Origin: a virus
IMG/VR virus record: IMGVR_UViG_3300048592_000081
Coordinates: 1-55,792 of that record
Strand: one strand, 5' to 3'
Length of the DNA: 55,792 nucleotides
In this document: piece after piece, positions 1 to 55,792 of the stretch
Position numbering within the stretch: the first letter of the stretch is position 1
Layout: every line of letters begins with the position of its first letter
The notes under the pieces: model-generated
Database searches by the model: none
What the model was told of the DNA's origin: nothing
Seen by the model: only the letters and a program-made list of their open reading frames with translations
Translations under genes and position numbers: made by a program

Positions 1-110
1 CCAGGTGAGGGCTTGGTCCTGCTGCGCGCTGCCGAGCGTGTTCCAGGTGAGGGCTTGGTCCTGCTGCGCGCTGCCGAGCGTGTTCCAGGTGAGGGCTTGG
101 TCCTGCGTGA
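1..110. repeat. 42-bp tandem repeat at left contig end
   Basis: Two identical 42-base units (1-42, 43-84) and a partial third begin the window; each encodes 14 residues. The same unit ends the window. The contig break therefore falls in this array, as expected when an assembler linearises a circular or terminally redundant genome at a short repeat. Confidence 0.9.
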
Positions 111-396
111 CTTGCCCGTTGGTCGTGAACTCCCCGACCTCAACCGTCGCGTAGTCCAGCTCGACGTCATCGTAGATTGTCCAGGCGACCTTGTAGGCCG
201 TGCCGGCGCTGAGAGTGATCGCCGTCGATTCGGTGATCGTGCCGGAGCCGAACTCTGCCGCGAAAGCCTCCGAGCCCGCAGTAACGCCCGTCGCGGACCC
301 GTTGCTCTGCTGCCCGTTGCGGACTTGCAGCCCGCTCGGCGGCGTGCCGGTGTAATCGGCAGCGGCAACGACGATCCAGTAGGCGATGCGGGCCAT
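1..396 (-). CDS. Trp-repeat virion protein, N-terminal part (gene wraps round contig ends)
   Basis: The ATG at 396 sits one base from the stop of the upstream gene (398-400), so the two are translationally coupled. About 100 residues of a non-repetitive domain (starting MARIAYWIVVAAADYTGTPP) are followed by tandem 14-residue repeats of the form QALTWNTLGSAQQD. The frame reaches base 1 without a stop and continues at the right edge (54958-55792), where many more repeats follow. Joining the ends after removing the shared bases keeps the frame: 408 aa if 4 bases overlap, 394 aa if 46 overlap. Position at the end of the tail-fibre block suggests a virion surface or fibre protein, which is inference. 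The copy number of identical repeats at the junction cannot be known from this contig. Confidence 0.75.
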   Translation of the reverse strand, partial: MARIAYWIVVAAADYTGTPPSGLQVRNGQQSNGSATGVTAGSEAFAAEFGSGTITESTAITLSAGTAYKVAWTIYDDVELDYATVEVGEFTTNGQVTQDQALTWNTLGSAQQDQALTWNTLGSAQQDQALTW

Positions 397-397
397 G

Positions 398-1228
398 TCA
401 GAACGTGTAGCTCACGCGCGGCTGATAGGTGTTGCCGCCCGCAGGGACGAGAGTCGCGGCGGAAAGGGTGGGATGGGTGTAGCCGGATGGTGCGGCGTAG
501 GGGACGATGATCTGGCGGGGGGCGCATAGCTGCCACGGGTTATCGAATAACGACAACTGCCATTGCGCCCCTATGTTTATGTTGAACATAAACACAAAAT
601 GGATTGCCCCATAAAACGCGCGACCGCCAGTAATTCTATTCCCAATCGACGGCTGTATGGTTGTTGATGAAATAGTGCTTGTGTTGGAATTTGTATTGTT
701 GTATCGGCCGTTTATGTATAACGTCCGCCCGTTTGAGCCCCACTCGGCGCCATACACAGCGGTTTCATTTTGCCGCGCCGAGGAAGCCGTTGAAATTGCA
801 TCAACTCCCGCAAGCCCAAACCCAAAGCGCCCGCCTGTCCAGTTACCCGCATCGTTACCCAGCACACAGTTAAAAATCGTTGTCGATCCGTCTCTGATGG
901 CAAACAGAGTCGGATACGTGCTGCTTGTCAAGGTGCCGATTGACGCGCCAACGACTAATGACCCGTTGACACCGACTAAGCGGAATTCGTTGTTGTCCGG
1001 GAGGTTGACTATCCCCCCGCCGGAATACGAACCAAAATTTACAGCCCGACCGCCGCCATTGACGCCCGAGGAGATGCCGGAACTCGTCAGCGAGGTGCCT
1101 GCTATGCGAGTAGGGGCGCTGCCGCTCCACAGCCCCACCACATACGGCGCAAGCGGATGATGCGCGTTTAGCACGATCTCCGACGGCGGCTGACGCGCCC
1201 ACGGTCGGCTGACGATCAAGCTCGTCAT
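398..1228 (-). CDS. LamG/concanavalin-like virion protein
   Basis: A 276-aa protein. The N-terminus (residues 5-35, RPWARQPPSE then HHPLAPYVVGLW) and the C-terminal LFDNPWQLCAPRQIIVP resemble phage proteins that carry a LamG/concanavalin-type carbohydrate-binding beta sandwich. The central part is rich in Gly, Ser, Thr and Asn and is visibly AT-richer (about 540-900) than its neighbours, as is common in variable receptor-contacting domains. It lies between small virion-like genes and the Trp-repeat protein, and starts overlapping the stop of the upstream gene. A role in receptor or polysaccharide binding is inference from family resemblance. Confidence 0.65.
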   Translation of the reverse strand: MTSLIVSRPWARQPPSEIVLNAHHPLAPYVVGLWSGSAPTRIAGTSLTSSGISSGVNGGGRAVNFGSYSGGGIVNLPDNNEFRLVGVNGSLVVGASIGTLTSSTYPTLFAIRDGSTTIFNCVLGNDAGNWTGGRFGFGLAGVDAISTASSARQNETAVYGAEWGSNGRTLYINGRYNNTNSNTSTISSTTIQPSIGNRITGGRAFYGAIHFVFMFNINIGAQWQLSLFDNPWQLCAPRQIIVPYAAPSGYTHPTLSAATLVPAGGNTYQPRVSYTF

Positions 1229-1671
1229 TACGCAGTCGTCGCGGTGATGTTGGCCTGATAGACGTTGCCGCTTGTCAGGGCGACGCCCATGTCGTTCTTC
1301 GCCACGAGCTTCAAGTAGCGCGTGATCGGCACCCCGGCGTCGCGCAGGCTGAAGAACTTCCGGTGGTCGTTTGTGTCGTTGGTCGGCAGCACGCCGATCA
1401 GGTGCAGATCGGCTTCCCCAGTCGCGGTCGTGCCGGACTCCGGGCCGCTGCCGTAGTTCGTGTTATCAAGAGACAACTTGGCGAACAGTACCAACTGCTT
1501 GTTACCGCTCGGCGTGCCGTTCGGGTTGCACTCGACCTCGAACACGACATCGAACGGGATTGAGGCGCCAAGGTCGATGGCCGATGACGTGACGTAGGTT
1601 GCGCTGGCGAGCGTGCCCAGCGCCAGGACCGCGCTGCTGCGAGTGCCTTGGGTAAATGTGGTCGTTGCCAT
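1228..1671 (-). CDS. Hypothetical virion-associated protein
   Basis: 147 aa, ATG at 1671. The sequence is rich in Thr, Ser, Ala and Val with alternating hydrophobic residues, as expected for a beta-rich structural protein (for example FDVVFEVECN and KQLVLFAKLSLD). No catalytic motif is seen. Its TAA stop overlaps the ATG of the downstream LamG-like gene. Placement in the fibre module suggests a minor virion or fibre-associated protein; I do not recognise the family with certainty. Confidence 0.6.
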   Translation of the reverse strand: MATTTFTQGTRSSAVLALGTLASATYVTSSAIDLGASIPFDVVFEVECNPNGTPSGNKQLVLFAKLSLDNTNYGSGPESGTTATGEADLHLIGVLPTNDTNDHRKFFSLRDAGVPITRYLKLVAKNDMGVALTSGNVYQANITATTA

Positions 1672-1679
1672 TCAGCGCC

Positions 1680-2171
1680 TCACAGACTGATTGCGCGCAC
1701 GATGTCGTAGCCGGTCACCTGGCCCTCAAAGACCATAAGCCCAGGCTCGGCATCGCTACCGATGCCAGTGGCGAACAGCTTCTCTCCACGGGTCGCCGGC
1801 CGCTTGCAGTGGACATACACGGCGGCGCGGACAGCCAAATCAGCCGCCGTGCCCTTCCATACCTCGTCGATGCCGGCGCGTACGTTGGGCTTGCTCGGGT
1901 TGATGGCGCGCGCCTCATTGCCAAACAGCCACACCCAGATGCGCGCCTTTCCGACCGCGAGGTTGTCCACCCGCACCCAGTCGAAGCCGTTCAGCATGAT
2001 TTCGTCTTGCGTCACGGCGGTGCGCCACACGATGAACTCGGGCGAGGCCGCGCCGTTGAACCACTCGGCCATCGCGCCGGTGGCACCCGAATCCCGGTAG
2101 CCCACGAACTCAGGGTCAGTCTCAGCCGCAATCGCAGCGGCGAGGGTCGTCAGTTGTGCATCAGTCAGCAT
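1680..2171 (-). CDS. Phage tail-region protein of unknown function
   Basis: 163 aa, ATG at 2171. It begins MLTDAQLTTLAAAIAAETDP and contains ASPEFIVWRTAV, then LNGFDWVRVDNLAVGKARIW and NPSKPNVRAGID. I recognise this pattern from a widespread family of small phage tail-region proteins, found next to fibre genes in proteobacterial phages, with no proven role. No membrane segment or catalytic motif is visible. Neighbours are other fibre-module genes in the same direction with short gaps, consistent with one late transcript. Confidence 0.6.
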   Translation of the reverse strand: MLTDAQLTTLAAAIAAETDPEFVGYRDSGATGAMAEWFNGAASPEFIVWRTAVTQDEIMLNGFDWVRVDNLAVGKARIWVWLFGNEARAINPSKPNVRAGIDEVWKGTAADLAVRAAVYVHCKRPATRGEKLFATGIGSDAEPGLMVFEGQVTGYDIVRAISL

Positions 2172-2183
2172 GTCAATCCTTCC

Positions 2184-2471
2184 TCATTGATCCGGCCACG
2201 GTGGATCTCCCCACACGACACGGCCACGGAACAGGCCGGCGTGGCCCCAATACGGCTTGCTTGGCGTGACTGGCTTGTAGCTGACGACCCGTAGCGTTCC
2301 GTCGCGTCGGCCTCGCCCGACGAGTAGGTGGAACGGGCCGCCTTTGATGAAACTCCAACGCCACACATAACGCGGCATTGGGGTCAGAACACCTCGATCC
2401 AAGTTGCGCTTCCAACGCCGATCCAAGCGGCGCTTCAGCAGCACGGCGAAGATCAGACAGTTGGAATGCAT
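2184..2471 (-). CDS. Small basic hypothetical protein
   Basis: 95 aa from ATG 2471; an alternative start is the Met of MPRYVWRW about 31 codons in. The C-terminal half (GTLRVVSYKPVTPSKPYWGHAGLFRG) reads like a folded domain, which is why this frame was chosen over an overlapping 100-aa frame on the same strand (2173-2475) that looks compositionally random. No clear ribosome binding site is seen, so translation is probably coupled to the upstream gene that ends at 2479. Function unknown. Confidence 0.5.
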   Translation of the reverse strand: MHSNCLIFAVLLKRRLDRRWKRNLDRGVLTPMPRYVWRWSFIKGGPFHLLVGRGRRDGTLRVVSYKPVTPSKPYWGHAGLFRGRVVWGDPPWPDQ

Positions 2472-2478
2472 TCATGAC

Positions 2479-2976
2479 TCACGCCAGGGTGTCACACTTC
2501 ACGCGAAGCGTTCCACCGTCGTCCGTGTAGGCAGCAGCGGCAGCACCGATCGTCCTGCGAACCCACACGGCCTTGTGCTGGCCGGGCGGGATGTCGCCGA
2601 GCGCCACTGCGGTACCTTCGATCGGTGCAGCCGAGAAGGACACGCCGGAAGGCGCGGTGTTCTCGTTGGCGACGGTCTGCTCTTCACCGTTGATGGCGCT
2701 CGTGCCGGCACCAATGTCGAGTGCACTGTCGGTGCTCGGTGTGTTGGTCTGAATCCAGATGACGGAGTTGAGCATCGTCAGCGTTGCGTGCGAGTTGTGC
2801 ACGTAGAGGCATCGGTACTCGGTATCGCCGGCCGACGCTTCACCGCTGGCAACGGTGTCGAAGAGATCCGCTCCGACTTCGTTCGACGACTTGGCTCCAC
2901 CAAGGGATGCGTCGGGATCGGCATTGGCAGCGCCGCCCGACAGGCGGAAATCGATGTCTGCTGCGACGATGGGCAT
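2479..2976 (-). CDS. Hypothetical phage structural protein
   Basis: 165 aa, starting MPIVAADIDFRLSGGAANAD. The protein is acidic, Ala/Thr/Ser-rich and predicted mostly beta, ending in GGTLRVKCDTLA. Similar short proteins (beginning with a variant of 'DIxFRLSGGAAN') sit between lysis or tail-tip genes and fibres in many phages of proteobacteria and are presumed to be virion proteins. There is no enzyme motif. A gap of about 70 bases separates it from the upstream gene. Confidence 0.6.
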   Translation of the reverse strand: MPIVAADIDFRLSGGAANADPDASLGGAKSSNEVGADLFDTVASGEASAGDTEYRCLYVHNSHATLTMLNSVIWIQTNTPSTDSALDIGAGTSAINGEEQTVANENTAPSGVSFSAAPIEGTAVALGDIPPGQHKAVWVRRTIGAAAAAYTDDGGTLRVKCDTLA

Positions 2977-3045
2977 TTGTGAACTCCTGAACAGGTTGTG
3001 GAACGACCGCCCGAGTCACAACATCGGACAGCCAATTGTAGCGAG

Positions 3046-3348
3046 TCAGTCTCTGACGACGATCTTGACTGGCGTGGTTGAGATGGGGTCGCCATCCGGC
3101 GACGTGGCTCGAACACTCAACTCGTACTCACCGAGTTCGAGCCCTTGCGTTTCTTCAGCACTCAAGCGCAGCCGGCCGACATTGACGAAACCGACGATCC
3201 ATTCAGTCTCCAGGTCAACGGGTGCGCAATTGCTGAACTTCATCGAAGCAGCAAGTCCCCAGCCCGTCATGTCGTACTGCACGCCATCCTCGGTGAACGT
3301 GACTCGAAGCACGAGCGCGTCTCCGCGACGCAGGTTGATGATGCTCAT
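3046..3348 (-). CDS. Small virion-associated protein, beta-rich
   Basis: 100 aa. The start was set at ATG 3348 (MSIINLRRGDALVLRVTF) because it lies directly after the stop of the endolysin-holin gene and is preceded by GAGAAGG; a longer reading back to 3441 would overlap that gene widely. The order of short strands (LVLRVTFTEDG, MTGWGLAASMKF, YELSVRATSPDG, PVKIVVRD) suggests a small immunoglobulin-like or BppU-like fold as found in fibre or baseplate accessory proteins. The fold call is inference. Confidence 0.6.
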   Translation of the reverse strand: MSIINLRRGDALVLRVTFTEDGVQYDMTGWGLAASMKFSNCAPVDLETEWIVGFVNVGRLRLSAEETQGLELGEYELSVRATSPDGDPISTTPVKIVVRD

Positions 3349-3349
3349 T

Positions 3350-3904
3350 TCACACCTTCTCCTGAGCCCGAATGTCGTCCTTCTGGCGTGATCCGAAAGA
3401 CGAACCCATCCAGAACTCACGCGCGCCAACGATTGTCGCAACGGCCGCGATCATGACGATGTTGTCCAAGGTCGATTCGGTGATCTTCCCGGCCCAGGCA
3501 AGCAGGCCGATGCTGGTCCAGGACGAAAAGATCAGCACCAACGTCAGGAACTCAATGAAGGTGAAGCGTCCAACGACGGTACGGACGTCCTGCATCTGAG
3601 CATTCTCGACCGCATAGCGGCGAGCACGATCGACACTTTCCTCGTGCGCCTCGAAGATGTCGAACCAATTGGCTTGTACAGCCTCACGAACGGCTTGCGC
3701 TGCCTGCGGATCTGCTGAGATGATCTCGGCAAGAGCCTGCTCGTTCTGCGCCCCCGTGGCCGCCTTTGCAACTTCCAAGACCTTCTCGACGGTCTGAGCT
3801 TGGCGTTCGGCCTTTTCCCCGTTTTTCCCCCACATTCGGACGAGATCAGGGACGACATTCAGCAATGCCGGAATGGCGAGTTTCGCAACGGGTGGCAGGG
3901 GCAT
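3350..3904 (-). CDS. Putative holin from internal in-frame start
   Basis: Inside the endolysin-holin gene, AAAGGAG lies six bases upstream of ATG 3904, an optimal ribosome binding site in the reading frame of the fusion (codon 204). The 184-aa product (MPLPPVAKLAIPALLNVVPD...) contains both predicted transmembrane segments and none of the GH19 domain. It would be a free holin made from the same message. The signal is seen directly; use of the start is inference. Confidence 0.6.
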   Translation of the reverse strand: MPLPPVAKLAIPALLNVVPDLVRMWGKNGEKAERQAQTVEKVLEVAKAATGAQNEQALAEIISADPQAAQAVREAVQANWFDIFEAHEESVDRARRYAVENAQMQDVRTVVGRFTFIEFLTLVLIFSSWTSIGLLAWAGKITESTLDNIVMIAAVATIVGAREFWMGSSFGSRQKDDIRAQEKV

Positions 3905-4513
3905 TTCGGACTCCTTTGGAATGTGGATCGTCTCGATCGGCGCAGGCTTGTTGGTAGAAGCACCAAGAACTTGTCGTGCGATTTCCCAGCGGCGCTCACG
4001 ATCGGCAGCGCCGTTCTGACCACCGTTGATGCGCAGCGTGATCAACTTGAAGTCGCCGCGATCGGCCAGTTCGTTGAGACCTTTCCAGTCCCAATAATCG
4101 GCTGCCGACCATGCCGCCCACTTCGGCTCTGCGAGCTTTTCAGGATCAGCCTCGAAGTCCGGGACAGCCGAACCAAAGTGCTTCCGAAGCCGGTCTCGCA
4201 CTGCGGCGTGATTGAACCTGCCAGTGGTTTGAATGAGTCCGTGGCCTTTGTAACGCTCACCGTCGCCGGGCTGCGTGTTCCCTAGATCCTTGCGCCCTTC
4301 GTAGCGTCGCTGCGCTGGCGTAGGCCTCCAAATTTCTTTGCTGTGCTTGAGAGAAACGCTCTCGTGGCCGATCTGCGCAAGAAATGCCGCGAGTCTGTCC
4401 GGCGTGTTGATCTTGTAGAAGCCACATGCCTCGGACAGCAGCGGCGCGTACAGGTCGGCACGTTCTTGCGTGCAACCTGTCGCAGCCTTTAATGTGTCGG
4501 GGGTGAGAAGCAT
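3350..4513 (-). CDS. Endolysin-holin fusion: GH19 lysozyme/chitinase domain plus holin domain
   Basis: 387 aa. Residues 1-190 match glycoside hydrolase family 19 endolysins: a catalytic Glu in AQIGHES (Glu51) and a second acidic site in GDGERYKGHGLIQTTGR (Glu86). The domain would cleave peptidoglycan and has no signal peptide, so it needs a holin to leave the cytoplasm. Residues 204-387 form a second module: a helical, charged middle and two hydrophobic segments (about 317-342 and 347-368) followed by a basic/acidic tail, resembling phage/GTA three-TM holins. These functions are usually separate genes. An internal Shine-Dalgarno and ATG at 3904 suggest that the holin is also made alone. The gene lies between tail-tip and fibre genes. 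Confidence 0.8.
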   Translation of the reverse strand: MLLTPDTLKAATGCTQERADLYAPLLSEACGFYKINTPDRLAAFLAQIGHESVSLKHSKEIWRPTPAQRRYEGRKDLGNTQPGDGERYKGHGLIQTTGRFNHAAVRDRLRKHFGSAVPDFEADPEKLAEPKWAAWSAADYWDWKGLNELADRGDFKLITLRINGGQNGAADRERRWEIARQVLGASTNKPAPIETIHIPKESEMPLPPVAKLAIPALLNVVPDLVRMWGKNGEKAERQAQTVEKVLEVAKAATGAQNEQALAEIISADPQAAQAVREAVQANWFDIFEAHEESVDRARRYAVENAQMQDVRTVVGRFTFIEFLTLVLIFSSWTSIGLLAWAGKITESTLDNIVMIAAVATIVGAREFWMGSSFGSRQKDDIRAQEKV

Positions 4514-4541
4514 TGGTTCCTTACCGAGCCTGGAAAGTATT

Positions 4542-5441
4542 TTAGTTCAAGATGTCATAGTTAAATGAGAAATCCTGAACAACGGAACTTTGAATGTCGA
4601 ACGACAGAGTGAAATCGTTGCTTACAGGCGATCTTGATTCAAAGGTAAAGTCAATGCGGTAAGGCTGCAGTGATTCATAACCTTCTCTCACACTGACGAA
4701 CATCAGATATCCAGCAATGACACCGGGCGTGCTTGCTGCAGCAAAGTCGGACGTCATTTGCTGCACAGAGTATTGCCACGACATTGCAGCAATGCCTGTG
4801 TGGGTGGCCTTCAAAACGCCAAGATCGTCGTACACACGGACGGTGTAGGTCTGACCTACCTCCGGGGTGACGTTGGCTTGCGTGTGATCGACCAGGAGGT
4901 CCATCTGCGTCACGCGGTTCCGATGTACCCACGTCAGGTCAAGCTGCGTTGTTGCTCCGCTGATGTCGACGAGGTTGAACCACGGTGATCCATTGGCTTC
5001 GACCTGAGCAGGCGGGTAGGGACGAGGGAACCTGTAGTTGAACGTAAGCCCCTCGGGTGGGCTGTAGGCAATCGGGACCGAGCCGCCCGTCAGAGTCTCA
5101 GGCAATGGCTTCACGCCGATGGTCTCATTGCCCGCATACTCGATTCCATCGGTTGCAACGAAGTCATCGAAGAACCAGATGGTCGTGCCCGCACCGTGGC
5201 TCGCCGGAATGGTGTCTCCGCAGCCGCGCGCAATGCCGAAGTCGCTGCCGGCTTGGCTGACGATGGCAACGATCTCTTCGCCAATCATCGCGGCCGAACC
5301 TAGACGAATGTCGTTCGGAGACGGAGACGTCAGGCCAGTGACCGAGATCAGGGTGTCGAGCGGGCCGATCGCGCCAGTGATGACTGCGGCCGGACAGAAG
5401 GTCAATGACAGATTGCGAGCCGTGTAGTGCGTGTTCGCCAT
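4542..5441 (-). CDS. Tail-tip/host-specificity protein, distal part
   Basis: 299 aa, ATG at 5441 three bases after the stop of the 597-aa tail protein, which indicates coupling. The pattern IARGCGDTIPASHGAGTTIWFFDD followed by GIEYAGNETIGVKPLPET is typical of the C-terminal part of phage tail-tip proteins that assemble a central fibre; beta-rich segments follow (LDLTWVHRNRVTQ, TYTVRVYDDLG). I read this and the upstream gene as two pieces of a function that is a single long protein in some phages. It probably sits at the tail tip and contacts the host. Confidence 0.65.
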   Translation of the reverse strand: MANTHYTARNLSLTFCPAAVITGAIGPLDTLISVTGLTSPSPNDIRLGSAAMIGEEIVAIVSQAGSDFGIARGCGDTIPASHGAGTTIWFFDDFVATDGIEYAGNETIGVKPLPETLTGGSVPIAYSPPEGLTFNYRFPRPYPPAQVEANGSPWFNLVDISGATTQLDLTWVHRNRVTQMDLLVDHTQANVTPEVGQTYTVRVYDDLGVLKATHTGIAAMSWQYSVQQMTSDFAAASTPGVIAGYLMFVSVREGYESLQPYRIDFTFESRSPVSNDFTLSFDIQSSVVQDFSFNYDILN

Positions 5442-5442
5442 G

Positions 5443-7236
5443 TCAGGCCCCGTAACCACAGTAGTAGGAATCGTCAGGCGGGTTGTCCTCGACCTCTGGC
5501 GCACCGCTGCGCACCGCGACATCCGTGGACAGGTTCAAGGGGTTGCCCTGCTCGATGGCAATGCCGAGATACGCCGAAGTGTTCTCTAGCACGTTGAAAT
5601 CGGCCGTGCTCAAACGACGGTACTGCGTGCGGTAGGGCAACTCGTACAACTGATAGTCGCCAACGCACGGCGTCCAGGTCGGTGGCGTCCAGGTCGGTGG
5701 CCCAATCACCGTGAAGCCGCGCTGCGGAGTCCCAAAGACATCCTGAACAGCCGTGACCTTGATCTTCCCGTCTCGCAGCGTGCCGTAGTCGATCGATGCG
5801 ATCCGCAGAACCATGTCGGGGATGTTCCGCTGCAAGTCCTGAATGCGGACCGCGCCGCCAGGGTAGAGCGAGAACGCACGACGATCGAACGTCAGAGAGA
5901 AACGACGCAAGCCGGGCGCCGCCGCCTTGAGGTCGCGCTTTGCCAGCCGGCTTGCGATCTCTGCAGTCGGAACACCTGGGTATTCTTTCGACAGCACGTT
6001 GATCGAGCCACCCGATGCCTGCAGCGCCGCGAGGTTGGATGCGCGGACAACCCGGTCCTCGTTCGTCACCGGATCACGGTATGTCACGCGGATCTCGTTG
6101 ACCACCTTGGTCGGAGAACTGACCGCAGCCTCGCCAATCTCAAGCAACCCGTTCTCGATGTCGAACAGCGGCAGTTGGTCCTGCTTGTAGTCATCGCGGA
6201 TCAGTCGCAGTGTCAGCAGTCCTTGGCGGTCCTCATAGAGCACCGCACCGATTTGATCAAGCACGGACTGAACGAATGTCTGAATCTCGTCTCGACGCGA
6301 CCAGCGACGGCAGAATCCAAGGTTCTCTGCATAGAGGACGTCGGCTGCTTCCCGGAACGCCGTGTCGTTCAACTTGGCACTCGACAGCCCCCGGCCCCAC
6401 TCGCGGTTCGTCAGCGCTTCGTAGATGACGTGCGCCGGGTTCATCGACTTGATCAGCGTGTCACCAAGACCACCCTCGCCTTCGCCTTCGCCTGCGCCAG
6501 CAAGATCGACGTTCGCCTCGTACTTGATCGTTGTGTACAGCAGAGCGTCGGGCGGGTCCGGTGGCGTCAAAAAGGTGATGACATTGCCTGCCACGGTGTA
6601 GTCCACGCCTGCTACGAGATTCACAATGGCCGAATAGCCGCCGCCCTCGTTGTAGGACCAGTAGTAGTCCTGAATGAGACTGACGGATGTGAGCGTGCCG
6701 GTCAGACCCCTCATTTTGACCGTGTAGTTTGTGCTACGGGCGGATAAACCGATGGCCTCGGAGAAGTTCAACGTGGTGTTGCTGCCCGGCGCATTGCTCT
6801 CGGCTTCGCTTACCGTGCGGATCAGGTTGATGACCGCTGTCTCTGGATACCAGACCGCGCCGTCCCACCCTTGCAGAATGCGGCGATGCCGGAATGCCCA
6901 CTTCTTCGGGTACGGATTGTTCGCACTGATCTGACCGCTGAAGAACAGCGTGAACATGCGACGGAAGCCCGGAAGCGTGCCGAACACGGATGTCATGGAA
7001 GCCGGCGCAACCTGGGTAGGCCCACCCATGAGCACGTCGAGCGTGCCTGCGATGCCACCTTCCTTCTTGTCACCTCCGAACAACTTGCCGGCATCGATGG
7101 TGATCTGCGAGTTCGCCGTCACTGAACCACGCCATGCCCCCTTGTCGCCGACCTTGATCTCGATCAGTTCATCCACGGGGCCACGACCGACACCCATATG
7201 GATGTCGAAGTAGTAGCGGTATCCGATGATTGCCAT
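5443..7236 (-). CDS. Tail-tip protein (gpJ-like/baseplate hub component)
   Basis: 597 aa, ATG at 7236. The N-terminus (YRYYFDIHMGVGRGPVDELIEIKVGDKGAW) is characteristic of large tail proteins at the tip of siphovirus tails. The middle includes a Gly/Glu-rich linker (GAGEGEGEGG) and the region ALTNREWGRGLSSAKLNDTAFREAADVLY, seen in gpJ-type and GTA-type hub proteins. It probably forms the hub from which the fibre projects and through which DNA exits. Upstream are the small tail assembly genes, and its stop nearly overlaps the next ATG. Confidence 0.75.
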   Translation of the reverse strand: MAIIGYRYYFDIHMGVGRGPVDELIEIKVGDKGAWRGSVTANSQITIDAGKLFGGDKKEGGIAGTLDVLMGGPTQVAPASMTSVFGTLPGFRRMFTLFFSGQISANNPYPKKWAFRHRRILQGWDGAVWYPETAVINLIRTVSEAESNAPGSNTTLNFSEAIGLSARSTNYTVKMRGLTGTLTSVSLIQDYYWSYNEGGGYSAIVNLVAGVDYTVAGNVITFLTPPDPPDALLYTTIKYEANVDLAGAGEGEGEGGLGDTLIKSMNPAHVIYEALTNREWGRGLSSAKLNDTAFREAADVLYAENLGFCRRWSRRDEIQTFVQSVLDQIGAVLYEDRQGLLTLRLIRDDYKQDQLPLFDIENGLLEIGEAAVSSPTKVVNEIRVTYRDPVTNEDRVVRASNLAALQASGGSINVLSKEYPGVPTAEIASRLAKRDLKAAAPGLRRFSLTFDRRAFSLYPGGAVRIQDLQRNIPDMVLRIASIDYGTLRDGKIKVTAVQDVFGTPQRGFTVIGPPTWTPPTWTPCVGDYQLYELPYRTQYRRLSTADFNVLENTSAYLGIAIEQGNPLNLSTDVAVRSGAPEVEDNPPDDSYYCGYGA

Positions 7237-7448
7237 CAGTCTTCCTCGCCGGCCGCTTCAGCCCGCACGCGGGAAGCGATTTCCTTGCCCATTGCGTCAC
7301 CCGTCCCTTCAATCACTTCAACCGGATAGCCGTGCGACAGGAAGTGCTCGAAGTTCAAGCCATGCCGCTGGAACCACATCCGAGCGCCACGGACGCAAAG
7401 CCGCGCATCGCGGACATGCTTGATGGTCACGATCAGTTCGGTCGTCAT
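7236..7448 (-). CDS. Small tail-tip assembly protein
   Basis: 70 aa, ATG at 7448 overlapping the stop of the upstream gene by four bases, and its own stop overlapping the ATG of the hub gene. The sequence (LIVTIKHVRDARLCVRGARMWFQRHGLNFEHFL then GTGDAMGKEI) matches a family of about 70-residue proteins that regularly precede the large hub protein in phages of this type. The precise role is unknown; the strict gene order argues for tail-tip assembly. Confidence 0.65.
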   Translation of the reverse strand: MTTELIVTIKHVRDARLCVRGARMWFQRHGLNFEHFLSHGYPVEVIEGTGDAMGKEIASRVRAEAAGEED

Positions 7449-7681
7449 TTCTTCCCACCGTCGCCTTCAATGCTCGTGGTGCGGTAGTTCCCGATGCCGA
7501 GGACCATCCAGTCTTCCGACCAGCAGTCGCCGAACGTGACTGCTTGCGGTGTGCCCTCGTCAGCTTGCGGAAAGTCGAACTCGTCGAACGCCGCAGGCTT
7601 CGGCGGCTGTACCTTCGGCATGAGCGCAGCCGAGATGACGACGCTGGCGACGAGTAGGATGATGCCGGTAACGATGTCCAT
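7445..7681 (-). CDS. Small membrane-anchored tail assembly protein
   Basis: 78 aa with one N-terminal hydrophobic segment (residues 4-20, VTGIILLVASVVISAAL) followed by a Pro-rich linker and a soluble part with PQAVTFGDCWSEDW. Proteins with this layout occur just upstream of the hub gene in many siphoviruses and prophages and resemble tail assembly proteins of the gpI/gpK neighbourhood. The membrane segment is seen; the assembly role is inference from order. Confidence 0.6.
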   Translation of the reverse strand: MDIVTGIILLVASVVISAALMPKVQPPKPAAFDEFDFPQADEGTPQAVTFGDCWSEDWMVLGIGNYRTTSIEGDGGKK

Positions 7682-7690
7682 GTCTGAGCC

Positions 7691-8506
7691 TCAGAAAACC
7701 GGATCGCCATCGAAAGGTGACTTGCCGGGCAAGCCCGGTACTCCACCGTAATTGTCGTAGTTCGAGAATTCTTGGCAGTTCTCAGGCGTGAAGTTGCAGC
7801 CAGGGTACGCATCGCCACTAGCCCCGACGTACAACTCGTTCAGATTCGTCAATGCCGTCAGAACCGAGCCTTCGTGGATCTCGATCGGGATGTACTCGAT
7901 GCCGCGAATCGGATGGACCCATTCGATGAAGCCTCCGTCAAGATCGCCGTCCGACAGTGCTCCGATGCCGTCCACCGTCAGTTCATTGCCTGAGATCGCA
8001 AGAACCGTGATCGGCGTCGCCCATACTGCCTTGCCGACCTTGCACGTCAGCGGGTCGTAGAGCGCATAGGGACACGACCGCTGCCAGGACAGCCGCAGAC
8101 CCTCGCGCGCCAAGGTGGCCGATAGCGTCTCGCAGATGATCCGCGCGGCTCCGGGCAATGGGTAATTGACCTGACTGACCTCACCCGAGTAGAAAACCTG
8201 CGTCTCGACACTGCCCTCGTGCTTGCCGAGGATCGTCAACTCGATGGCTTGCGATGGTGCACCACGCATGAACACCTGGGCGGGGCCGATCCATGACGGG
8301 GCATTGAGCGTCAGCATGTCGGCTGCAGCCTCACCGGATTGCCGCACGCCATCGTCGCTGATCGCCGCTGCCTTGTATGTGTTGCCGCCGACATCGAGGT
8401 CTTCGTCGGCCGAGGTATAGCGCCACACCGTCGAGCCGAACGTGAAGACGTAGAGCGAGACCGGCCTGCCGTCCTCGATCGATGATTCGAGTGTGTTGAA
8501 GGTCAT
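7691..8506 (-). CDS. DUF2163/BR0599-family tail protein
   Basis: 271 aa. It begins with the strand-rich pattern LYVFTFGSTVWRYTSADEDL, includes CPYALYDPLTCKV, and ends with a Cys-containing motif (GCNFTPENCQEFSNYDNYGG then PGLPGKSPF). This C-terminal pattern identifies the phage BR0599/DUF2163 family, found between tape measure and hub genes in siphoviruses and gene transfer agents. It probably forms part of the distal tail. Its ATG overlaps the stop of the upstream gene. Confidence 0.75.
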   Translation of the reverse strand: MTFNTLESSIEDGRPVSLYVFTFGSTVWRYTSADEDLDVGGNTYKAAAISDDGVRQSGEAAADMLTLNAPSWIGPAQVFMRGAPSQAIELTILGKHEGSVETQVFYSGEVSQVNYPLPGAARIICETLSATLAREGLRLSWQRSCPYALYDPLTCKVGKAVWATPITVLAISGNELTVDGIGALSDGDLDGGFIEWVHPIRGIEYIPIEIHEGSVLTALTNLNELYVGASGDAYPGCNFTPENCQEFSNYDNYGGVPGLPGKSPFDGDPVF

Positions 8507-9084
8507 ACGATCTCGAACTGCATGCGCAGGTTACGCCCCATGCCGATGTTCCTGAGTCGCTGCGATGCCGGAATGCTGTCGCGCAAGAAGTATTCGGTCA
8601 GGTAGCGATCACGCTGCTGGCGATAGTACAGGGTGTCGCCGCGGATGTACGCGAAGATCACATCGGAGGCGCCGAGTATCGCTGGCCGCTTGTCGTCGAG
8701 CGCAAGCCGCGGTGAGCGAGCATCGGCGAATGTCGTTGTCGTGTAGCCGGGAATGGCGTTGTCGTACCAGTAGAGTTTGACGACTGCATCGCTGACGTAA
8801 GCCAGCGCCACGTTCATGTTCTGATCGAACGCGAGCGAGATTTCCGTGATGTTGAAGTCCTGGATCAACTGGAATGGTGCCTCGTTGCCCGGCTGCAGGT
8901 ACACCCATCCGTCGTTCCCGTTGTAGAAAGCTTTCCAGTTCTTGACGCGCAAGCCCAGTGACGGATTGTTCAGTGCCACGCCGCCGAGTTCGTAGTCGAT
9001 CAGCAGCGACGACAGCAAGGTATCGGGCGGCATGAACAGGGAGTTCACGGCAATCGACGAGTAGGTGTTAAGCGGCAGGGCCAT
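8503..9084 (-). CDS. Tail-tip region protein, unknown function
   Basis: 193 aa, ATG at 9084. Repeated short strands with aromatic residues (WKAFYNGNDGWVYLQPG, VVKLYWYDNAIPGY, TLYYRQQRDRYLTEYFL) suggest a beta-propeller-like or other repeat beta fold. No catalytic residues are evident. The gene is wedged between the paralogous 309-aa protein and the DUF2163 gene with four-base overlap downstream, so it belongs to the tail operon. Confidence 0.55.
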   Translation of the reverse strand: MALPLNTYSSIAVNSLFMPPDTLLSSLLIDYELGGVALNNPSLGLRVKNWKAFYNGNDGWVYLQPGNEAPFQLIQDFNITEISLAFDQNMNVALAYVSDAVVKLYWYDNAIPGYTTTTFADARSPRLALDDKRPAILGASDVIFAYIRGDTLYYRQQRDRYLTEYFLRDSIPASQRLRNIGMGRNLRMQFEIV

Positions 9085-9093
9085 GATGGTGCG

Positions 9094-10023
9094 TCAGATC
9101 GTCTTGCGAGCCCAGGCCAGCTTGAGGTCGAGCATCAGCGTGTTGGTGTTGCGCTTCGGGATTGGCGGGTCGAATGACATCTTCCACTGGCCGAATCCAC
9201 CACTGAGGATGCTCATCATGTAGACATCGGCGTTGCCTTGGGAAATCGAGAATGTCGCGCGGTGGGTGATCTCGTAGCTGTTATCAACGTAGGTTCCAGC
9301 CGAATAAGTGCCAGATGCAATCTGAGTTGCGGTCGGCGTGGTCGTGTAGTCACCAAGAGTTCCTGAAGCGTAGATGATCGGGTAGATATCAGGGACTTCC
9401 GTATCCATTCCGCTTGAAGTGAATCTGGTGTAATAAAGACTCCCCCAAGAAGAGAATGCCGAAGGACGCAGAACCGTGTCGTAATCAATACCTGCAATGT
9501 TGACCACTGCGATGGTGTCGGTGATCTTAGGGTACAGCCGCAACTCGTAAATGACGTCCAAGAACTCGTCGCTGAGTACCGTGATTGCTGTCGGCTCGCC
9601 GAGCCCGTCGAGGATCAATGCGCGGCTGAAGCAGGACGTGTCGGAATTACCGATGCCGACTTCCGTGAGGTTGCCTGCCGCAACACCTTCGTTGAACCTG
9701 TAGGTCCATCGGACATACGCATAGTTGTCAGTCAGATCGACACCGCGCACGATTGACGTCGCGCTCGTCGTAGAGGCAATGCGGTTGTCCAGTTGGCTCT
9801 GCGTAGCAACAGGTGTCGACGTACCCGTTCCAACCATGCAACGCGACTGCGGGTAGATCGTGCCGAACGTGTTCAGCCCGTTGTTCAGGATCAGGTTCGG
9901 GAACCAGTCGGCAAGCACGCGACGCCGCCCTGTGCGCCTGCTGACAGCCTCCATGCGGAAGCGGCCGGCGAGACCGACGTTGGCCTTGCGGGCGATGGTG
10001 GGGCGGTCGCTACGGAAGATCAT
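9094..10023 (-). CDS. Tail-tip/receptor-region protein, paralogue B
   Basis: 309 aa. The ATG at 10023 was chosen because AGGTGA lies five bases upstream; a GTG at 10032 is in frame. The protein shares an architecture with its upstream neighbour: LILNNGLNTFG, a VGTG motif, GNLTEVGIG, CFSRALILDGLGEPTAITVL, and DEFLDVIYELRLYP, and a C-terminal short strand ending KLAWARK. The central part (about 9210-9480) is less conserved and AT-richer. Tandem duplication followed by divergence is likely. A role in adsorption is inference from place and variability. Confidence 0.6.
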   Translation of the reverse strand: MIFRSDRPTIARKANVGLAGRFRMEAVSRRTGRRRVLADWFPNLILNNGLNTFGTIYPQSRCMVGTGTSTPVATQSQLDNRIASTTSATSIVRGVDLTDNYAYVRWTYRFNEGVAAGNLTEVGIGNSDTSCFSRALILDGLGEPTAITVLSDEFLDVIYELRLYPKITDTIAVVNIAGIDYDTVLRPSAFSSWGSLYYTRFTSSGMDTEVPDIYPIIYASGTLGDYTTTPTATQIASGTYSAGTYVDNSYEITHRATFSISQGNADVYMMSILSGGFGQWKMSFDPPIPKRNTNTLMLDLKLAWARKTI

Positions 10024-10051
10024 GGGAATCACCTGTGCTTCTGAATGGACG

Positions 10052-11038
10052 TCAGACCCGACCCCACGACTGGCGGAACGTCAGGCTGAGAACCTTCGTA
10101 TTGTCCTTCGGGATCTTCGGAGTGAATGCAAATTGGTATTTCGGGTTGTCCCAAGACGGACGACGGAACGGGCAGACTGCACCGAGGCCACTGGCAAAGT
10201 TCGCTTCTGACAGAGAGAACTCGAACGTGCAATCCCGCTGAAGAGAATTGTCCACGTAAGGCAACATCGGCGGGGTCGTACCACGAGAAACACGACCTGC
10301 CGGAGCGGCTGTGCGTGCCCCTAGAATATTCGTTTCAGCAACGGCGCATGCCTGTGTTAGAGAAAATGCCATGGACAAATGATAATTTGATGACCACGGG
10401 CCTGAACTCGCATGAACATTATTTACGCTTGCCGCTCGACCCGTGTAGTCATAACTGGAACCAGAAATGTTGATGGCCCCCAAAACATCGTCTAGCGGGG
10501 GATAGGTTCTGAAGAAATACTCAACATCGAGAATGTCGTCTGCCAGTTTCTCGATTGTCGTCGGTGTGCCAACCCCATCAACCACGAGTGCTCGACTGAA
10601 CAAAGATCCTGACGCCGCCCATGCGACACCAACCTCGGCAATGGTCCCTGTGCCGACGCCTTCTGCGAAACGACGAAGCGTGCTCACTTCCGCGTAATCA
10701 GGTGGGCCGGCAAAGTATGTGTCGAGTTGTCCTGCTACTACCGAAGCATTTGATCCAGCGAGCCACGATGCGAGCGCCGAATCGGTGACAGCAGGTGCGG
10801 TGTTTCCACTGCCAATTTGAAAATGAGAACTGACGGTTTGACTTCCAAATGGCTGATCTTGTACTTTTCCGAGCCTATTCAGCCCAGCGTTCGTGATCAG
10901 GTTGTCGAACTCAAGAACCTTGTGCGGCGCACGGTCTCGCTTCATGAGCGAAAGGCGGAACCTACCGCTCACCCTGGTAGGAATGACGATCTCGCGCTTC
11001 GGCTCGATGATCTTGCGGGTGAAGACGATCAGACTCAT
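10052..11038 (-). CDS. Tail-tip/receptor-region protein, paralogue A
   Basis: 328 aa, ATG 11038 overlapping the upstream TGA (ATGA). It shares with the next gene LITNAGLNRLG, GTGTIAEVGVAWA, LFSRALVVDGVGTPTTIEKLAD and DILDVEYFFRTYP, so the two are paralogues. The N-terminus is basic (RKIIEPKREIVIPTRVSGRFR). The middle section is divergent and AT-richer, as in receptor-contacting regions. Function beyond tail association is not visible. Confidence 0.6.
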   Translation of the reverse strand: MSLIVFTRKIIEPKREIVIPTRVSGRFRLSLMKRDRAPHKVLEFDNLITNAGLNRLGKVQDQPFGSQTVSSHFQIGSGNTAPAVTDSALASWLAGSNASVVAGQLDTYFAGPPDYAEVSTLRRFAEGVGTGTIAEVGVAWAASGSLFSRALVVDGVGTPTTIEKLADDILDVEYFFRTYPPLDDVLGAINISGSSYDYTGRAASVNNVHASSGPWSSNYHLSMAFSLTQACAVAETNILGARTAAPAGRVSRGTTPPMLPYVDNSLQRDCTFEFSLSEANFASGLGAVCPFRRPSWDNPKYQFAFTPKIPKDNTKVLSLTFRQSWGRV

Positions 11039-13074
11039 ACCAATGTGCCCCCAACGATGCTCGGCGTGACGTCCATCGCCTCGTCCGGCCATTCCTCGTA
11101 AGTAATCAGTTGCTCGTTCAGCCCGCCGCCAACGATGCTCGGCGTGACGCCCATCGCCTCGTCCTCCATCTCGTAGTCGAGCAGCGCGACACGCAGTTCG
11201 CCGGACACGAGGTCGTAAGACGTGATCTCGATGGACTCAGGCGGCCAATCACTGTACGTCGACAGGATGGCCCTCAGTTCCCCGTCAACGATATCCGCGG
11301 CAGGAGCAATGCCTTCGGTGTAGTACAACTTCTCTTTGAGTGCTGCTGCAACAATCGACGGATCAACCGTCATCTCGTCGAGCGGCGTGAGCGGATAGGG
11401 CTTGCTTGTGACGAAGCATTCAATGGGTGGAAGCCCGTCGTCGCGTGCCGTCTTGACGACGATACCGCTGCGCAGCACTGCGGAATCATCAACGAGGTGT
11501 TGGATCTCGAAAGAGTCCTGGTCGAAACGACTCGGCAAGACGAAGGTGATCCTCTCAATCTCGGCGAGCGCAATGGCCGGTAGCGCCACCGTGACGTAGA
11601 AACGCTCATAGTCGCCAACCTTCTCGACCGTGGCGATCGTGCGATAGAACGGCGTGCGGCCATCCTTGAACACGACGGCGAGCGTCAATCGAGCGTCCTG
11701 CGGCACCTTCAGGTAATCAGCAAAACCGGCATCGCGCGCATCGAAGAAGATCCCGCCGATGTCGCCGATCGGATAGATGTGCGCCACCCAGTCGGGAAAC
11801 CAGAAACACACGGCACGGCCGCGAGCGTTCTGCAGGAAGGCCCGCCATGCGACCATCTGGCGGCGGCCGAACGTGTGAACCGTGGCCCGCATGCCAATGC
11901 GTGTCCGCAGTGCCGGATCGGTGACATCGACCGTGCCAGTGTCGTTGTCGAGCATGAACACCGAGCGATCGAACTCGGCAGTCACGTTGTTCTGGCGGTC
12001 GATCTTGAATCCGAACAACGGGGCACAGGCGCCCCACGATCCTTCGGTGATCCCCTTGAACGGCTCTTTCAACTCGAACCGAGCTTGCAGGTTGCTCGTG
12101 TCGTCGGTCAGGTGATTGAACGGCGTGGCGTCGAGCACGCGAGCCACGCGCAGCGGCATGATCTTCGCCCCGATGCCCCATGTGCCGACAGGTGCCGATG
12201 CGAATGTCAGCGTGTCGGTTCCGTCGTATCTTGCGCTGATCTCAAGGATCTCGTAGTTCGCCTGATTGACGTACACCACGACGAGATCGCCGACATTAAA
12301 CTCACGGTACTGCAGCGTCTCGGTCGGGAAGGTCAGCGTCGAGGCGAGAACCGTGCTCAACGGGTACTGTTCATGCCACAACGGGATAAGACATTCGTTC
12401 TTGCCGGTGCCCGTAAAGAAGTTGTCCAGGCGTGCCCGCAAGATTCCCTTGCGGAGAAACGAAGCCTCGAATGATCGGCGCGGATAGCGGCGAACCGATC
12501 GACGCTGCTCGACGTCGGCCTCGCTCGACAGCACGTCGGTATTCCAAGACAGTCGTTCGAGAATCCCGCCCGCCCAATTGGGCATGACCGAGAAGAACGG
12601 ATAGGTCAGGCGGGTGTCGCTGATCTCCGGGATCGAGGCATCGGGGACAGGTGCGGTGTCGAACACCCAGCCTTCACTGCCAGAGGCATAGACTAGTTTC
12701 CCGTACTGCCAGATCGAGAAAGCCACGTAGCACGATGACGTGCTCGTGCTCAGGTTCACGAGGATGATGTCGAGCCGCTTGCGCCCACGGGGGATGAAGA
12801 CGGTGTACTCGGCAACGCCGTCAGTCACCGTGTTGCTGAACAGCACTCGCCCGTTCTGCTGCTCGACCGAAGCGACCCAGGTGGCCGCGTCATCGACGTA
12901 GCACTTGATCGTGTAGACACCACCCTCGAAGTCAAACCACTTGGCGAGGTGGAATGTCGTGCGTGCCGCGGCAGTGCCGATAGGTGATGCGACCGAGATT
13001 GCCGTCTCGCCAGCCGTGAACTCCGCGTTCTGCGGCGCAGGAATGGCGAACTGAAAGGCAGCACCGACCGCCAT
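11035..13074 (-). CDS. Large distal-tail/baseplate protein with C-terminal repeats
   Basis: 679 aa, directly downstream of the tape measure, the usual position of the distal tail or tail-tip ring protein. The N-terminal part is beta-rich; residues 230-300 include CLIPLWHEQYPLS. The last 90 residues contain degenerate repeats of about 30 residues with DEAMDVTPSIVGG, visible as near-identical DNA at 11053-11093 and 11128-11165. The stop overlaps the ATG of paralogue A. Role inferred from gene order. Confidence 0.65.
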   Translation of the reverse strand: MAVGAAFQFAIPAPQNAEFTAGETAISVASPIGTAAARTTFHLAKWFDFEGGVYTIKCYVDDAATWVASVEQQNGRVLFSNTVTDGVAEYTVFIPRGRKRLDIILVNLSTSTSSCYVAFSIWQYGKLVYASGSEGWVFDTAPVPDASIPEISDTRLTYPFFSVMPNWAGGILERLSWNTDVLSSEADVEQRRSVRRYPRRSFEASFLRKGILRARLDNFFTGTGKNECLIPLWHEQYPLSTVLASTLTFPTETLQYREFNVGDLVVVYVNQANYEILEISARYDGTDTLTFASAPVGTWGIGAKIMPLRVARVLDATPFNHLTDDTSNLQARFELKEPFKGITEGSWGACAPLFGFKIDRQNNVTAEFDRSVFMLDNDTGTVDVTDPALRTRIGMRATVHTFGRRQMVAWRAFLQNARGRAVCFWFPDWVAHIYPIGDIGGIFFDARDAGFADYLKVPQDARLTLAVVFKDGRTPFYRTIATVEKVGDYERFYVTVALPAIALAEIERITFVLPSRFDQDSFEIQHLVDDSAVLRSGIVVKTARDDGLPPIECFVTSKPYPLTPLDEMTVDPSIVAAALKEKLYYTEGIAPAADIVDGELRAILSTYSDWPPESIEITSYDLVSGELRVALLDYEMEDEAMGVTPSIVGGGLNEQLITYEEWPDEAMDVTPSIVGGTLV

Positions 13075-13075
13075 G

Positions 13076-16000
13076 TCAGCCGCCCTTCAGCATCGAGCGC
13101 ACGGTCGGCAGGTTCTTGCGGAGGTGCATGATCGTGACTTGCTCGCCTTCCGCGCCAGCCATTGCCTCGGCCACGCGGCTGCGATCGTCCACGAGCACGA
13201 ACCGCTGCGCCATCGTCGCTGCGCCACCGCGGGCAGCAAGACCGCCGTTCATCACGTTCCGGGGGTCGCTCTTGGACAGGACTTCCTCGTTCTTCTGCAA
13301 GATCGCCGGGTACTCGTCAGGACGCAGGCCGACGAGTCCGCCCGAGTGGTAGCGCGGTGCGTTGGCGAACCACGTCGGAGAGACATTCCGCGAGCGGTTC
13401 GATCCCTGACCGACGACCATGCCGCTGTGAGCAACGGGAACGCCGATGGACCGCAGTGCGATGAGGATCTGCTGTCGGAGGATCGCCTTGGCAATCTCGG
13501 CGAGCACGTCGGCAAGCGTCTGCAGGATCGTCTGACCGACAGCCTTGAAGACATCCCCCCACTTGGCCGTGCCTTGCGCAACCTTCGTCAGCGACTCTTG
13601 CAATGCGTTGAGCGAGTTGTCAATGCCTTGCCCAATGCCACGCCGAATGATCTGACCCGTGCGGTCGAACTCGGCGTTCATCCGCTCGCCGCTGCCGATG
13701 GCGAGTAACAACTTGTCGATGAACTCCTGCACACGCACGGGATCGAACGCACCGTCGATGGACAGTGCGAACTCGCGGCCGAGCGCCGCCAGTGCCTCGA
13801 TCTGCGGCTGCAGTTGAGCAATGACCTCGCGCCGCTCGACGTCGGCCTGCTGCTGCGTCAGGATGCCCGCAGCCTCCTTGTCGGCAATGGTGCGCAGCCG
13901 AGCCTCGCGGCTTTGCAGCAGATCATTGACCTGACTCTCGCGTCGCTGCAGTTCGTCCTTGATGAACTTCTGACGCTCAAGGATTTCCAGTTCGCGGATC
14001 GTCGCGTCGAGCCGGCGCCCGGCCTCGTCAGCAGGCGCCGTGTCACGTTGGTTCGCTTCGAGCGTTGCGCGGAAGTCGGCGATCTGTCGGTACGTGCCTT
14101 CGTAGGACTTCCGAATCGCCTCAAGGCGGGCGTCTAGTGAGTCCTTCTCCTTGCGGCCCGATGCAGCTTCAGCCTGCTCGATCTTCGACAGGATGGCTTC
14201 TTGTTCGGCCAGGAGTTTGTCGTTGAACTTGCGCGTCGTCTGCAACTTCAGTTGACCGACAGCCGTCTCAAGTTGCGCGAGGAACTGACTGGCCTGTTCG
14301 CCACCGAGTTTCTGAATGCGGCGCGCGAGCGCTTGGTACTCGGTATCGATGGCTCCGAGTTGCGCAGACAACGTGTCGGTCTGCGACCGATCGATCTTGG
14401 CGTCGAGCGCTTCGAGGGCTCGCGTGATCGCCTCGATCTCGCGTTGCCGCTTGGCAATGTCGGCAGCGCTCGCCTCGCCGGACCCAGCCGGCGTGCGCTT
14501 CGGTGGGGCAAGGGTTGTTCCGGCTTGCTGAATCTTGACTTGCTGCGGCTGTGCAGCAGCAATCGCCTCATCAGCAAGGTCGTTCCCAATCTCACGAATC
14601 CGCTTAAGGTCTTCTTCAGACTGGCGACGAATTTCTGCAACACGCGACGACACTTGTTCGTTCGTGCGGAACGTCAATGTGTCTATGGCCGACTGAATGC
14701 CTTCGCCCAATCCTTTCAAGCCGAGCGCATTGGCACCGGCCTTCAAGATCGTCAGAAGAGTGCGAGTAAAAACAGTTGACGAATTGAGAATGCGCTTGTA
14801 CGCATTGCTGATGAGTCGCGGGAGGTCTTCCCACAGTTCCATCGCGCCGAACTTGATGCGCGACCACAGTTCGGCAAACCCCGTGACAAGCGCCACGCCG
14901 GCAAGCCGTACTTCGACGAACTTGTCTCGGAAATACGCGCCAATCTGCCAGCCGATGACGAATGCATTGAAGGCAAGAACTGCCTTTTGAACTAACGTCA
15001 GTGCTGTGCTAACGCCAAGAATCGCCTTCGCCGCAGCGCCGCCGCGCGTGACGATGCTTGCGAAGATATTGCCAGCAAAAGCCGCGACGACGACGACGAG
15101 TGCAGACTTGACCAGTTCTAGGTTCTCAACCAAGAACCGAAGTACATTCGCAACGGAACTGAATGCCGACGAAAGGTCTCTGGCGAACTGCTTCCCGTCG
15201 TCGCTGCGGAAGAACTCCTGCAACTCGCGCAGCAGATTGACGTAGGCATCGGCAAAGCCGGCGTCGGCAATCTCCTTCTTGAAGAACAGGACCGAGTTGT
15301 TGAAGCGCTGCTGCTCGGCGTCCAGGGAGCGAAGCGCCGGGCTCAGTGCTCCTTGTGCAGCACGACGGATCGACTCAGCAACCGTCAGCAAGTTCTCAGC
15401 ACCGACCAAGCCCTGTTCAAGCGCCTTGTCGAGATTCGGGAAGACGTCTTTCAACGCCTCTTGCGCGAACGCGAACGCACCCGGCAAACGCTCGCCGATC
15501 TGCTGCCTCAGTTCTTCAGCCTGAATCTTGCCCTTCGAGAACGACTGCCCGAGTGCGTTGAATAGGCCGTTCAACTCGTCCGGCGTCAAGTTGATGACCC
15601 GAGCGACCTCTGCGAACGACTCGAAGATGAACCGTGTCTCGTCCAGGCCCGCGCCGCTGCGACGTGCGGCGGCCGAGAACTTCGCGTAGCTCTTGCTTGC
15701 GAACTCGAAGTTGACGCCAAGCCGCTCGGCTTGCTCGGCGAGATATTCAATCTCTTCGGCGACTTCAGGGCCTGTCGCGTCAGTGTCGAACGCAAACGCC
15801 AGGGTATTCGCCAAGCCCTGACGCTGCGTGAAGGCACGAAGCGAATCGCCAGCCAGTCCGATGACACCCTGCAGCCCGACATAGGCTGCAGTCAGCGCAA
15901 GAACCTCACCTCGGATGCGCTGAATCAGCGACAGCGTGGTCCGGCCTTCGTCACGGAACAACGAGAAGCCCTTGGCGCCCCCCTTGGTCGTCTCGACGTT

Positions 16001-17482
16001 GTAGGTCTTGACTGCCGTCGTGAGTTGCTTCGTGGCCTCGGTTGCCGTGCGAGCACCGCGAGCAAGCCGCTCTTGCGCTTCACCTAGGTTGCGGTTGTCG
16101 ATGCCAGCCGCACGCAGCGCGTCGCGTGACTGCCGCGTGACTGCAATCTGATCGCGCAGTGCCGCGGCAGCACGCTTGACGCGCGCCTCGGCCTCTGCGA
16201 GAGGCTTGATGAACTGCTGCGCCGAGTCGCCGCCTGCCCGGACTGCCGCCGCGTACTGCGTGACCTGTGCTCGCGCCTGACTCAGTTCACTTCGCGTGGC
16301 CCGCAGAGCCGCAGCCTGTTTCCTGAAATCATCGATGAGGCGGGCCTGCCCGGAGATGGCGTCCTGAGCCGCACGGAGATTCCTGAATTGATCTGCGACG
16401 TCCTTGACTGGCCCGTTGATCTTGGAGATCCCCGATGCGAGTTCCTGGATCTGCTTCTCGACCCCATCAAGGGTCTCGCGGGCCTTCTCGGCTGGCGACG
16501 TGATCTGTTTGATCGCATCGGCCACGGAGACGATCTTCGGCCGCAGGTTCGTCGAGGCGCGGGCGAGAGTGCTGTACTGGCGTGCTGCCGCTTCAGCGTC
16601 GTCTGCGGTCTTGCGCAGCCCGGCATCACGCTTGTTCGCTTCCTCGATCTTCCGTTGGTTCTCAAGGTAGCGCCGGGTGAACTCTTCGGACTCACGGATC
16701 GCCGCGAGTTCGCTGTCGGCTTGCACACGACCGCGGCGCTGCTGCTCGAACTGCGCGGCATGCTGGATGATCGCCAGTCGGTCAGCCTCGGCCTGCTCGA
16801 TCTTCTTGATCGCTGCGACACGCTGATCGGCAGCTAGGCGCGCGTCGGCCTCATTGCCGGCCTGCAGGCGTTGAAGCAGTTGTTGCTCACGCGCGAAGTC
16901 GCGCGCAGCCGCCTTGCCTTCTTCGAGCGTCTTGTTGTAGTTCGTCAGTTCGCCGCGCGCACGGTTGAACGCAGTCGCTGCGGCGAGAACCTGTTCGTCG
17001 ACTCGCGCGATGGCGGCAGCGACATTCGACGTGTCGTCGCCGGTTTCCTTGAGCGCGGCTTCAAGGTTCTCGAACGACTGACGGAATCCAGTCAGCCGCT
17101 TCTCGGCATTCTGATAGGCGAGTGTGAGGCGCTGCAGCCGCGCCTGTTGCTCGTCGCTGCGATTCTCGCCGAGCTTGGCGTTGAACGCATCGAGCGAGTT
17201 GCGGGCCTTCTCGACAGCCGCTTGCTGCTTCTCGATCTGTTCGGTGAGTTTCTGCAGTTCCTGCAAGGCGCCGCGCCGGGCGCCGAGTTCCTGCTGAACC
17301 TGCTTGAGCGCTTCCTGCGAAGCGGTCAGTTCCTTGAAGGAGCTTTCGCCGCGCCGAGCGGCAGCGGCTTGCGCGTCGAGCGCCTTTTCGAGATCGACAA
17401 TCGACTTGGTGATCGACTCAAGATCGCGGCCCCCTTGCAACCGGGCCTTGATGAGAAGTTCGACTTGCTTCTGGTCAATCAC
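13076..17482 (-). CDS. Tape measure protein
   Basis: 1468 aa, the longest gene of the window. The start is a GTG at 17482, eight bases inside the end of the chaperone frameshift product. Residues 1-450 and 1000-1250 are long heptad-like coiled coils rich in Ala, Glu, Arg and Gln; hydrophobic stretches lie in the middle (for example LVVVVAAFAGNIFASIV). This layout and size fit a protein that sets tail length (about 200 nm at 0.15 nm per residue) and is ejected with DNA. It follows the tail chaperone pair, as in other siphoviruses. Confidence 0.9.
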   Translation of the reverse strand: MIDQKQVELLIKARLQGGRDLESITKSIVDLEKALDAQAAAARRGESSFKELTASQEALKQVQQELGARRGALQELQKLTEQIEKQQAAVEKARNSLDAFNAKLGENRSDEQQARLQRLTLAYQNAEKRLTGFRQSFENLEAALKETGDDTSNVAAAIARVDEQVLAAATAFNRARGELTNYNKTLEEGKAAARDFAREQQLLQRLQAGNEADARLAADQRVAAIKKIEQAEADRLAIIQHAAQFEQQRRGRVQADSELAAIRESEEFTRRYLENQRKIEEANKRDAGLRKTADDAEAAARQYSTLARASTNLRPKIVSVADAIKQITSPAEKARETLDGVEKQIQELASGISKINGPVKDVADQFRNLRAAQDAISGQARLIDDFRKQAAALRATRSELSQARAQVTQYAAAVRAGGDSAQQFIKPLAEAEARVKRAAAALRDQIAVTRQSRDALRAAGIDNRNLGEAQERLARGARTATEATKQLTTAVKTYNVETTKGGAKGFSLFRDEGRTTLSLIQRIRGEVLALTAAYVGLQGVIGLAGDSLRAFTQRQGLANTLAFAFDTDATGPEVAEEIEYLAEQAERLGVNFEFASKSYAKFSAAARRSGAGLDETRFIFESFAEVARVINLTPDELNGLFNALGQSFSKGKIQAEELRQQIGERLPGAFAFAQEALKDVFPNLDKALEQGLVGAENLLTVAESIRRAAQGALSPALRSLDAEQQRFNNSVLFFKKEIADAGFADAYVNLLRELQEFFRSDDGKQFARDLSSAFSSVANVLRFLVENLELVKSALVVVVAAFAGNIFASIVTRGGAAAKAILGVSTALTLVQKAVLAFNAFVIGWQIGAYFRDKFVEVRLAGVALVTGFAELWSRIKFGAMELWEDLPRLISNAYKRILNSSTVFTRTLLTILKAGANALGLKGLGEGIQSAIDTLTFRTNEQVSSRVAEIRRQSEEDLKRIREIGNDLADEAIAAAQPQQVKIQQAGTTLAPPKRTPAGSGEASAADIAKRQREIEAITRALEALDAKIDRSQTDTLSAQLGAIDTEYQALARRIQKLGGEQASQFLAQLETAVGQLKLQTTRKFNDKLLAEQEAILSKIEQAEAASGRKEKDSLDARLEAIRKSYEGTYRQIADFRATLEANQRDTAPADEAGRRLDATIRELEILERQKFIKDELQRRESQVNDLLQSREARLRTIADKEAAGILTQQQADVERREVIAQLQPQIEALAALGREFALSIDGAFDPVRVQEFIDKLLLAIGSGERMNAEFDRTGQIIRRGIGQGIDNSLNALQESLTKVAQGTAKWGDVFKAVGQTILQTLADVLAEIAKAILRQQILIALRSIGVPVAHSGMVVGQGSNRSRNVSPTWFANAPRYHSGGLVGLRPDEYPAILQKNEEVLSKSDPRNVMNGGLAARGGAATMAQRFVLVDDRSRVAEAMAGAEGEQVTIMHLRKNLPTVRSMLKGG

Positions 17483-18151
17483 TTTCGTCGAGCCTCTTCA
17501 GTACCTTAGCCAGTTGCTTGCCGGCTTTGGAGTCGAACACTGAAGCAATGACCATCTGCATCTGCGCCGCATCTGCTCGCCGTCGTGCGGCTTGGCGTTG
17601 CCTGATGATCCGTGCCTCCGACCACGCGAATCCGATGGGGTAGTTCCTTGCTTCGGTGTGGCCCTCCGAAAGCAGCAGACTCACATCGCGGCGAAGACCT
17701 TGGTAGAACCGGATTACCCGATTCTCGCCGTCGTCTTCGTGATCTTGTTGCTCACTTCCGTCTTCTTCAGGAGCGCCGCGATTAGCTCCATCGCTTTTTT
17801 TATGCCACCCACGTCGTTGAACGTGAGTTCGCCGATGTCGAGAAGTGCCTGCACCTGGATCGGGAAAGGCAACCGCTCGGCATCCTTGGCAGAACCCTCG
17901 CCGGCCGCCAACGCGATGACGTTTGCAGCGAATCCCGGAGCATTCGACACCACAGACAGCACGAGCGGCTGCATCTTCTGCGCGTCCATCTGTTCCAGGT
18001 TCCCGAACAACTCGAACAGCGATTCGAGATCCGGGAAGTGCTCGCGCACGAGCACCGCCACGTCGTTGAGACCGAGTCCCCGGACCTGGAACGAGTTCGT
18101 CGTTCCGATCTGGATGACCCGGTGCTCTGGCTGAAAGCCTGCGAGGGGCAT
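17475..18151 (-). CDS. Tail assembly chaperone GT-type fusion made by -1 frameshift
   Basis: Translation of the 145-aa chaperone reaches the heptamer A AAA AAA at 17801-17795 in the canonical X XXY YYZ phase (ATA AAA AAA GCG). A slip of -1 opens a frame free of stops down to 17475, giving about 225 aa: 119 residues of the shared part and about 106 new residues, including FYQGLRRDVSLLLSEGHTEA. The T-like part has no good independent start (only GTG 17684). In lambda and many siphoviruses such G/GT proteins chaperone the tape measure during tail assembly. The slip site and open frame are seen; frameshifting itself is inference. Confidence 0.75.
17714..18151 (-). CDS. Tail assembly chaperone (G-like)
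   Basis: 145 aa, ATG 18151. It lies between the tail tube gene and the tape measure, the position of gpG-like chaperones. The sequence is helical with GLGLNDVAVLVREHFPDLESLFELF and LLDIGELTFNDVGGIKKAMELIAALL; in the last of these the KK codons lie on the slippery sequence. The remaining 26 residues after the slip site are made only in the zero frame and end at 17714. Confidence 0.75.
   Translation of the reverse strand: MPLAGFQPEHRVIQIGTTNSFQVRGLGLNDVAVLVREHFPDLESLFELFGNLEQMDAQKMQPLVLSVVSNAPGFAANVIALAAGEGSAKDAERLPFPIQVQALLDIGELTFNDVGGIKKAMELIAALLKKTEVSNKITKTTARIG
17795..17801 (-). promoter_or_regulatory. Programmed -1 ribosomal frameshift site
   Basis: Seven consecutive A residues on the minus strand, read ATA AAA AAA GCG in the chaperone frame, which is the standard A AAA AAA slippery heptamer. 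The next in-frame signal is a long -1 open frame. No obvious pseudoknot was checked by eye. Confidence 0.75.
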
Positions 18152-18163
18152 GCGTTACTCCGA

Positions 18164-18991
18164 TCAGCTCGCCACTGCGCGACCGTCGATGTAGACGCCC
18201 TGGATGTTGGACGCCTTCTGCAGCACCTCGAAGGTGAACGACATGGTTTGCCAGTCGTCGCCTTTCAGGTTGTAGTCGCCGTTCGGCGACAGCTTGCAGT
18301 ACGGCATGTAGTAGTCCCGGTTCGAGCCCTTCGGGTTGTCGGCCACGAAGCGCAGCGCACCGTAGATCGACTGCGACTTCGAGATCACCTGTTCACGGGT
18401 GGCGGCGGCCACGTCGTAGGTGATCTCGATTTCCGTGTCGTCCGGGATGTCCGCGGAACCCGGGATGATGTAGAGACGGCCGAGCGCCTCGTCGACTTCC
18501 CAGTTGGTTGCAGCCGCGACGTTGGTCGCAAAGCCGACACCCTTGGCAATGACGACGTTGCTGACGATCCGCACACCACTGGGGTTCGTCTCGCTCGCAC
18601 CGATCTGGTAGAACATGCCCTGCTTGACCGTCACGACTTGCGTCGAGGCCACGGCAGCGGATTGCACTTCACTGGTCGCGCCGTCCGACAGGAACAGCAA
18701 CGCGAGGTTCGTCGCGTCGATGTGGTCCGTCGTCAGCGTGCCGGTGCGATCGAGTTGCAGCGACACGGAGTCGTCCTTGACCCGAATGCCGCCCTCCGAC
18801 GAGAAGTGATCCAACACCTCTTCCTCGGACGTCATGTTGAATTCGGTCGTGTTGCCGAAGTAGCGCTCGCCCTCGCCTTGCGTGGCAGCGGTGATGCCGG
18901 CAGCAACCTGTGCCGGCGTGAAGCGGTCGAAGAAGACCCGGCCACGGCCGAGCGTGTAGTTCTTGCCGCCGAGATCGGACGTGATGGGCAT
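18164..18991 (-). CDS. Major tail tube protein
   Basis: 275 aa beginning MPITSDLGGKNYTLGRGRVFFDRF. Its place upstream of the chaperone pair and downstream of the tail terminator, its size, and its strand-rich sequence with an N-terminal LGRGRVFFDRFTP motif fit siphovirus tail tube subunits. The phrase NPKGSNRDYYMPYCKLSPNGDYNLKG and the terminal SNIQGVYIDGRAVAS are similar to tail tube proteins of phages with the same gene order. It would polymerise round the tape measure. Confidence 0.75.
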   Translation of the reverse strand: MPITSDLGGKNYTLGRGRVFFDRFTPAQVAAGITAATQGEGERYFGNTTEFNMTSEEEVLDHFSSEGGIRVKDDSVSLQLDRTGTLTTDHIDATNLALLFLSDGATSEVQSAAVASTQVVTVKQGMFYQIGASETNPSGVRIVSNVVIAKGVGFATNVAAATNWEVDEALGRLYIIPGSADIPDDTEIEITYDVAAATREQVISKSQSIYGALRFVADNPKGSNRDYYMPYCKLSPNGDYNLKGDDWQTMSFTFEVLQKASNIQGVYIDGRAVAS

Positions 18992-19035
18992 TGCTTGCTC
19001 CTACAGTGGATGGGAAAACAGCAAGTGGATTTTAA

Positions 19036-19551
19036 CTACGAGGTAATCCGAGCGAGCCCCACTTGCACAGGGAGATAGAAAAAGCTCCTGCTCGAAACGT
19101 TCTCGGTCGGCGGCCGAACAATGCCGGCGCCAGCCTCGAATGACGTGATCAGCCCGCCGAGAAGGAAATGCTCGGGGTACTTTCCGCCGCCGTCGCTCGT
19201 TCGACGACGGTTCACTCGGTCGAGCCGCTGCTCGACGTCATCGAGCAGGCTGTAAACAGGATCGGACGGATTGATCTTGTCGTCCGGGCACCAACCCTGG
19301 ATCAGCAGCGACCATTGCTCGCGTCGCGCTTCCGATTCACTGCCGTAGACCGATGGCCCGGGACGCGGCGATTCGAGGATCGAGAGCATCGTCGCCGGGT
19401 CGCTGTCGCTGAAGCGAGCACGGCCGCGGAACACCAAGCCGTCGAGCGTCGCAGGAAGTGCAGGCGTCACGCCGGCAATCGGCGTTAGCGTTGTGCCTTC
19501 CAAGAGCGTCGTCAACGCCTTGAGGACTTGCAGGCGATAGGAGTCAGCCAC
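19036..19551 (-). CDS. Tail terminator/completion protein
   Basis: 171 aa, probably from GTG 19551, overlapping the stop of the upstream gene. The N-terminal helix (YRLQVLKALTTLLEGTT), the PALPATLDGLVFRGRARF region and the WSLLIQGWCPDD strand match minor tail/tail terminator proteins of about 160 residues found just before the tail tube gene. It would cap the tail and join it to the head. Confidence 0.6.
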   Translation of the reverse strand: MADSYRLQVLKALTTLLEGTTLTPIAGVTPALPATLDGLVFRGRARFSDSDPATMLSILESPRPGPSVYGSESEARREQWSLLIQGWCPDDKINPSDPVYSLLDDVEQRLDRVNRRRTSDGGGKYPEHFLLGGLITSFEAGAGIVRPPTENVSSRSFFYLPVQVGLARITS

Positions 19552-20155
19552 GGCGGCTCAACCTGTCGAATTGACGAGTGAAATTCTGGAACAGTCGATC
19601 CTGGATCTCGGTCGTGCGGTCAGTGATGACGCCCGTCATGACCTGATCGACGGACGGACCATAGAGAAGCCAGATCGGCAGCAATGTCTTGCCGCTGTTC
19701 TGCGTCAACTGCACAGGCTTGTAGGCCTTCTCGGGCCGCTGGCCTTCAGGAAGGCGAATAGCGAGACCGATGTTGTTGTTCCGCAGTTCGATCAAGAAGG
19801 CTCGACGCAACGAGACACGCTGCCCTCCGCGCACGCGCACGATGATCTGCTTACCTCGCGTGTTCTCGCGTGTCGCGCCTTCGGCGAACCGGGCCAGCGA
19901 CGTCGGACGATCACGGCCGACGATCGAACCTTCGAGCCTCGTGCGAGAAGCCCGCTTGCCGATGCCGTATCGGTTGCCCTTCAGATAGCCGCGAGGGAAG
20001 TTGATCTCGACTTCCATCTGGCGACGCACCGCCACTTCCTCGTCACGGAGGGTGTCGTTGACTGCGAAGAACGCAGCGTCTGTCGCAAGATCAGGCAGCG
20101 CGTCGAAATACCGACGCGCATCCTTCAGACCATCGACGACGAACGCTACGCTCAT
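19544..20155 (-). CDS. Minor tail protein Z-like (head-tail joining)
   Basis: 203 aa, ATG 20155. The N-terminal AFFAVNDTLRDEEVAVRRQMEVEINFPRGYL pattern and the central GKQIIVRVRGGQRVSLRRAFLI are typical of the prophage minor tail protein Z (GPZ) family, which acts at the head-tail interface. Overlaps of four to eight bases with both neighbours show tight coupling. Confidence 0.65.
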   Translation of the reverse strand: MSVAFVVDGLKDARRYFDALPDLATDAAFFAVNDTLRDEEVAVRRQMEVEINFPRGYLKGNRYGIGKRASRTRLEGSIVGRDRPTSLARFAEGATRENTRGKQIIVRVRGGQRVSLRRAFLIELRNNNIGLAIRLPEGQRPEKAYKPVQLTQNSGKTLLPIWLLYGPSVDQVMTGVITDRTTEIQDRLFQNFTRQFDRLSRRG

Positions 20156-20511
20156 TTCCGAGTCACAACCCAGGCTTCTTCGAGTGGCCCGGTGGCCGGT
20201 TCCTTGTAGTCAAGGATGAACTCGACACCGGGATGCAACTCGGGAATGGTGAAGACCCCACCCCGCTTGGTCGTGAACTCAAAGCCGTCCACGTCCTCGG
20301 GAATGAAGACGATTCGATCAACACCCTCGACGATCTCCGCGTAGCCGCCCTCTGCGAGATCCCCGTAGGGCCTACTGATGCGGTTGTGCCAGCGGACTCG
20401 GGTCTCGACGGGAGTGCTGATCGAATCATCCAAGTAGAACGCCTGCACGCCGAGCGTCGTGTTGACCGCTCGACGTGCCGTGGCCTTCGCCTCTGCGAAG
20501 TTGAAGGTCAC
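20152..20511 (-). CDS. Head-tail joining protein
   Basis: 119 aa. The start is GTG 20511, created by overlap with the CTGTGA end of the upstream gene (GTG/TGA), with AAGGA six bases before it. The sequence contains AFYLDDSISTPVETRVRWHNR and ELHPGVEFILDYKEP and is predicted beta-rich. Length and place fit a connector/stopper protein between capsid and tail genes. Confidence 0.55.
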   Translation of the reverse strand: MTFNFAEAKATARRAVNTTLGVQAFYLDDSISTPVETRVRWHNRISRPYGDLAEGGYAEIVEGVDRIVFIPEDVDGFEFTTKRGGVFTIPELHPGVEFILDYKEPATGPLEEAWVVTRK

Positions 20512-20732
20512 AGGTCTTCCTTGACCTCGGACTTCTTGACCTTCGTCGCAGACTTCTTGTCTTCGACGACGGTCATGTCAGCCGGGACGGTAGCGATGTT
20601 CGTCACGCTGCCGACGCGCTCGAAACGCTCGGCTTCTTCTTCGGTGAACTCGAACGGCATGCCGAGTTCCGGCCAAATGCGCTTGCCGTCGCGGCGAACG
20701 CTGACGGACACCACAGGGACTCGCTTGATCAT
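20508..20732 (-). CDS. Small capsid-region protein
   Basis: 74 aa, ATG 20732. FEFTEEEAERFERVGSV is followed by a Lys/Glu-rich C-terminus that ends KSEVKEDL. The last codons carry AAGGA and CTGTGA, which supply the ribosome binding site and GTG start of the next gene. Proteins of this size with an EEEAERF helix are common between capsid and connector genes; function unknown. Confidence 0.55.
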   Translation of the reverse strand: MIKRVPVVSVSVRRDGKRIWPELGMPFEFTEEEAERFERVGSVTNIATVPADMTVVEDKKSATKVKKSEVKEDL

Positions 20733-20798
20733 CAGGGGCTCCTTGAGAGGAATGGGGGAGGGGTGTCAGACCCCTCCCTCCGTGTCGCCGTCAGGTCG

Positions 20799-21848
20799 TC
20801 AGACCGTCAGGATCTTGAAGCTCGCGTTCGGCTTCTTCGGGACCATCAGCGGCGCCGATTGCGTCATCAGGTACTCCACGCTCGGGTCTTCCTGCTGCCA
20901 CATCTTCGGGAACCGCTCCATCGCCACGAGACCGGCGCGGAAGTCCTTGATGGCGCCGAAGCAACGCACGCCTTCCACGTCGCTGACACCGACCACGGTG
21001 TCTTGATCCAGGAAGAACTGCTCGGCGCCGTTCTCGTCAACGTACTTCGAGCGGTCGATCCACAGTTCGATCTGACCGCCGCCGAACACGCCACCGTAGG
21101 TGCCCATGTACTCCTGGCCCTCGAAGCCGTCGTAGGCCCGCTGGATGTTGACGTTCAGGCCACCGTAGTTGCGGTCCTGCAGTGCCTTCAGGTCGACCCG
21201 CGCCGCGAAGTTGGTCCAGGCGTTGCCGCCGAAGATCACGCGACGAATGACGGCACCCGAGCGGTTGTGCGCGTTGATGCGCGCCACGCGGATGTCGTCG
21301 AGCGGATCGGCCGTGCCCTGATCCCACGCATCCGCGCCGCCGCCCACGTCGTAGGACAGCGATGCATGGCGCTGGAACGCCACCGTGGTCGTCGGGTAGT
21401 CGTCGCTCGCCAGCGTGACCGAGGCGTCGATGATCGCGCGAGCCGCCAGCCACTCGTAGCGGTTGGTCAGCAGCGCGTCATGCAAACGCAGGATCTCGGC
21501 CACGGCGGCGTCGCGGCGTTGCCCCAGGCTCAGACTGCCGGCGCCCAGCGCTTCACCCGCACGACGCTCGATGACCATGTTCGGGTCGACGGCGTGCTTG
21601 GGCTTGACGTAGGCCGGCTTGAAGGACAGCGACGAGTAGCCGCCCATCCCCATCACCTTGCCTTGGACGTTCGGCACCACCAGCGGCGCAAGCCGACGGT
21701 AGTCCTGATCCACCTTGTCGAAGAAGATTTCTTCGGTGTCGAAGTTGATCTGGCGCGGGAAGAACTGCAGCCAGAACGGAGTGATCGACTTGATGTGGCG
21801 CGTGACTTCCAGAAGTTGCGCCGTGCTGTACGGGCTGTTGAATGCCAT
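20799..21848 (-). CDS. Major capsid protein, capsid E family
   Basis: 349 aa, ATG 21848. The N-terminus (TRHIKSITPFWLQFFPRQINFDTEEIFFDKVDQDYRRLAPLVVP) is diagnostic of the phage capsid E family (lambda gpE-like). Other matching parts are RRDAAVAEILRLHDALLTNRYEWLAARAI and the C-terminal EDPSVEYLMTQSAPLMVPKKPNASF. It would form the HK97-fold shell. The decoration protein gene lies immediately upstream, as in lambda. Confidence 0.9.
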   Translation of the reverse strand: MAFNSPYSTAQLLEVTRHIKSITPFWLQFFPRQINFDTEEIFFDKVDQDYRRLAPLVVPNVQGKVMGMGGYSSLSFKPAYVKPKHAVDPNMVIERRAGEALGAGSLSLGQRRDAAVAEILRLHDALLTNRYEWLAARAIIDASVTLASDDYPTTTVAFQRHASLSYDVGGGADAWDQGTADPLDDIRVARINAHNRSGAVIRRVIFGGNAWTNFAARVDLKALQDRNYGGLNVNIQRAYDGFEGQEYMGTYGGVFGGGQIELWIDRSKYVDENGAEQFFLDQDTVVGVSDVEGVRCFGAIKDFRAGLVAMERFPKMWQQEDPSVEYLMTQSAPLMVPKKPNASFKILTV

Positions 21849-21881
21849 GATTCAGTCCTCTCGATCTTGTGGTTGCTGGGC

Positions 21882-22277
21882 TCAGACCGCGGCCCAGCCG
21901 CCGCCGACCTTGCCGACGCGGAACAGACCGTTGAAAAACGCCTGACGCTCGGCGAAGGTGTCCATCGCGGCCACGGCGTAGAGCGTGGCGTTGCCGGCGA
22001 TGCCCGCCAGAAGGTCGTCGTTGAAGACCCCCTGATAGGCGTACTGGCAAGTGCCGCCGCTCGTGCAGTCCTGCATCACCAGGACGGCCTGTGCCGCAGT
22101 GTGCGTGCCGGAGACGAAAACCACCACGCCGGCCGACGTGCGGGCGCCGATGGTGTACTTGCCCATCGTGGCACCGGCAGCAGCGCTCGCCGTCTTGATG
22201 GGGAGATCGCCCGCGAGCAGTTCCTGCGGAACGAGCGGGCCGTAGGTCGTGACGCCTGCGAGATCGTTGACAGCCAT
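21882..22277 (-). CDS. Head decoration protein (gpD-like)
   Basis: 131 aa, ATG 22277. It lies between the protease/scaffold gene and the capsid gene, as lambda gpD does. Small residues dominate (AAGATMGKYTIGARTSAGVVVFV), with QYAYQGVFNDDLL near residues 79-90. Decoration proteins of this family trimerise on the expanded shell and stabilise it. There is no other clear reading. Confidence 0.75.
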   Translation of the reverse strand: MAVNDLAGVTTYGPLVPQELLAGDLPIKTASAAAGATMGKYTIGARTSAGVVVFVSGTHTAAQAVLVMQDCTSGGTCQYAYQGVFNDDLLAGIAGNATLYAVAAMDTFAERQAFFNGLFRVGKVGGGWAAV

Positions 22278-22305
22278 ATCGGCTCTCCTTCAGTGGTTCG
22301 GTTGA

Positions 22306-22698
22306 TCAGTGCTTCTTGGCCGACTCGAAGCCGCGCACGCCAGCCATGCGCGCGGCGGCAAGGATGCCCGCAGCAGCGTTGTCGCCCGCGTTGTCGGTCC
22401 CGGTGGCGGCATCGGCGCCGACGTTCGGGTGTTCGCCGTTGTCCATCGCCTCCTTGAAGGCACTGGTGCCTGCGGCGTCCTGCTTCGGGGAGACGGCGAG
22501 GATCGCCTTGGCCTCATCGACGGACATCGAGGTGTTGAACGCCAGATGGGAAGCCAGTTGCTCGCGCCCCTTGGCCTCGTCACAGGTCTGAATGCCGGAC
22601 ACGCGGGCGCGCTCGGCCTTCACGGCATCGGCTTGCGCCTGCGCCAGTTGTTCCGGGGTGGCCTGAGTGTTGGCGCCCGGCTTCGTTGCATCGGACAT
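22306..22698 (-). CDS. Scaffold protein from internal start (Nu3-like)
   Basis: 130 aa, nested in frame in the protease gene. AGGAGG lies six bases before ATG 22698. The product is helical and charged (ATPEQLAQAQADAVKAERARVSGI) with a flexible, acidic, Gly/Asn/Ala-rich end, like other capsid scaffolds. The nested arrangement parallels lambda Nu3; the ribosome binding site is seen, expression is inferred. Confidence 0.7.
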   Translation of the reverse strand: MSDATKPGANTQATPEQLAQAQADAVKAERARVSGIQTCDEAKGREQLASHLAFNTSMSVDEAKAILAVSPKQDAAGTSAFKEAMDNGEHPNVGADAATGTDNAGDNAAAGILAAARMAGVRGFESAKKH

Positions 22699-23598
22699 TT
22701 CGTCCTCCTTCTTGCTGCGTTGCGGATTCGAGCCGGAAAGCTCGCCCAGGAAAGCCATCGCGGCCGACTGCGGCGTTGCGATGGAGTCGATCAGGCCGAG
22801 CGACAGTGCGTCGTCGGCGCGATACGTTCTTGCTTCGGTTGCCCGAACGGCCTTCTCATCCATGTCGCGCATGCCGGCGACGTGGGCGACAAATGCCCCG
22901 TAACTCTTGTCGATGGACTTCTGAATGTCGGCCTTGACCTCGGTCGACAGATCCTCGAAAGGATTGCCGTCGACCTTGTGCTTGCCGGCGTGAATGAACG
23001 TCACCTTGATCCCAGCCTCGTCCAGCCACTTCTCCATGCTGACGTGCATGGCGACGACACCGATGGAACCGACACCCCCGCTCGGAGTAACTGCAATCTG
23101 ATCAGCACCGGCCGCCAGTGCGTAACTCGCCGAGTAGGAGTTCGAGTCGACCACGGCGAGCGTGGGCTTGCCGTTGGCGAGTCGACGAATGTCGGCTGCG
23201 CACTCGAAGCAACCCGCAGCCTCGCCCCCGTAGCTGTTGTGGTCGTAGATGATCCCGAGGACATCAGGGTCAGCCGCAGCCATCGCGGTCTGCTGACGCA
23301 CGAAGTTGTAGCCGGTGACGAAGCCCCACGAATAGCCGAATCGGTTGATCAGCGTGCCGTGAACCGGAATGACCGCAATGCCCTGCGAGAAGGCGAAAGG
23401 CTTGGTCTGTGCCTGCGGTGCCATGCCGTATGCCGCACACAGGTCTGCTCGACGTGCCATGAAAGCCGCTTCGGCTTCCTCGTGCCGCGCGGCCGCGAGC
23501 ATCGAGAGGTCGTGAGCAAGACCGTTGTAGTGCGCGGCAACGGCCACTTCGCGCAGATTCATCCGCGTGAGTGCTGACCGTGCTGCGTGATCGCTCAT
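22306..23598 (-). CDS. Head maturation protease, S49 family (gpC-like)
   Basis: 430 aa. ATG 23598 was chosen over earlier in-frame starts (to 23679) because AAAGGG lies five bases upstream. The ClpP/SppA-like core contains IAVIPVHGTLINRFGY, a GGEAAGCFECAADIRRL segment and the nucleophile Ser in SGGVGSIGVVAMHVS. A C-terminal charged, Ala-rich region (residues 301-430) looks like scaffold. The protein would act inside the prohead, cutting scaffold and perhaps portal. An internal start at codon 301 makes a separate scaffold, the arrangement known for lambda C/Nu3. Confidence 0.85.
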   Translation of the reverse strand: MSDHAARSALTRMNLREVAVAAHYNGLAHDLSMLAAARHEEAEAAFMARRADLCAAYGMAPQAQTKPFAFSQGIAVIPVHGTLINRFGYSWGFVTGYNFVRQQTAMAAADPDVLGIIYDHNSYGGEAAGCFECAADIRRLANGKPTLAVVDSNSYSASYALAAGADQIAVTPSGGVGSIGVVAMHVSMEKWLDEAGIKVTFIHAGKHKVDGNPFEDLSTEVKADIQKSIDKSYGAFVAHVAGMRDMDEKAVRATEARTYRADDALSLGLIDSIATPQSAAMAFLGELSGSNPQRSKKEDEMSDATKPGANTQATPEQLAQAQADAVKAERARVSGIQTCDEAKGREQLASHLAFNTSMSVDEAKAILAVSPKQDAAGTSAFKEAMDNGEHPNVGADAATGTDNAGDNAAAGILAAARMAGVRGFESAKKH

Positions 23599-23668
23599 CT
23601 GAGCCCTTTCAGTTGATGCTGACATGAATTGTACCGATTGGCGAACATCGCTATGAAATCGCCAAGTT

Positions 23669-23974
23669 TCAACGGCCATTCAACTTGTCGGAGATGCGAT
23701 CGACCTTCGAGTCAACTCGCAAGACCAATGACTTGATCTCGGCATTCTGATTGCGGAGTTCCGCCTGCTGAGCTTCGAGAGTGGCGAGGCGTTCAGCCGT
23801 GCGCTGTTGCTCGACAGACTCGATTCGACGTTCGTGTTCGGTCAACGTCTTTTCTCGCACGCCGTCGCGTGTCCAGAACCACGCGAACTGAGCCAGCAGG
23901 AGAATGATCACTCCGATGTTGATGCCTTTGTCGATGTGCCAACGGTCGGAGTTCAAAAACCTTTCCGCTGCCAT
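23669..23974 (-). CDS. Small membrane protein with coiled coil
   Basis: 101 aa from ATG 23974 (MAAERFLNSDRWHIDKG), with TGGAG eight bases upstream. An in-frame ATG at 24079 with a good AGGAGG would add 35 basic residues and overlap the portal gene. One transmembrane segment (INIGVIILLLAQFAWFW) is followed by a heptad-like helix (EHERRIESVEQQRTAERLATLEAQQAELRNQ). The layout resembles small phage membrane proteins such as spanin-like or superinfection-exclusion factors, but its place between portal and protease is unusual. Function unknown. Confidence 0.55.
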   Translation of the reverse strand: MAAERFLNSDRWHIDKGINIGVIILLLAQFAWFWTRDGVREKTLTEHERRIESVEQQRTAERLATLEAQQAELRNQNAEIKSLVLRVDSKVDRISDKLNGR

Positions 23975-24035
23975 CAACGAACTCCATTGGCGAGCGCCGG
24001 CAAGGCGACGTAGGTTGGAAGAAAAGGGAAGTTCA

Positions 24036-25637
24036 TCATGCTCCGGCTCCTTCTTCGTCTCGCATGGTCGCTTGAGCATCGTTTGTTCCCTCCTTGGTTG
24101 CGTCAAGACCAAACGCAAGATTCAAGGACTCCATCATTCGACGTTCACGCGACTGCTGCTTAAAGAGCCGGCGATAGTCTTCGCCAAGTCGTCCGGCTTC
24201 CTTCTCCCAAGTGCTCAAGCCACCCTTGATTCGCATCAGAGCGGCTTGCGTTTCCTTCAACTCATCGATCTGCCCGCGGCTCGCTCCGATCCAGTCGCAC
24301 GACATGAGCGCTTCGCGCATCACCGGGTCGTTGTAGAACGTGTCGAGCGTGAATCCGGGCGGCAGCGGGACATTCCCCGCGTTGATCTCTTCTTCGAGCC
24401 ACAGCGCGTAGATCATGCCGGCGAAGCGGTCTGCAACAACCTTCTTGCGGCCCTGCATGTACTTCCATGTCTGCCCCATGCTCGCGCGAGCCGACGAGTA
24501 GTTCGTCTTCGTGTAGTCGCGGGAGAACTCTTCGTAGGACAGGCCGAGCGCGGCCGAGGTGTGACGAAGCAACGATTCCTCGAAACCCGTGCCGACGCCA
24601 CCGGGCGTTCCCATCGGCTTGAGCGAGAGTTTCGTGCCGGGGAACAGGTGAGGCATCTTCACACCGTCAATGGCGATGTGATTCGACCCGCCGATGTATG
24701 CCTGCAGCGCGTTCATGTACTGCCCGAGCATGTCGGCAAAGCCGGTCTGCCCCGCGCCCATTGCGCCGAACACAGCCTCACGCGGCAGTTCAGACTCGAC
24801 CGCTGCTGCATAGGTCGCGTTGACCACGGCATTCTGCAGCGTGATCTCCTGGAACCGGCGCGTCATCCGCATCTGCTTGAGCACAGACACCATGTCGCTG
24901 ATGCCGCGCGACTGATCGGGTTGCAGTTGCTCGATGATGTGAATCACCTGACGGCGACCCCACGGCTTGCGAGCAGGAACCTCGCGCCACTGCAAGGCAG
25001 AGGGGTCCATCCACCAATCGGTCGGATGGGCCATCTGGATGTGGTACGCGATCGGCTCGCCGAAGATGTTCCGACGAATGCCTCGGCGCAAAAACTTGTC
25101 GTCAGGCAGGCCGTCACGGTTGGACAGCCGTGAAGGACTGACCATCTGGATCGCAGTGCTGAATGGGCGGCCACGCTGTCGCAGCCACTCGGCTGTCGCA
25201 AGAACTTCCCCCGTGAAGAGGAAGCCGCCGATGGCGAGACGGACAAGGCCGGTCAGCGTGTTCATCCGGCTCGCGTCGAGCCAGCATTCCGGGCTGTCCG
25301 CGATCAGGTTGAAGCGGGACTCGACTGCGACCTGAAACTCTTCACTCCAAGCCTCGTCGGTCCCGAGCAGTTCGTAATCAGGTTGTGCGTTCAGGCGGAA
25401 CTGAGCACCAACGATGCTGTCGCGGTGCGTGTGGATCGCGCCGGTCGCGTAGCCGTCGTTCTGAACCGAGTCCCGGCCTCGGGCGTCGGCTACTTCCTTG
25501 ACCGGGTTGATCTGCCGGTCGGGGCTGATGATGGGAGGCGTCCAGTTGAACGTCTCGCGTGAGGTGCGGTCGGCCCCTTCGAGCCCACCGCCGACAGCCT
25601 TCTCGGCGATCGGCAGGATGTCGAGACTGAGTTGCAT
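24036..25637 (-). CDS. Portal protein, lambda gpB family
   Basis: 533 aa, ATG 25637, in the typical length range of lambda-type portals. Family features are DGYATGAIHTHRDSIVGAQFRLNAQPDY, the AEWLRQRGRPFSTAIQMVSPSRL region, HIIEQLQPDQSRGISDM, and ALGLSYEEFSRDYTKTNYSSARA. The protein forms the dodecameric vertex through which DNA is packaged and to which the tail attaches. The gpW-like gene lies six bases upstream. Confidence 0.9.
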   Translation of the reverse strand: MQLSLDILPIAEKAVGGGLEGADRTSRETFNWTPPIISPDRQINPVKEVADARGRDSVQNDGYATGAIHTHRDSIVGAQFRLNAQPDYELLGTDEAWSEEFQVAVESRFNLIADSPECWLDASRMNTLTGLVRLAIGGFLFTGEVLATAEWLRQRGRPFSTAIQMVSPSRLSNRDGLPDDKFLRRGIRRNIFGEPIAYHIQMAHPTDWWMDPSALQWREVPARKPWGRRQVIHIIEQLQPDQSRGISDMVSVLKQMRMTRRFQEITLQNAVVNATYAAAVESELPREAVFGAMGAGQTGFADMLGQYMNALQAYIGGSNHIAIDGVKMPHLFPGTKLSLKPMGTPGGVGTGFEESLLRHTSAALGLSYEEFSRDYTKTNYSSARASMGQTWKYMQGRKKVVADRFAGMIYALWLEEEINAGNVPLPPGFTLDTFYNDPVMREALMSCDWIGASRGQIDELKETQAALMRIKGGLSTWEKEAGRLGEDYRRLFKQQSRERRMMESLNLAFGLDATKEGTNDAQATMRDEEGAGA

Positions 25638-25642
25638 GTCAG

Positions 25643-25885
25643 TCAGAAGGTGAAGTGTGCCGGGTGGAAGTTCGAGTTCGCAGTCGGTGACGTGCCGCAG
25701 GCAACCGAAAGTTGCGATTCGAGCATCTGGATGTAACTGTAGAGCCGGCTTGCGTTGGCAGCAGCAAATTCGACACGTTCGCCGCTGATGTCAACGACAA
25801 CGCGGGGTGAGGTGCCGGTCACCAAGGCGTGATACGCCTTACGTGCTTCTGTCAGAAGCGTCTGCGTGGCAATGATGGCTGGCAT
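25643..25885 (-). CDS. gpW-like head-tail joining protein
   Basis: 80 aa, ATG 25885. Short size, place between terminase large subunit and portal, and the sequence LLTEARKAYHALVTGTSPRVVVDISGERVEFAAAN match the gpW family, which binds the portal after packaging and completes the head. The C-terminus is short and hydrophobic (FHPAHFTF). Confidence 0.8.
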   Translation of the reverse strand: MPAIIATQTLLTEARKAYHALVTGTSPRVVVDISGERVEFAAANASRLYSYIQMLESQLSVACGTSPTANSNFHPAHFTF

Positions 25886-25934
25886 TTGAATTGCCTTTCA
25901 AATAAAACCTTGCCCGGCTACGAAGGCCCCCGCT

Positions 25935-28900
25935 TCAGGCGAGCGCTTTCCCGAATTGGGCGAAATCGTAGGAGGATTTTAGCGAGTTCGCAAACGGCAC
26001 CTCTTTTTCAGGCTCTCGAACGAAGTCGTTCTTGTCCCACTCTGCAGCCCAGCCGGGCGGGTCTGCCCAATTCAGGTTCTCGACTCGCAGCAGTTCGGAC
26101 ACGCACAAGCCGATGCAGTAGTAGGACAAGTCCCATGCCTCGTTCCGCAGCCCAGCGGTGTTCTGCCAACCCTTGTCGGTGCGGGTCTCGGCGCAAAGCT
26201 CGGCGAACCATGAATCACTCATCCAGTCGGGGAAGCGGTACATCCCCTTACCCGGTTCAAGACAGTCGAGCCGACCATCGAGGTCGTCCTTGATCAAGTT
26301 CGAGTTGAGCATCAGCAACGGAATGTCGCCTCGCGCGCCCGACTTCATGTCCTTGCGCTGACTGTCAGGGTAGGTGATGCGGGTACGAGGATGGTTCGGC
26401 AGCGTGTCACCCTTCAGGAGAATGAAGCGACGATGCTTGTTGTCCTCTCGCAACTTGCGGTAGTACGAATAAGCCATTGAAGTCACGCCGGATCGACCGC
26501 CCGAGTCGCAACCGACGAATCGGATGCTCATGAGACGCCCCGACCCGTCGTCGAGTTCATATTCCTTCTCGATGACGTGTTCGGTGATCTCGTCCCAATC
26601 CTCAAGGTAGGTGTTCGGCTTCACCCACAGATGCTCACCGTCGTCATCGGTGCGCTTTGATTTCCGAATGTCGTAGCGATCCACAAGCACCATGTCAAAC
26701 TTGATGCCAGGAAGAATGCCGAAGACCTGTACGACGAACATATTCTTCTGAACGTCGATGACCGCCACGAGGAAGCGAACACCTTCCGGCACCTTGCGTT
26801 CGGCGAACTTCTCGGCTCGCGCCTTGAGCACTTCCGGCAATCGCGTGTCGTTCGCAGACTTCGGGTAGTAGGGCTCACCGAGGTCGTTGTTGTAGAACTT
26901 CTTTAACGCCTCTTCCGAGCCCGTGCGTTGGTACTCGTCGTTTGCGTTCAGGTAGTTCTCAACGAGGGCTCGCCACGACACGAACGCGGCGGCGACACCA
27001 CGAAGCCAAAAGGAAGCGATGCTCGTGCGAGGGGACGGCCCGAAGATCCGTCCATCCTTGTCGACCCCCTGGGTGTCCTTGACCCAAATGCCGAACATCT
27101 GCATGTCCTCCCGGTAGTCCGGGTGGATCTTCTCGCCGCAATGCGGGCAGACCATGCGAACCGTAGACGCCTTGTCCATGTTCGTCCCGGCAAGGTCGTT
27201 GTCCCATGTCAGGTGTGTGAACTTGCCCTCGAAGTATTGATCGCAGAACGGACAAGGCCAGAACCATCGGCGACGATCGCCGCGGTTGTAGAGCTTCAGG
27301 ATGCCTTCGCACGGAGGCGCCTCGTGTGGTGTCTGCGGAATCCACTTCGGGTTTGACACCTCGCGCGATGGCGACGACTCCGCGACCGTCATGGCGTATG
27401 AACCGAACGTCGTCGTTCGTTTCGACGCAAGGTCGAACGGCTCGCCGTCACCGTCGATGTCATCGGGCATGCGGTCGCGGTCGGTCAACACGATCCGGCC
27501 GATTGGTTTGCCTGCCAGTTGGCTCGGCGTCGGCCAGGAAAGTGTCAGCAGCATGCCCGACGTGTACTGTTTGTCGAATCGGTTGTCAGCGTCGGCAGTC
27601 GGCAGCAGCATCTCGCCCACTTCGGGCGTGTGGCGATGCAGTCGGTCAATACGACGGATGCCGAAGTCGCGCGCATCGAGCATCGTCGGACAAACCACCA
27701 TCATGTCCATCGGATCAACCTTGACCGAATAGAGAATGCCATTGATGATGAGCGAATCCGTGTTGTGGGTCGGGACCATCTGCCGTCCTGCCAAGAATAG
27801 ATGGCTCGGGGCGTCGACTTGAATGCAGCGAACCGGAACCGAATCGACAGGAGTTACGTTGACTATGCGGCGACGCCCTGTGTGTGTAGGTCGCTTTTTG
27901 ACTGTTCTGCTGCGCAACTTCAACATTTGCCGTTCAAGATTGAACGGTCTTTGCTCAGACGTAGGAGTCCAAGCGATCTTCCAGCTTTTCTGTCCTTGCT
28001 TCTTCTCACCTTTGTACGTGTAGGTTGGAACGCTCTCACGAACATGCGCCTTGATACCAAGGCCATTGCATAGTTGCAAATAACCGTCGCGCAAGCAGTC
28101 TTCGCTAGTTGAAAACTCAACAGTAATATTGTTTGCCACGCAACCATCGGTGTCATTCAACCCTCGAAGCAACTCCCATCTTTGTTCAATTGATGCGCGC
28201 TGATAAATCTGAGGAATGCGTTTGCTAACCGGCCATTCGGCGGTACTGAGAAGACCAATGCAATTTAAAGTTTTCCTAAACGTGTGAGTCAGTCTATTAG
28301 ATGGGTTCGGATCGATCGTCACCGTGTATGACGCCTGAGTCACGTCATGTTTTGATTCAACGACATAGCCTGCCGACTCAATTTTTTTCGTAATCGACGG
28401 CATATCCTCATCTCGTAGCGTGAGATAGTTTCCGTACGAATGTCCATCGCCGAGCCAAATGCCAAGCATGTACGGATCAATCGGAAGATCTATCTTCGGT
28501 AAGTCAAGAGCTTTTGCGTTTTTTATCGCGTATCTGTTCCTAATCTTGCGGTACTTGAAAGTCTTGGCAATTTCATCCGTGGTTAGAACACGAGCGCATT
28601 CACGAACGTCGTCGTCGCATAGCCATCGGTGTTCAGCATCGGCGACGATTGATGTCGCGTCGTCAAACACAACTCGATAGCACTGATGGTTGTGCATGAC
28701 CTCAGTTGCGAGTGTCACGCGAGTCGGCTTACCTTCGTCACTAAAAATGACATCCCCGACACGAAGATCTCCCATAGTCGTCCACCCTGACGGCGTAGCT
28801 ATCCGCGTTCTGATGTCGAGTGCTTTGGCCGACTGAGCTGGGCCGACGAAGATCATCCCCGTGTAGCGCCTTGAAATGAACGTGTCCATCGGCTCGACCA

Positions 28901-29087
28901 TGTACGGGACGGTCGAGTTCTTCCACTTGCCGACATAAGCGCCGGGCTGATTGATGTAGCGGTACTTCTCCGCAGCCTGAGAAACGCTGACGTTCTCAGG
29001 AGGCGTAAGCATCTGAGCGAGATCACGAATGATCTCGCCGACCGACTTATAGGTCTTCTTCGCTTTCGGTTTCCTGATGTTCGCCAT
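25935..29087 (-). CDS. Terminase large subunit (gpA family) containing an intein
   Basis: 1050 aa: 88 N-terminal extein residues, a 354-residue intein (89-442), then the remaining extein; the spliced protein would be 696 aa. Joined exteins read GPAQSAK-TDSLIIN, a gpA-type Walker A motif split by the intein between Lys and Thr. Further family marks are VLTDRDRMPDDIDGDGEPFD (Walker B region), two zinc-binding pairs (CPFC and CPHC), and VAVIDVQKNMFVVQVFG plus RFVGCDSGGRSGV of the nuclease domain. The enzyme cuts and translocates concatemeric DNA into proheads. It overlaps the small subunit gene by 41 bases. Without splicing the ATPase should be dead. Confidence 0.93.
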   Translation of the reverse strand: MANIRKPKAKKTYKSVGEIIRDLAQMLTPPENVSVSQAAEKYRYINQPGAYVGKWKNSTVPYMVEPMDTFISRRYTGMIFVGPAQSAKALDIRTRIATPSGWTTMGDLRVGDVIFSDEGKPTRVTLATEVMHNHQCYRVVFDDATSIVADAEHRWLCDDDVRECARVLTTDEIAKTFKYRKIRNRYAIKNAKALDLPKIDLPIDPYMLGIWLGDGHSYGNYLTLRDEDMPSITKKIESAGYVVESKHDVTQASYTVTIDPNPSNRLTHTFRKTLNCIGLLSTAEWPVSKRIPQIYQRASIEQRWELLRGLNDTDGCVANNITVEFSTSEDCLRDGYLQLCNGLGIKAHVRESVPTYTYKGEKKQGQKSWKIAWTPTSEQRPFNLERQMLKLRSRTVKKRPTHTGRRRIVNVTPVDSVPVRCIQVDAPSHLFLAGRQMVPTHNTDSLIINGILYSVKVDPMDMMVVCPTMLDARDFGIRRIDRLHRHTPEVGEMLLPTADADNRFDKQYTSGMLLTLSWPTPSQLAGKPIGRIVLTDRDRMPDDIDGDGEPFDLASKRTTTFGSYAMTVAESSPSREVSNPKWIPQTPHEAPPCEGILKLYNRGDRRRWFWPCPFCDQYFEGKFTHLTWDNDLAGTNMDKASTVRMVCPHCGEKIHPDYREDMQMFGIWVKDTQGVDKDGRIFGPSPRTSIASFWLRGVAAAFVSWRALVENYLNANDEYQRTGSEEALKKFYNNDLGEPYYPKSANDTRLPEVLKARAEKFAERKVPEGVRFLVAVIDVQKNMFVVQVFGILPGIKFDMVLVDRYDIRKSKRTDDDGEHLWVKPNTYLEDWDEITEHVIEKEYELDDGSGRLMSIRFVGCDSGGRSGVTSMAYSYYRKLREDNKHRRFILLKGDTLPNHPRTRITYPDSQRKDMKSGARGDIPLLMLNSNLIKDDLDGRLDCLEPGKGMYRFPDWMSDSWFAELCAETRTDKGWQNTAGLRNEAWDLSYYCIGLCVSELLRVENLNWADPPGWAAEWDKNDFVREPEKEVPFANSLKSSYDFAQFGKALA
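27762..28823 (-). mobile_element. Class 3 intein with LAGLIDADG homing endonuclease domain
   Basis: 354 residues in frame in the terminase. Residue 1 is Ala (ALDIRTRIATPSGW), not Cys or Ser. Block B contains AEHRW (His65, Trp67), block F contains VRCIQVD (Cys333), and the end is VPTHN followed by Thr (Thr352, His353, Asn354). Trp in block B, Cys in block F and Thr before the penultimate His form the WCT triplet that defines class 3 inteins, in which the block F Cys is the first nucleophile. Two LAGLIDADG motifs are present (GIWLGDG at 121-127 and RGLNDTDG at 220-227). The DNA is visibly AT-richer than the flanking gene, which fits recent acquisition. Confidence 0.9.
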
Positions 29088-29676
29088 ACCTGTTCTCGGG
29101 AGTCTTGAAGCGTTCCTCGATTCTCTTCACGGTTTCCTCAAGCATCCCGTGCGTGAGCCCCTTGATGATGCTGCGCTGTCGCTCGGTCAGTTCGGCATTC
29201 CGCTCGACACCATCGAGCATCAGCAGTGTCGACATCTTGATGATCTTGAAGACCTCGCTGACTTCCTCGATCACCTTCTCCGTTCGCCAAAGGATGCCGG
29301 CCTTTTCCTCGAAGTCCTGACGGCTTCGTTGCCCTGCCCAAAACTCCTTCGTCAAGTCCTTCGGCAAGTCCTTGTACGACATCTTCAGGATAGCCTGCTC
29401 AATGTCCTGGAACGGCTTGACGATGAATGGCGCTACGTCGGCAATGTGGTAGATGTCAGAACCGTTTCGCCTGCCTGACGGCTTGATGTTGTTCTCGAAT
29501 ATCTTCTTGCGGATCGTCCGGTAGTCGCTGCGGAAGATCACTTCAAGTTGAGCAATGTTGCAGCCTTGGAAGATCATCTCCCGGCTGGCATCGTCGACCG
29601 ACGCGCTACCTCGACCGACGTCGACCTTCTTAATCTCGGCCGAAGCGGTCACGACCGTCCCGCTGGCTCTAGCCAT
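29047..29676 (-). CDS. Terminase small subunit (DUF1441/Nu1-like)
   Basis: 209 aa from the second ATG (29676), which has AAGGA at better spacing than ATG 29682. The N-terminal part has a winged-helix-like unit (IAQLEVIFRSDYRTIRKKIFENNI then GSDIYHIADVAPFIV); the C-terminal part is a long helix with SEVFKIIKMSTLLMLDGVERNAELTERQ, as in DUF1441 small terminases. It would recognise the packaging site and load the large subunit, whose gene it overlaps. It ends ESEEDL. Confidence 0.7.
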   Translation of the reverse strand: MARASGTVVTASAEIKKVDVGRGSASVDDASREMIFQGCNIAQLEVIFRSDYRTIRKKIFENNIKPSGRRNGSDIYHIADVAPFIVKPFQDIEQAILKMSYKDLPKDLTKEFWAGQRSRQDFEEKAGILWRTEKVIEEVSEVFKIIKMSTLLMLDGVERNAELTERQRSIIKGLTHGMLEETVKRIEERFKTPENRYGEHQETESEEDL

Positions 29677-29878
29677 ACGCATGTTCCTTGATCAGCCTGT
29701 CGAGTGCGGGACGCGAGAGAAGCAGCAACGCTTCGATGTGGCGTGCGTGGTATCGCTGCAATGTCCTGCGTCCACTGCGGTACTGTGCGTAGGTCGGATA
29801 GGCGACACCGATCAGCCGGGCAGCATAGGTCGGACCTAGCCCGGTCGTCTTCTCGAAGTGAAGCAAAGCCTTGTTCAT
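29669..29878 (-). CDS. Small HTH-like protein at head of late operon
   Basis: 69 aa from ATG 29878; the frame is open further upstream but passes through the terminator hairpin. The sequence FEKTTGLGPTYAARLIGVAYPTYAQYRSGRRTLQRY resembles a short helix-turn-helix of the XRE/YdaS type, followed by a helical tail. It overlaps the small terminase gene by a few bases. It may regulate or assist packaging gene expression; this is inference from position. Confidence 0.55.
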   Translation of the reverse strand: MNKALLHFEKTTGLGPTYAARLIGVAYPTYAQYRSGRRTLQRYHARHIEALLLLSRPALDRLIKEHAYG

Positions 29879-29900
29879 CGCACAGCGCATGTGTGCAATG

Positions 29901-29930
29901 AATATATCACGGAGAAAAAAACGTCCGCAA
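29901..29930 (-). promoter_or_regulatory. Candidate sigma70-type promoter for the packaging/structural operon
   Basis: On the minus strand TTGCGG (29930-29925) and TATATT (29906-29901) are 18 bases apart, about 25 bases upstream of ATG 29878. The -35 box lies inside the terminator stem of the preceding replication operon. The match is seen by eye only. Confidence 0.4.
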
Positions 29931-29970
29931 CGCGATACCGGGAGACCTTCGGATCTACGTTTGCGGACGT
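29915..29970 (-). terminator. Terminator-like long hairpin between replication and structural operons
   Basis: ACGTCCGCAA (29970-29961 read on the minus strand) pairs perfectly with TTGCGGACGT (29930-29921), and a run of six to seven T follows (to 29915). The 30-base loop is longer than usual. Just upstream on the same transcript, 29970-29989 contains another perfect 8-bp hairpin (TGCGCCCA/TGGGCGCA). Confidence 0.55.
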
Positions 29971-30027
29971 GCGCCCAACGGTGGGCGCAAAGCCCCAACT
30001 CGCCGGGCTACTCTATCACGGTGAAAT

Positions 30028-31500
30028 TCAGGAATGACGATCCTTATTCCTCAACTTCCGAATCATGCGCTTGAGGATGGAGAACAGTTTCTCCTGCGCG
30101 TCCCCCTTGTTCTTCAGGCACTCATAGACATCCTCGTCGCGCGTGCCTTCCGCAACAAGCATCTCGACAATGACCGGGTTCTTCTGACCCTGCCGGTCAA
30201 GACGGCCGATGGTCTGAAGGTAATACTCAAGCGAGTAGATCAGGTCGAAGAACACGAGGATGTGCCCGCCGTGCTGCAGGTTGAGGCCGTGCCCTGCGCT
30301 CTGCGGATGGATCAGCAGCATCGGGATCTTCCCCTTGTTCCAATCCTTGATGCACTTCCCCTCCTTGTCCATGAGGGTTGCCTTCGGGAATGCCTTCCGC
30401 AGTCGTGCCAATGAGGATTGGAAGTAGTACGCGACAAGCAGCGTCTCCCCTTGTGTCTGCGCTTCCTCGTGCATCTCCTTGAGCGTGTCGATCTTGTGCT
30501 CATGCAGATGGTGGACTCGCTTGACCTTCTTCAGATCCTCGGTCTCGTAGTCCCCGACAAGCAGCGTCTCATAGACCGACCCTGACGCCATCTGCAGCAG
30601 CATGGATGACAGCATCGCGGCCGTCTTTGCCTCGATCTCCGTGCCATCGGTCAGCGTGATGATGAAGTCATGTTCGAGCTTGCGGATGAGATCGAGTTGG
30701 TGCTGCGACAACTTCACCTTGCGCTGTACGACAGTAGGCTCTGTGCGAGGCAGATAGTCCTTCGCTTTCATCACGAGCGTAATGTCGGCAATCTTTTCCA
30801 AGATCACGTCCTCGGCGCCAGGGCGCAACTTGTACTTCATTGAATACTTGTTGTAGCTGAAGTAGGCATCCCTGTACCAAGTGATGTTCTTGCCAAGACG
30901 ATGCCCGAGGTCAAGCAGATAGACCTGTGCCCATAGGTGCTCGTAGGTCTCGGCTGCAGGTGTCGCCGTCAACAAGTGCATTCGCGTGATCAGCCCATCG
31001 GTACGACGGACCTTGGCGAGAGCCTTGAATCGGGCTGTCTTATGGTCCTTTAGGGCTGAACTTTCATCAACTATGACCGTCCGGTACGGCCACTTCTCTT
31101 TCCAGAAATACACAAGCCATTCGACTTGCTCTCGGTTGATGACATGGATCGTTGCCGGATCGCGGGCGCAGTCTTCCTTGGTGCGACGCCCGTCAGCCCG
31201 GATCAACGTGTAGTTCATCCATGCTGTGTGCTGCCATGCCGCGATCTCGGTCGGCCAAGTGTCGGTAGCCACGCGCAGCGGCGCGATGACAAGTACCTTC
31301 TCGGTTGCGAACTCCTGCAGTAGATCGGAAATGACGGTGAGCGCCGAGACCGTCTTGCCCAAGCCCATGTCGATGCAGACAAGCGAGAACGGGTGTGCCA
31401 GCATGAACGGCACAGCGATGTCACGCTGATAGCCGTGCATCGCATCGCGGTCGCGCTCGACATGAGCAAACTTGGCGCGGATGCGGTCGTCAAAGGTCAT
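30028..31500 (-). CDS. SNF2-like DEAD/DEAH-box helicase
   Basis: 490 aa, ATG 31500. Superfamily 2 motifs appear in order: Q-like GYQRDI, I (CIDMGLGKT), Ia (VLVIAPLRV), II (IVDESSALK), III (LLTATP), V (AGHGLNLQHGG), VI (QTIGRLDRQGQ). This is the compact SNF2-like helicase often found with phage primase, DUF2800 and DUF2815 genes. It probably remodels or unwinds DNA during replication or recombination. Its ATG lies inside the end of the SLOG gene. It closes the minus-strand replication operon before a terminator. Confidence 0.85.
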   Translation of the reverse strand: MTFDDRIRAKFAHVERDRDAMHGYQRDIAVPFMLAHPFSLVCIDMGLGKTVSALTVISDLLQEFATEKVLVIAPLRVATDTWPTEIAAWQHTAWMNYTLIRADGRRTKEDCARDPATIHVINREQVEWLVYFWKEKWPYRTVIVDESSALKDHKTARFKALAKVRRTDGLITRMHLLTATPAAETYEHLWAQVYLLDLGHRLGKNITWYRDAYFSYNKYSMKYKLRPGAEDVILEKIADITLVMKAKDYLPRTEPTVVQRKVKLSQHQLDLIRKLEHDFIITLTDGTEIEAKTAAMLSSMLLQMASGSVYETLLVGDYETEDLKKVKRVHHLHEHKIDTLKEMHEEAQTQGETLLVAYYFQSSLARLRKAFPKATLMDKEGKCIKDWNKGKIPMLLIHPQSAGHGLNLQHGGHILVFFDLIYSLEYYLQTIGRLDRQGQKNPVIVEMLVAEGTRDEDVYECLKNKGDAQEKLFSILKRMIRKLRNKDRHS

Positions 31501-31858
31501 CGTGAATCACGACGTAAGTGAAGACGGGCTTGTTCAACGCACACATTTGGTCGATCATGTCCTTAGTCCCTCGGCTCTTGCCGTCCCATACAGCAACTAG
31601 AGCATCCGCGAGGTTCGCCATCTGAGCATTGCGTTTGAATCCTGCTGTGCGATCCAAGGCACCGTCCTTGTCTTTCCATGCGGCATAGAAACGCTCTACG
31701 GGCAGTCCGCACGATCGAGCGTATTGCAAGGCCAGTGTGTCGACACCACGGGCCATGCCGCTGAAGATCACAGTCGGTTTGAAACCGCTGCTCTTGACGG
31801 CACGCTCGACGGCAGTGATATCGGTAATGGTACGACTGCCAGCAATGACGACTTTCAT
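31490..31858 (-). CDS. SLOG-domain protein (DUF2493-like)
   Basis: 122 aa, ATG 31858. The N-terminus MKVVIAGSRTITD and the motif SGMARGVDTLALQYARSCGLPVERF are diagnostic of the YspA/cpYpsA-related SLOG family, a Rossmann-like nucleotide- or ligand-binding domain; DGKSRGTKDMIDQMCALNKPVF follows. The biochemical role in phages is not established. The stop region GATGACCTTTGA contains the ATG of the helicase gene, which makes the C-terminus HDDL. Confidence 0.8.
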   Translation of the reverse strand: MKVVIAGSRTITDITAVERAVKSSGFKPTVIFSGMARGVDTLALQYARSCGLPVERFYAAWKDKDGALDRTAGFKRNAQMANLADALVAVWDGKSRGTKDMIDQMCALNKPVFTYVVIHDDL

Positions 31859-32070
31859 TTGGGTTTGTCTGAATAGGAAGGATCAAAATAGCCGTATGCC
31901 CAATAGGCGACAGTAGTCCCGCAATCGTCACATCGATATTCAATTTCCATTGCCGGGCCATCGCCGTTTGGCAAGACTTCTAGGTGACTACGACAGATGT
32001 CTTTGAACGTCTCGCACCGGCACTTGAAGCAGCGCTTCGGAGAACCGTCTTCGTAGTAGTTGTCGCTCAT
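31855..32070 (-). CDS. Small zinc-ribbon-like protein
   Basis: 71 aa, overlapping both neighbours by four bases. Cysteines are arranged as CFKCRCETFKDIC and, later, CDDCG, consistent with a zinc-binding ribbon. Aromatic acidic C-terminus (YWAYGYFDPSYSDKPK). Function unknown; it may be an adaptor in the replication operon. Confidence 0.6.
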   Translation of the reverse strand: MSDNYYEDGSPKRCFKCRCETFKDICRSHLEVLPNGDGPAMEIEYRCDDCGTTVAYWAYGYFDPSYSDKPK

Positions 32071-32351
32071 TTCAAGATCGCCCTCGCCTGATCCAGATCA
32101 TCCACGCAGTAGACCTCGCACGCCTGCGCTCGCAAGAGTCGCGCCACGTAAGCCTGCTGTGCTCGCGCGTCCTCGTCCTTCCGCTTGACCTCGATCCAGA
32201 CATGCCTGCCGTCCCGCACGGCGTAGACGTCGGGCATGCCGCGACGCGACGGGCTCGTGATCTTGACGGCGAACCACCCTCGGATGTGCGCGAAGTCGAT
32301 GATGTCCGACTGAATGTCGGATTCGAGTTCTTTCGGTGGCTCGAATCTCAT
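32067..32351 (-). CDS. VRR-NUC domain nuclease
   Basis: 94 aa from ATG 32351, overlapping the polymerase stop (ATGA). The sequence has the VRR-NUC core: a first acidic residue in ELESDIQSDIIDFAHIRGWFAVKI, GMPDVYAV (catalytic Asp), and HVWIEVKRKD (Glu-x-Lys). Stand-alone VRR-NUC proteins in phages are thought to be structure-specific nucleases, acting on recombination or replication intermediates. The end DLDQARAILK lacks the acidic-Leu tail seen on some other proteins. Confidence 0.8.
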   Translation of the reverse strand: MRFEPPKELESDIQSDIIDFAHIRGWFAVKITSPSRRGMPDVYAVRDGRHVWIEVKRKDEDARAQQAYVARLLRAQACEVYCVDDLDQARAILK

Positions 32352-33394
32352 CTCATTTCCTTCTTGCACTTGCCGCACATGGCACGTCCCTCGGGTTGTT
32401 CGTCCGTTTCGATCCAGGAGTCACGGATGGACTCACGGCCCTTGCCGCACAGCGCAATGTCACGTTTGACGTCGACAACGTGGTAGGTCTTCTGATCGGG
32501 CAAGCGGGCGATGATCCGGCCGCTTCGGCCGCGAAGTCGCGGGTCGTCCGTCTTGGCGCCAACGTCCTGCAGGATGGCGTATGCCTCGCGGATGTAATGG
32601 TCGTAGTCAATGTCGTGCGGCACGTAGGGCAACAGTTCCATCATTGTCTTCGCTCCGATGGTCTGCGGGACACTGTTGCCGTTCTTCTTGTACTTGAAGC
32701 CGCCTCGGACGTCCTTGCTGTAGTACCAGCGCAGAGCTTTGCCGATCTCTATTCCATCCTGATCAACGGCACCGCCAGTGACACGACGAACGGTCAGGAA
32801 CTTGCGAGGGTCGGCACACCACTCGATCGTTTCCTCGATCGGCGTGCCGTGCTTCAGGTACTCGACGACAGCCTCGGTGCAGATGTCCATGTCGGGGTTC
32901 TTCTTGAGCCCCGCTGCTCCGGGTAGACCACGGCCGGATGCCGTGAAAGCGCCTTTCGTCTTGACCTTGCCGTCCTTGTCGATTGCCACGTAGCTGTTCA
33001 CGTCGCGGCTATGAAGCGAACGGTACTCGGTCTCTTCGAGGCTGAAGCCCGTGCGCCGCTCCCATTCCAAGCACGCCTGATTGAACTCATCGCGGCAATC
33101 CCGAGGAACCTTGGTGACAAAGCCGTCTGTGTTGGCACTGACGACATTGATCATTCGTTCTTCGAGTTCTTCGATCAACATGAGGATCGACAACTGCCCG
33201 GTCAGCGTTGTCTGGATCATCAGGTTCGGGCTGTAGAGCGCCGAGAATGGCGAGCCGAATTTACCGAATGAGCCGTTCAACGTCAGTTTAAGAGACTCCG
33301 CAGTGTTCTTAGCCTCCATTTGTTCGGCCTCAAGTTGAGCGAGTTCAACTTCTAGACGAGCAATCTCAGAGCGCAATGAATTTGCGTCGCGCAT
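32348..33394 (-). CDS. Family-B-like DNA polymerase, C-terminal (palm/thumb) fragment
   Basis: 348 aa, ATG 33394. It carries polymerase motif B (LKLTLNGSFGKFGSP) and motif C (VVSANTDGFV), then RDVNSYVAIDKDGKVKTKG and a thumb-like end with Cys pairs (MCGKCKKE). The DTD of usual motif C is NTD here. Motif A is in the separate N-terminal gene. A strong AGGAGG lies six bases upstream of the ATG, inside the HNH gene, and an in-frame TAG lies just before it, so this fragment is made as a separate chain. The two parts probably assemble into one active polymerase. Confidence 0.85.
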   Translation of the reverse strand: MRDANSLRSEIARLEVELAQLEAEQMEAKNTAESLKLTLNGSFGKFGSPFSALYSPNLMIQTTLTGQLSILMLIEELEERMINVVSANTDGFVTKVPRDCRDEFNQACLEWERRTGFSLEETEYRSLHSRDVNSYVAIDKDGKVKTKGAFTASGRGLPGAAGLKKNPDMDICTEAVVEYLKHGTPIEETIEWCADPRKFLTVRRVTGGAVDQDGIEIGKALRWYYSKDVRGGFKYKKNGNSVPQTIGAKTMMELLPYVPHDIDYDHYIREAYAILQDVGAKTDDPRLRGRSGRIIARLPDQKTYHVVDVKRDIALCGKGRESIRDSWIETDEQPEGRAMCGKCKKEMR

Positions 33395-34034
33395 CTCGTG
33401 CCTCCTCTAACGTCTGAAAGTAGCCTAAGTATTCACGGACACCATCTCTTGTTGCTCTGACAACAAAACCACCGTCTTTATGGGGAGTAATACCTCGCTC
33501 GCCAGTTGAAGACGAACACCAGACCGTTTCATTCGAGATCGCAGTTACCGCATCATCCCGATTCGCAAAGAACTTGCGCTCAAAATTATTACGAGCTTTG
33601 AACGCAAGTTCAGCAGAATCAAATCTTCCAATTCGATAACGCACATGCTCAAAGTCCATGCGAGCCTCAAATCTCCCCTTTATTTGAACAACTCCGGTGA
33701 ATCCACTTGTATTGTTCTTAAACTTCCTGCGGTTCAAACATTGTGTGGTTCTCGTCGCCCACTTGCAATTGGCAGGCGAATATCCCTTGTCATTGTCCAT
33801 GCGCTCAATAGTGAAATTTTCACTTGGGCGAGCACCCATGTCTTGCACAAATTTCTCAAAGTGTTTCCAGCGCGGTGCAACCTTAATTCCACGGCCACCG
33901 TAGTTCTCATAGCCGGGGAAGTTCGGATTTGTGCATCGCTGCCACATGCCCGACCAACAGTAGTACAAGGGGTGGTCTCTAGGCGCATAGCCCTCAATCG
34001 GCACGTTGCGCGGGTGGTAAGTTCGGTTTGGCAT
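33366..34034 (-). CDS. HNH homing endonuclease with AP2-like domains, inserted in DNA polymerase
   Basis: 222 aa from ATG 34034, with AAGGA six bases upstream; an in-frame TTG lies at 34040. The HNH part contains YCWSGMWQRCTNPNFPGYENYGGRGI, FTIERMDNDKGYSPANCKWAT and QCLNRRKF. AP2-like DNA-binding parts follow (NNTSGFTGVVQIKGRFEARM and later GERGITPHKDGGFVVRATRDG). Such genes copy themselves into cognate sites. The gene overlaps the polymerase N-terminal gene by 41 bases and the C-terminal gene by 29. It is AT-richer than its neighbours, as expected for a recent arrival. Confidence 0.9.
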   Translation of the reverse strand: MPNRTYHPRNVPIEGYAPRDHPLYYCWSGMWQRCTNPNFPGYENYGGRGIKVAPRWKHFEKFVQDMGARPSENFTIERMDNDKGYSPANCKWATRTTQCLNRRKFKNNTSGFTGVVQIKGRFEARMDFEHVRYRIGRFDSAELAFKARNNFERKFFANRDDAVTAISNETVWCSSSTGERGITPHKDGGFVVRATRDGVREYLGYFQTLEEARDARRKFIAL

Positions 34035-35175
34035 CTTCAATCCTTCGCAACTCGGCCTTCAAAGCGGCAATGCGCTTTTTCACTTCGTCAATCTTCTTCC
34101 CGATTGTACCGATACTCTTCTTCGCCGCGATGCGCCGGGCAAAAATGCGGCTGTAGATTTTCAGGAAGTGCGGGCCAATGTGCTTCGGGTACAACTCGCT
34201 CCGAAGAATGATCATCGGATAGTAGGAGGTCACGTCACGATCGAGAAGGACAAACTCATCGTCGCTGTAGTGACTGGATCGCGTCTCCGACGAATGCAAG
34301 CCTCCAATCCCCATGCGGTAAACCGAGCGCCCCATCTCAATCTTCAAGTCCTTCAGATAGTCGGGCATCTTGACGACGCCCGCCCGATCGACGACAAACT
34401 TGGTTCGACGAATGCCGTCGAGTACCTCGCGCATCGTCGGGGTCTGGAACTGAATGAAGTCCGGCACCTCGTAGTTGAAATAGCCGGGCTCGACGTCAGG
34501 CGCGTACAACTTTCGCCCCGTCGCCCGCTCGATCTCGGTCTTGATCACAGCCTCCGCGATCTGAGCGTCCGACTTGCTGCGCAGATCCACGCCGTACTCA
34601 ACGCTCATCATCGCGCGCAACTGCAACTGCGCCTTCAACTCGTCAAGCATGTCATGCGTCACATCCAGGTCGTTGCCGTGGTACGCGCGCAGCACCTCGA
34701 TCTTGTTCTCGTCAATGCGGTCATCCACCTCGATCGGCAGTTCCTGCATCTTCCGAGAGTGCATGCGGCCGGCGTAAATCTTCAAGCTCGGCATCTGCGG
34801 AGCACCGGGGCTCACGGACATGAGATCGATGCAATCGAAGAAGTCCGGGACCGTCAGCCCGAGCCTGTCGAGCATCGTCCACCAAGGCACTCCGTACTGA
34901 ATCAATTCATCGCTGGCACGCTTGAGTTCGCCGTTCGTGGCGCCACTCATCGCGTACAGGATCATCGGAATGTCGTAGGCTTTGAAGTTGAAGCCGACCA
35001 CGCGCCACTTGCGGAAGATCGTCGCAATACTCTTGCGGTCAAGCGGGCTGTCATTCCACTTCTCAAAGACGCGCACGCGACCGTCAGCGGCAGACTTGAA
35101 GCCGATTGACCAATAGTTGACGTAGCACTCCGTATCGCAGAGAGCAATGGGGCGGTCTTCGGTGTAGTTGTTCAT
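33994..35175 (-). CDS. Family-B-like DNA polymerase, N-terminal (exonuclease and motif A) fragment
   Basis: 393 aa from ATG 35175; ATG 35199 and GTG 35202 upstream fall in a hairpin. The proofreading exonuclease motif Exo I is ALCDTECYVNYW, with GFNFKAYDIPMILYAMSG as Exo II-like. Palm motif A is LLDRDVTSYYPMIIL. The chain ends in a helical stretch (KKIDEVKKRIAALKAELRRIED), which lines up in character with the first helix of the C-terminal fragment. The polymerase gene is therefore split in the loop between motifs A and B. Confidence 0.85.
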   Translation of the reverse strand: MNNYTEDRPIALCDTECYVNYWSIGFKSAADGRVRVFEKWNDSPLDRKSIATIFRKWRVVGFNFKAYDIPMILYAMSGATNGELKRASDELIQYGVPWWTMLDRLGLTVPDFFDCIDLMSVSPGAPQMPSLKIYAGRMHSRKMQELPIEVDDRIDENKIEVLRAYHGNDLDVTHDMLDELKAQLQLRAMMSVEYGVDLRSKSDAQIAEAVIKTEIERATGRKLYAPDVEPGYFNYEVPDFIQFQTPTMREVLDGIRRTKFVVDRAGVVKMPDYLKDLKIEMGRSVYRMGIGGLHSSETRSSHYSDDEFVLLDRDVTSYYPMIILRSELYPKHIGPHFLKIYSRIFARRIAAKKSIGTIGKKIDEVKKRIAALKAELRRIEDAKPNLPPAQRAD

Positions 35176-35187
35176 CGCCGAAACAAG

Positions 35188-35211
35188 AACGCCCGGCATC
35201 ACCCGGGCGTT
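35188..35211 (-). terminator. Perfect hairpin upstream of polymerase gene
   Basis: AACGCCCGG (35188-35196) and CCGGGCGTT (35203-35211) form a 9-bp perfect stem with a 6-base loop, followed on the minus strand by CTTGTTT. It lies between the DUF2815 stop (35244) and the polymerase ATG (35175). It may attenuate or terminate transcription or control polymerase translation. Confidence 0.5.
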
Positions 35212-35243
35212 GCGGTCACTACTGGTTGTGGATCAGCGAACGA

Positions 35244-35894
35244 TCACAGACCGTCGTCGTCATCGCGGTCCATGCCGTCACCGGCCGGGCCTTCACCGTC
35301 GTCCTCGTTGCTCCACGCATCACTGTCGTCGATGCGACCCTCACCGAACGGCTTGTCGTCGCGGATGAACTGCACGCCCACGAGGCCCGCGTTGAGCCGC
35401 TTCCCGTAGCCGGCACCGACCTTCTTCCCGTCCTGATACCACGGACGGATGAGGATGTGGCCCCAGCACCCACCGTAGATCATGTCGGCGATCTTCTCGG
35501 GCTCACTGACAAGCTCGCCACGCTTATTGCGCACGCTCGGCCGCCGTTCCTCGCGGGCCGAGACGATCCAGTGCCCACCGTAGGTGTCGGTCTTGTCGCT
35601 GTCGTCGCCATTGCGGCAGAACTTCTTGTCACTGCTCACCGTGGCGTTGTCGTTCTGCTTCAGCAGATCGTTCATCGCCTCAACGATCAGGTTCTTCGCC
35701 TCGACGTGCGTCTTCTTGGGCAGCATGCCGACGATGCCGTACTTCGGCTTCGCCTTGCTGTCCTCGTCACCACCCTTGCCGGCGTAAGGCTTGTCCAGGT
35801 GCGGGTACGAGAACCGGACGTTCTCGATCTTGATCATCCCGTTGGTGTACAGAATGGCGTTAGCAACGCGCTTCTTGATTTCCATCGTCGACAT
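35244..35894 (-). CDS. DUF2815-family ssDNA-binding-like protein
   Basis: 216 aa from ATG 35894, just after the DUF2800 stop and with GAGGA eight bases upstream inside that gene. KIENVRFSYPHLDKPYAGKGGDEDSKAKPKYGIVGMLPK and GWIVSAREERRPSV-like segments identify DUF2815, a family next to DUF2800 and polymerase in many phages and believed to be an OB-fold ssDNA-binding protein. The C-terminus is strongly acidic (GMDRDDDDGL), as in bacterial SSB tails. It probably coats ssDNA at the fork. Confidence 0.8.
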   Translation of the reverse strand: MSTMEIKKRVANAILYTNGMIKIENVRFSYPHLDKPYAGKGGDEDSKAKPKYGIVGMLPKKTHVEAKNLIVEAMNDLLKQNDNATVSSDKKFCRNGDDSDKTDTYGGHWIVSAREERRPSVRNKRGELVSEPEKIADMIYGGCWGHILIRPWYQDGKKVGAGYGKRLNAGLVGVQFIRDDKPFGEGRIDDSDAWSNEDDGEGPAGDGMDRDDDDGL

Positions 35895-35895
35895 T

Positions 35896-37221
35896 TCACA
35901 GATCCTCTTCGGTTTCACGGTCTTCGTCGTTCTCGAACACGAGAGCCGACACGTCTTCCACCGCTGGCCGCTTGTCGGAAAGCGGAACCAGGGTGGCTCT
36001 GCCCGGTGGCTTGAACGCCAGGTCGGACATGAGTTCCTTGATCTCGTCGGGCTTCTTGCCGGCCTTGCGCAGCCGCTTCTCGGCTTGGTTCGGCGAGATC
36101 ATCTTCGATTGGTACAGGTCATCGCGCGGCACGCCGACCGACACGAGCGCATCGGCTGCCTTGCTCTCGCTCATGAACTTGCGCTTGCTGCGGCCCTCGA
36201 CGAACTTCATTCCGGGAATGTGCTCGCCGTCCTTTCCGCGACGCATGAGTTCGTCATCCATCGCAGCCCACCACGCTTCTGCCATCCGGCGATACGGATG
36301 CAGGCGGGCCAGTTGAGCGGTCGTCAGGCTACCGGCCTGCGCCATGTGCATCTTGAACGGTTCGAGGTCGTCGTCAAGTCGCGCCACGAAGTCGCGCATC
36401 TGCTCGACGGTCTGCGTCTCGTCACTGAACACGCCGCTGATCAGATCCTCTTGAAGTTTGGCGTTTGCAGCGCACGTCGCGCGAACCTTGCAGAACCGAC
36501 ATTGCTTCGGTCCAGGTGTGCGCGGTGCATCGAGGCGCCACGCTGCAGCCATTCGCTCACGACAGTAGTCCTCGAACTCACGCAGCCGCCTTGCGGTCGT
36601 GTGCCACTCATCGAAGTGGTTCAACCGAGGCTGATTGATCCTAATGATGAAGTCGTCGAAGCCGTAGTGCTCGAACCGCGGATCGCGCCACAACCCGATG
36701 GCATAGAGCATCAGTTGCGGGTTCTCTTCGGCGTAGACGATGTTGTCCGGCGAAGCACCAAACTTGTGATCGCACACCGTAGCACGCCCGGGACGCAACG
36801 CAGCGAAGTCGAGCGTGCCGCCTTGATTCGGGATCGGGGTGAGGTGTGAGAAATCAACGTGCAACTCCACTACCTGTTCGCCGGGCTCCCACTCGCAACG
36901 GTCTACGCAGAGGCCCGCGTGGTACAGCATCTCCGAGTCGATCTCGATGAGGTGCCCGGTGTCGATGTCTCGGCCGACCCATCGCTTCGTGCCGAGGTAA
37001 TGGTCTGGTCGACGTCCGGTGTTGAGCCAGTCTTCGGTAACGGCGTGAGCGACAGTTCCCCATGCCGCGTCGAATCCGGCCTCGTCGTCGGCCAGAACAT
37101 TAGGCACAAGACTGCCACTGCAAGCCAAGTACATATGGCTCGAAGAAGCTCCAAAAATGGAATGCTCTCCACCGTCTTTCGCCTTAGCCAGTGCGTCGAG
37201 GTTGATGTGGTGCTCTGTCAT
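35896..37221 (-). CDS. DUF2800 nuclease (RecB/Cas4-like PD-(D/E)XK)
   Basis: 441 aa from ATG 37221; an in-frame ATG at 37263 would add 14 residues. HSIFGASSSHMYLACSGSL is the N-terminal signature of DUF2800. The nuclease core is GGTLDFAALRPGRATVCDHKFG (Asp, then Asp and Lys), and the Cys set in PKQCRFCKVRATCAA suggests an iron-sulphur cluster as in AddB/Cas4. It is probably a replication or recombination exonuclease. The end TEEDL carries GAGGA, which serves as ribosome binding site for the DUF2815 gene. Confidence 0.8.
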   Translation of the reverse strand: MTEHHINLDALAKAKDGGEHSIFGASSSHMYLACSGSLVPNVLADDEAGFDAAWGTVAHAVTEDWLNTGRRPDHYLGTKRWVGRDIDTGHLIEIDSEMLYHAGLCVDRCEWEPGEQVVELHVDFSHLTPIPNQGGTLDFAALRPGRATVCDHKFGASPDNIVYAEENPQLMLYAIGLWRDPRFEHYGFDDFIIRINQPRLNHFDEWHTTARRLREFEDYCRERMAAAWRLDAPRTPGPKQCRFCKVRATCAANAKLQEDLISGVFSDETQTVEQMRDFVARLDDDLEPFKMHMAQAGSLTTAQLARLHPYRRMAEAWWAAMDDELMRRGKDGEHIPGMKFVEGRSKRKFMSESKAADALVSVGVPRDDLYQSKMISPNQAEKRLRKAGKKPDEIKELMSDLAFKPPGRATLVPLSDKRPAVEDVSALVFENDEDRETEEDL

Positions 37222-37299
37222 TTCGGTGATGAGGCGACCGCCGCTAGGCAGACACTCCGACATGAACCACCCGCATTGCGAGCCGCCCCATCACCGAAA

Positions 37300-37319
37300 T
37301 GCCCCGTCAGAACGGGGCA
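37300..37319 (-). terminator. Perfect hairpin between two minus-strand genes
   Basis: TGCCCCGT (37300-37307) and ACGGGGCA (37312-37319) form an 8-bp perfect stem with a 4-base loop; only TTTC follows on the minus strand. It lies between the 113-aa gene and DUF2800 and may attenuate read-through or stabilise a processed end. Confidence 0.4.
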
Positions 37320-37354
37320 CTCCCGACGCGCCGCAGCGCACGGGAGAAGGCCGG

Positions 37355-37696
37355 TCACATGCCTTCGTCGGCCTCTTCGAGCTTGGCCTTGGCCGCCTCG
37401 TACACCTTGTCGATCACCTTCGGATCGGTGATCTCGGCCATCTTGTCGACGCCGCCGACGTCCTTGATGATCGCCTTCGCGGCCGGCGTGCCGCACTTCT
37501 CCTTGACCTCGCCCAGCGCGGCCTGCATCTCTTCGCGGCTGTGCTTGGCCTCGTAGCCGGCCGGCTTCTCGGCGGCAGCGGGCTTCTCGGCCTTGGTCGC
37601 CTTGGCCGAAGCCGGCGCAGCGCCACCGGCCTTCATCGCAGCGGTCAGGGCAGTGACGGCAGCGGTCAGTTCTTCGATCTTCTGTTCGAGGGACAT
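37355..37696 (-). CDS. Small helical protein in replication operon
   Basis: 113 aa, ATG 37696. A short coiled coil (EQKIEELTAAVTALTAAMKAG), an Ala/Lys/Pro-rich linker and a compact C-terminal domain (REEMQAALGEVKEKCGTPAAKAII then GGVDKMAEI) are visible. Small proteins with a KCGTPAAKAII-like motif are found in phage replication operons; their function is unknown to me. The linker resembles histone-like tails and could contact DNA or partner proteins. Confidence 0.6.
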   Translation of the reverse strand: MSLEQKIEELTAAVTALTAAMKAGGAAPASAKATKAEKPAAAEKPAGYEAKHSREEMQAALGEVKEKCGTPAAKAIIKDVGGVDKMAEITDPKVIDKVYEAAKAKLEEADEGM

Positions 37697-37781
37697 TGAA
37701 ACGATCTCCTAGCTAGAGAGTTGGCCTTGATGAATCCCTGCTGCCGAGTGGCCGGCTCGGCGGGATCTTGGGAAAGTGGGG

Positions 37782-38318
37782 TCAGCCCCGAGGCGTGCTG
37801 TCGGTGTACGGCTTGAAGTCCGGGCCTTTCCAGCCCGGCCGCTTCTGCACCTTGCCGTTGCTGTCCTTGATCGCCTTGCCGTCAACGAACTTGTCCAGGT
37901 TCGTGAAGGCGCCGTGCGCAATCGCGCCGTCCGGGTTCGGGCTTGTGCTGACGAGAGCACCGACAGCCACCCATGCCGTGTCGAACTGAGCGTCGATCAG
38001 GTCGGCGTGGTTGCAGCGAAGGATGTCGCCCTTGTGGTAGCCCTCACGGAACTCCTTCGCGTACCGGCGCAGGGTGTTGTGCAGGATGCCGAGGTGCGCC
38101 TGCTGCGCATCGGACACGCAGCCTCGCATGATGACCTCGATCATCTCGCCGACCTCTTCGAGCACGAGCCCCGTGTAGAGCGTCGCCTGTCGGGCGTGGA
38201 ACTTGCCGGTGCTCTGTCCTGCGGCCTCCATGAAGCCACGAACGGCATTGAACAGGTCGGTGTAGCACTCGCGGCGATTGTCGTCGGACTCGACGAGTTC
38301 GATGGGCATCTTCAGCAT
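37782..38318 (-). CDS. MazG-like nucleotide pyrophosphohydrolase
   Basis: 178 aa from ATG 38318; ATG 38309 has better spacing to GGAG, and a TTG at 38339 is also in frame. The all-alpha NTP-PPase marks are VLEEVGEMIEV (E-E-x-x-E) and, after about 60 residues, DLIDAQFDTAWVAVGAL. The C-terminus (KVQKRPGWKGPDF) is common in this family. It would hydrolyse selected NTPs or dNTPs, cleaning or shaping the pool. It is the first gene of the minus-strand replication operon, facing the HTH gene. Confidence 0.75.
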   Translation of the reverse strand: MLKMPIELVESDDNRRECYTDLFNAVRGFMEAAGQSTGKFHARQATLYTGLVLEEVGEMIEVIMRGCVSDAQQAHLGILHNTLRRYAKEFREGYHKGDILRCNHADLIDAQFDTAWVAVGALVSTSPNPDGAIAHGAFTNLDKFVDGKAIKDSNGKVQKRPGWKGPDFKPYTDSTPRG

Positions 38319-38510
38319 CTCCGTGTCTCGCGGACTCAAGGTCTTCGGGTTTAGGGTGTCGCTGCCATCCGGTCACACCTACTCGCTGGGGGAGGGACCA
38401 CTTTCGGCGCCGTGGAAGGACAGCAGCGACGGGATGGACTGTAGCACCTTCCGCTTGTCTGTCAACTGTTTGTTGAGTCTATACTTGCCCCGCCTCGTCG
38501 GAGACCCCCT
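38319..38510. promoter_or_regulatory. Divergent control region with promoter and operator-like palindrome
   Basis: 192 bases without a gene between the MazG-like and HTH genes. For the plus strand TATACT (38480-38485) is a good -10 box, with TTGTCT (38455-38460) as a weak -35 at 19 bases. TCAAC-N5-GTTGA (38462-38476) is a palindrome between the two, well placed for a repressor. GGAGA at 38500-38504 is the ribosome binding site for ATG 38511. No clear minus-strand promoter was found. Confidence 0.5.
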
Positions 38511-38798
38511 ATGCACTTCCCCTCCTGGATCGACAGGGGGCGCAGCCCGCTCACGCGGGCGCAGCGTCGCCTGAAGTACATGCTCTCACACGCCGCCCTG
38601 CGCAAGTACGGCCGGACGTCCATGCATGACCTCGCGCGTGACGTGGGCTGCAACCACTCGTCCATCTTCAACGCGATCAATCGCGGCCGATTCACCGACC
38701 AGATGGCCGAGTCCATCGAACGGGTGCTTGGCCGAAGCGAGCTACCGAAAGAATGGCTCATCGATCCGTTGAATGTTGGCGAGGTGAGCAATGCCTGA
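38511..38798 (+). CDS. HTH transcription regulator
   Basis: 95 aa, ATG 38511. A basic N-terminus (RSPLTRAQRRLKYML) is followed by a helix-turn-helix: TSMHDLARDVGCNHSSIFNAINRGRFTDQMAESIERVLG. Cro-, CII- and NinH-like phage regulators have this size. Its gene begins directly after an operator-like palindrome, which suggests that it regulates its own promoter and the divergent replication operon. The stop overlaps the start of the primase gene by eight bases. Confidence 0.7.
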   Translation: MHFPSWIDRGRSPLTRAQRRLKYMLSHAALRKYGRTSMHDLARDVGCNHSSIFNAINRGRFTDQMAESIERVLGRSELPKEWLIDPLNVGEVSNA

Positions 38799-41328
38799 TG
38801 AGGTGATCACACGAGACTTCCTGCGGCAACACGGAATCAACCTGATCGAGCAGGGCTACACCGTCGTTCCGATCCAGCAGGGCAAGAAGGCGCCGGGCTA
38901 CGAGGGTTGGCAGAAGGCGCAGGCGAGCAAGACGCAGATCCGCGAATGGCTCGACTCCGGGTTCAAGAATGCCGGCGTCGGCATCCTGACCAAGTACACC
39001 TGTGCGATCGACATCGACTGCATGGACGAGGCGACCGCCCTGCAGTTCGAGCAACGGTGCATCGAAAACATTGGTCCAGCGCCCGTGCGGATCGGCAAGG
39101 CGCCCAAGAGACTCTTGCTGTATCGCACCGTCGAGCCTTTCCGCAAGCGGCGATCGGCAGTCTATGTCGATGAGTGGGGTGAGAAACAACTGATCGAGGT
39201 GCTGGCTGATGGGCAGCAGTTCGTTGCTTTCCACATCCACCCCGAGACAGGCAAGCCCTATGAGTGGATCAACGGCAAGTCACCGTTGAACGTGCGGGCC
39301 GGTGAACTGACCGAGTTGCCCGCGGACAAGATCGAAACCTTGATCGCCGAGTTCGAGGTACACGCCGAGAAGCAGGGTTGGGATCTGCACAAGAAGGCTC
39401 ACAACAGTCTTGCGTCCACGGGCAGCACCGTCGATCACGACAACCCGTGGGTCGAGGACAGTGCACCAGTCACGATCGGTGACGAGGAACTGCGTACACG
39501 CCTGCTGCTCGTGCCCGGTTCGGACGACTACGACACATGGTCGCAAGTCGGCATGGCGCTCTATCACCAGTTCGACGGCGGGCAAACCGGCTTCGACTTG
39601 TGGAATGAATGGAGCGAGACTGCCGACAACTACGACCCCGATGCCCTTGAGCGCCATTGGAAGTCGTTTGACATCAGCGGCAAGAAGCGTGCGCCGCTGA
39701 CCGCCCGTTTCATCCTGCGGCTGTCCAAGGAGGCAGTCGAGCGCACGGCAATCGAACTGTCGGTCAAGCTCAAGGACGCCTTCATCAATGCCAATGACCT
39801 CGCAGCGTGGGAGAAGGCCCGGCAGATGGCACGGACGGCCGAGATCGACGGCCTTGCCCGGTCGGCACTGGCTGTGGTGGCGAAGGAACGGCGTGACGCT
39901 ATTACCGGCACCAAAACGTCGCTGACCGAGATTAAGAAGGCGATCTCCTTCCTGCCGAAGAAGTCCGAACGAACACCGTCTTGGTGTGAAGGATGGGTCT
40001 ACGACGTGTCGGATGACCGTTTCCTGCACGTCGAGCGGAAGATCACATGCACCAAGCAGGGCTTCGATGCCATGTACGACAGGCAGGCATTGACGAAGAA
40101 GGACATTCTCGACGGCAAGGCATCACCCTCTCAGTCGGCCAGTCAGCTTGCGCTTACGCTGTACCGCATCCCGACTGTCGACGGCAGGCGCTACATGCCC
40201 GGCCGCGATGCCATCTTCCACGAACCTGACGGCACGTTCGCCAACACCTATCCCGAGCACGAGATCCCGGACAAGCCCGAGAAGGTCTTGCCGCGAGACA
40301 CACGCAACATCGAGCGGGTCAAGAAGCACATCGCCCACTTGTTGAGCGATCCCAAGGAGCAACGACTGCTGCTCGATTGGCTCTCCTGGGTCGTCCAGAA
40401 CCCAGGCAAGCACGTCAACTACGCCGTGCTGCTGCAGGGTGTTGAGGGTGACGGCAAGTCATTCTTCGCCGAACTGATGCGAACGGTCATGGGTGTGTCC
40501 AACGTGACCATGTTGAATGCCCACTCTGTCGTCAATTCCGACTTCACGGATTGGGCTTACGGTCAGTGCTTGTGCTGCGTCGAGGAAGTTCGCATCACCG
40601 GCACGAAGGGGCGTGACAAGTGGCAGGCGATCAACAAGATCAAGCCGTTCATCACTAACAACATCATCGAGATCCACCCCAAGGGAAAGTCTGTCATCAA
40701 CGTGACGAACACCTCGTCGTACATGCTGTTCTCGAACTACAAGGACGCATTGCCGCTCGACGACAACAGCCGCCGCTACCTCGTCCTCTTCTCGAAGTGG
40801 CAGCGCAAGGAAGACATTCTTGCCTTCAAGGAGGACAACCCGTCCTACTACATCCGCCTGTACGGGGCACTCGGCGAGTCGGCAGGCGCCTTGCGGCAAT
40901 GGCTCCTTGACCACGAGCAGCACGAGACTTTCAACCCGCTCGGCGACGCACCCGAGACTCGCCATCTGAAGGTGATGGTCCGCAAGTCCAAGCCCGAGTT
41001 CATCCAGGTGCTCGACGACATCATCGAAGAGGACGAGACCCTTGAGGCATGCCGCGAGTTGGTGGACATCACCGGACTGCAGGATGCCATGCTGTTGAGA
41101 GGAATCGACTGGCCCGGACCCAAGGCTTTGTCGTCCATGCTTGAGTACGATGGATATGAAATCATTGGGAAGGTCAGGCTTGCGGGTGACGGCGGCATCC
41201 ACAAGTTCTATTCAAAACATCCAGAACGCTTCACCTCCTTCAGTGAAAAGACTGGAATGTCGCCTGACCCGTCCAAGGTGCGGGCCTTCATGACGGAACG
41301 GGCGCGACGACTGCTCGACGATCTTTGA
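38791..41328 (+). CDS. Primase-polymerase/helicase fusion
   Basis: 845 aa, ATG 38791. Residues 1-200 form an archaeo-eukaryotic primase-like domain: AIDIDC at 72-77 (metal-binding Asp pair), GKAPKRLLLYR, and EVLADGQQFVAFHIHP. Residues 225-310 match PriCT-2 (DDYDTWSQVGMALYHQFDGGQTGFDLWNEWS). The C-terminal SF3-like ATPase has Walker A at about 548-557 (GVEGDGKS) and Walker B at about 595-600 (CCVEEV), as in phage NrS-1-type PrimPol helicases. It can probably prime, extend and unwind DNA. It ends RRLLDDL and is followed by a terminator and a candidate origin. Confidence 0.85.
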   Translation: MPDEVITRDFLRQHGINLIEQGYTVVPIQQGKKAPGYEGWQKAQASKTQIREWLDSGFKNAGVGILTKYTCAIDIDCMDEATALQFEQRCIENIGPAPVRIGKAPKRLLLYRTVEPFRKRRSAVYVDEWGEKQLIEVLADGQQFVAFHIHPETGKPYEWINGKSPLNVRAGELTELPADKIETLIAEFEVHAEKQGWDLHKKAHNSLASTGSTVDHDNPWVEDSAPVTIGDEELRTRLLLVPGSDDYDTWSQVGMALYHQFDGGQTGFDLWNEWSETADNYDPDALERHWKSFDISGKKRAPLTARFILRLSKEAVERTAIELSVKLKDAFINANDLAAWEKARQMARTAEIDGLARSALAVVAKERRDAITGTKTSLTEIKKAISFLPKKSERTPSWCEGWVYDVSDDRFLHVERKITCTKQGFDAMYDRQALTKKDILDGKASPSQSASQLALTLYRIPTVDGRRYMPGRDAIFHEPDGTFANTYPEHEIPDKPEKVLPRDTRNIERVKKHIAHLLSDPKEQRLLLDWLSWVVQNPGKHVNYAVLLQGVEGDGKSFFAELMRTVMGVSNVTMLNAHSVVNSDFTDWAYGQCLCCVEEVRITGTKGRDKWQAINKIKPFITNNIIEIHPKGKSVINVTNTSSYMLFSNYKDALPLDDNSRRYLVLFSKWQRKEDILAFKEDNPSYYIRLYGALGESAGALRQWLLDHEQHETFNPLGDAPETRHLKVMVRKSKPEFIQVLDDIIEEDETLEACRELVDITGLQDAMLLRGIDWPGPKALSSMLEYDGYEIIGKVRLAGDGGIHKFYSKHPERFTSFSEKTGMSPDPSKVRAFMTERARRLLDDL

Positions 41329-41356
41329 GTGTTTTTCACTCCGAGTGCTTTTCATT

Positions 41357-41382
41357 GCCGCCTTCGGGCGGCTCTATTTTTT
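41357..41382 (+). terminator. Rho-independent terminator after primase gene
   Basis: GCCGCC-TTCG-GGCGGC followed by TCTATTTTTT: a 6-bp GC stem with a stable UUCG-type tetraloop and a T run, 29 bases after the primase stop. It would end the HTH-primase transcript. Confidence 0.85.
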
Positions 41383-42041
41383 CCATTGGACCCACTTTTT
41401 GATAGCCAAAAGCTATCACGCTGCTTAAAAAGCAGTCAATTTAACTGCCCAACACCCCTTTGTTCCAGATGTTCCAAATCACCCCTAGTTCTGGCTCCGT
41501 GCGTAGGGGAAAAAAAATTACAACAAAAATTTTGGTGGCAAGGGTGGAACTCGCCCTTTTATGGAACATCTGGAACAAGACCCAGGTTGAGTGCTTTTCA
41601 TTGAAGCCATCCCGCACTTCTGCCAAACGAGTCACCTCATTGGCCGGCGAGTCTTTCACACAGATCGAGTCTTTTTCATTGGTCTAACGGCTGTTCTGAC
41701 AAACTTTGTCGCCGAATAGCCGTTTCGACGACAGTTGAGTCGTAGGATTAAAACCCAATTCAAGATTTTGCGAGAAAGGCGGCTCTGCGCCCCCGCCCGG
41801 CTCGAACGGCACGCGGAGGGACCCATTGGCCCCCATAACATCCCTCTAGATCAATCCAGAATCACGCAGGATCGACGAACGCGGTCAACCCTAGTGCACC
41901 CTACATGCCAGCCATTCCGAATGCCAGAAACGCGGGAAATCGGCCGCGTCGCCCATTGCGTTTCAATGGCATGCGTGAGTGTCTTTGACTGGCCCAGCTA
42001 GGGGCACGAGGGGCAATGCATCCCGCATGCCCACAAAGCAA
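41383..42041. other. Non-coding region; candidate replication origin
   Basis: About 660 bases with no convincing gene. Contents: hairpins TGATAGC/GCTATCA (41400-41418) and CTGCTT/AAGCAG (41421-41435); 16-bp inverted repeats 41460-41475 and 41563-41578 bracketing an A-rich tract (41510-41532); iteron-like 15-mers; and, at 41690-41730, a long imperfect stem AACGGCT/AGCCGTT. From 41740 to 42041 I see nothing more than short open frames. The AT-rich tract flanked by paired binding sites next to the primase-helicase gene fits an origin, which is inference. Confidence 0.45.
41460..41578. repeat. 16-bp perfect inverted repeat built of TGTTCCA pairs
   Basis: TTGTTCCAGATGTTCC (41460-41475) is matched by its reverse complement at 41563-41578. 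Each arm contains two direct copies of TGTTCCA (or TGGAACA) two bases apart, so four protein-binding-like units face each other across 87 bases with an A-rich tract. Confidence 0.8.
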
Positions 42042-42065
42042 AAGCCCGGCGCATCGGCCGGGCTT
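42042..42065 (-). terminator. Terminator of the 42-45 kb gene cluster
   Basis: On the minus strand AAGCCCGGC-CGATGC-GCCGGGCTT is a 9-bp perfect stem followed by TTGCTTTG, 24 bases past the last gene of the cluster. Confidence 0.7.
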
Positions 42066-42088
42066 GAATGGGGGGAGATCGGTCTAGG

Positions 42089-42241
42089 TTAAACGTCCGG
42101 CATCAAAGCCGCACCGATCCCCTGCCCCACTGCAAAGACCCATAGTGCATCCCCTGGGGCACCAGACACTAGAAGAACGAACCCGGAGACCGCTGCACCC
42201 ACGGAAGACAGTAGAGCCAGCATAACGCGCGCCGCAATCAT
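42089..42241 (-). CDS. Small two-pass membrane protein
   Basis: 50 aa, not present among longer open frames. Its ATG (42241) overlaps the stop of the upstream gene (ATGA) and GGGGGGTG lies before it. Hydrophobic segments are VMLALLSSVGAAVSGFVLLV and ALWVFAVGQGIGAALM. It is the last gene of the cluster before a terminator. Function unknown; a superinfection or envelope effect is possible. Confidence 0.6.
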   Translation of the reverse strand: MIAARVMLALLSSVGAAVSGFVLLVSGAPGDALWVFAVGQGIGAALMPDV

Positions 42242-42564
42242 GCTGCACCCCCCATGCCATAGGACAAACGCCGACCTAGCTTGAATTGCACCCCTTCCGC
42301 TGCGCCCGGTATGTCATTCCATCGCATGAACAACATTACCGCATCCGCGGGCCATACCGGCGCATCCTGGGGCGCATGAGGCAAGCGCCTAGGCTTGATT
42401 GGCTGACATGCGCGCATGTAGTCGATAGAGCATTCAGAATGCCCTTCTTCCGGGTCGAAACATTCAATCCACCACTGGTGCGGAGAATGCGAACGATTGA
42501 CAAAGAACAAAACCAATCGGCCGGTTTCCCGATCTCGGCGGATAACAACGGTTTCGGTTTTCAT
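42238..42564 (-). CDS. Small hypothetical protein
   Basis: 108 aa from ATG 42564 (MKTETVVIRRDRETGRLVLFF), preceded by GGGGAATGACGTC, a leader shared with the gene at 43991. Aromatic residues are frequent (HQWWIECFDPEEGH, VMLFMRWNDIP). No motif of known function. Its stop overlaps the next start. Confidence 0.6.
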   Translation of the reverse strand: MKTETVVIRRDRETGRLVLFFVNRSHSPHQWWIECFDPEEGHSECSIDYMRACQPIKPRRLPHAPQDAPVWPADAVMLFMRWNDIPGAAEGVQFKLGRRLSYGMGGAA

Positions 42565-42568
42565 GACG

Positions 42569-42976
42569 TCATTCCCCGATATAGAAATAAACCCGCCCAT
42601 CCGATCCGCGGAACAAACGCGAGGAACACACCCCTTGCATTGCTAGCTTTTCGTATTCCTCCCATTCCTCATCCGTGCTATCCGTGCCAATCCCACATTC
42701 CCGAATGTCTCCACTTATCCATTGAATCAGCAGCGCTGACAGTTCATTGTCAGACCATGCGCGGATCTCTTCATCGCTCCATCCGCCCGAGGATCGAACG
42801 AAAGCCCGGAAAGCTTCGCATTTCTCTTCCGTGTCGAGAATCGGATAGTCCGGCGCATCCTCGCACGCATGGCCCCAGGTAACGCGGCCAGCGTCGCGCC
42901 CGATCTCGGCCACGCTGGCCGAATAGTCGCGCGGCGCAGCATTGCGGAAAAAATCAGTGATGTCGAGTTCCATCAT
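42569..42976 (-). CDS. Conserved hypothetical protein (acidic)
   Basis: 135 aa with two adjacent ATGs at 42976 and 42973. It contains LDITDFFRNAAPRDYSASVAEIGRDAGRVTWGHACEDAPDY, GGWSDEEIRAW and a C-terminal LFRGSDGRVYFYIGE. I recall close relatives in plasmids and phages of proteobacteria, with no assigned role. Strongly acidic overall, which would fit a DNA-mimic or inhibitor, but that is speculation. Confidence 0.65.
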   Translation of the reverse strand: MMELDITDFFRNAAPRDYSASVAEIGRDAGRVTWGHACEDAPDYPILDTEEKCEAFRAFVRSSGGWSDEEIRAWSDNELSALLIQWISGDIRECGIGTDSTDEEWEEYEKLAMQGVCSSRLFRGSDGRVYFYIGE

Positions 42977-43219
42977 TCATTCCCCTTTGCAATGCGACAC
43001 TTCGCAATAAATCGGCGCCCCTTGGGAGAAATCAACCCGCGTGAACCCGTCCGTATAAAGTGGATCGGCACTCGCGTAAAGGTGCAATTCTTCGGGCGCA
43101 TCCTCATTGCCGATGATGACAAACGATTGAAAAGGTGGGAGACCCGGAACCCCTTTTAATGCGGTTTCTTTCAACCATTGGACATCGGTCGGATCATTCA
43201 AGAATTGTTGATGCATCAT
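42977..43219 (-). CDS. Small hypothetical protein
   Basis: 80 aa, with ATGs at 43219 and 43216. The sequence includes VQWLKETALKGVPGLPPFQSFVIIGNED and FTRVDFSQGAPIYCEVSHCKGE. It abuts both neighbours with no gap, indicating one transcript. No recognised domain. Confidence 0.55.
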   Translation of the reverse strand: MMHQQFLNDPTDVQWLKETALKGVPGLPPFQSFVIIGNEDAPEELHLYASADPLYTDGFTRVDFSQGAPIYCEVSHCKGE

Positions 43220-43467
43220 TCAACCCCTACTGTTGCGGCTTGTTTCTTTGTCACGTCCTTAAATGATTTCGGCCACTGCCCATCACTGGCGCGCCCATAG
43301 GCGACAGTGAAAAAGTGACCATCGGCCACACCTTCGATAATGTTGCATTTCCGTGCGCGCGGGTTCTTCTCAAAGAACAACAAAGCCGCAGCGCTTGCAG
43401 TGTCGGCCACTGCCGAAGAATGAGATCCGGAATAAGCCTGGAATGATTTAACTTGATTGGTCATCAT
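43216..43467 (-). CDS. Small hypothetical protein
   Basis: 83 aa, overlapping both neighbours by four bases (ATGA). The sequence (YSGSHSSAVADTASAAALLFFEKNPRARKCNIIEGVADGHFFTVAYG) suggests a small alpha/beta domain. No known motif. Confidence 0.55.
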   Translation of the reverse strand: MMTNQVKSFQAYSGSHSSAVADTASAAALLFFEKNPRARKCNIIEGVADGHFFTVAYGRASDGQWPKSFKDVTKKQAATVGVE

Positions 43468-43991
43468 TCCACCCCCTCGGTTTCGTTCTCCGCGTCACAT
43501 TGCGCCCGGTATTCCCGCTCGCACTCCGCAACAATGCGCGCCGATTCATCCGCGGCATATGCGGCATCAATCGCATTGTCGTGAATCGGGGCATAGTCGA
43601 CAGCCGATGCCATACCCTGCCCCATGGTCCACCCGGACAGAAACCCTCGGTCATGCGGCAATCGAAGGACAATGCCGCGAATGACGTCCGAACAATCATC
43701 GTCGACATACCATCCTTCATGATGGATTCGCGCGCCTTCGATTTCGTCACAGTAATCGAATCGAAGACCATAGGCGCGCGTACCATCAAGATAGAACCCG
43801 CGGCCGTCCGTATTGTTCGGGGTCGGCGCATGGTAATAATCACCAATCATGCCGCGCCGCGCGCGATTCGCAAAGCGCTGTGCCAGTGTTTCGGTCGGCA
43901 GTGTTCCGACATACCTGGGGAATGAGAAACCCGCAAACGTGAATTGCGGCAATCCGCAATCCGCAAGGGATGGAGTGCGTTTAATCAACAT
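43464..43991 (-). CDS. Hypothetical protein
   Basis: 175 aa from ATG 43991 (MLIKRTPSLADCGLPQF), whose leader is AGGGGGAATGACGTC; longer readings back to 44126 overlap the upstream gene. The middle is rich in Tyr, Asp and Gly (GMIGDYYHAPTPNN, RGFYLDGTRAYGLRFDYCDEIEG). The C-terminal part is helical and acidic (DESARIVAECEREYRAQCDAENETEG). No function can be assigned. Confidence 0.6.
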   Translation of the reverse strand: MLIKRTPSLADCGLPQFTFAGFSFPRYVGTLPTETLAQRFANRARRGMIGDYYHAPTPNNTDGRGFYLDGTRAYGLRFDYCDEIEGARIHHEGWYVDDDCSDVIRGIVLRLPHDRGFLSGWTMGQGMASAVDYAPIHDNAIDAAYAADESARIVAECEREYRAQCDAENETEGVE

Positions 43992-43995
43992 GACG

Positions 43996-44406
43996 TCATT
44001 CCCCCTTAGCGTTGACGCACGGGTAAGACTCCCCTTCACCCGGCCGAGTATCGTCGTGCCAGTCAATGAAGAAACACAAAGCCGCACCCCGCACGTCCCA
44101 TCGTCCACATTGCCCATTGGAGGCAATGCGGCCGGAATAGCCGAGATGCCGCGCAGCTACGCGCGCCGCGCCGCGCATAGTCGATGCCATGACAGAAAAT
44201 CGACGGACAAAACAATAGTTCGCTTCTCCGCCGAAAGTGTCGGTGAATTCGACATTCCACCGGACTACGGAATTGCGCCGGATATAGCGCTGCAGTCTGC
44301 CCATTGCCGACGCGAGACCCGGAGTTGGATTTTGTGCAAACGCACGTCGAGCTTGTTCAAGATGTTGCCGAGCTTGGTCGACCCGTGCGGCTTGGTTTTC
44401 GTTCAT
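43996..44406 (-). CDS. Hypothetical protein
   Basis: 136 aa from ATG 44406 (MNENQAARVDQARQHLEQARR) with AAGGGG upstream; a GTG at 44421 is also in frame. An N-terminal helix is followed by VVRWNVEFTDTFGGEANYCFVRRFSVMASTMRGAARVAARHLGYSG and GAALCFFIDWHDD. Similarity in style to the 187-aa gene upstream (an FTD/FSV-type strand-helix unit) suggests a shared fold, but I cannot prove it. Confidence 0.6.
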   Translation of the reverse strand: MNENQAARVDQARQHLEQARRAFAQNPTPGLASAMGRLQRYIRRNSVVRWNVEFTDTFGGEANYCFVRRFSVMASTMRGAARVAARHLGYSGRIASNGQCGRWDVRGAALCFFIDWHDDTRPGEGESYPCVNAKGE

Positions 44407-44417
44407 GGTTGGCCCCT

Positions 44418-44981
44418 TCACTTTCTAGAAATGTAGATCCCGCCGACATACAAGTCACGTTTGTGGCCATATGGGGAATCCACGTAACGAATGGCGGGAT
44501 TTTCAATGCCGATCCGGCGCACGGTATCGGCACAAACGTGCTCCCAATGCGATCCGTAGCCGTATTGAAAGGGAACGATGATTGAGTGCCATCCGTCATT
44601 CTGCGGAATCTCAATTCGCGCAGTGAAGTATGAATTACCATTGACGGAATCGAACCATCGGCGCACGATGCAATGGATAGCCGATCCATCGTAACCGTCG
44701 CGGATCGTTTCGAGGCAATGCTCGATTGTCTGATCTTGCACGATGCGCGCGGCTTCGCTGATTTCGGCCGGACGGAATTTCGATCCGTAACGCTGGCGCA
44801 TGTTGCGCGCCGCATCGTTGCAAATGTCACGGAATGTCATGCCGCGATGAGATGCCCCCTGCAACATCGCATAGCCGATATGGCACCGATCCCGATAGAT
44901 CGCGCCATCATTCATTACGGTTAAAACAAGATCGTTTGCGCCTGCAGTGGTGGCGCCGGTTTCAAACGTCGGAGTTTTCAT
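44418..44981 (-). CDS. Hypothetical protein
   Basis: 187 aa from ATG 44981 (MKTPTFETGATTAGANDLVL), preceded by AGGGCAACCT. Contains GMTFRDICNDAARNMRQRYGSKFRPAEISEAARIVQDQ and NSYFTARIEIPQNDGWHSIIVPFQYGYGSHW, an alpha/beta arrangement. No known motif. It heads the larger genes of the cluster. Confidence 0.6.
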   Translation of the reverse strand: MKTPTFETGATTAGANDLVLTVMNDGAIYRDRCHIGYAMLQGASHRGMTFRDICNDAARNMRQRYGSKFRPAEISEAARIVQDQTIEHCLETIRDGYDGSAIHCIVRRWFDSVNGNSYFTARIEIPQNDGWHSIIVPFQYGYGSHWEHVCADTVRRIGIENPAIRYVDSPYGHKRDLYVGGIYISRK

Positions 44982-45001
44982 AGGTTGCCCTAGTGAGAAT
45001 G

Positions 45002-45091
45002 TCAGACAAGCCCCAGTGCGCGCAGAGTGCGCAACATCGGGAAAGAAAGCCCCGCCCCTGCAGCGGCGCATGCCAGAAGAACGAGGATCAT
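45002..45091 (-). CDS. Micro-membrane protein, first gene of cluster
   Basis: 29 aa: ATG 45091 with AAGGGGC eight bases upstream, in the same leader context (GGGGCAACCTATG) as the next gene. The N-terminal half is hydrophobic (MILVLLACAAAGAGLSF), and the rest is basic with leucines. A single-pass peptide; the good ribosome binding site is the main support. Confidence 0.45.
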   Translation of the reverse strand: MILVLLACAAAGAGLSFPMLRTLRALGLV

Positions 45092-45140
45092 AGGTTGCCC
45101 CTTGTTTGCGCCGTCGACACTGTGTCAGCGGCATGAATGC

Positions 45141-45169
45141 ATCATCGGCACCATGGGGGCCATTGTCAA
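45141..45169 (-). promoter_or_regulatory. Promoter for the 45-42 kb minus-strand cluster
   Basis: On the minus strand TTGACA (45169-45164) is a perfect -35, 17 bases from GATGAT (45146-45141). The first cluster gene starts 50 bases downstream. Confidence 0.6.
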
Positions 45170-45216
45170 GCGTCATTCGTCGCATTGTTACAATTTTGTC
45201 GTGCGTGGCATTGTGA

Positions 45217-45277
45217 CTCGGCGCCATCCCGCTAGCCCCCTGCAGCGCTCGGCGCCATCCCGCTAGCCCCCTGCAGC
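45217..45277. repeat. Two tandem copies of a 30-base unit, period 31
   Basis: The 30 bases beginning CTCGGCGCCATCCCGCTAGC occur at 45217-45246 and identically at 45248-45277. Each unit contains the palindromes GGCGCC, GCTAGC and CTGCAG. Confidence 0.9.
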
Positions 45278-45438
45278 ATGGCCCGGCCGGCGCCGGGTCG
45301 ACCCCCTGCGGGAAATACCCCCACCCCTATGCTCACCGTGCGCACGCCCGCGCACACGTAAGGGGCGCGAGGCCCAGGTGCAAGCTCGGCCGATCGCCTG
45401 CAGGCCCGCCACCTGGGCAGAAAGCACGAGCACCATTC

Positions 45439-45619
45439 CTTACTTTGGAGACCCAGCCCGTTCCTAGTTTTCTGGCTATCACCAGAACCAAATAACGGGA
45501 ACGACTCGGGCCAGCGGCTCACCCAGGTCTTGCACCACTGGCCGAGAGTCACGATGCAGGTTCTCGACCCTGGCGTTAAAGACAATGCTTTTTCTTACTT
45601 TGCAGGGTCAGCCCGTTCC
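45439..45619. repeat. 26-base imperfect direct repeat upstream of the rightward promoter
   Basis: 45439-45464 and 45594-45619 share 22 of 26 positions (both CTTACTTTG, both CAGCCCGTTCC), 155 bases apart; T-rich bases follow both. They may be regulator sites for the rightward early operon. Confidence 0.7.
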
Positions 45620-45663
45620 AAATTTTCGGGCAAAAGTCACAATGAAAATTCTCGCCTGACCCG

Positions 45664-45691
45664 TTGACAAGGCTTTCCGTTGTGCTACAGT
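45664..45691 (+). promoter_or_regulatory. Strong sigma70-type promoter for the rightward gene cluster
   Basis: TTGACA (45664-45669), 16-base spacer with TGTG just before the -10, and TACAGT (45686-45691). The first ATG (45731) follows about 33 bases after the expected start site. Confidence 0.7.
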
Positions 45692-45730
45692 CCCGACCTA
45701 TGCACTGCACACATCAACCAAGGACGATCA

Positions 45731-46117
45731 ATGTCTGACCAGGACCAAGGGTTCGATCCCTCGCCCCACCTTCTCGCCAAGTTCGAGTTCATCATTCAAC
45801 GGCTCATCGCCACCAACAAGATCGACGACATCATGTCCACCACGCAACGCAAGTCCGGCAGCTTCGCTTCTCAGGTTCTCGACCTCGCGCCCGGCGAGTG
45901 CGCTTCCAAGGCCCGCATCTGTGACCCGACCATCGAGGTCAGCCGGCTCAAGGACGAACTGCCTGAACTGCGTCAGCAACTCCGCAACTCCGTCGCACCG
46001 GCCGTCCGCAACGCGGCCGAGAAGACTGGCGCGTCCTACGGTGTCGAGGTGGGAGAGACCATCACGCCGAGCGGCAACCTGTACCTCGTCGCCATCGTGA
46101 CCCGCAAGGCCGAGTGA
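45731..46117 (+). CDS. Hypothetical early protein
   Basis: 128 aa from ATG 45731 with AAGGA eight bases upstream. Sequence: LLAKFEFIIQRLIATNKIDDIM, QVLDLAPGECASKARIC, a basic/acidic helix EVSRLKDELPELRQQLRNSVAPAVRNAAEKTG and a final strand YLVAIVTRKAE. Probably a small helical protein with a C-terminal beta hairpin. First gene of the rightward early operon; small early proteins often redirect host functions, but nothing specific is visible. Confidence 0.7.
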   Translation: MSDQDQGFDPSPHLLAKFEFIIQRLIATNKIDDIMSTTQRKSGSFASQVLDLAPGECASKARICDPTIEVSRLKDELPELRQQLRNSVAPAVRNAAEKTGASYGVEVGETITPSGNLYLVAIVTRKAE

Positions 46118-46262
46118 TTCTCACAAAGCGCTTGCAGTCAAACGAATGACGCAGTACATTCCACTCATGAGCAGCACCCGATCAGTCATCCCGCTACAGG
46201 GAAATGACGACGGGCATGAGCCTTGTCTGACGGCTCACCACCCTCTGCGGGAACACACCACC

Positions 46263-46544
46263 ATGAACACTCCGACGTTCAAGCACACACCTGGACCTTG
46301 GCACACGAGTCCGAACATCAAGTCTCATAGTGTTTGCGATCAGTACGGTACGACCGTGGCTGTCGTCGGCAACGCCTTCGGTGTCTCGCATGAACGCCGC
46401 CTTGCTGACGCACGGTTGATCGCCGCTGCGCCTGACCTCTTGGCGTCGCTTAAGGCGCTGGTTGTGATCGCGGGTACTAACGGCGTCGATCCTTGGGCCA
46501 TGCGGCACGCCCAATCTGCCATCGCCAAAGCGGAAGGTCTGTGA
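46263..46544 (+). CDS. HTPGPW-motif small phage protein
   Basis: 93 aa from ATG 46263. HTPGPWHTSPN at the N-terminus and RLADARLIAAAPDLLASLKALV in the second half are typical of a very common family of small phage proteins of unknown function. Its stop overlaps the next ATG (TGATG). Confidence 0.75.
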   Translation: MNTPTFKHTPGPWHTSPNIKSHSVCDQYGTTVAVVGNAFGVSHERRLADARLIAAAPDLLASLKALVVIAGTNGVDPWAMRHAQSAIAKAEGL

Positions 46545-46840
46545 TGACCGTTTACAACATCGAAAAGGTCAAGCCGCCACCCAAGAAGCGCGGCATCAAG
46601 CCCGGAACAATTCTCGGCCCGAGGGTAGGTTCACGCCCTTGGCACTTGCTCAATCTGTCTGTCGGCCAGTCCTTCTACGTTGAGGTGGAAAAGGACATGG
46701 CATCTACCATGGGCCATCTGTCGAACAACATCTTTCACAACGACCTGCAGGGCAAGATCGAGTTGCAGGCATTGCTCGCCATTCATCCAAAGACACGCGA
46801 GGTCATCGAACTCGTTCGCGCTCTGAGGGTGAAGGAATGA
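46544..46840 (+). CDS. Small hypothetical protein
   Basis: 98 aa, ATG 46544 overlapping the upstream stop. A basic, Pro-rich N-terminus (NIEKVKPPPKKRGIKPGTILGPRVGSRP) is followed by WHLLNLSVGQSFYVEVEKDMASTMGHLSNNIF. The basic part could bind nucleic acid. No known domain. Confidence 0.6.
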   Translation: MTVYNIEKVKPPPKKRGIKPGTILGPRVGSRPWHLLNLSVGQSFYVEVEKDMASTMGHLSNNIFHNDLQGKIELQALLAIHPKTREVIELVRALRVKE

Positions 46841-46941
46841 ACCCGCTGGCCCACGATCCCGATTGGGACGATCCGAACGGGGCGGCGAGGCAATTCCTCT
46901 CGCTAAACCGAGAAAGAACAAGATGCCTACACCATCGCTGA
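46837..46941 (+). CDS. Possible 34-aa peptide overlapping two genes
   Basis: ATG 46837 overlaps the upstream stop (ATGA). The peptide starts MNPLAHDPDWDDPNGAARQF and ends inside the next gene. Coupling fits the pattern of this operon, but the next gene has its own ATG and the peptide has no recognisable feature, so it may be only a leader. Confidence 0.35.
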   Translation: MNPLAHDPDWDDPNGAARQFLSLNRERTRCLHHR

Positions 46942-47192
46942 ACATCTCATTGCAGCAAGCCCTGAAGACCGCAGGGGATGCAGGCGACATCAAGTCCTTG
47001 CGAGCCCTCGCCATCCAGGAGAGCCAGCGTGCGCAGGAATACCTCGATCTGCTCGCCGCAGTGGTCATGTCCTGCCGAGGTGCTGTGTACGTGCCGAAAA
47101 ACTACAAGGACGTCTATCCTGTTCGCCGGCTTGCAATGAGCGCCATTGGCGACACGATCAAGATCGAGGACGCTACGAGGATCGGCAAGTGA
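46923..47192 (+). CDS. Small hypothetical protein
   Basis: 89 aa from ATG 46923. Mostly helical: NISLQQALKTAGDAGDIKSLRALAIQESQRAQEYLDLLAAVVMSC, ending with YPVRRLAMSAIGDTIKIEDATRIGK. Function unknown. Its stop overlaps a GTG that may start a 37-aa peptide. Confidence 0.6.
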   Translation: MPTPSLNISLQQALKTAGDAGDIKSLRALAIQESQRAQEYLDLLAAVVMSCRGAVYVPKNYKDVYPVRRLAMSAIGDTIKIEDATRIGK

Positions 47193-47302
47193 CGCGGCCC
47201 ATCGCGCCACCCAACAGGCCGTTCCCCACGTACAAGGGACAGCCGCTCCCCCGCCGCCGTGTCAAGCGTGCACTGCTGCCAACCGAACCTGCGAGATGGT
47301 GA
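47189..47302 (+). CDS. Possible 37-aa basic peptide
   Basis: GTG 47189 overlaps the upstream TGA (GTGA), the type of junction used repeatedly further right. The peptide is Pro/Arg-rich (TRPIAPPNRPFPTYKGQPLP then RRRVKRALL) and ends six bases before the next ATG. Support is positional only. Confidence 0.4.
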   Translation: MTRPIAPPNRPFPTYKGQPLPRRRVKRALLPTEPARW

Positions 47303-47308
47303 CGTGAC

Positions 47309-47863
47309 ATGCTTGAAACCGTAGCCATTGCCGCTGTCTGCTCGTGGGCCAACCCAGGCGCCGCCCCTTACCGGCGAGGCCCGACGACCAACACCGTCGC
47401 TGCAGCCGTGGCTCGCTACGGCTTCCCGCTCGACGTGCAAGTCGAACTTGTCCGCAAGGAACGGCGGATCGAACCGGATGCTGTCGTGACGATCACCAAG
47501 CAGGGCATGTACGCGCCCAACGGTACAGCCACCAACCTGCGTGACATGCACTGGCGCAATGGGCTGTGCCGCGGAACCGTGGACGTCAGCAAGTGGACAG
47601 AAGGCCATAGCGAGACGGCCCTTGTCTACTGCGTGCGCGAGCACTGCATCGCCGTGCCGATCGTATGCGGCAACGTGAGCCGGATCGACTTCAAGCCTCA
47701 TCCTCCGAAAGAGCCTCTGTTCCGCGCGTGGGAGAACCCCAAGCACGAGCCGCCGCCGTGGCTCAAGAAGGTGCCGCCGCACCGCGGGACGATCCCCGAG
47801 CCCTCAACGTTGCTGCTCGTGAGTGCGGCTGGGGTGATGGCGAGAATCAGAAGGAGGAAGTGA
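47309..47863 (+). CDS. MHFG-like protein with PEP-CTERM sorting signal
   Basis: 184 aa, ATG 47309. The body contains CSWANPGAAPYRRGP, AAVARYGFPLDVQVELVRK, a DMHWRNGLCRGTVDVSKW segment and VPIVCGNVSRID. This arrangement matches what I recall as the MHFG family, with MHW here in place of MHFG. The C-terminus is a complete PEP-CTERM signal: IPEPST, a hydrophobic LLLVSAAGVMA and basic RIRRRK. In bacteria this tripartite signal directs processing by exosortase. A clear N-terminal signal peptide is not obvious. Placement of such a protein in an early phage operon is odd. The function is unknown. Confidence 0.75.
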   Translation: MLETVAIAAVCSWANPGAAPYRRGPTTNTVAAAVARYGFPLDVQVELVRKERRIEPDAVVTITKQGMYAPNGTATNLRDMHWRNGLCRGTVDVSKWTEGHSETALVYCVREHCIAVPIVCGNVSRIDFKPHPPKEPLFRAWENPKHEPPPWLKKVPPHRGTIPEPSTLLLVSAAGVMARIRRRK

Positions 47864-48348
47864 TGCACAAGATAGGCGTTACTTTTGAAATGCTCAAGTC
47901 ATTGGGCGAGGTCTCCATTCGTCTCGGCACCAGCGACAAGTTCGTCGATGTTGCACTGCAATGGGCTGAGGGAGCGAATCAAGAGATCGCCAAGTTGCGG
48001 GCCGATAAGGAAGCCGCAATAGCCAATGCTGACCGTTATCATTTTCCTGCACTACTCCCTCGGTTGGCACTTCGTCAGCATCTACTTCTGATGACAGCAA
48101 AACTAATCCCCGGGTATGTCGTCACCTGGAAGCAACCCTTGCGAACGCAGACGATCTTCAGCGCAGTCGTGCGGCCATTGGTCGAGCCCGACAAGTACGG
48201 TCCCGAGGTCGCTCGGGTGCGCGGCTTCGTGTCGCAGCAGCAAGAGGTCATCGATCGGGCTCACCGCATTGCCGATGAACTGCAGGCCGGCAACTACCGT
48301 GGCCCACGGACGATCAATCTGACCAAGGCGCCGAGGGGGAAGGTGTGA
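47863..48348 (+). CDS. Hypothetical protein
   Basis: 161 aa, ATG 47863 inside the upstream stop (TGATG) with AGGAGG seven bases upstream, one of the strongest ribosome binding sites of the region. Two helical parts (LGEVSIRLGTSDKFVDVALQWAEGANQEIAKLRADKE and PEVARVRGFVSQQQEVIDRAHRIADEL) surround a middle section. No known domain. Confidence 0.65.
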   Translation: MHKIGVTFEMLKSLGEVSIRLGTSDKFVDVALQWAEGANQEIAKLRADKEAAIANADRYHFPALLPRLALRQHLLLMTAKLIPGYVVTWKQPLRTQTIFSAVVRPLVEPDKYGPEVARVRGFVSQQQEVIDRAHRIADELQAGNYRGPRTINLTKAPRGKV

Positions 48349-48713
48349 ACAAGAAGACTGCCGTCACCGCCGCCCGCGCCGCGCTCGATGCGAGGCAGGT
48401 TACCCCCATGTCTCAGCCGAACAGGAAAATCGCCTACACCGCCAGCGACACGCTGCGCAAACTCGGGTATCAATGGGATGAGGCTGCGGAAGCGTGGAGG
48501 CTCGCCGCTGCACCGCCAGTGCCGCAAACGCAGCGCCCGGTGCGGCTGACGGATGAGCGGATCGACGCGGCACACCGGACAGAGAAGCTAGCCATCATCG
48601 CGCTCATGCACCACGACATCAGTGTAGAGAACTTCACATGGGCTCTGCGGCTACTGGCCCGCGCCGTCGAGGCCGAAGTGCTGCGCCTGAACGGCATTGG
48701 AGGCGACGTATGA
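48345..48713 (+). CDS. Small hypothetical protein
   Basis: 122 aa starting at GTG 48345, which overlaps the upstream TGA (GTGA); GGGGGAAG precedes it. A basic N-terminus and YTASDTLRKLGYQWDEAAEAWRLAAAPPV are followed by RLTDERIDAAHRTEKLAIIALMHHDISVENFTWALRLLARAVEAEVL, resembling the common RLTDERI-type phage early domain. Function unknown. Confidence 0.65.
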   Translation: MNKKTAVTAARAALDARQVTPMSQPNRKIAYTASDTLRKLGYQWDEAAEAWRLAAAPPVPQTQRPVRLTDERIDAAHRTEKLAIIALMHHDISVENFTWALRLLARAVEAEVLRLNGIGGDV

Positions 48714-48970
48714 CGCTGACACCTTTCCGAGGCCGCTGCCATACCTGCGGTCACGATCACGATGCTGAAGGGCAGACGCTGCACGACATCCTGACCACCG
48801 TCGAACCCAGCGCGCGCATCGAAGCCGACCGCGCCGCGATGCAGATGGCGTTGGAAGCGCTGACGCTTGCAGGCGAAAAGATGCCACTTGACGAGCCGTG
48901 GACAGACCGCGATGCCATCATCAAGGCGCGTATTGCCGCCATAGCAGCACTCCGGGAGCGGCTGAAATGA
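48710..48970 (+). CDS. Small Cys/His-containing protein
   Basis: 86 aa, ATG 48710 overlapping the upstream stop. The N-terminal GRCHTCGHDHDAEG could bind a metal through CxxC and His residues. A helical part follows (ADRAAMQMALEALTLAG, then DRDAIIKARIAAIAALRERLK), a composition common in small phage proteins of unknown role. Confidence 0.6.
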   Translation: MTLTPFRGRCHTCGHDHDAEGQTLHDILTTVEPSARIEADRAAMQMALEALTLAGEKMPLDEPWTDRDAIIKARIAAIAALRERLK

Positions 48971-49200
48971 ACTCAAAGAATGTCCGCGGAATCACCTTGC
49001 ACTACGAGGATGACACGTCCGAGACCCATCTACTCGTCAAGCCGAGCCCCGCGTTCCATGACGAGTTCAACGAACTGCGGCCACTCGTTGCTGCCGCCAA
49101 GAAACGTAAGGCCGAGAAAATGAATGACGACCCTTGGACAATTCGGCTTATCGTTGCCGCCATTCTTCTCACGATCGCACTCGTCCTTGTGACGCTTTGA
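48967..49200 (+). CDS. Tail-anchored small membrane protein
   Basis: 77 aa, ATG 48967 overlapping the upstream stop (ATGA). The soluble N-terminal part (GITLHYEDDTSETHLLVKPSPAFHDEF) is followed by a lysine-rich stretch and a C-terminal transmembrane helix (IRLIVAAILLTIALVLVTL). The topology is probably N-in with a C-terminal anchor. Function unknown. Confidence 0.65.
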   Translation: MNSKNVRGITLHYEDDTSETHLLVKPSPAFHDEFNELRPLVAAAKKRKAEKMNDDPWTIRLIVAAILLTIALVLVTL

Positions 49201-49210
49201 GGGACAACCA

Positions 49211-50173
49211 ATGACAACCAACCCGTACAAGAACTTCATCCCGTACCTCGTCAGTTCGGACGCCAAGACGGACGACCTGGATCTCGATCTCCATCGATCC
49301 AAGGAGCCGTCAGGCGGCCAGTGGCGCAGCATCGGACTGATCAATGCGCTGCCGGGCGAAGGTCTTCTCGTCGACCTGAGCGACGCCGGTAAGTTGATGG
49401 CGGTCCGCTTCAATGAACGCATCTTGCCCGGCAAGGTGCGAGACGAACACCTAGGCAAGCGTGTCGCCAAACTCGAACAGATGGAAGGGCGCAAGCTCTC
49501 GAAGAAGGAGTACGCGCAACTCCGCGAAGAGATCGAGTTCGACTTGCTGCCTCGCGCGTTCATCCGACGAACCGTCGTTCCGGTCATCTTCACCAAGATC
49601 GGTACGTCCGATCACCTGATGATGGTCTGCACATCCTCGCAGAAGCGTGCCGACGACGTGGTTGCCGTGTTGACTGCAGTCTTCGGCGAGACTCTGAAGC
49701 CATGGAAGATTGAAATGGGCAGGCCGATCGCCGGGAGTCTGACGACACTGGCTTGCGACGGCTTCCTTTTCAACGAGCACACGCAAGAGGAATGCTCGTT
49801 CTATCCGACCGACGCAGCCGTGCTCAAGGGCAGTGGCAAGAAGACCATTCGCATCAAGGACAAGGACATCCAAGAGCACGATGTTCAGACCCTCCTGAAG
49901 CAGTCCTACGCAGTCACGGAACTGGCCTTGCGGTATGGCGAGGATGAGGACGTTCCCACGCTCACCTTCACCGTGAATGACAACTTCGTATTCAAGCGTG
50001 TGACCCTGCCCGACGTCCAAGTGACGCCGCTCAAGGAGGACGCATTCGGGTTCGCCCTGTTGTGCGTTCAGACCTACTTCAGAATGATCAAAGACATCGT
50101 TGCGGCATTCGGCGGAATGGCGCAACGCCAGAAGCCTTCAACTGAGACTGTTGACGAGGACGACGAACTGTGA
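49211..50173 (+). CDS. rdgC: RdgC-like recombination-associated protein
   Basis: 320 aa, ATG 49211. The signature of RdgC is present: SIGLINALPGEGLLVDLSDAGKLMAVRFNERILPGKV, a KRVAKLEQMEGRKLSKKEYAQLREEI segment and FDLLPRAFIRR, followed by TSSQKRADDVVAVLTAVFG. RdgC forms a ring on DNA and limits RecA action in bacteria, so a phage copy may steer recombination during replication. Length is near that of bacterial RdgC. It ends with the acidic tail TVDEDDEL, encoded by the junction cassette that starts the next gene. Confidence 0.85.
   Translation: MTTNPYKNFIPYLVSSDAKTDDLDLDLHRSKEPSGGQWRSIGLINALPGEGLLVDLSDAGKLMAVRFNERILPGKVRDEHLGKRVAKLEQMEGRKLSKKEYAQLREEIEFDLLPRAFIRRTVVPVIFTKIGTSDHLMMVCTSSQKRADDVVAVLTAVFGETLKPWKIEMGRPIAGSLTTLACDGFLFNEHTQEECSFYPTDAAVLKGSGKKTIRIKDKDIQEHDVQTLLKQSYAVTELALRYGEDEDVPTLTFTVNDNFVFKRVTLPDVQVTPLKEDAFGFALLCVQTYFRMIKDIVAAFGGMAQRQKPSTETVDEDDEL
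50156..50173 (+). promoter_or_regulatory. Gene-junction cassette, copy 1
   Basis: GAGGACGACGAACTGTGA encodes EDDEL-stop of the RdgC-like gene. GAGGA lies nine bases before GTG 50170, which overlaps the TGA, so the same bases act as ribosome binding site and start of the next gene. Confidence 0.75.
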
Positions 50174-50439
50174 ACACCATGACCGACAAGAACAAGATCG
50201 TCGTGCGGATCAACCACAAGTACATCGATCCGAAGATCCCGCTCGACGGTCAGGTGGATTGGCTGTACCTCCGACTCAGGCTTGAAGGCGTGCCGATGGA
50301 CCGCGAGAAGTTCTACAACATATCTTTGCCGCTGAAGCACCGCTTTGCGGTCACACACGGTCGGCTCGAATGGTCAACTGAAGCCACGGCCGACCGTGGA
50401 ACAGAAACGGTGTTCACATGGCTGGATCAGCAGCAGTGA
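50170..50439 (+). CDS. Small hypothetical protein
   Basis: 89 aa from GTG 50170 (in the junction cassette); ATG 50179 is a possible alternative. VVRINHKYIDPKIPLDGQVDWLYLRLRLEGVPMDREKF is followed by a beta-rich ending, FTWLDQQQ. No domain recognised. Its stop overlaps GTG 50436. Confidence 0.6.
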   Translation: MNTMTDKNKIVVRINHKYIDPKIPLDGQVDWLYLRLRLEGVPMDREKFYNISLPLKHRFAVTHGRLEWSTEATADRGTETVFTWLDQQQ

Positions 50440-50633
50440 TCACCGCCAAGCCCGGCGAGCCGGACTACGCCAAGCAGCAGTGGAGCGTTTGGCAGCAGGG
50501 CGCCACGGCCGCCCGAGAAGGCAAGAAGGCGTCAGACAACCCTCATCCTCCGCTGCGCTATGAGTACGTCTCGTGGCACAACGGATGGGCCGCAGCAACC
50601 CATCAGATAGCCAAAGAGGACGACGAACTGTGA
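50436..50633 (+). CDS. RMF/CrpP-like small protein
   Basis: 65 aa from GTG 50436, which overlaps the previous TGA; ATG 50418 in frame would add six residues. WQQGATAAREGKKASDNPH followed by YEYVSWHNGWAAATHQIA fits the ribosome modulation factor/CrpP-like pattern of G-x-x-A-A-x-x-G, then NP, then W-x-x-G-W. RMF dimerises ribosomes; phage relatives are common and their role is not settled. The C-terminus is KEDDEL from the junction cassette. Confidence 0.65.
   Translation: MITAKPGEPDYAKQQWSVWQQGATAAREGKKASDNPHPPLRYEYVSWHNGWAAATHQIAKEDDEL
50616..50633 (+). promoter_or_regulatory. Gene-junction cassette, copy 2
   Basis: GAGGACGACGAACTGTGA, identical to copy 1, ends the RMF-like gene and supplies GAGGA and GTG 50630 to the next gene. 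Confidence 0.75.
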
Positions 50634-51007
50634 GCCGCTTCCGTGACGTACTCGCCCTCCGTGGGCGGATCATCTTGTTCACCAGGACCGCTTCGGTTGG
50701 CGTGGTGTTCGAGCAGATGGCCGAGCGCAATCACGCGCAAGTCATCTGTACCCGAGGGTGGGCAGATCCAACCGGCCCGATCCAGACATGGCACCGCATC
50801 CTGGCCTCTCGTGACTACGGTGTGCTGTCCTGCGATCAGCGCACCTACCTCTCGGGTGCTTGGCGGCTTGGCGGCACCGACTACGTGTGGGTCGGCGACT
50901 GCTTCGACACACCGGAGGTTCACGCTCGCTACTTGCGGGCTTGCGGCAAGGCGCGAGAGCAAGGCGTCGACGTCAGGTTCTGGACATTGAGCGAGGATGC
51001 AGTCTGA
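50630..51007 (+). CDS. Hypothetical protein
   Basis: 125 aa from GTG 50630 in the junction cassette. IILFTRTASVGVVFEQMAERNHAQVICTRGWADP suggests a Rossmann-like start; WRLGGTDYVWVGDCFDTPEVHARYLRACGKAREQGVDVRFW follows. I do not recognise the family. The stop overlaps the next ATG (TGATG). Confidence 0.6.
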   Translation: MSRFRDVLALRGRIILFTRTASVGVVFEQMAERNHAQVICTRGWADPTGPIQTWHRILASRDYGVLSCDQRTYLSGAWRLGGTDYVWVGDCFDTPEVHARYLRACGKAREQGVDVRFWTLSEDAV

Positions 51008-51078
51008 TGGCTAAGAACAATAGGCTTCAGAATGAATTCACTCCGGGTCCGCTTCTCATCGAAGAACTCGAAGGATGA
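51007..51078 (+). CDS. 23-aa micro-protein
   Basis: ATG 51007 overlaps the upstream stop, and its own TGA overlaps ATG 51075, so it is coupled on both sides. The peptide starts MAKNNRLQNEFTPGPLLIEE. GAGGATG lies upstream. Coupling on both sides makes a translated micro-gene plausible. Confidence 0.45.
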   Translation: MAKNNRLQNEFTPGPLLIEELEG

Positions 51079-51323
51079 AGACGCTCACCTCGCTCTCTCC
51101 CGAGATCATCGAAGGTGCGCGCGGTCCATGCCGGGCGCACAGTGGTCTTGCCGTTGCGCTGCAGTACGGAGGCCACGACGTCATCGTGATGGGCGGGAGC
51201 CGAGCCGCCTTGGCTGAGATCGTCCATCAACTCAATCCGAATCTCTCGATCAACCCGGCCGGTGTCTACCCCGTGACACTGATCCACGACCACTACGTCA
51301 TCCGCAAGGATGGAGACCTATGA
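51075..51323 (+). CDS. Small hypothetical protein
   Basis: 82 aa, ATG 51075. LAVALQYGGHDVIVMGGSRAALAEIVHQLNPN looks like a Rossmann-type beta-alpha unit; it ends VIRKDGDL. The last codons contain GGAG and the ATG of the next gene. Confidence 0.6.
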   Translation: MKTLTSLSPEIIEGARGPCRAHSGLAVALQYGGHDVIVMGGSRAALAEIVHQLNPNLSINPAGVYPVTLIHDHYVIRKDGDL

Positions 51324-51553
51324 CGACAATCCGCGTCAAGTTCGAGCGCAAAGTGCTCGAAGCGATCAACCACGACGTTCATATCAACAACACCGTCATT
51401 CGCAAGTTGACGGCAGAAGGCATTCCCGTCGAGGGTGGCCTTTGGCTGCGCAGCGTGAAGCACGGCCGACTCTGCGTCTTCAACGAAGGCCCGCGGATCG
51501 TGTACGAGTGGACACCTGGGTCCGACTCACCGGATGAGGATGACGAACTGTGA
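51320..51553 (+). CDS. Small hypothetical protein
   Basis: 77 aa, ATG 51320 overlapping the upstream stop. TTIRVKFERKVLEAINHDVHINNTVIRKLTAEGIPVEGGLWL and a strand-rich second half, ending PDEDDEL from the junction cassette. A small alpha/beta protein of unknown role. Confidence 0.6.
   Translation: MTTIRVKFERKVLEAINHDVHINNTVIRKLTAEGIPVEGGLWLRSVKHGRLCVFNEGPRIVYEWTPGSDSPDEDDEL
51536..51553 (+). promoter_or_regulatory. Gene-junction cassette, copy 3
   Basis: GAGGATGACGAACTGTGA, one synonymous change from copies 1 and 2, supplies GAGGA and GTG 51550 to the exonuclease gene. Confidence 0.75.
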
Positions 51554-52155
51554 ACGACTTCAGCATCGATCTTGAGACCCTGCATACCCGCTACAACGCG
51601 GCAATCCTGAGCATCGCCTGTGTGCAGTTCGACATTGCAACCGGCAATCTTGGCAAAGAGTTTTACGTCGAGGTCGAGTTCAACTCGGCCATCAAGGCAG
51701 GTAAGGTCAGCGGTAGAACCTTGGCTTGGTGGGCGCTACAGAGTGACAAGGCCCGCCGCATCTTCTCGGACAGCGCGAATAAGCAACCGTTGCCCGTCGC
51801 TCTCGACAATCTGCGGACATTCCTGTTGAAGACGTGCGAACGGCCGAAAGACATGCGGGTGTGGGGCAACGGGGCCACGTTCGACATCACGATCCTTGAG
51901 CATGCCTACGACAACGGGGCTGTTGGTTTGCCTGAGCCCTGGGCTTACTGGAATGTCCGCGACATGCGGACACTGATCGACGTCGCTGGCTTGGACAAAA
52001 GCGAGTTCCCGCCACGCGAAGGCGTGCATCACAACGCACTGGACGATGCCCGCTATCAGGCTCGCGTGATGAGCGTGGCATGGCAGCGTGTCCGCGGCAA
52101 GCCGGCCACCAAGGGGAAAGTCAGCCCGGTCAAGGTTGAGGACGACGAGTTGTGA
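51550..52155 (+). CDS. DnaQ-like 3'-5' exonuclease
   Basis: 201 aa from GTG 51550. DEDDh motifs are visible: SIDLET (Exo I) near the N-terminus, GNGATFDITIL (Exo II) and HHNALDDARYQA (Exo III). The pattern is nearest to the exonuclease VIII/Rv2179c-like phage family. It probably trims DNA or RNA ends during recombination or nucleotide recycling. The end VKVEDDEL is coded by a junction cassette. Confidence 0.85.
   Translation: MNDFSIDLETLHTRYNAAILSIACVQFDIATGNLGKEFYVEVEFNSAIKAGKVSGRTLAWWALQSDKARRIFSDSANKQPLPVALDNLRTFLLKTCERPKDMRVWGNGATFDITILEHAYDNGAVGLPEPWAYWNVRDMRTLIDVAGLDKSEFPPREGVHHNALDDARYQARVMSVAWQRVRGKPATKGKVSPVKVEDDEL
52138..52155 (+). promoter_or_regulatory. Gene-junction cassette, copy 4
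   Basis: GAGGACGACGAGTTGTGA encodes EDDEL with two synonymous changes (GAG, TTG) and supplies GAGGA and GTG 52152 to the next gene. Confidence 0.75.
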
Positions 52156-52562
52156 ACAAGAAGAAGCCTGTCCTTTGGGGTGTGCAGACACAGCGAATCC
52201 TCGATCTGCTTGAGCACCAGGGTCCGATGACCCGAAGCGAGGCGTGCCAGATCCTCGGGATCGACCGCCAGTCAGCAGCTTCAATCTTCTCCCGTTTGAT
52301 ACGACCGACCAAGCGGCCGGAGAATCGACCCAAGCGGATTTACATCTGCGGCTATCGCAATGACGAGGAAGGTCAACGCCGCTATCCACGGGCGATCTAT
52401 GCCATCGGCGATAAGCCGGATGCGCGTCGCCCAACGGCTGACCTAAAAGCCGCGAAGCGGCGCTATTGGATGAACCGCAAGGGTCGATTGCTCAACAGCG
52501 TGTTCGTTCTAGGGCTCACCAGGGCTCAACGAGAACAAGTCAAAAACCCCACAATGCCGTAG
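52152..52562 (+). CDS. Winged-helix DNA-binding protein
   Basis: 136 aa from GTG 52152. TQRILDLLEHQGPMTRSEACQILGIDRQSAASIFSRLIR is a clear winged helix, followed by wing-like PKRIYICGYRNDEEGQRRYPRAIYAIGDKPDARRP and a basic tail. Probably an early transcription regulator. It lacks the acidic-Leu ending of its neighbours. Confidence 0.75.
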   Translation: MNKKKPVLWGVQTQRILDLLEHQGPMTRSEACQILGIDRQSAASIFSRLIRPTKRPENRPKRIYICGYRNDEEGQRRYPRAIYAIGDKPDARRPTADLKAAKRRYWMNRKGRLLNSVFVLGLTRAQREQVKNPTMP

Positions 52563-52634
52563 GACATTAAAAATGTCTTGCGTCATTCCAAGGCATTCAA
52601 TACAGTCACATCAAACAACAGGAGAGGAACCCCA

Positions 52635-52991
52635 ATGAACGGAATAACGATCAGCGACGGGCCGAAAGTCCCGACAGGAACGGAAGCCGAGGTGTGCAAC
52701 GACATCGCACAGCGTCAGGCGTTCGGTCTGAACAAGTACGGTGTCGCCGTGGCCGACAACCCGCTGAACATCTTCGAGTGGATGAGGCACGCCTACGAAG
52801 AGGGTCTGGATCAGTCGGTGTACCTGAAGCGTGCAATGGACGAGATTGGCAAGAGCCAGTCCTTCGTCGTCACCGGGATCAACCGCATGGGCGGCGAAGT
52901 CCTACTGACCACGGAGTTCGACGATAACGTGACAACCCGACTGGAATCCGGCGATCGGGTCGTCCTCATGATCCTCAAGAAGCGAGGCTGA
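52635..52991 (+). CDS. Conserved phage protein resembling all-alpha NTP-PPase
   Basis: 118 aa from ATG 52635, with AGGAGAGG about nine bases upstream. EVCNDIAQRQAFGLNKYGVAVADNPLNIFEWMRHAYEEGLDQSVYLKRAMDEI contains the E-E-x-x-D arrangement of MazG-like proteins and is a common phage pattern. A short beta domain follows. It may share a substrate class with the MazG-like gene at 37.8 kb. Confidence 0.65.
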   Translation: MNGITISDGPKVPTGTEAEVCNDIAQRQAFGLNKYGVAVADNPLNIFEWMRHAYEEGLDQSVYLKRAMDEIGKSQSFVVTGINRMGGEVLLTTEFDDNVTTRLESGDRVVLMILKKRG

Positions 52992-52994
52992 CCC

Positions 52995-53516
52995 ATGTTC
53001 GACTTCTTGTCTGCCCCCAAGGCACGCACCCTCCTTCTGCGTCAACTCGAAGCGGCAGAGCGCGATCGCGTCAAGCACATCACCGCCGCCGAAGAGCATA
53101 CGGCTTGGGTCGCCATGTTGGAGATCCGCATCGCGCGCATTCGTTCCGAACTCGGTTCCTCTGTGCCCGTCCAAGCCGGCGAGCACGAACTGCCCCAACC
53201 CTTCACCCCCCCAGGAGATCGCATGAGCGACATGAATACAGGCGACGTATGTCGCCGTCTCGGCGTCAACGTCAGCAGCGAACTGCTGTCGAGCCTCGGA
53301 ATCGAACCGGCCGAACGGAACCGTCGGGCCTTCCTCTACAGCGAGGCGCAGTGGCCAACGATCTGCAAGGCTGTGAGCCGCTACGTCGCCAGCCGGATTG
53401 ACGCTCCCACGCCGCCGCGACCGGCGAAGCCCGAGAAGGCGTCGAAGGTCAAGCCGACTTCCGGTTCCACCGACACCAAATCCATGTTCAACGACGAGGA
53501 CGACGATGAACTCTGA
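52995..53516 (+). CDS. Coiled-coil protein with acidic tail; possible two-start gene
   Basis: 173 aa, ATG 52995. The N-terminal part is helical (LLLRQLEAAERDRVKHITAAEEHTAWVAMLEIRIARI). In frame, AGGAG lies five bases before ATG 53223, so a 97-aa product (MSDMNTGDVCRRLGVNVSSELLSSLG...) may also be made. The C-terminal domain resembles small phage DNA-associated proteins. The end NDEDDDEL is encoded by the longest junction cassette. Confidence 0.65.
   Translation: MFDFLSAPKARTLLLRQLEAAERDRVKHITAAEEHTAWVAMLEIRIARIRSELGSSVPVQAGEHELPQPFTPPGDRMSDMNTGDVCRRLGVNVSSELLSSLGIEPAERNRRAFLYSEAQWPTICKAVSRYVASRIDAPTPPRPAKPEKASKVKPTSGSTDTKSMFNDEDDDEL
53496..53516 (+). promoter_or_regulatory. Gene-junction cassette, variant copy 5
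   Basis: GAGGACGACGATGAACTCTGA encodes EDDDEL-stop. Here the next gene starts at ATG 53506 inside the cassette, five bases after GAGGA. Confidence 0.7.
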
Positions 53517-54153
53517 AACTACTCCGAGCGCCGTGTTCGTGCGTCAGGTCTTCCATGTGACGCGAGACGGCATCACCGAACAGAAGGATGTCCCCATTCG
53601 GCTCACCGAGGACATGCGGTTTGCCATCAACGTCCCCGACTACGTGTCGAACACGATCAACGTCAGCAGCGAACTGTACGGTGACAGCGCGAACGACGTG
53701 CTCAACAAGTACGAGGAAGTGTGCGACGACTACGCACGGTGGAAGCTCGGCTCCGAGAGCAAGCCGATGCTCCGACTGCGCGTGGCCTTCTCGCCGATCG
53801 ATGGCGGCGTGAAACTTCACGGCATTGCCGCCATTGCTGGCATGGGCCTGATGCCCGTGTGGGTCGTCGACAAGAAGGATGCCGGGACGTTCGTCTTCAA
53901 GCGGGAAGGCGACAGCCTGGGTCATCGGACAGAGATCGACCCGACCTCCGATGTGCTGCTCGCAGACACCCCGGAGATCCGCCAGAAGATCGAGGTGCTG
54001 ACCAACACGATCACCGTGGCTTCCGACATTCTCGCCCTCGTGCCGCGGGCAAGCGATCCCGCTGCCTACATCATGGCGATCGAGACCGACCTGAGCAAGA
54101 CCAAGCCGGTGCAAGCCGACACTTCCCCTGTCGTCGAAGACGACGATCTGTGA
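53506..54153 (+). CDS. Hypothetical protein with acidic tail
   Basis: 215 aa from ATG 53506, inside the junction cassette. DYVSNTINVSSELYGDSANDVLNKYEEVCDDYARWKLGSESKPMLRLRVAFSP, then GMGLMPVWVVDKKDAGTFVFKREGDSLGHRTEIDPTSD, suggest a mixed alpha/beta protein. It ends SPVVEDDDL, although the next gene has its own AAGGAG and does not need the overlap. No family recognised. Confidence 0.65.
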   Translation: MNSETTPSAVFVRQVFHVTRDGITEQKDVPIRLTEDMRFAINVPDYVSNTINVSSELYGDSANDVLNKYEEVCDDYARWKLGSESKPMLRLRVAFSPIDGGVKLHGIAAIAGMGLMPVWVVDKKDAGTFVFKREGDSLGHRTEIDPTSDVLLADTPEIRQKIEVLTNTITVASDILALVPRASDPAAYIMAIETDLSKTKPVQADTSPVVEDDDL

Positions 54154-54170
54154 GCCCAAGGAGAAACGAC

Positions 54171-54437
54171 ATGGCTACGAAGAAGACCGCCGCCAAGAAG
54201 GCGACCCCGAAGAAGACCGCCGCCAAGAAGGCGCCGGCCACGAAAGCCGAGGTGTTCCGCAGCGACTACAAGCCCGGCGCTCGGGTCAAGGTGACGCGCC
54301 GCAATGGCGTCGTGGTTGCCGGCCGCGTGGTCGAGGTCTTCAGCAAGGCCACGGGCGCCTTCATCAAGGTCAACTACGGCACGAAGCAGATGCCGTTGAT
54401 CGGCGACTTCCGGCCGCGCGTGGTCAAGGGGTACTGA
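54171..54437 (+). CDS. Histone-H1-like basic protein with KOW-like domain
   Basis: 88 aa, ATG 54171 with AAGGAG eight bases upstream. The N-terminal tail is Lys/Ala-rich: KKTAAKKATPKKTAAKK, from a near-perfect 24-base tandem repeat. The rest, YKPGARVKVTRRNGVVVAGRVVEVFSKATGAFIKVNYGTKQ, resembles a small SH3/KOW-like barrel. It probably binds DNA or RNA through its basic tail. Confidence 0.65.
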   Translation: MATKKTAAKKATPKKTAAKKAPATKAEVFRSDYKPGARVKVTRRNGVVVAGRVVEVFSKATGAFIKVNYGTKQMPLIGDFRPRVVKGY

Positions 54438-54439
54438 CC

Positions 54440-54736
54440 ATGGCGCTCGATCGTGACAAGCCGCTCGGTCAGCGGCGCGGTGACGGATACCACTTCGGCA
54501 TTCCGACGCACAGCCTCCCTCGCGCCATGCGGCGTGTCAGCGTGGGAGCGTCGGATGAACTGAAGAGGGACGCCTGCGGCTGGCTCGACCACGCAGGCCA
54601 GCCGCACGGCCGCCACCTGGACAAGTTGGCTCGCAAGGCCAACGCCAAGACGCTGACCATCGTTGGCGGTCGACGTGGCCCCTACGACGGCATGCAACTG
54701 CAGTCGAGGTTCCCCTTCTCCAACAAGAGGAAGTGA
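54440..54736 (+). CDS. Small basic hypothetical protein
   Basis: 98 aa, ATG 54440 two bases after the previous stop. Rich in Arg, Lys, His and Gly (GQRRGDGYHFGIPTHSLPRAMRRVSVG, KLARKANAKTLTIVGGRRG). Last gene of the rightward operon; the basic composition suggests nucleic-acid binding. No motif recognised. Confidence 0.55.
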   Translation: MALDRDKPLGQRRGDGYHFGIPTHSLPRAMRRVSVGASDELKRDACGWLDHAGQPHGRHLDKLARKANAKTLTIVGGRRGPYDGMQLQSRFPFSNKRK

Positions 54737-54772
54737 CAGGCGTGGGCGGCAACTTGACGCCGCTTCAACCCC

Positions 54773-54961
54773 TCACGCAGCAATGCGTGTGATCTCGACT
54801 TGAATCGAAGTGCCTTGCCCAATGACCGGAAGCAGCAATGCCTCTCCGGTCATTTCTATTTGGACATCATAGAAGGCTTCTCCCGAAGCCCGCTTGACCG
54901 ACAGTTCGATCTCGACCTGAGAATCGAAGCCGTACCAAGGCTCGACGGCAATAGAAATCAT
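54773..54961 (-). CDS. Last gene of the leftward late operon
   Basis: 62 aa from ATG 54961, overlapping the stop of the Trp-repeat protein (ATGA). ISIAVEPWYGFDSQVEIELSVK is related in phrase to the end of the upstream protein (IEPWWRFAPK), so it may pack with it. The product is mostly short beta strands. Probably a small fibre-associated virion protein. Confidence 0.55.
   Translation of the reverse strand: MISIAVEPWYGFDSQVEIELSVKRASGEAFYDVQIEMTGEALLLPVIGQGTSIQVEITRIAA
54774..54789. terminator. Small hairpin at convergent gene ends
   Basis: CACGCA-GCAA-TGCGTG, a 6-bp stem with a GCAA tetraloop, lies where the rightward operon and the leftward late operon meet. No strong T run follows on either side. 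Confidence 0.4.
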
Positions 54962-55792
54962 CGGACCACCTTGGGCGCGAATCGCCACCAGGGCTCGATG
55001 GTCGCAGTCAGCCGCAACATCGGCGGCAAGGTGTCAGACTCGATCAACCAAATGAGCGTGAGATCCTGCTGTGCCGATCCGATGATCTGCCACGTCAGTT
55101 CTTGATCCTGCTCGGCGGCGTTCAGTGTGTCCCAGGCAAGCGTTCGATCGGCCTCGACATCGTTCGCTATGCCCCACGCAAGATCCACGTCTCGCTCGAC
55201 CCCGTTGAGGATGTTCCAAGCGAGCGCCTGATCGGCAGTCACAACACCCGTAGGAGCCTCGATATCCCATGAGAGGGGGCGATCCTGCTCGGCGGCGTTC
55301 AGTGTGTCCCAGGACAGCGATTGATCGTTCTGAACTGCATTGGTGATGCCCCACTCGATCAATCGATCTGACTGGATCGCATTGAGGACATCCCAATTCA
55401 ACGCTCGGTCGCTGACAACCGTTCCAGGTTGTTCTGCTATGTCCCAAGTCAGTGAAACGTCAGACTGAACTGCACCAAACGTGTTCCACTCAATCGGAAG
55501 ATCCGATTGAACGGCGATCAGGATGTTCCAGGTCAGCGAAGCATTCGACTCAACAGCATTGCCGATGCCCCACTCGATCGATTGATCGGATTGGACGGCG
55601 TTGAGGACATCCCACAAAAGCGCTTGATCATGAGTGACCGTGCCTGCAGTTGCTTCAATGTCCCACGAGAGCGCTTGGTCCTGCTGCGCGCTGCCGAGCG
55701 TGTTCCAGGTGAGCGCTTGGTCCTGCTGCGCGCTGCCGAGCGTGTTCCAGGTGAGGGCTTGGTCCTGCTGCGCGCTGCCGAGCGTGTTCCAG
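54958..55792 (-). CDS. Trp-repeat virion protein, C-terminal part (continues at base 1)
   Basis: 278 codons in the frame that begins at 396 on the left edge. About 18 tandem units of 14 residues ending in Trp (for example DVLNAVQSDQSIEW, GIGNAVESNASLTW) are interrupted three times by 17-residue variants (DIEATAGTVTHDQALLW, DIAEQPGTVVSDRALNW, DIEAPTGVVTADQALAW) every four or five units, so there is a higher-order repeat. Short alternating strands with a conserved Trp and Asp suggest a beta-solenoid fibre. It ends IEPWWRFAPKVVR. Confidence 0.75.
   Translation of the reverse strand, partial: WNTLGSAQQDQALTWNTLGSAQQDQALTWNTLGSAQQDQALSWDIEATAGTVTHDQALLWDVLNAVQSDQSIEWGIGNAVESNASLTWNILIAVQSDLPIEWNTFGAVQSDVSLTWDIAEQPGTVVSDRALNWDVLNAIQSDRLIEWGITNAVQNDQSLSWDTLNAAEQDRPLSWDIEAPTGVVTADQALAWNILNGVERDVDLAWGIANDVEADRTLAWDTLNAAEQDQELTWQIIGSAQQDLTLIWLIESDTLPPMLRLTATIEPWWRFAPKVVR
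55680..55792. repeat. 42-bp tandem repeat at right contig end
   Basis: The units at 55705-55746 and 55747-55788 plus CCAG match the left end; the last 46 bases equal the first 46. The 55705 copy differs by one base (GAGCGC for GAGGGC). Confidence 0.9.

Follow-up and report, generated by a model that had tools for sequence, protein, structure and literature searches.

How does a phage make a working packaging ATPase when 354 extra residues separate the Lys and Thr of its Walker A motif? This is the question raised by the large terminase gene of a 55.8-kb IMG/VR virus contig (IMGVR_UViG_3300048592_000081), whose full 55,792 nucleotides are the window analysed here. Our answer is that the extra residues are almost certainly a full-length class 3 intein, probably competent to splice, placed at the Walker A Lys/Thr junction in the gpA-type large terminase of a Chi-like phage.

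The terminase precursor, terL, is a 1050-aa open reading frame with an ATG start on the minus strand (25935–29087). Both gpA domains are present, with Pfam matches to GpA_ATPase (PF05876, 1e-58) and GpA_nuclease (PF20454, 4.6e-61), and the ATPase profile matches in two parts, positions 3–41 and then 41–247, with the break falling at the insert. The N-extein consists of residues 1–88 (28824–29087, minus strand) and ends in the Walker A Lys of GPAQSAK, while the C-extein (25935–27761, minus strand, stop codon included) starts at the Walker A Thr, TDSLIING, and carries the remainder of the ATPase and the nuclease domain. Between them, translation of 27762–28823 on the minus strand gives a stop-free insert that runs from ALDIRT to VPTHN, and its length of 354 residues, its initial Ala and its coordinates are all as given in a preliminary description of this DNA. 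Removing the insert in silico leaves a 696-aa protein whose K88/T89 junction shows no gap in an alignment with the intein-free terminases of Pectobacterium phage MA11, Pseudomonas phage UF_RH7 and Aeromonas phage phiWae15, to which it is 61–62% identical. This alignment and the split ATPase match bear out the earlier placement of the insertion exactly between Lys and Thr of the gpA-type P-loop.

An assembly error was considered as the source of the insert and ruled out, because a second contig (IMGVR 3300048839_000286), with a single mismatch across 10,498 bp, carries an identical intein. Searches for other kinds of element gave little: Rfam over the whole window found no RNA family and no recognized group I intron, ARAGORN found no tRNA, and NCBIfam returned nothing beyond weak matches to intein-bearing radical SAM models.

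The class of the intein can be read from its splicing residues, for which we compared 169 sequences, namely this intein plus 168 relatives drawn from IMG/VR, phage records and GTDB genomes. Class 3 inteins are defined by a WCT triplet, Trp at B12, Cys at F4 and Thr at G5 (PMC5050341), and they have no conserved Cys or Ser nucleophile at residue 1. Here these are Trp67 (28623–28625), the block F nucleophile Cys333 (27825–27827) and Thr352, which precedes the penultimate His353 and the cyclizing Asn354 (together 27762–27770). In addition, block B provides His65 (28629–28631), the base of a proposed Cys-His-Thr triad; all of these codons lie on the minus strand. His65, Trp67, Cys333, Thr352 and Asn354 are invariant in 169/169, and His353 is kept in 167. 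Chance is excluded, because five splicing residues are invariant across all 169 sequences. Most of the rows came from two alignment-based scans whose seeds contained neither Trp67 nor Cys333, so the invariance of these two residues was not imposed there; Trp67 did fall within one of the six seeds used for the initial scan, which started from a single sequence, and the conservation of the PTHN end motif is partly imposed, since it lay within a seed of all three scans.

Residue 1 of the intein and the +1 residue of the C-extein behave differently from each other. Residue 1 varies (138 Ala, 18 Pro, 6 Cys, 4 Leu, 2 Gly and 1 His), and in our intein it is Ala. At +1, all 169 have Ser or Thr, Thr in this case; Cys is often written at +1 in published mechanisms (PMC4031507, PMC5050341).

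The nearest solved sequences point the same way. The best PDB sequence matches are the class 3 DnaB inteins 6rix (2.9e-31), 6riy and 6bs8, in alignments that span the two splicing halves, whereas the class 1 gp41-1 intein matches far more weakly (9.8e-6). The sequence matches thus support a shared ancestry with the known class 3 inteins. Together with the triplet, which was found where the preliminary description had placed it, and with the lack of conservation at residue 1, they sustain the earlier assignment to class 3. We give very little credence to the alternative identities, namely class 1, class 2 and a bacterial intein-like (BIL) domain. Ala1 is typical of class 2 as well, and the fold is one common to all Hint domains, but the complete WCT with His65, invariant throughout the lineage, speaks against them. 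Class 2 in particular consists entirely of KlbA orthologues, which have Cys at +1 and Ser at G6 (PMC4031507), where this intein has Thr and His, and, unlike BIL domains, the insert lies in frame within a conserved protein and is followed by a +1 nucleophile. We therefore rejected the class 2 and BIL identities on WCT, Thr+1 and His353.

Within this class 3 lineage, six inteins out of 169 combine Cys at residue 1 with the full WCT, for example L039, L065, L080 and that of Acidovorax phage ACF1 (L013), and these may stand midway between the chemistries of class 1 and class 3.

An AlphaFold2 model of the class 3 intein, built with 31 aligned relatives (pLDDT 93.2, pTM 0.91), combines a horseshoe-shaped Hint splicing domain with a LAGLIDADG domain. 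It matches PI-SceI along its entire length (3.4e-17) and the class 3 mini-inteins 6bs8 and 6rix with target-normalized TM scores of 0.80–0.87. The LAGLIDADG homing-endonuclease domain (approximately 27924–28511, minus strand) is matched by Pfam LAGLIDADG_3 (PF14528, 6.9e-7) and Hom_end (3.2e-4), which upholds the domain proposed earlier. Both motif acids, D126 (28446–28448) and D226 (28146–28148, both minus strand), are present, so this domain may be able to cut DNA.

From the chemistry described for other class 3 inteins (PMC4031507, PMC7664689), we propose that once the precursor has been translated, Cys333 would attack the Lys88-Ala1 peptide bond, with His65 and Thr352 activating it and Trp67 beside it. 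The N-extein would then be transferred to Thr+1, Asn354 would cyclize and the exteins would join, which should yield a terminase of 696 aa whose P-loop is intact and a free 354-aa intein. The freed LAGLIDADG endonuclease would cut intein-less terminase genes of co-infecting relatives, and repair would copy the intein in. What we infer from these features is that the intein splices, cuts and homes, and that packaging depends on splicing. The last of these inferences follows soundly from the insertion site: ATP-driven packaging should need splicing, because the unspliced precursor has 354 residues between the Lys and Thr of Walker A. The terminase is a clean test case for whether splicing rate limits packaging.

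Could the intein instead be dead or slow, with the terminase supplied in some other way or the contig derived from a defective phage? The sample is one contig plus one near-identical contig, and splicing of this protein is predicted from sequence, both of which leave some room for that idea. However, the catalytic residues and the reading frame are all intact, and relatives that have no endonuclease still keep the splicing residues. Moreover, the whole record contains a single pair of gpA matches, so that without splicing the Walker A motif would stay split by 354 residues in what is apparently the only terminase gene. We consider a dead or slow intein highly improbable, and a splicing-competent one remains our reading.

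The same codon in related viruses provides a view of how the intein may have come and gone. An extein scan of IMG/VR gave 70 gpA loci, of which three are occupied (L178, from the same virus, L184 and L213) and 67 are empty. Among the empty ones are L179–L181, whose terminases are 79–82% identical to this one. At the same codon, L184, with an extein 79% identical to ours, has a mini-intein of 133 aa, and the insert of L213 is a 231-aa remnant that no longer has the LAGLIDADG motifs; H-W, C and THN are retained in each. Other inteins of the family show smaller losses: a motif acid is replaced in L005 (D126G) and in ACF1 (D126N), and part of the endonuclease domain is missing in L006. The intein also differs in base composition from its host gene, with a GC content of 49.4% against 58.1% for the extein and a GC3 of 51.7% against 75.7%, and this foreign composition suggests that it arrived recently.

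Empty sites, decayed endonucleases and mini-inteins form the pattern predicted by the homing-cycle model. The empty sites, the decay series and the base composition fit a recent arrival by homing, after which the endonuclease is lost while selection maintains splicing, with the direction and timing of gain and decay being our reading of the series. Related phages thus offer empty, full, acid-mutated, decayed and mini states of a single site, a natural set that should be useful for testing homing-cycle models. The L184 intein, at about 3259–3657 of its contig and with WCT, is shorter than the solved class 3 mini-inteins (139–146 aa), and its 133 residues may offer a compact class 3 splicing tool.

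These data also bear on whether the intein is kept for the benefit of the phage, for instance as a packaging switch under redox control through Cys333, rather than as a merely selfish element. There is precedent in the class 3 DnaB intein of Mycobacterium smegmatis, reported as an oxidative-stress sensor (PMC6195587), and the splicing residues are kept even in the 133-aa mini-intein at the same site. On the other hand, the site is usually empty in close relatives (67 of the 70 gpA loci in the extein scan), and the need to keep splicing an intein that sits in a P-loop accounts for the conservation without any benefit. We regard a switch as unlikely. The broader version of this idea, in which gpA P-loop inteins are domesticated, condition-sensitive packaging brakes held at one codon across the gpA terminases of very different phages, seems to us equally doubtful.

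How widespread is this lineage? The preliminary description called class 3 inteins rare, which is overstated for phages: we confirmed at least 590 relatives in IMG/VR and at least 571 in GTDB genomes, counted as members of the lineage rather than individually typed as class 3, and these numbers make the lineage common. Lys precedes the intein and Ser or Thr follows it in 148 of the 169 relatives. Many of these lie in P-loops of various kinds of terminase or of actinobacterial DnaB, the hosts other than gpA being named from flanking motifs rather than by family search. As for the suggested search of phage terminases for the same insertion site, 34 gpA-type rows have the intein at the identical codon position. 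Phe, Tyr or Ala precedes the intein in seven of these 34 (KSARVGY/T in L045, for example), consistent with the Walker A motif of lambda-type gpA, in which the Lys is displaced. On a quick intein tree of 96 rows, the gpA label requires 2 changes compared with 26.3 when shuffled, and the gpA-site inteins fall into one main lineage plus ACF1 with L038, although the deep forks of this tree are weak.

Both the chemistry and the kind of site are known from other systems. The Mycobacterium DnaB inteins MchDnaB1 (6rix) and MsmDnaBi1 (6bs8) share with ours the WCT, the His65/Trp67 numbering and the THN end. In MchDnaB1, Cys124, His65 and Thr143 form the proposed catalytic triad and Trp67 is the W of WCT (PMC7664689). 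Related bacterial DnaB copies use a P-loop GK/S site, much as here, but the solved DnaB inteins are mini-inteins of 139–145 residues in a helicase, whereas this one has a LAGLIDADG domain and a terminase host. Closer in function, the mycobacteriophage TerL1-a intein splits the same Walker A Lys/Thr pair in a large terminase, though of the terminase_1 family rather than gpA; the available text of PMC5050341, from which this is taken, assigns TerL1-c, -d and -e of mycobacteriophages to class 3 and leaves the class of TerL1-a unstated. Class 3 inteins have been proposed to originate in phages (Tori and Perler, 2011, as cited in PMC4031507).

The nearest counterparts are other gpA P-loop inteins, with the same host family, codon and WCT and 34–48% identity to this intein; they occur in IMG/VR contigs, in bacterial genomes such as Methylobacter marinus (L108) and in ACF1 (MZ547449). 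The ACF1 intein has Cys at residue 1 and Asn in place of D126, and its gene is annotated merely as 'terminase large subunit'. Thus, class 3 inteins and terminase P-loop K/T sites were already known, and unlabeled gpA cases were already in databases. In the literature that we searched, we found neither a description of an intein in a gpA-type terminase host nor a paper linking an Acidovorax phage with an intein. What the present locus contributes is a class 3 lineage in gpA-type terminases, well beyond the mycobacteriophages in which phage class 3 inteins have mainly been described.

The virus itself is probably near the Chi-like, Casjensviridae-related phages, judging by how the genes near the large terminase are ordered and by the best matches. 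For the terminase these are MA11 and UF_RH7 (Casjensviridae), and Salmonella phage Chi is among the capsid matches.

Two further features of the record deserve mention. The DNA polymerase gene (32348–35202, minus strand) is in two halves, which match positions 45–396 and 395–656 of the 663 in phrog_1252 and are separated by about 0.8 kb containing an HNH endonuclease open reading frame (33366–34040). Rfam gave no intron match over this insert, even with a relaxed threshold, so the split may reflect either an unrecognized intron or a polymerase made as two pieces.

Secondly, an acidic tail of the DEDDEL/EEDL type ends at least eight different proteins, among them the small terminase, a PD-(D/E)XK protein, an RdgC-like protein and an Rv2179c-like exoribonuclease. 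The open reading frames with this tail lie at 29047–29682, 35244–35918 and 35896–37263 on the minus strand and at 49193–50173 (the RdgC-family protein, Pfam PF04381, 1.3e-33), 50382–50633, 51218–51553, 51544–52155, 52992–53516 and 53377–54153 on the plus strand. Among these proteins, the single-stranded DNA-binding protein has a looser version, DDDDGL. Equally acidic six-residue stretches make up 0.16% of background, and the distant relative phiWae15 has many tails of this type too. The tail may be a common peptide by which early and replication proteins are docked or sorted.
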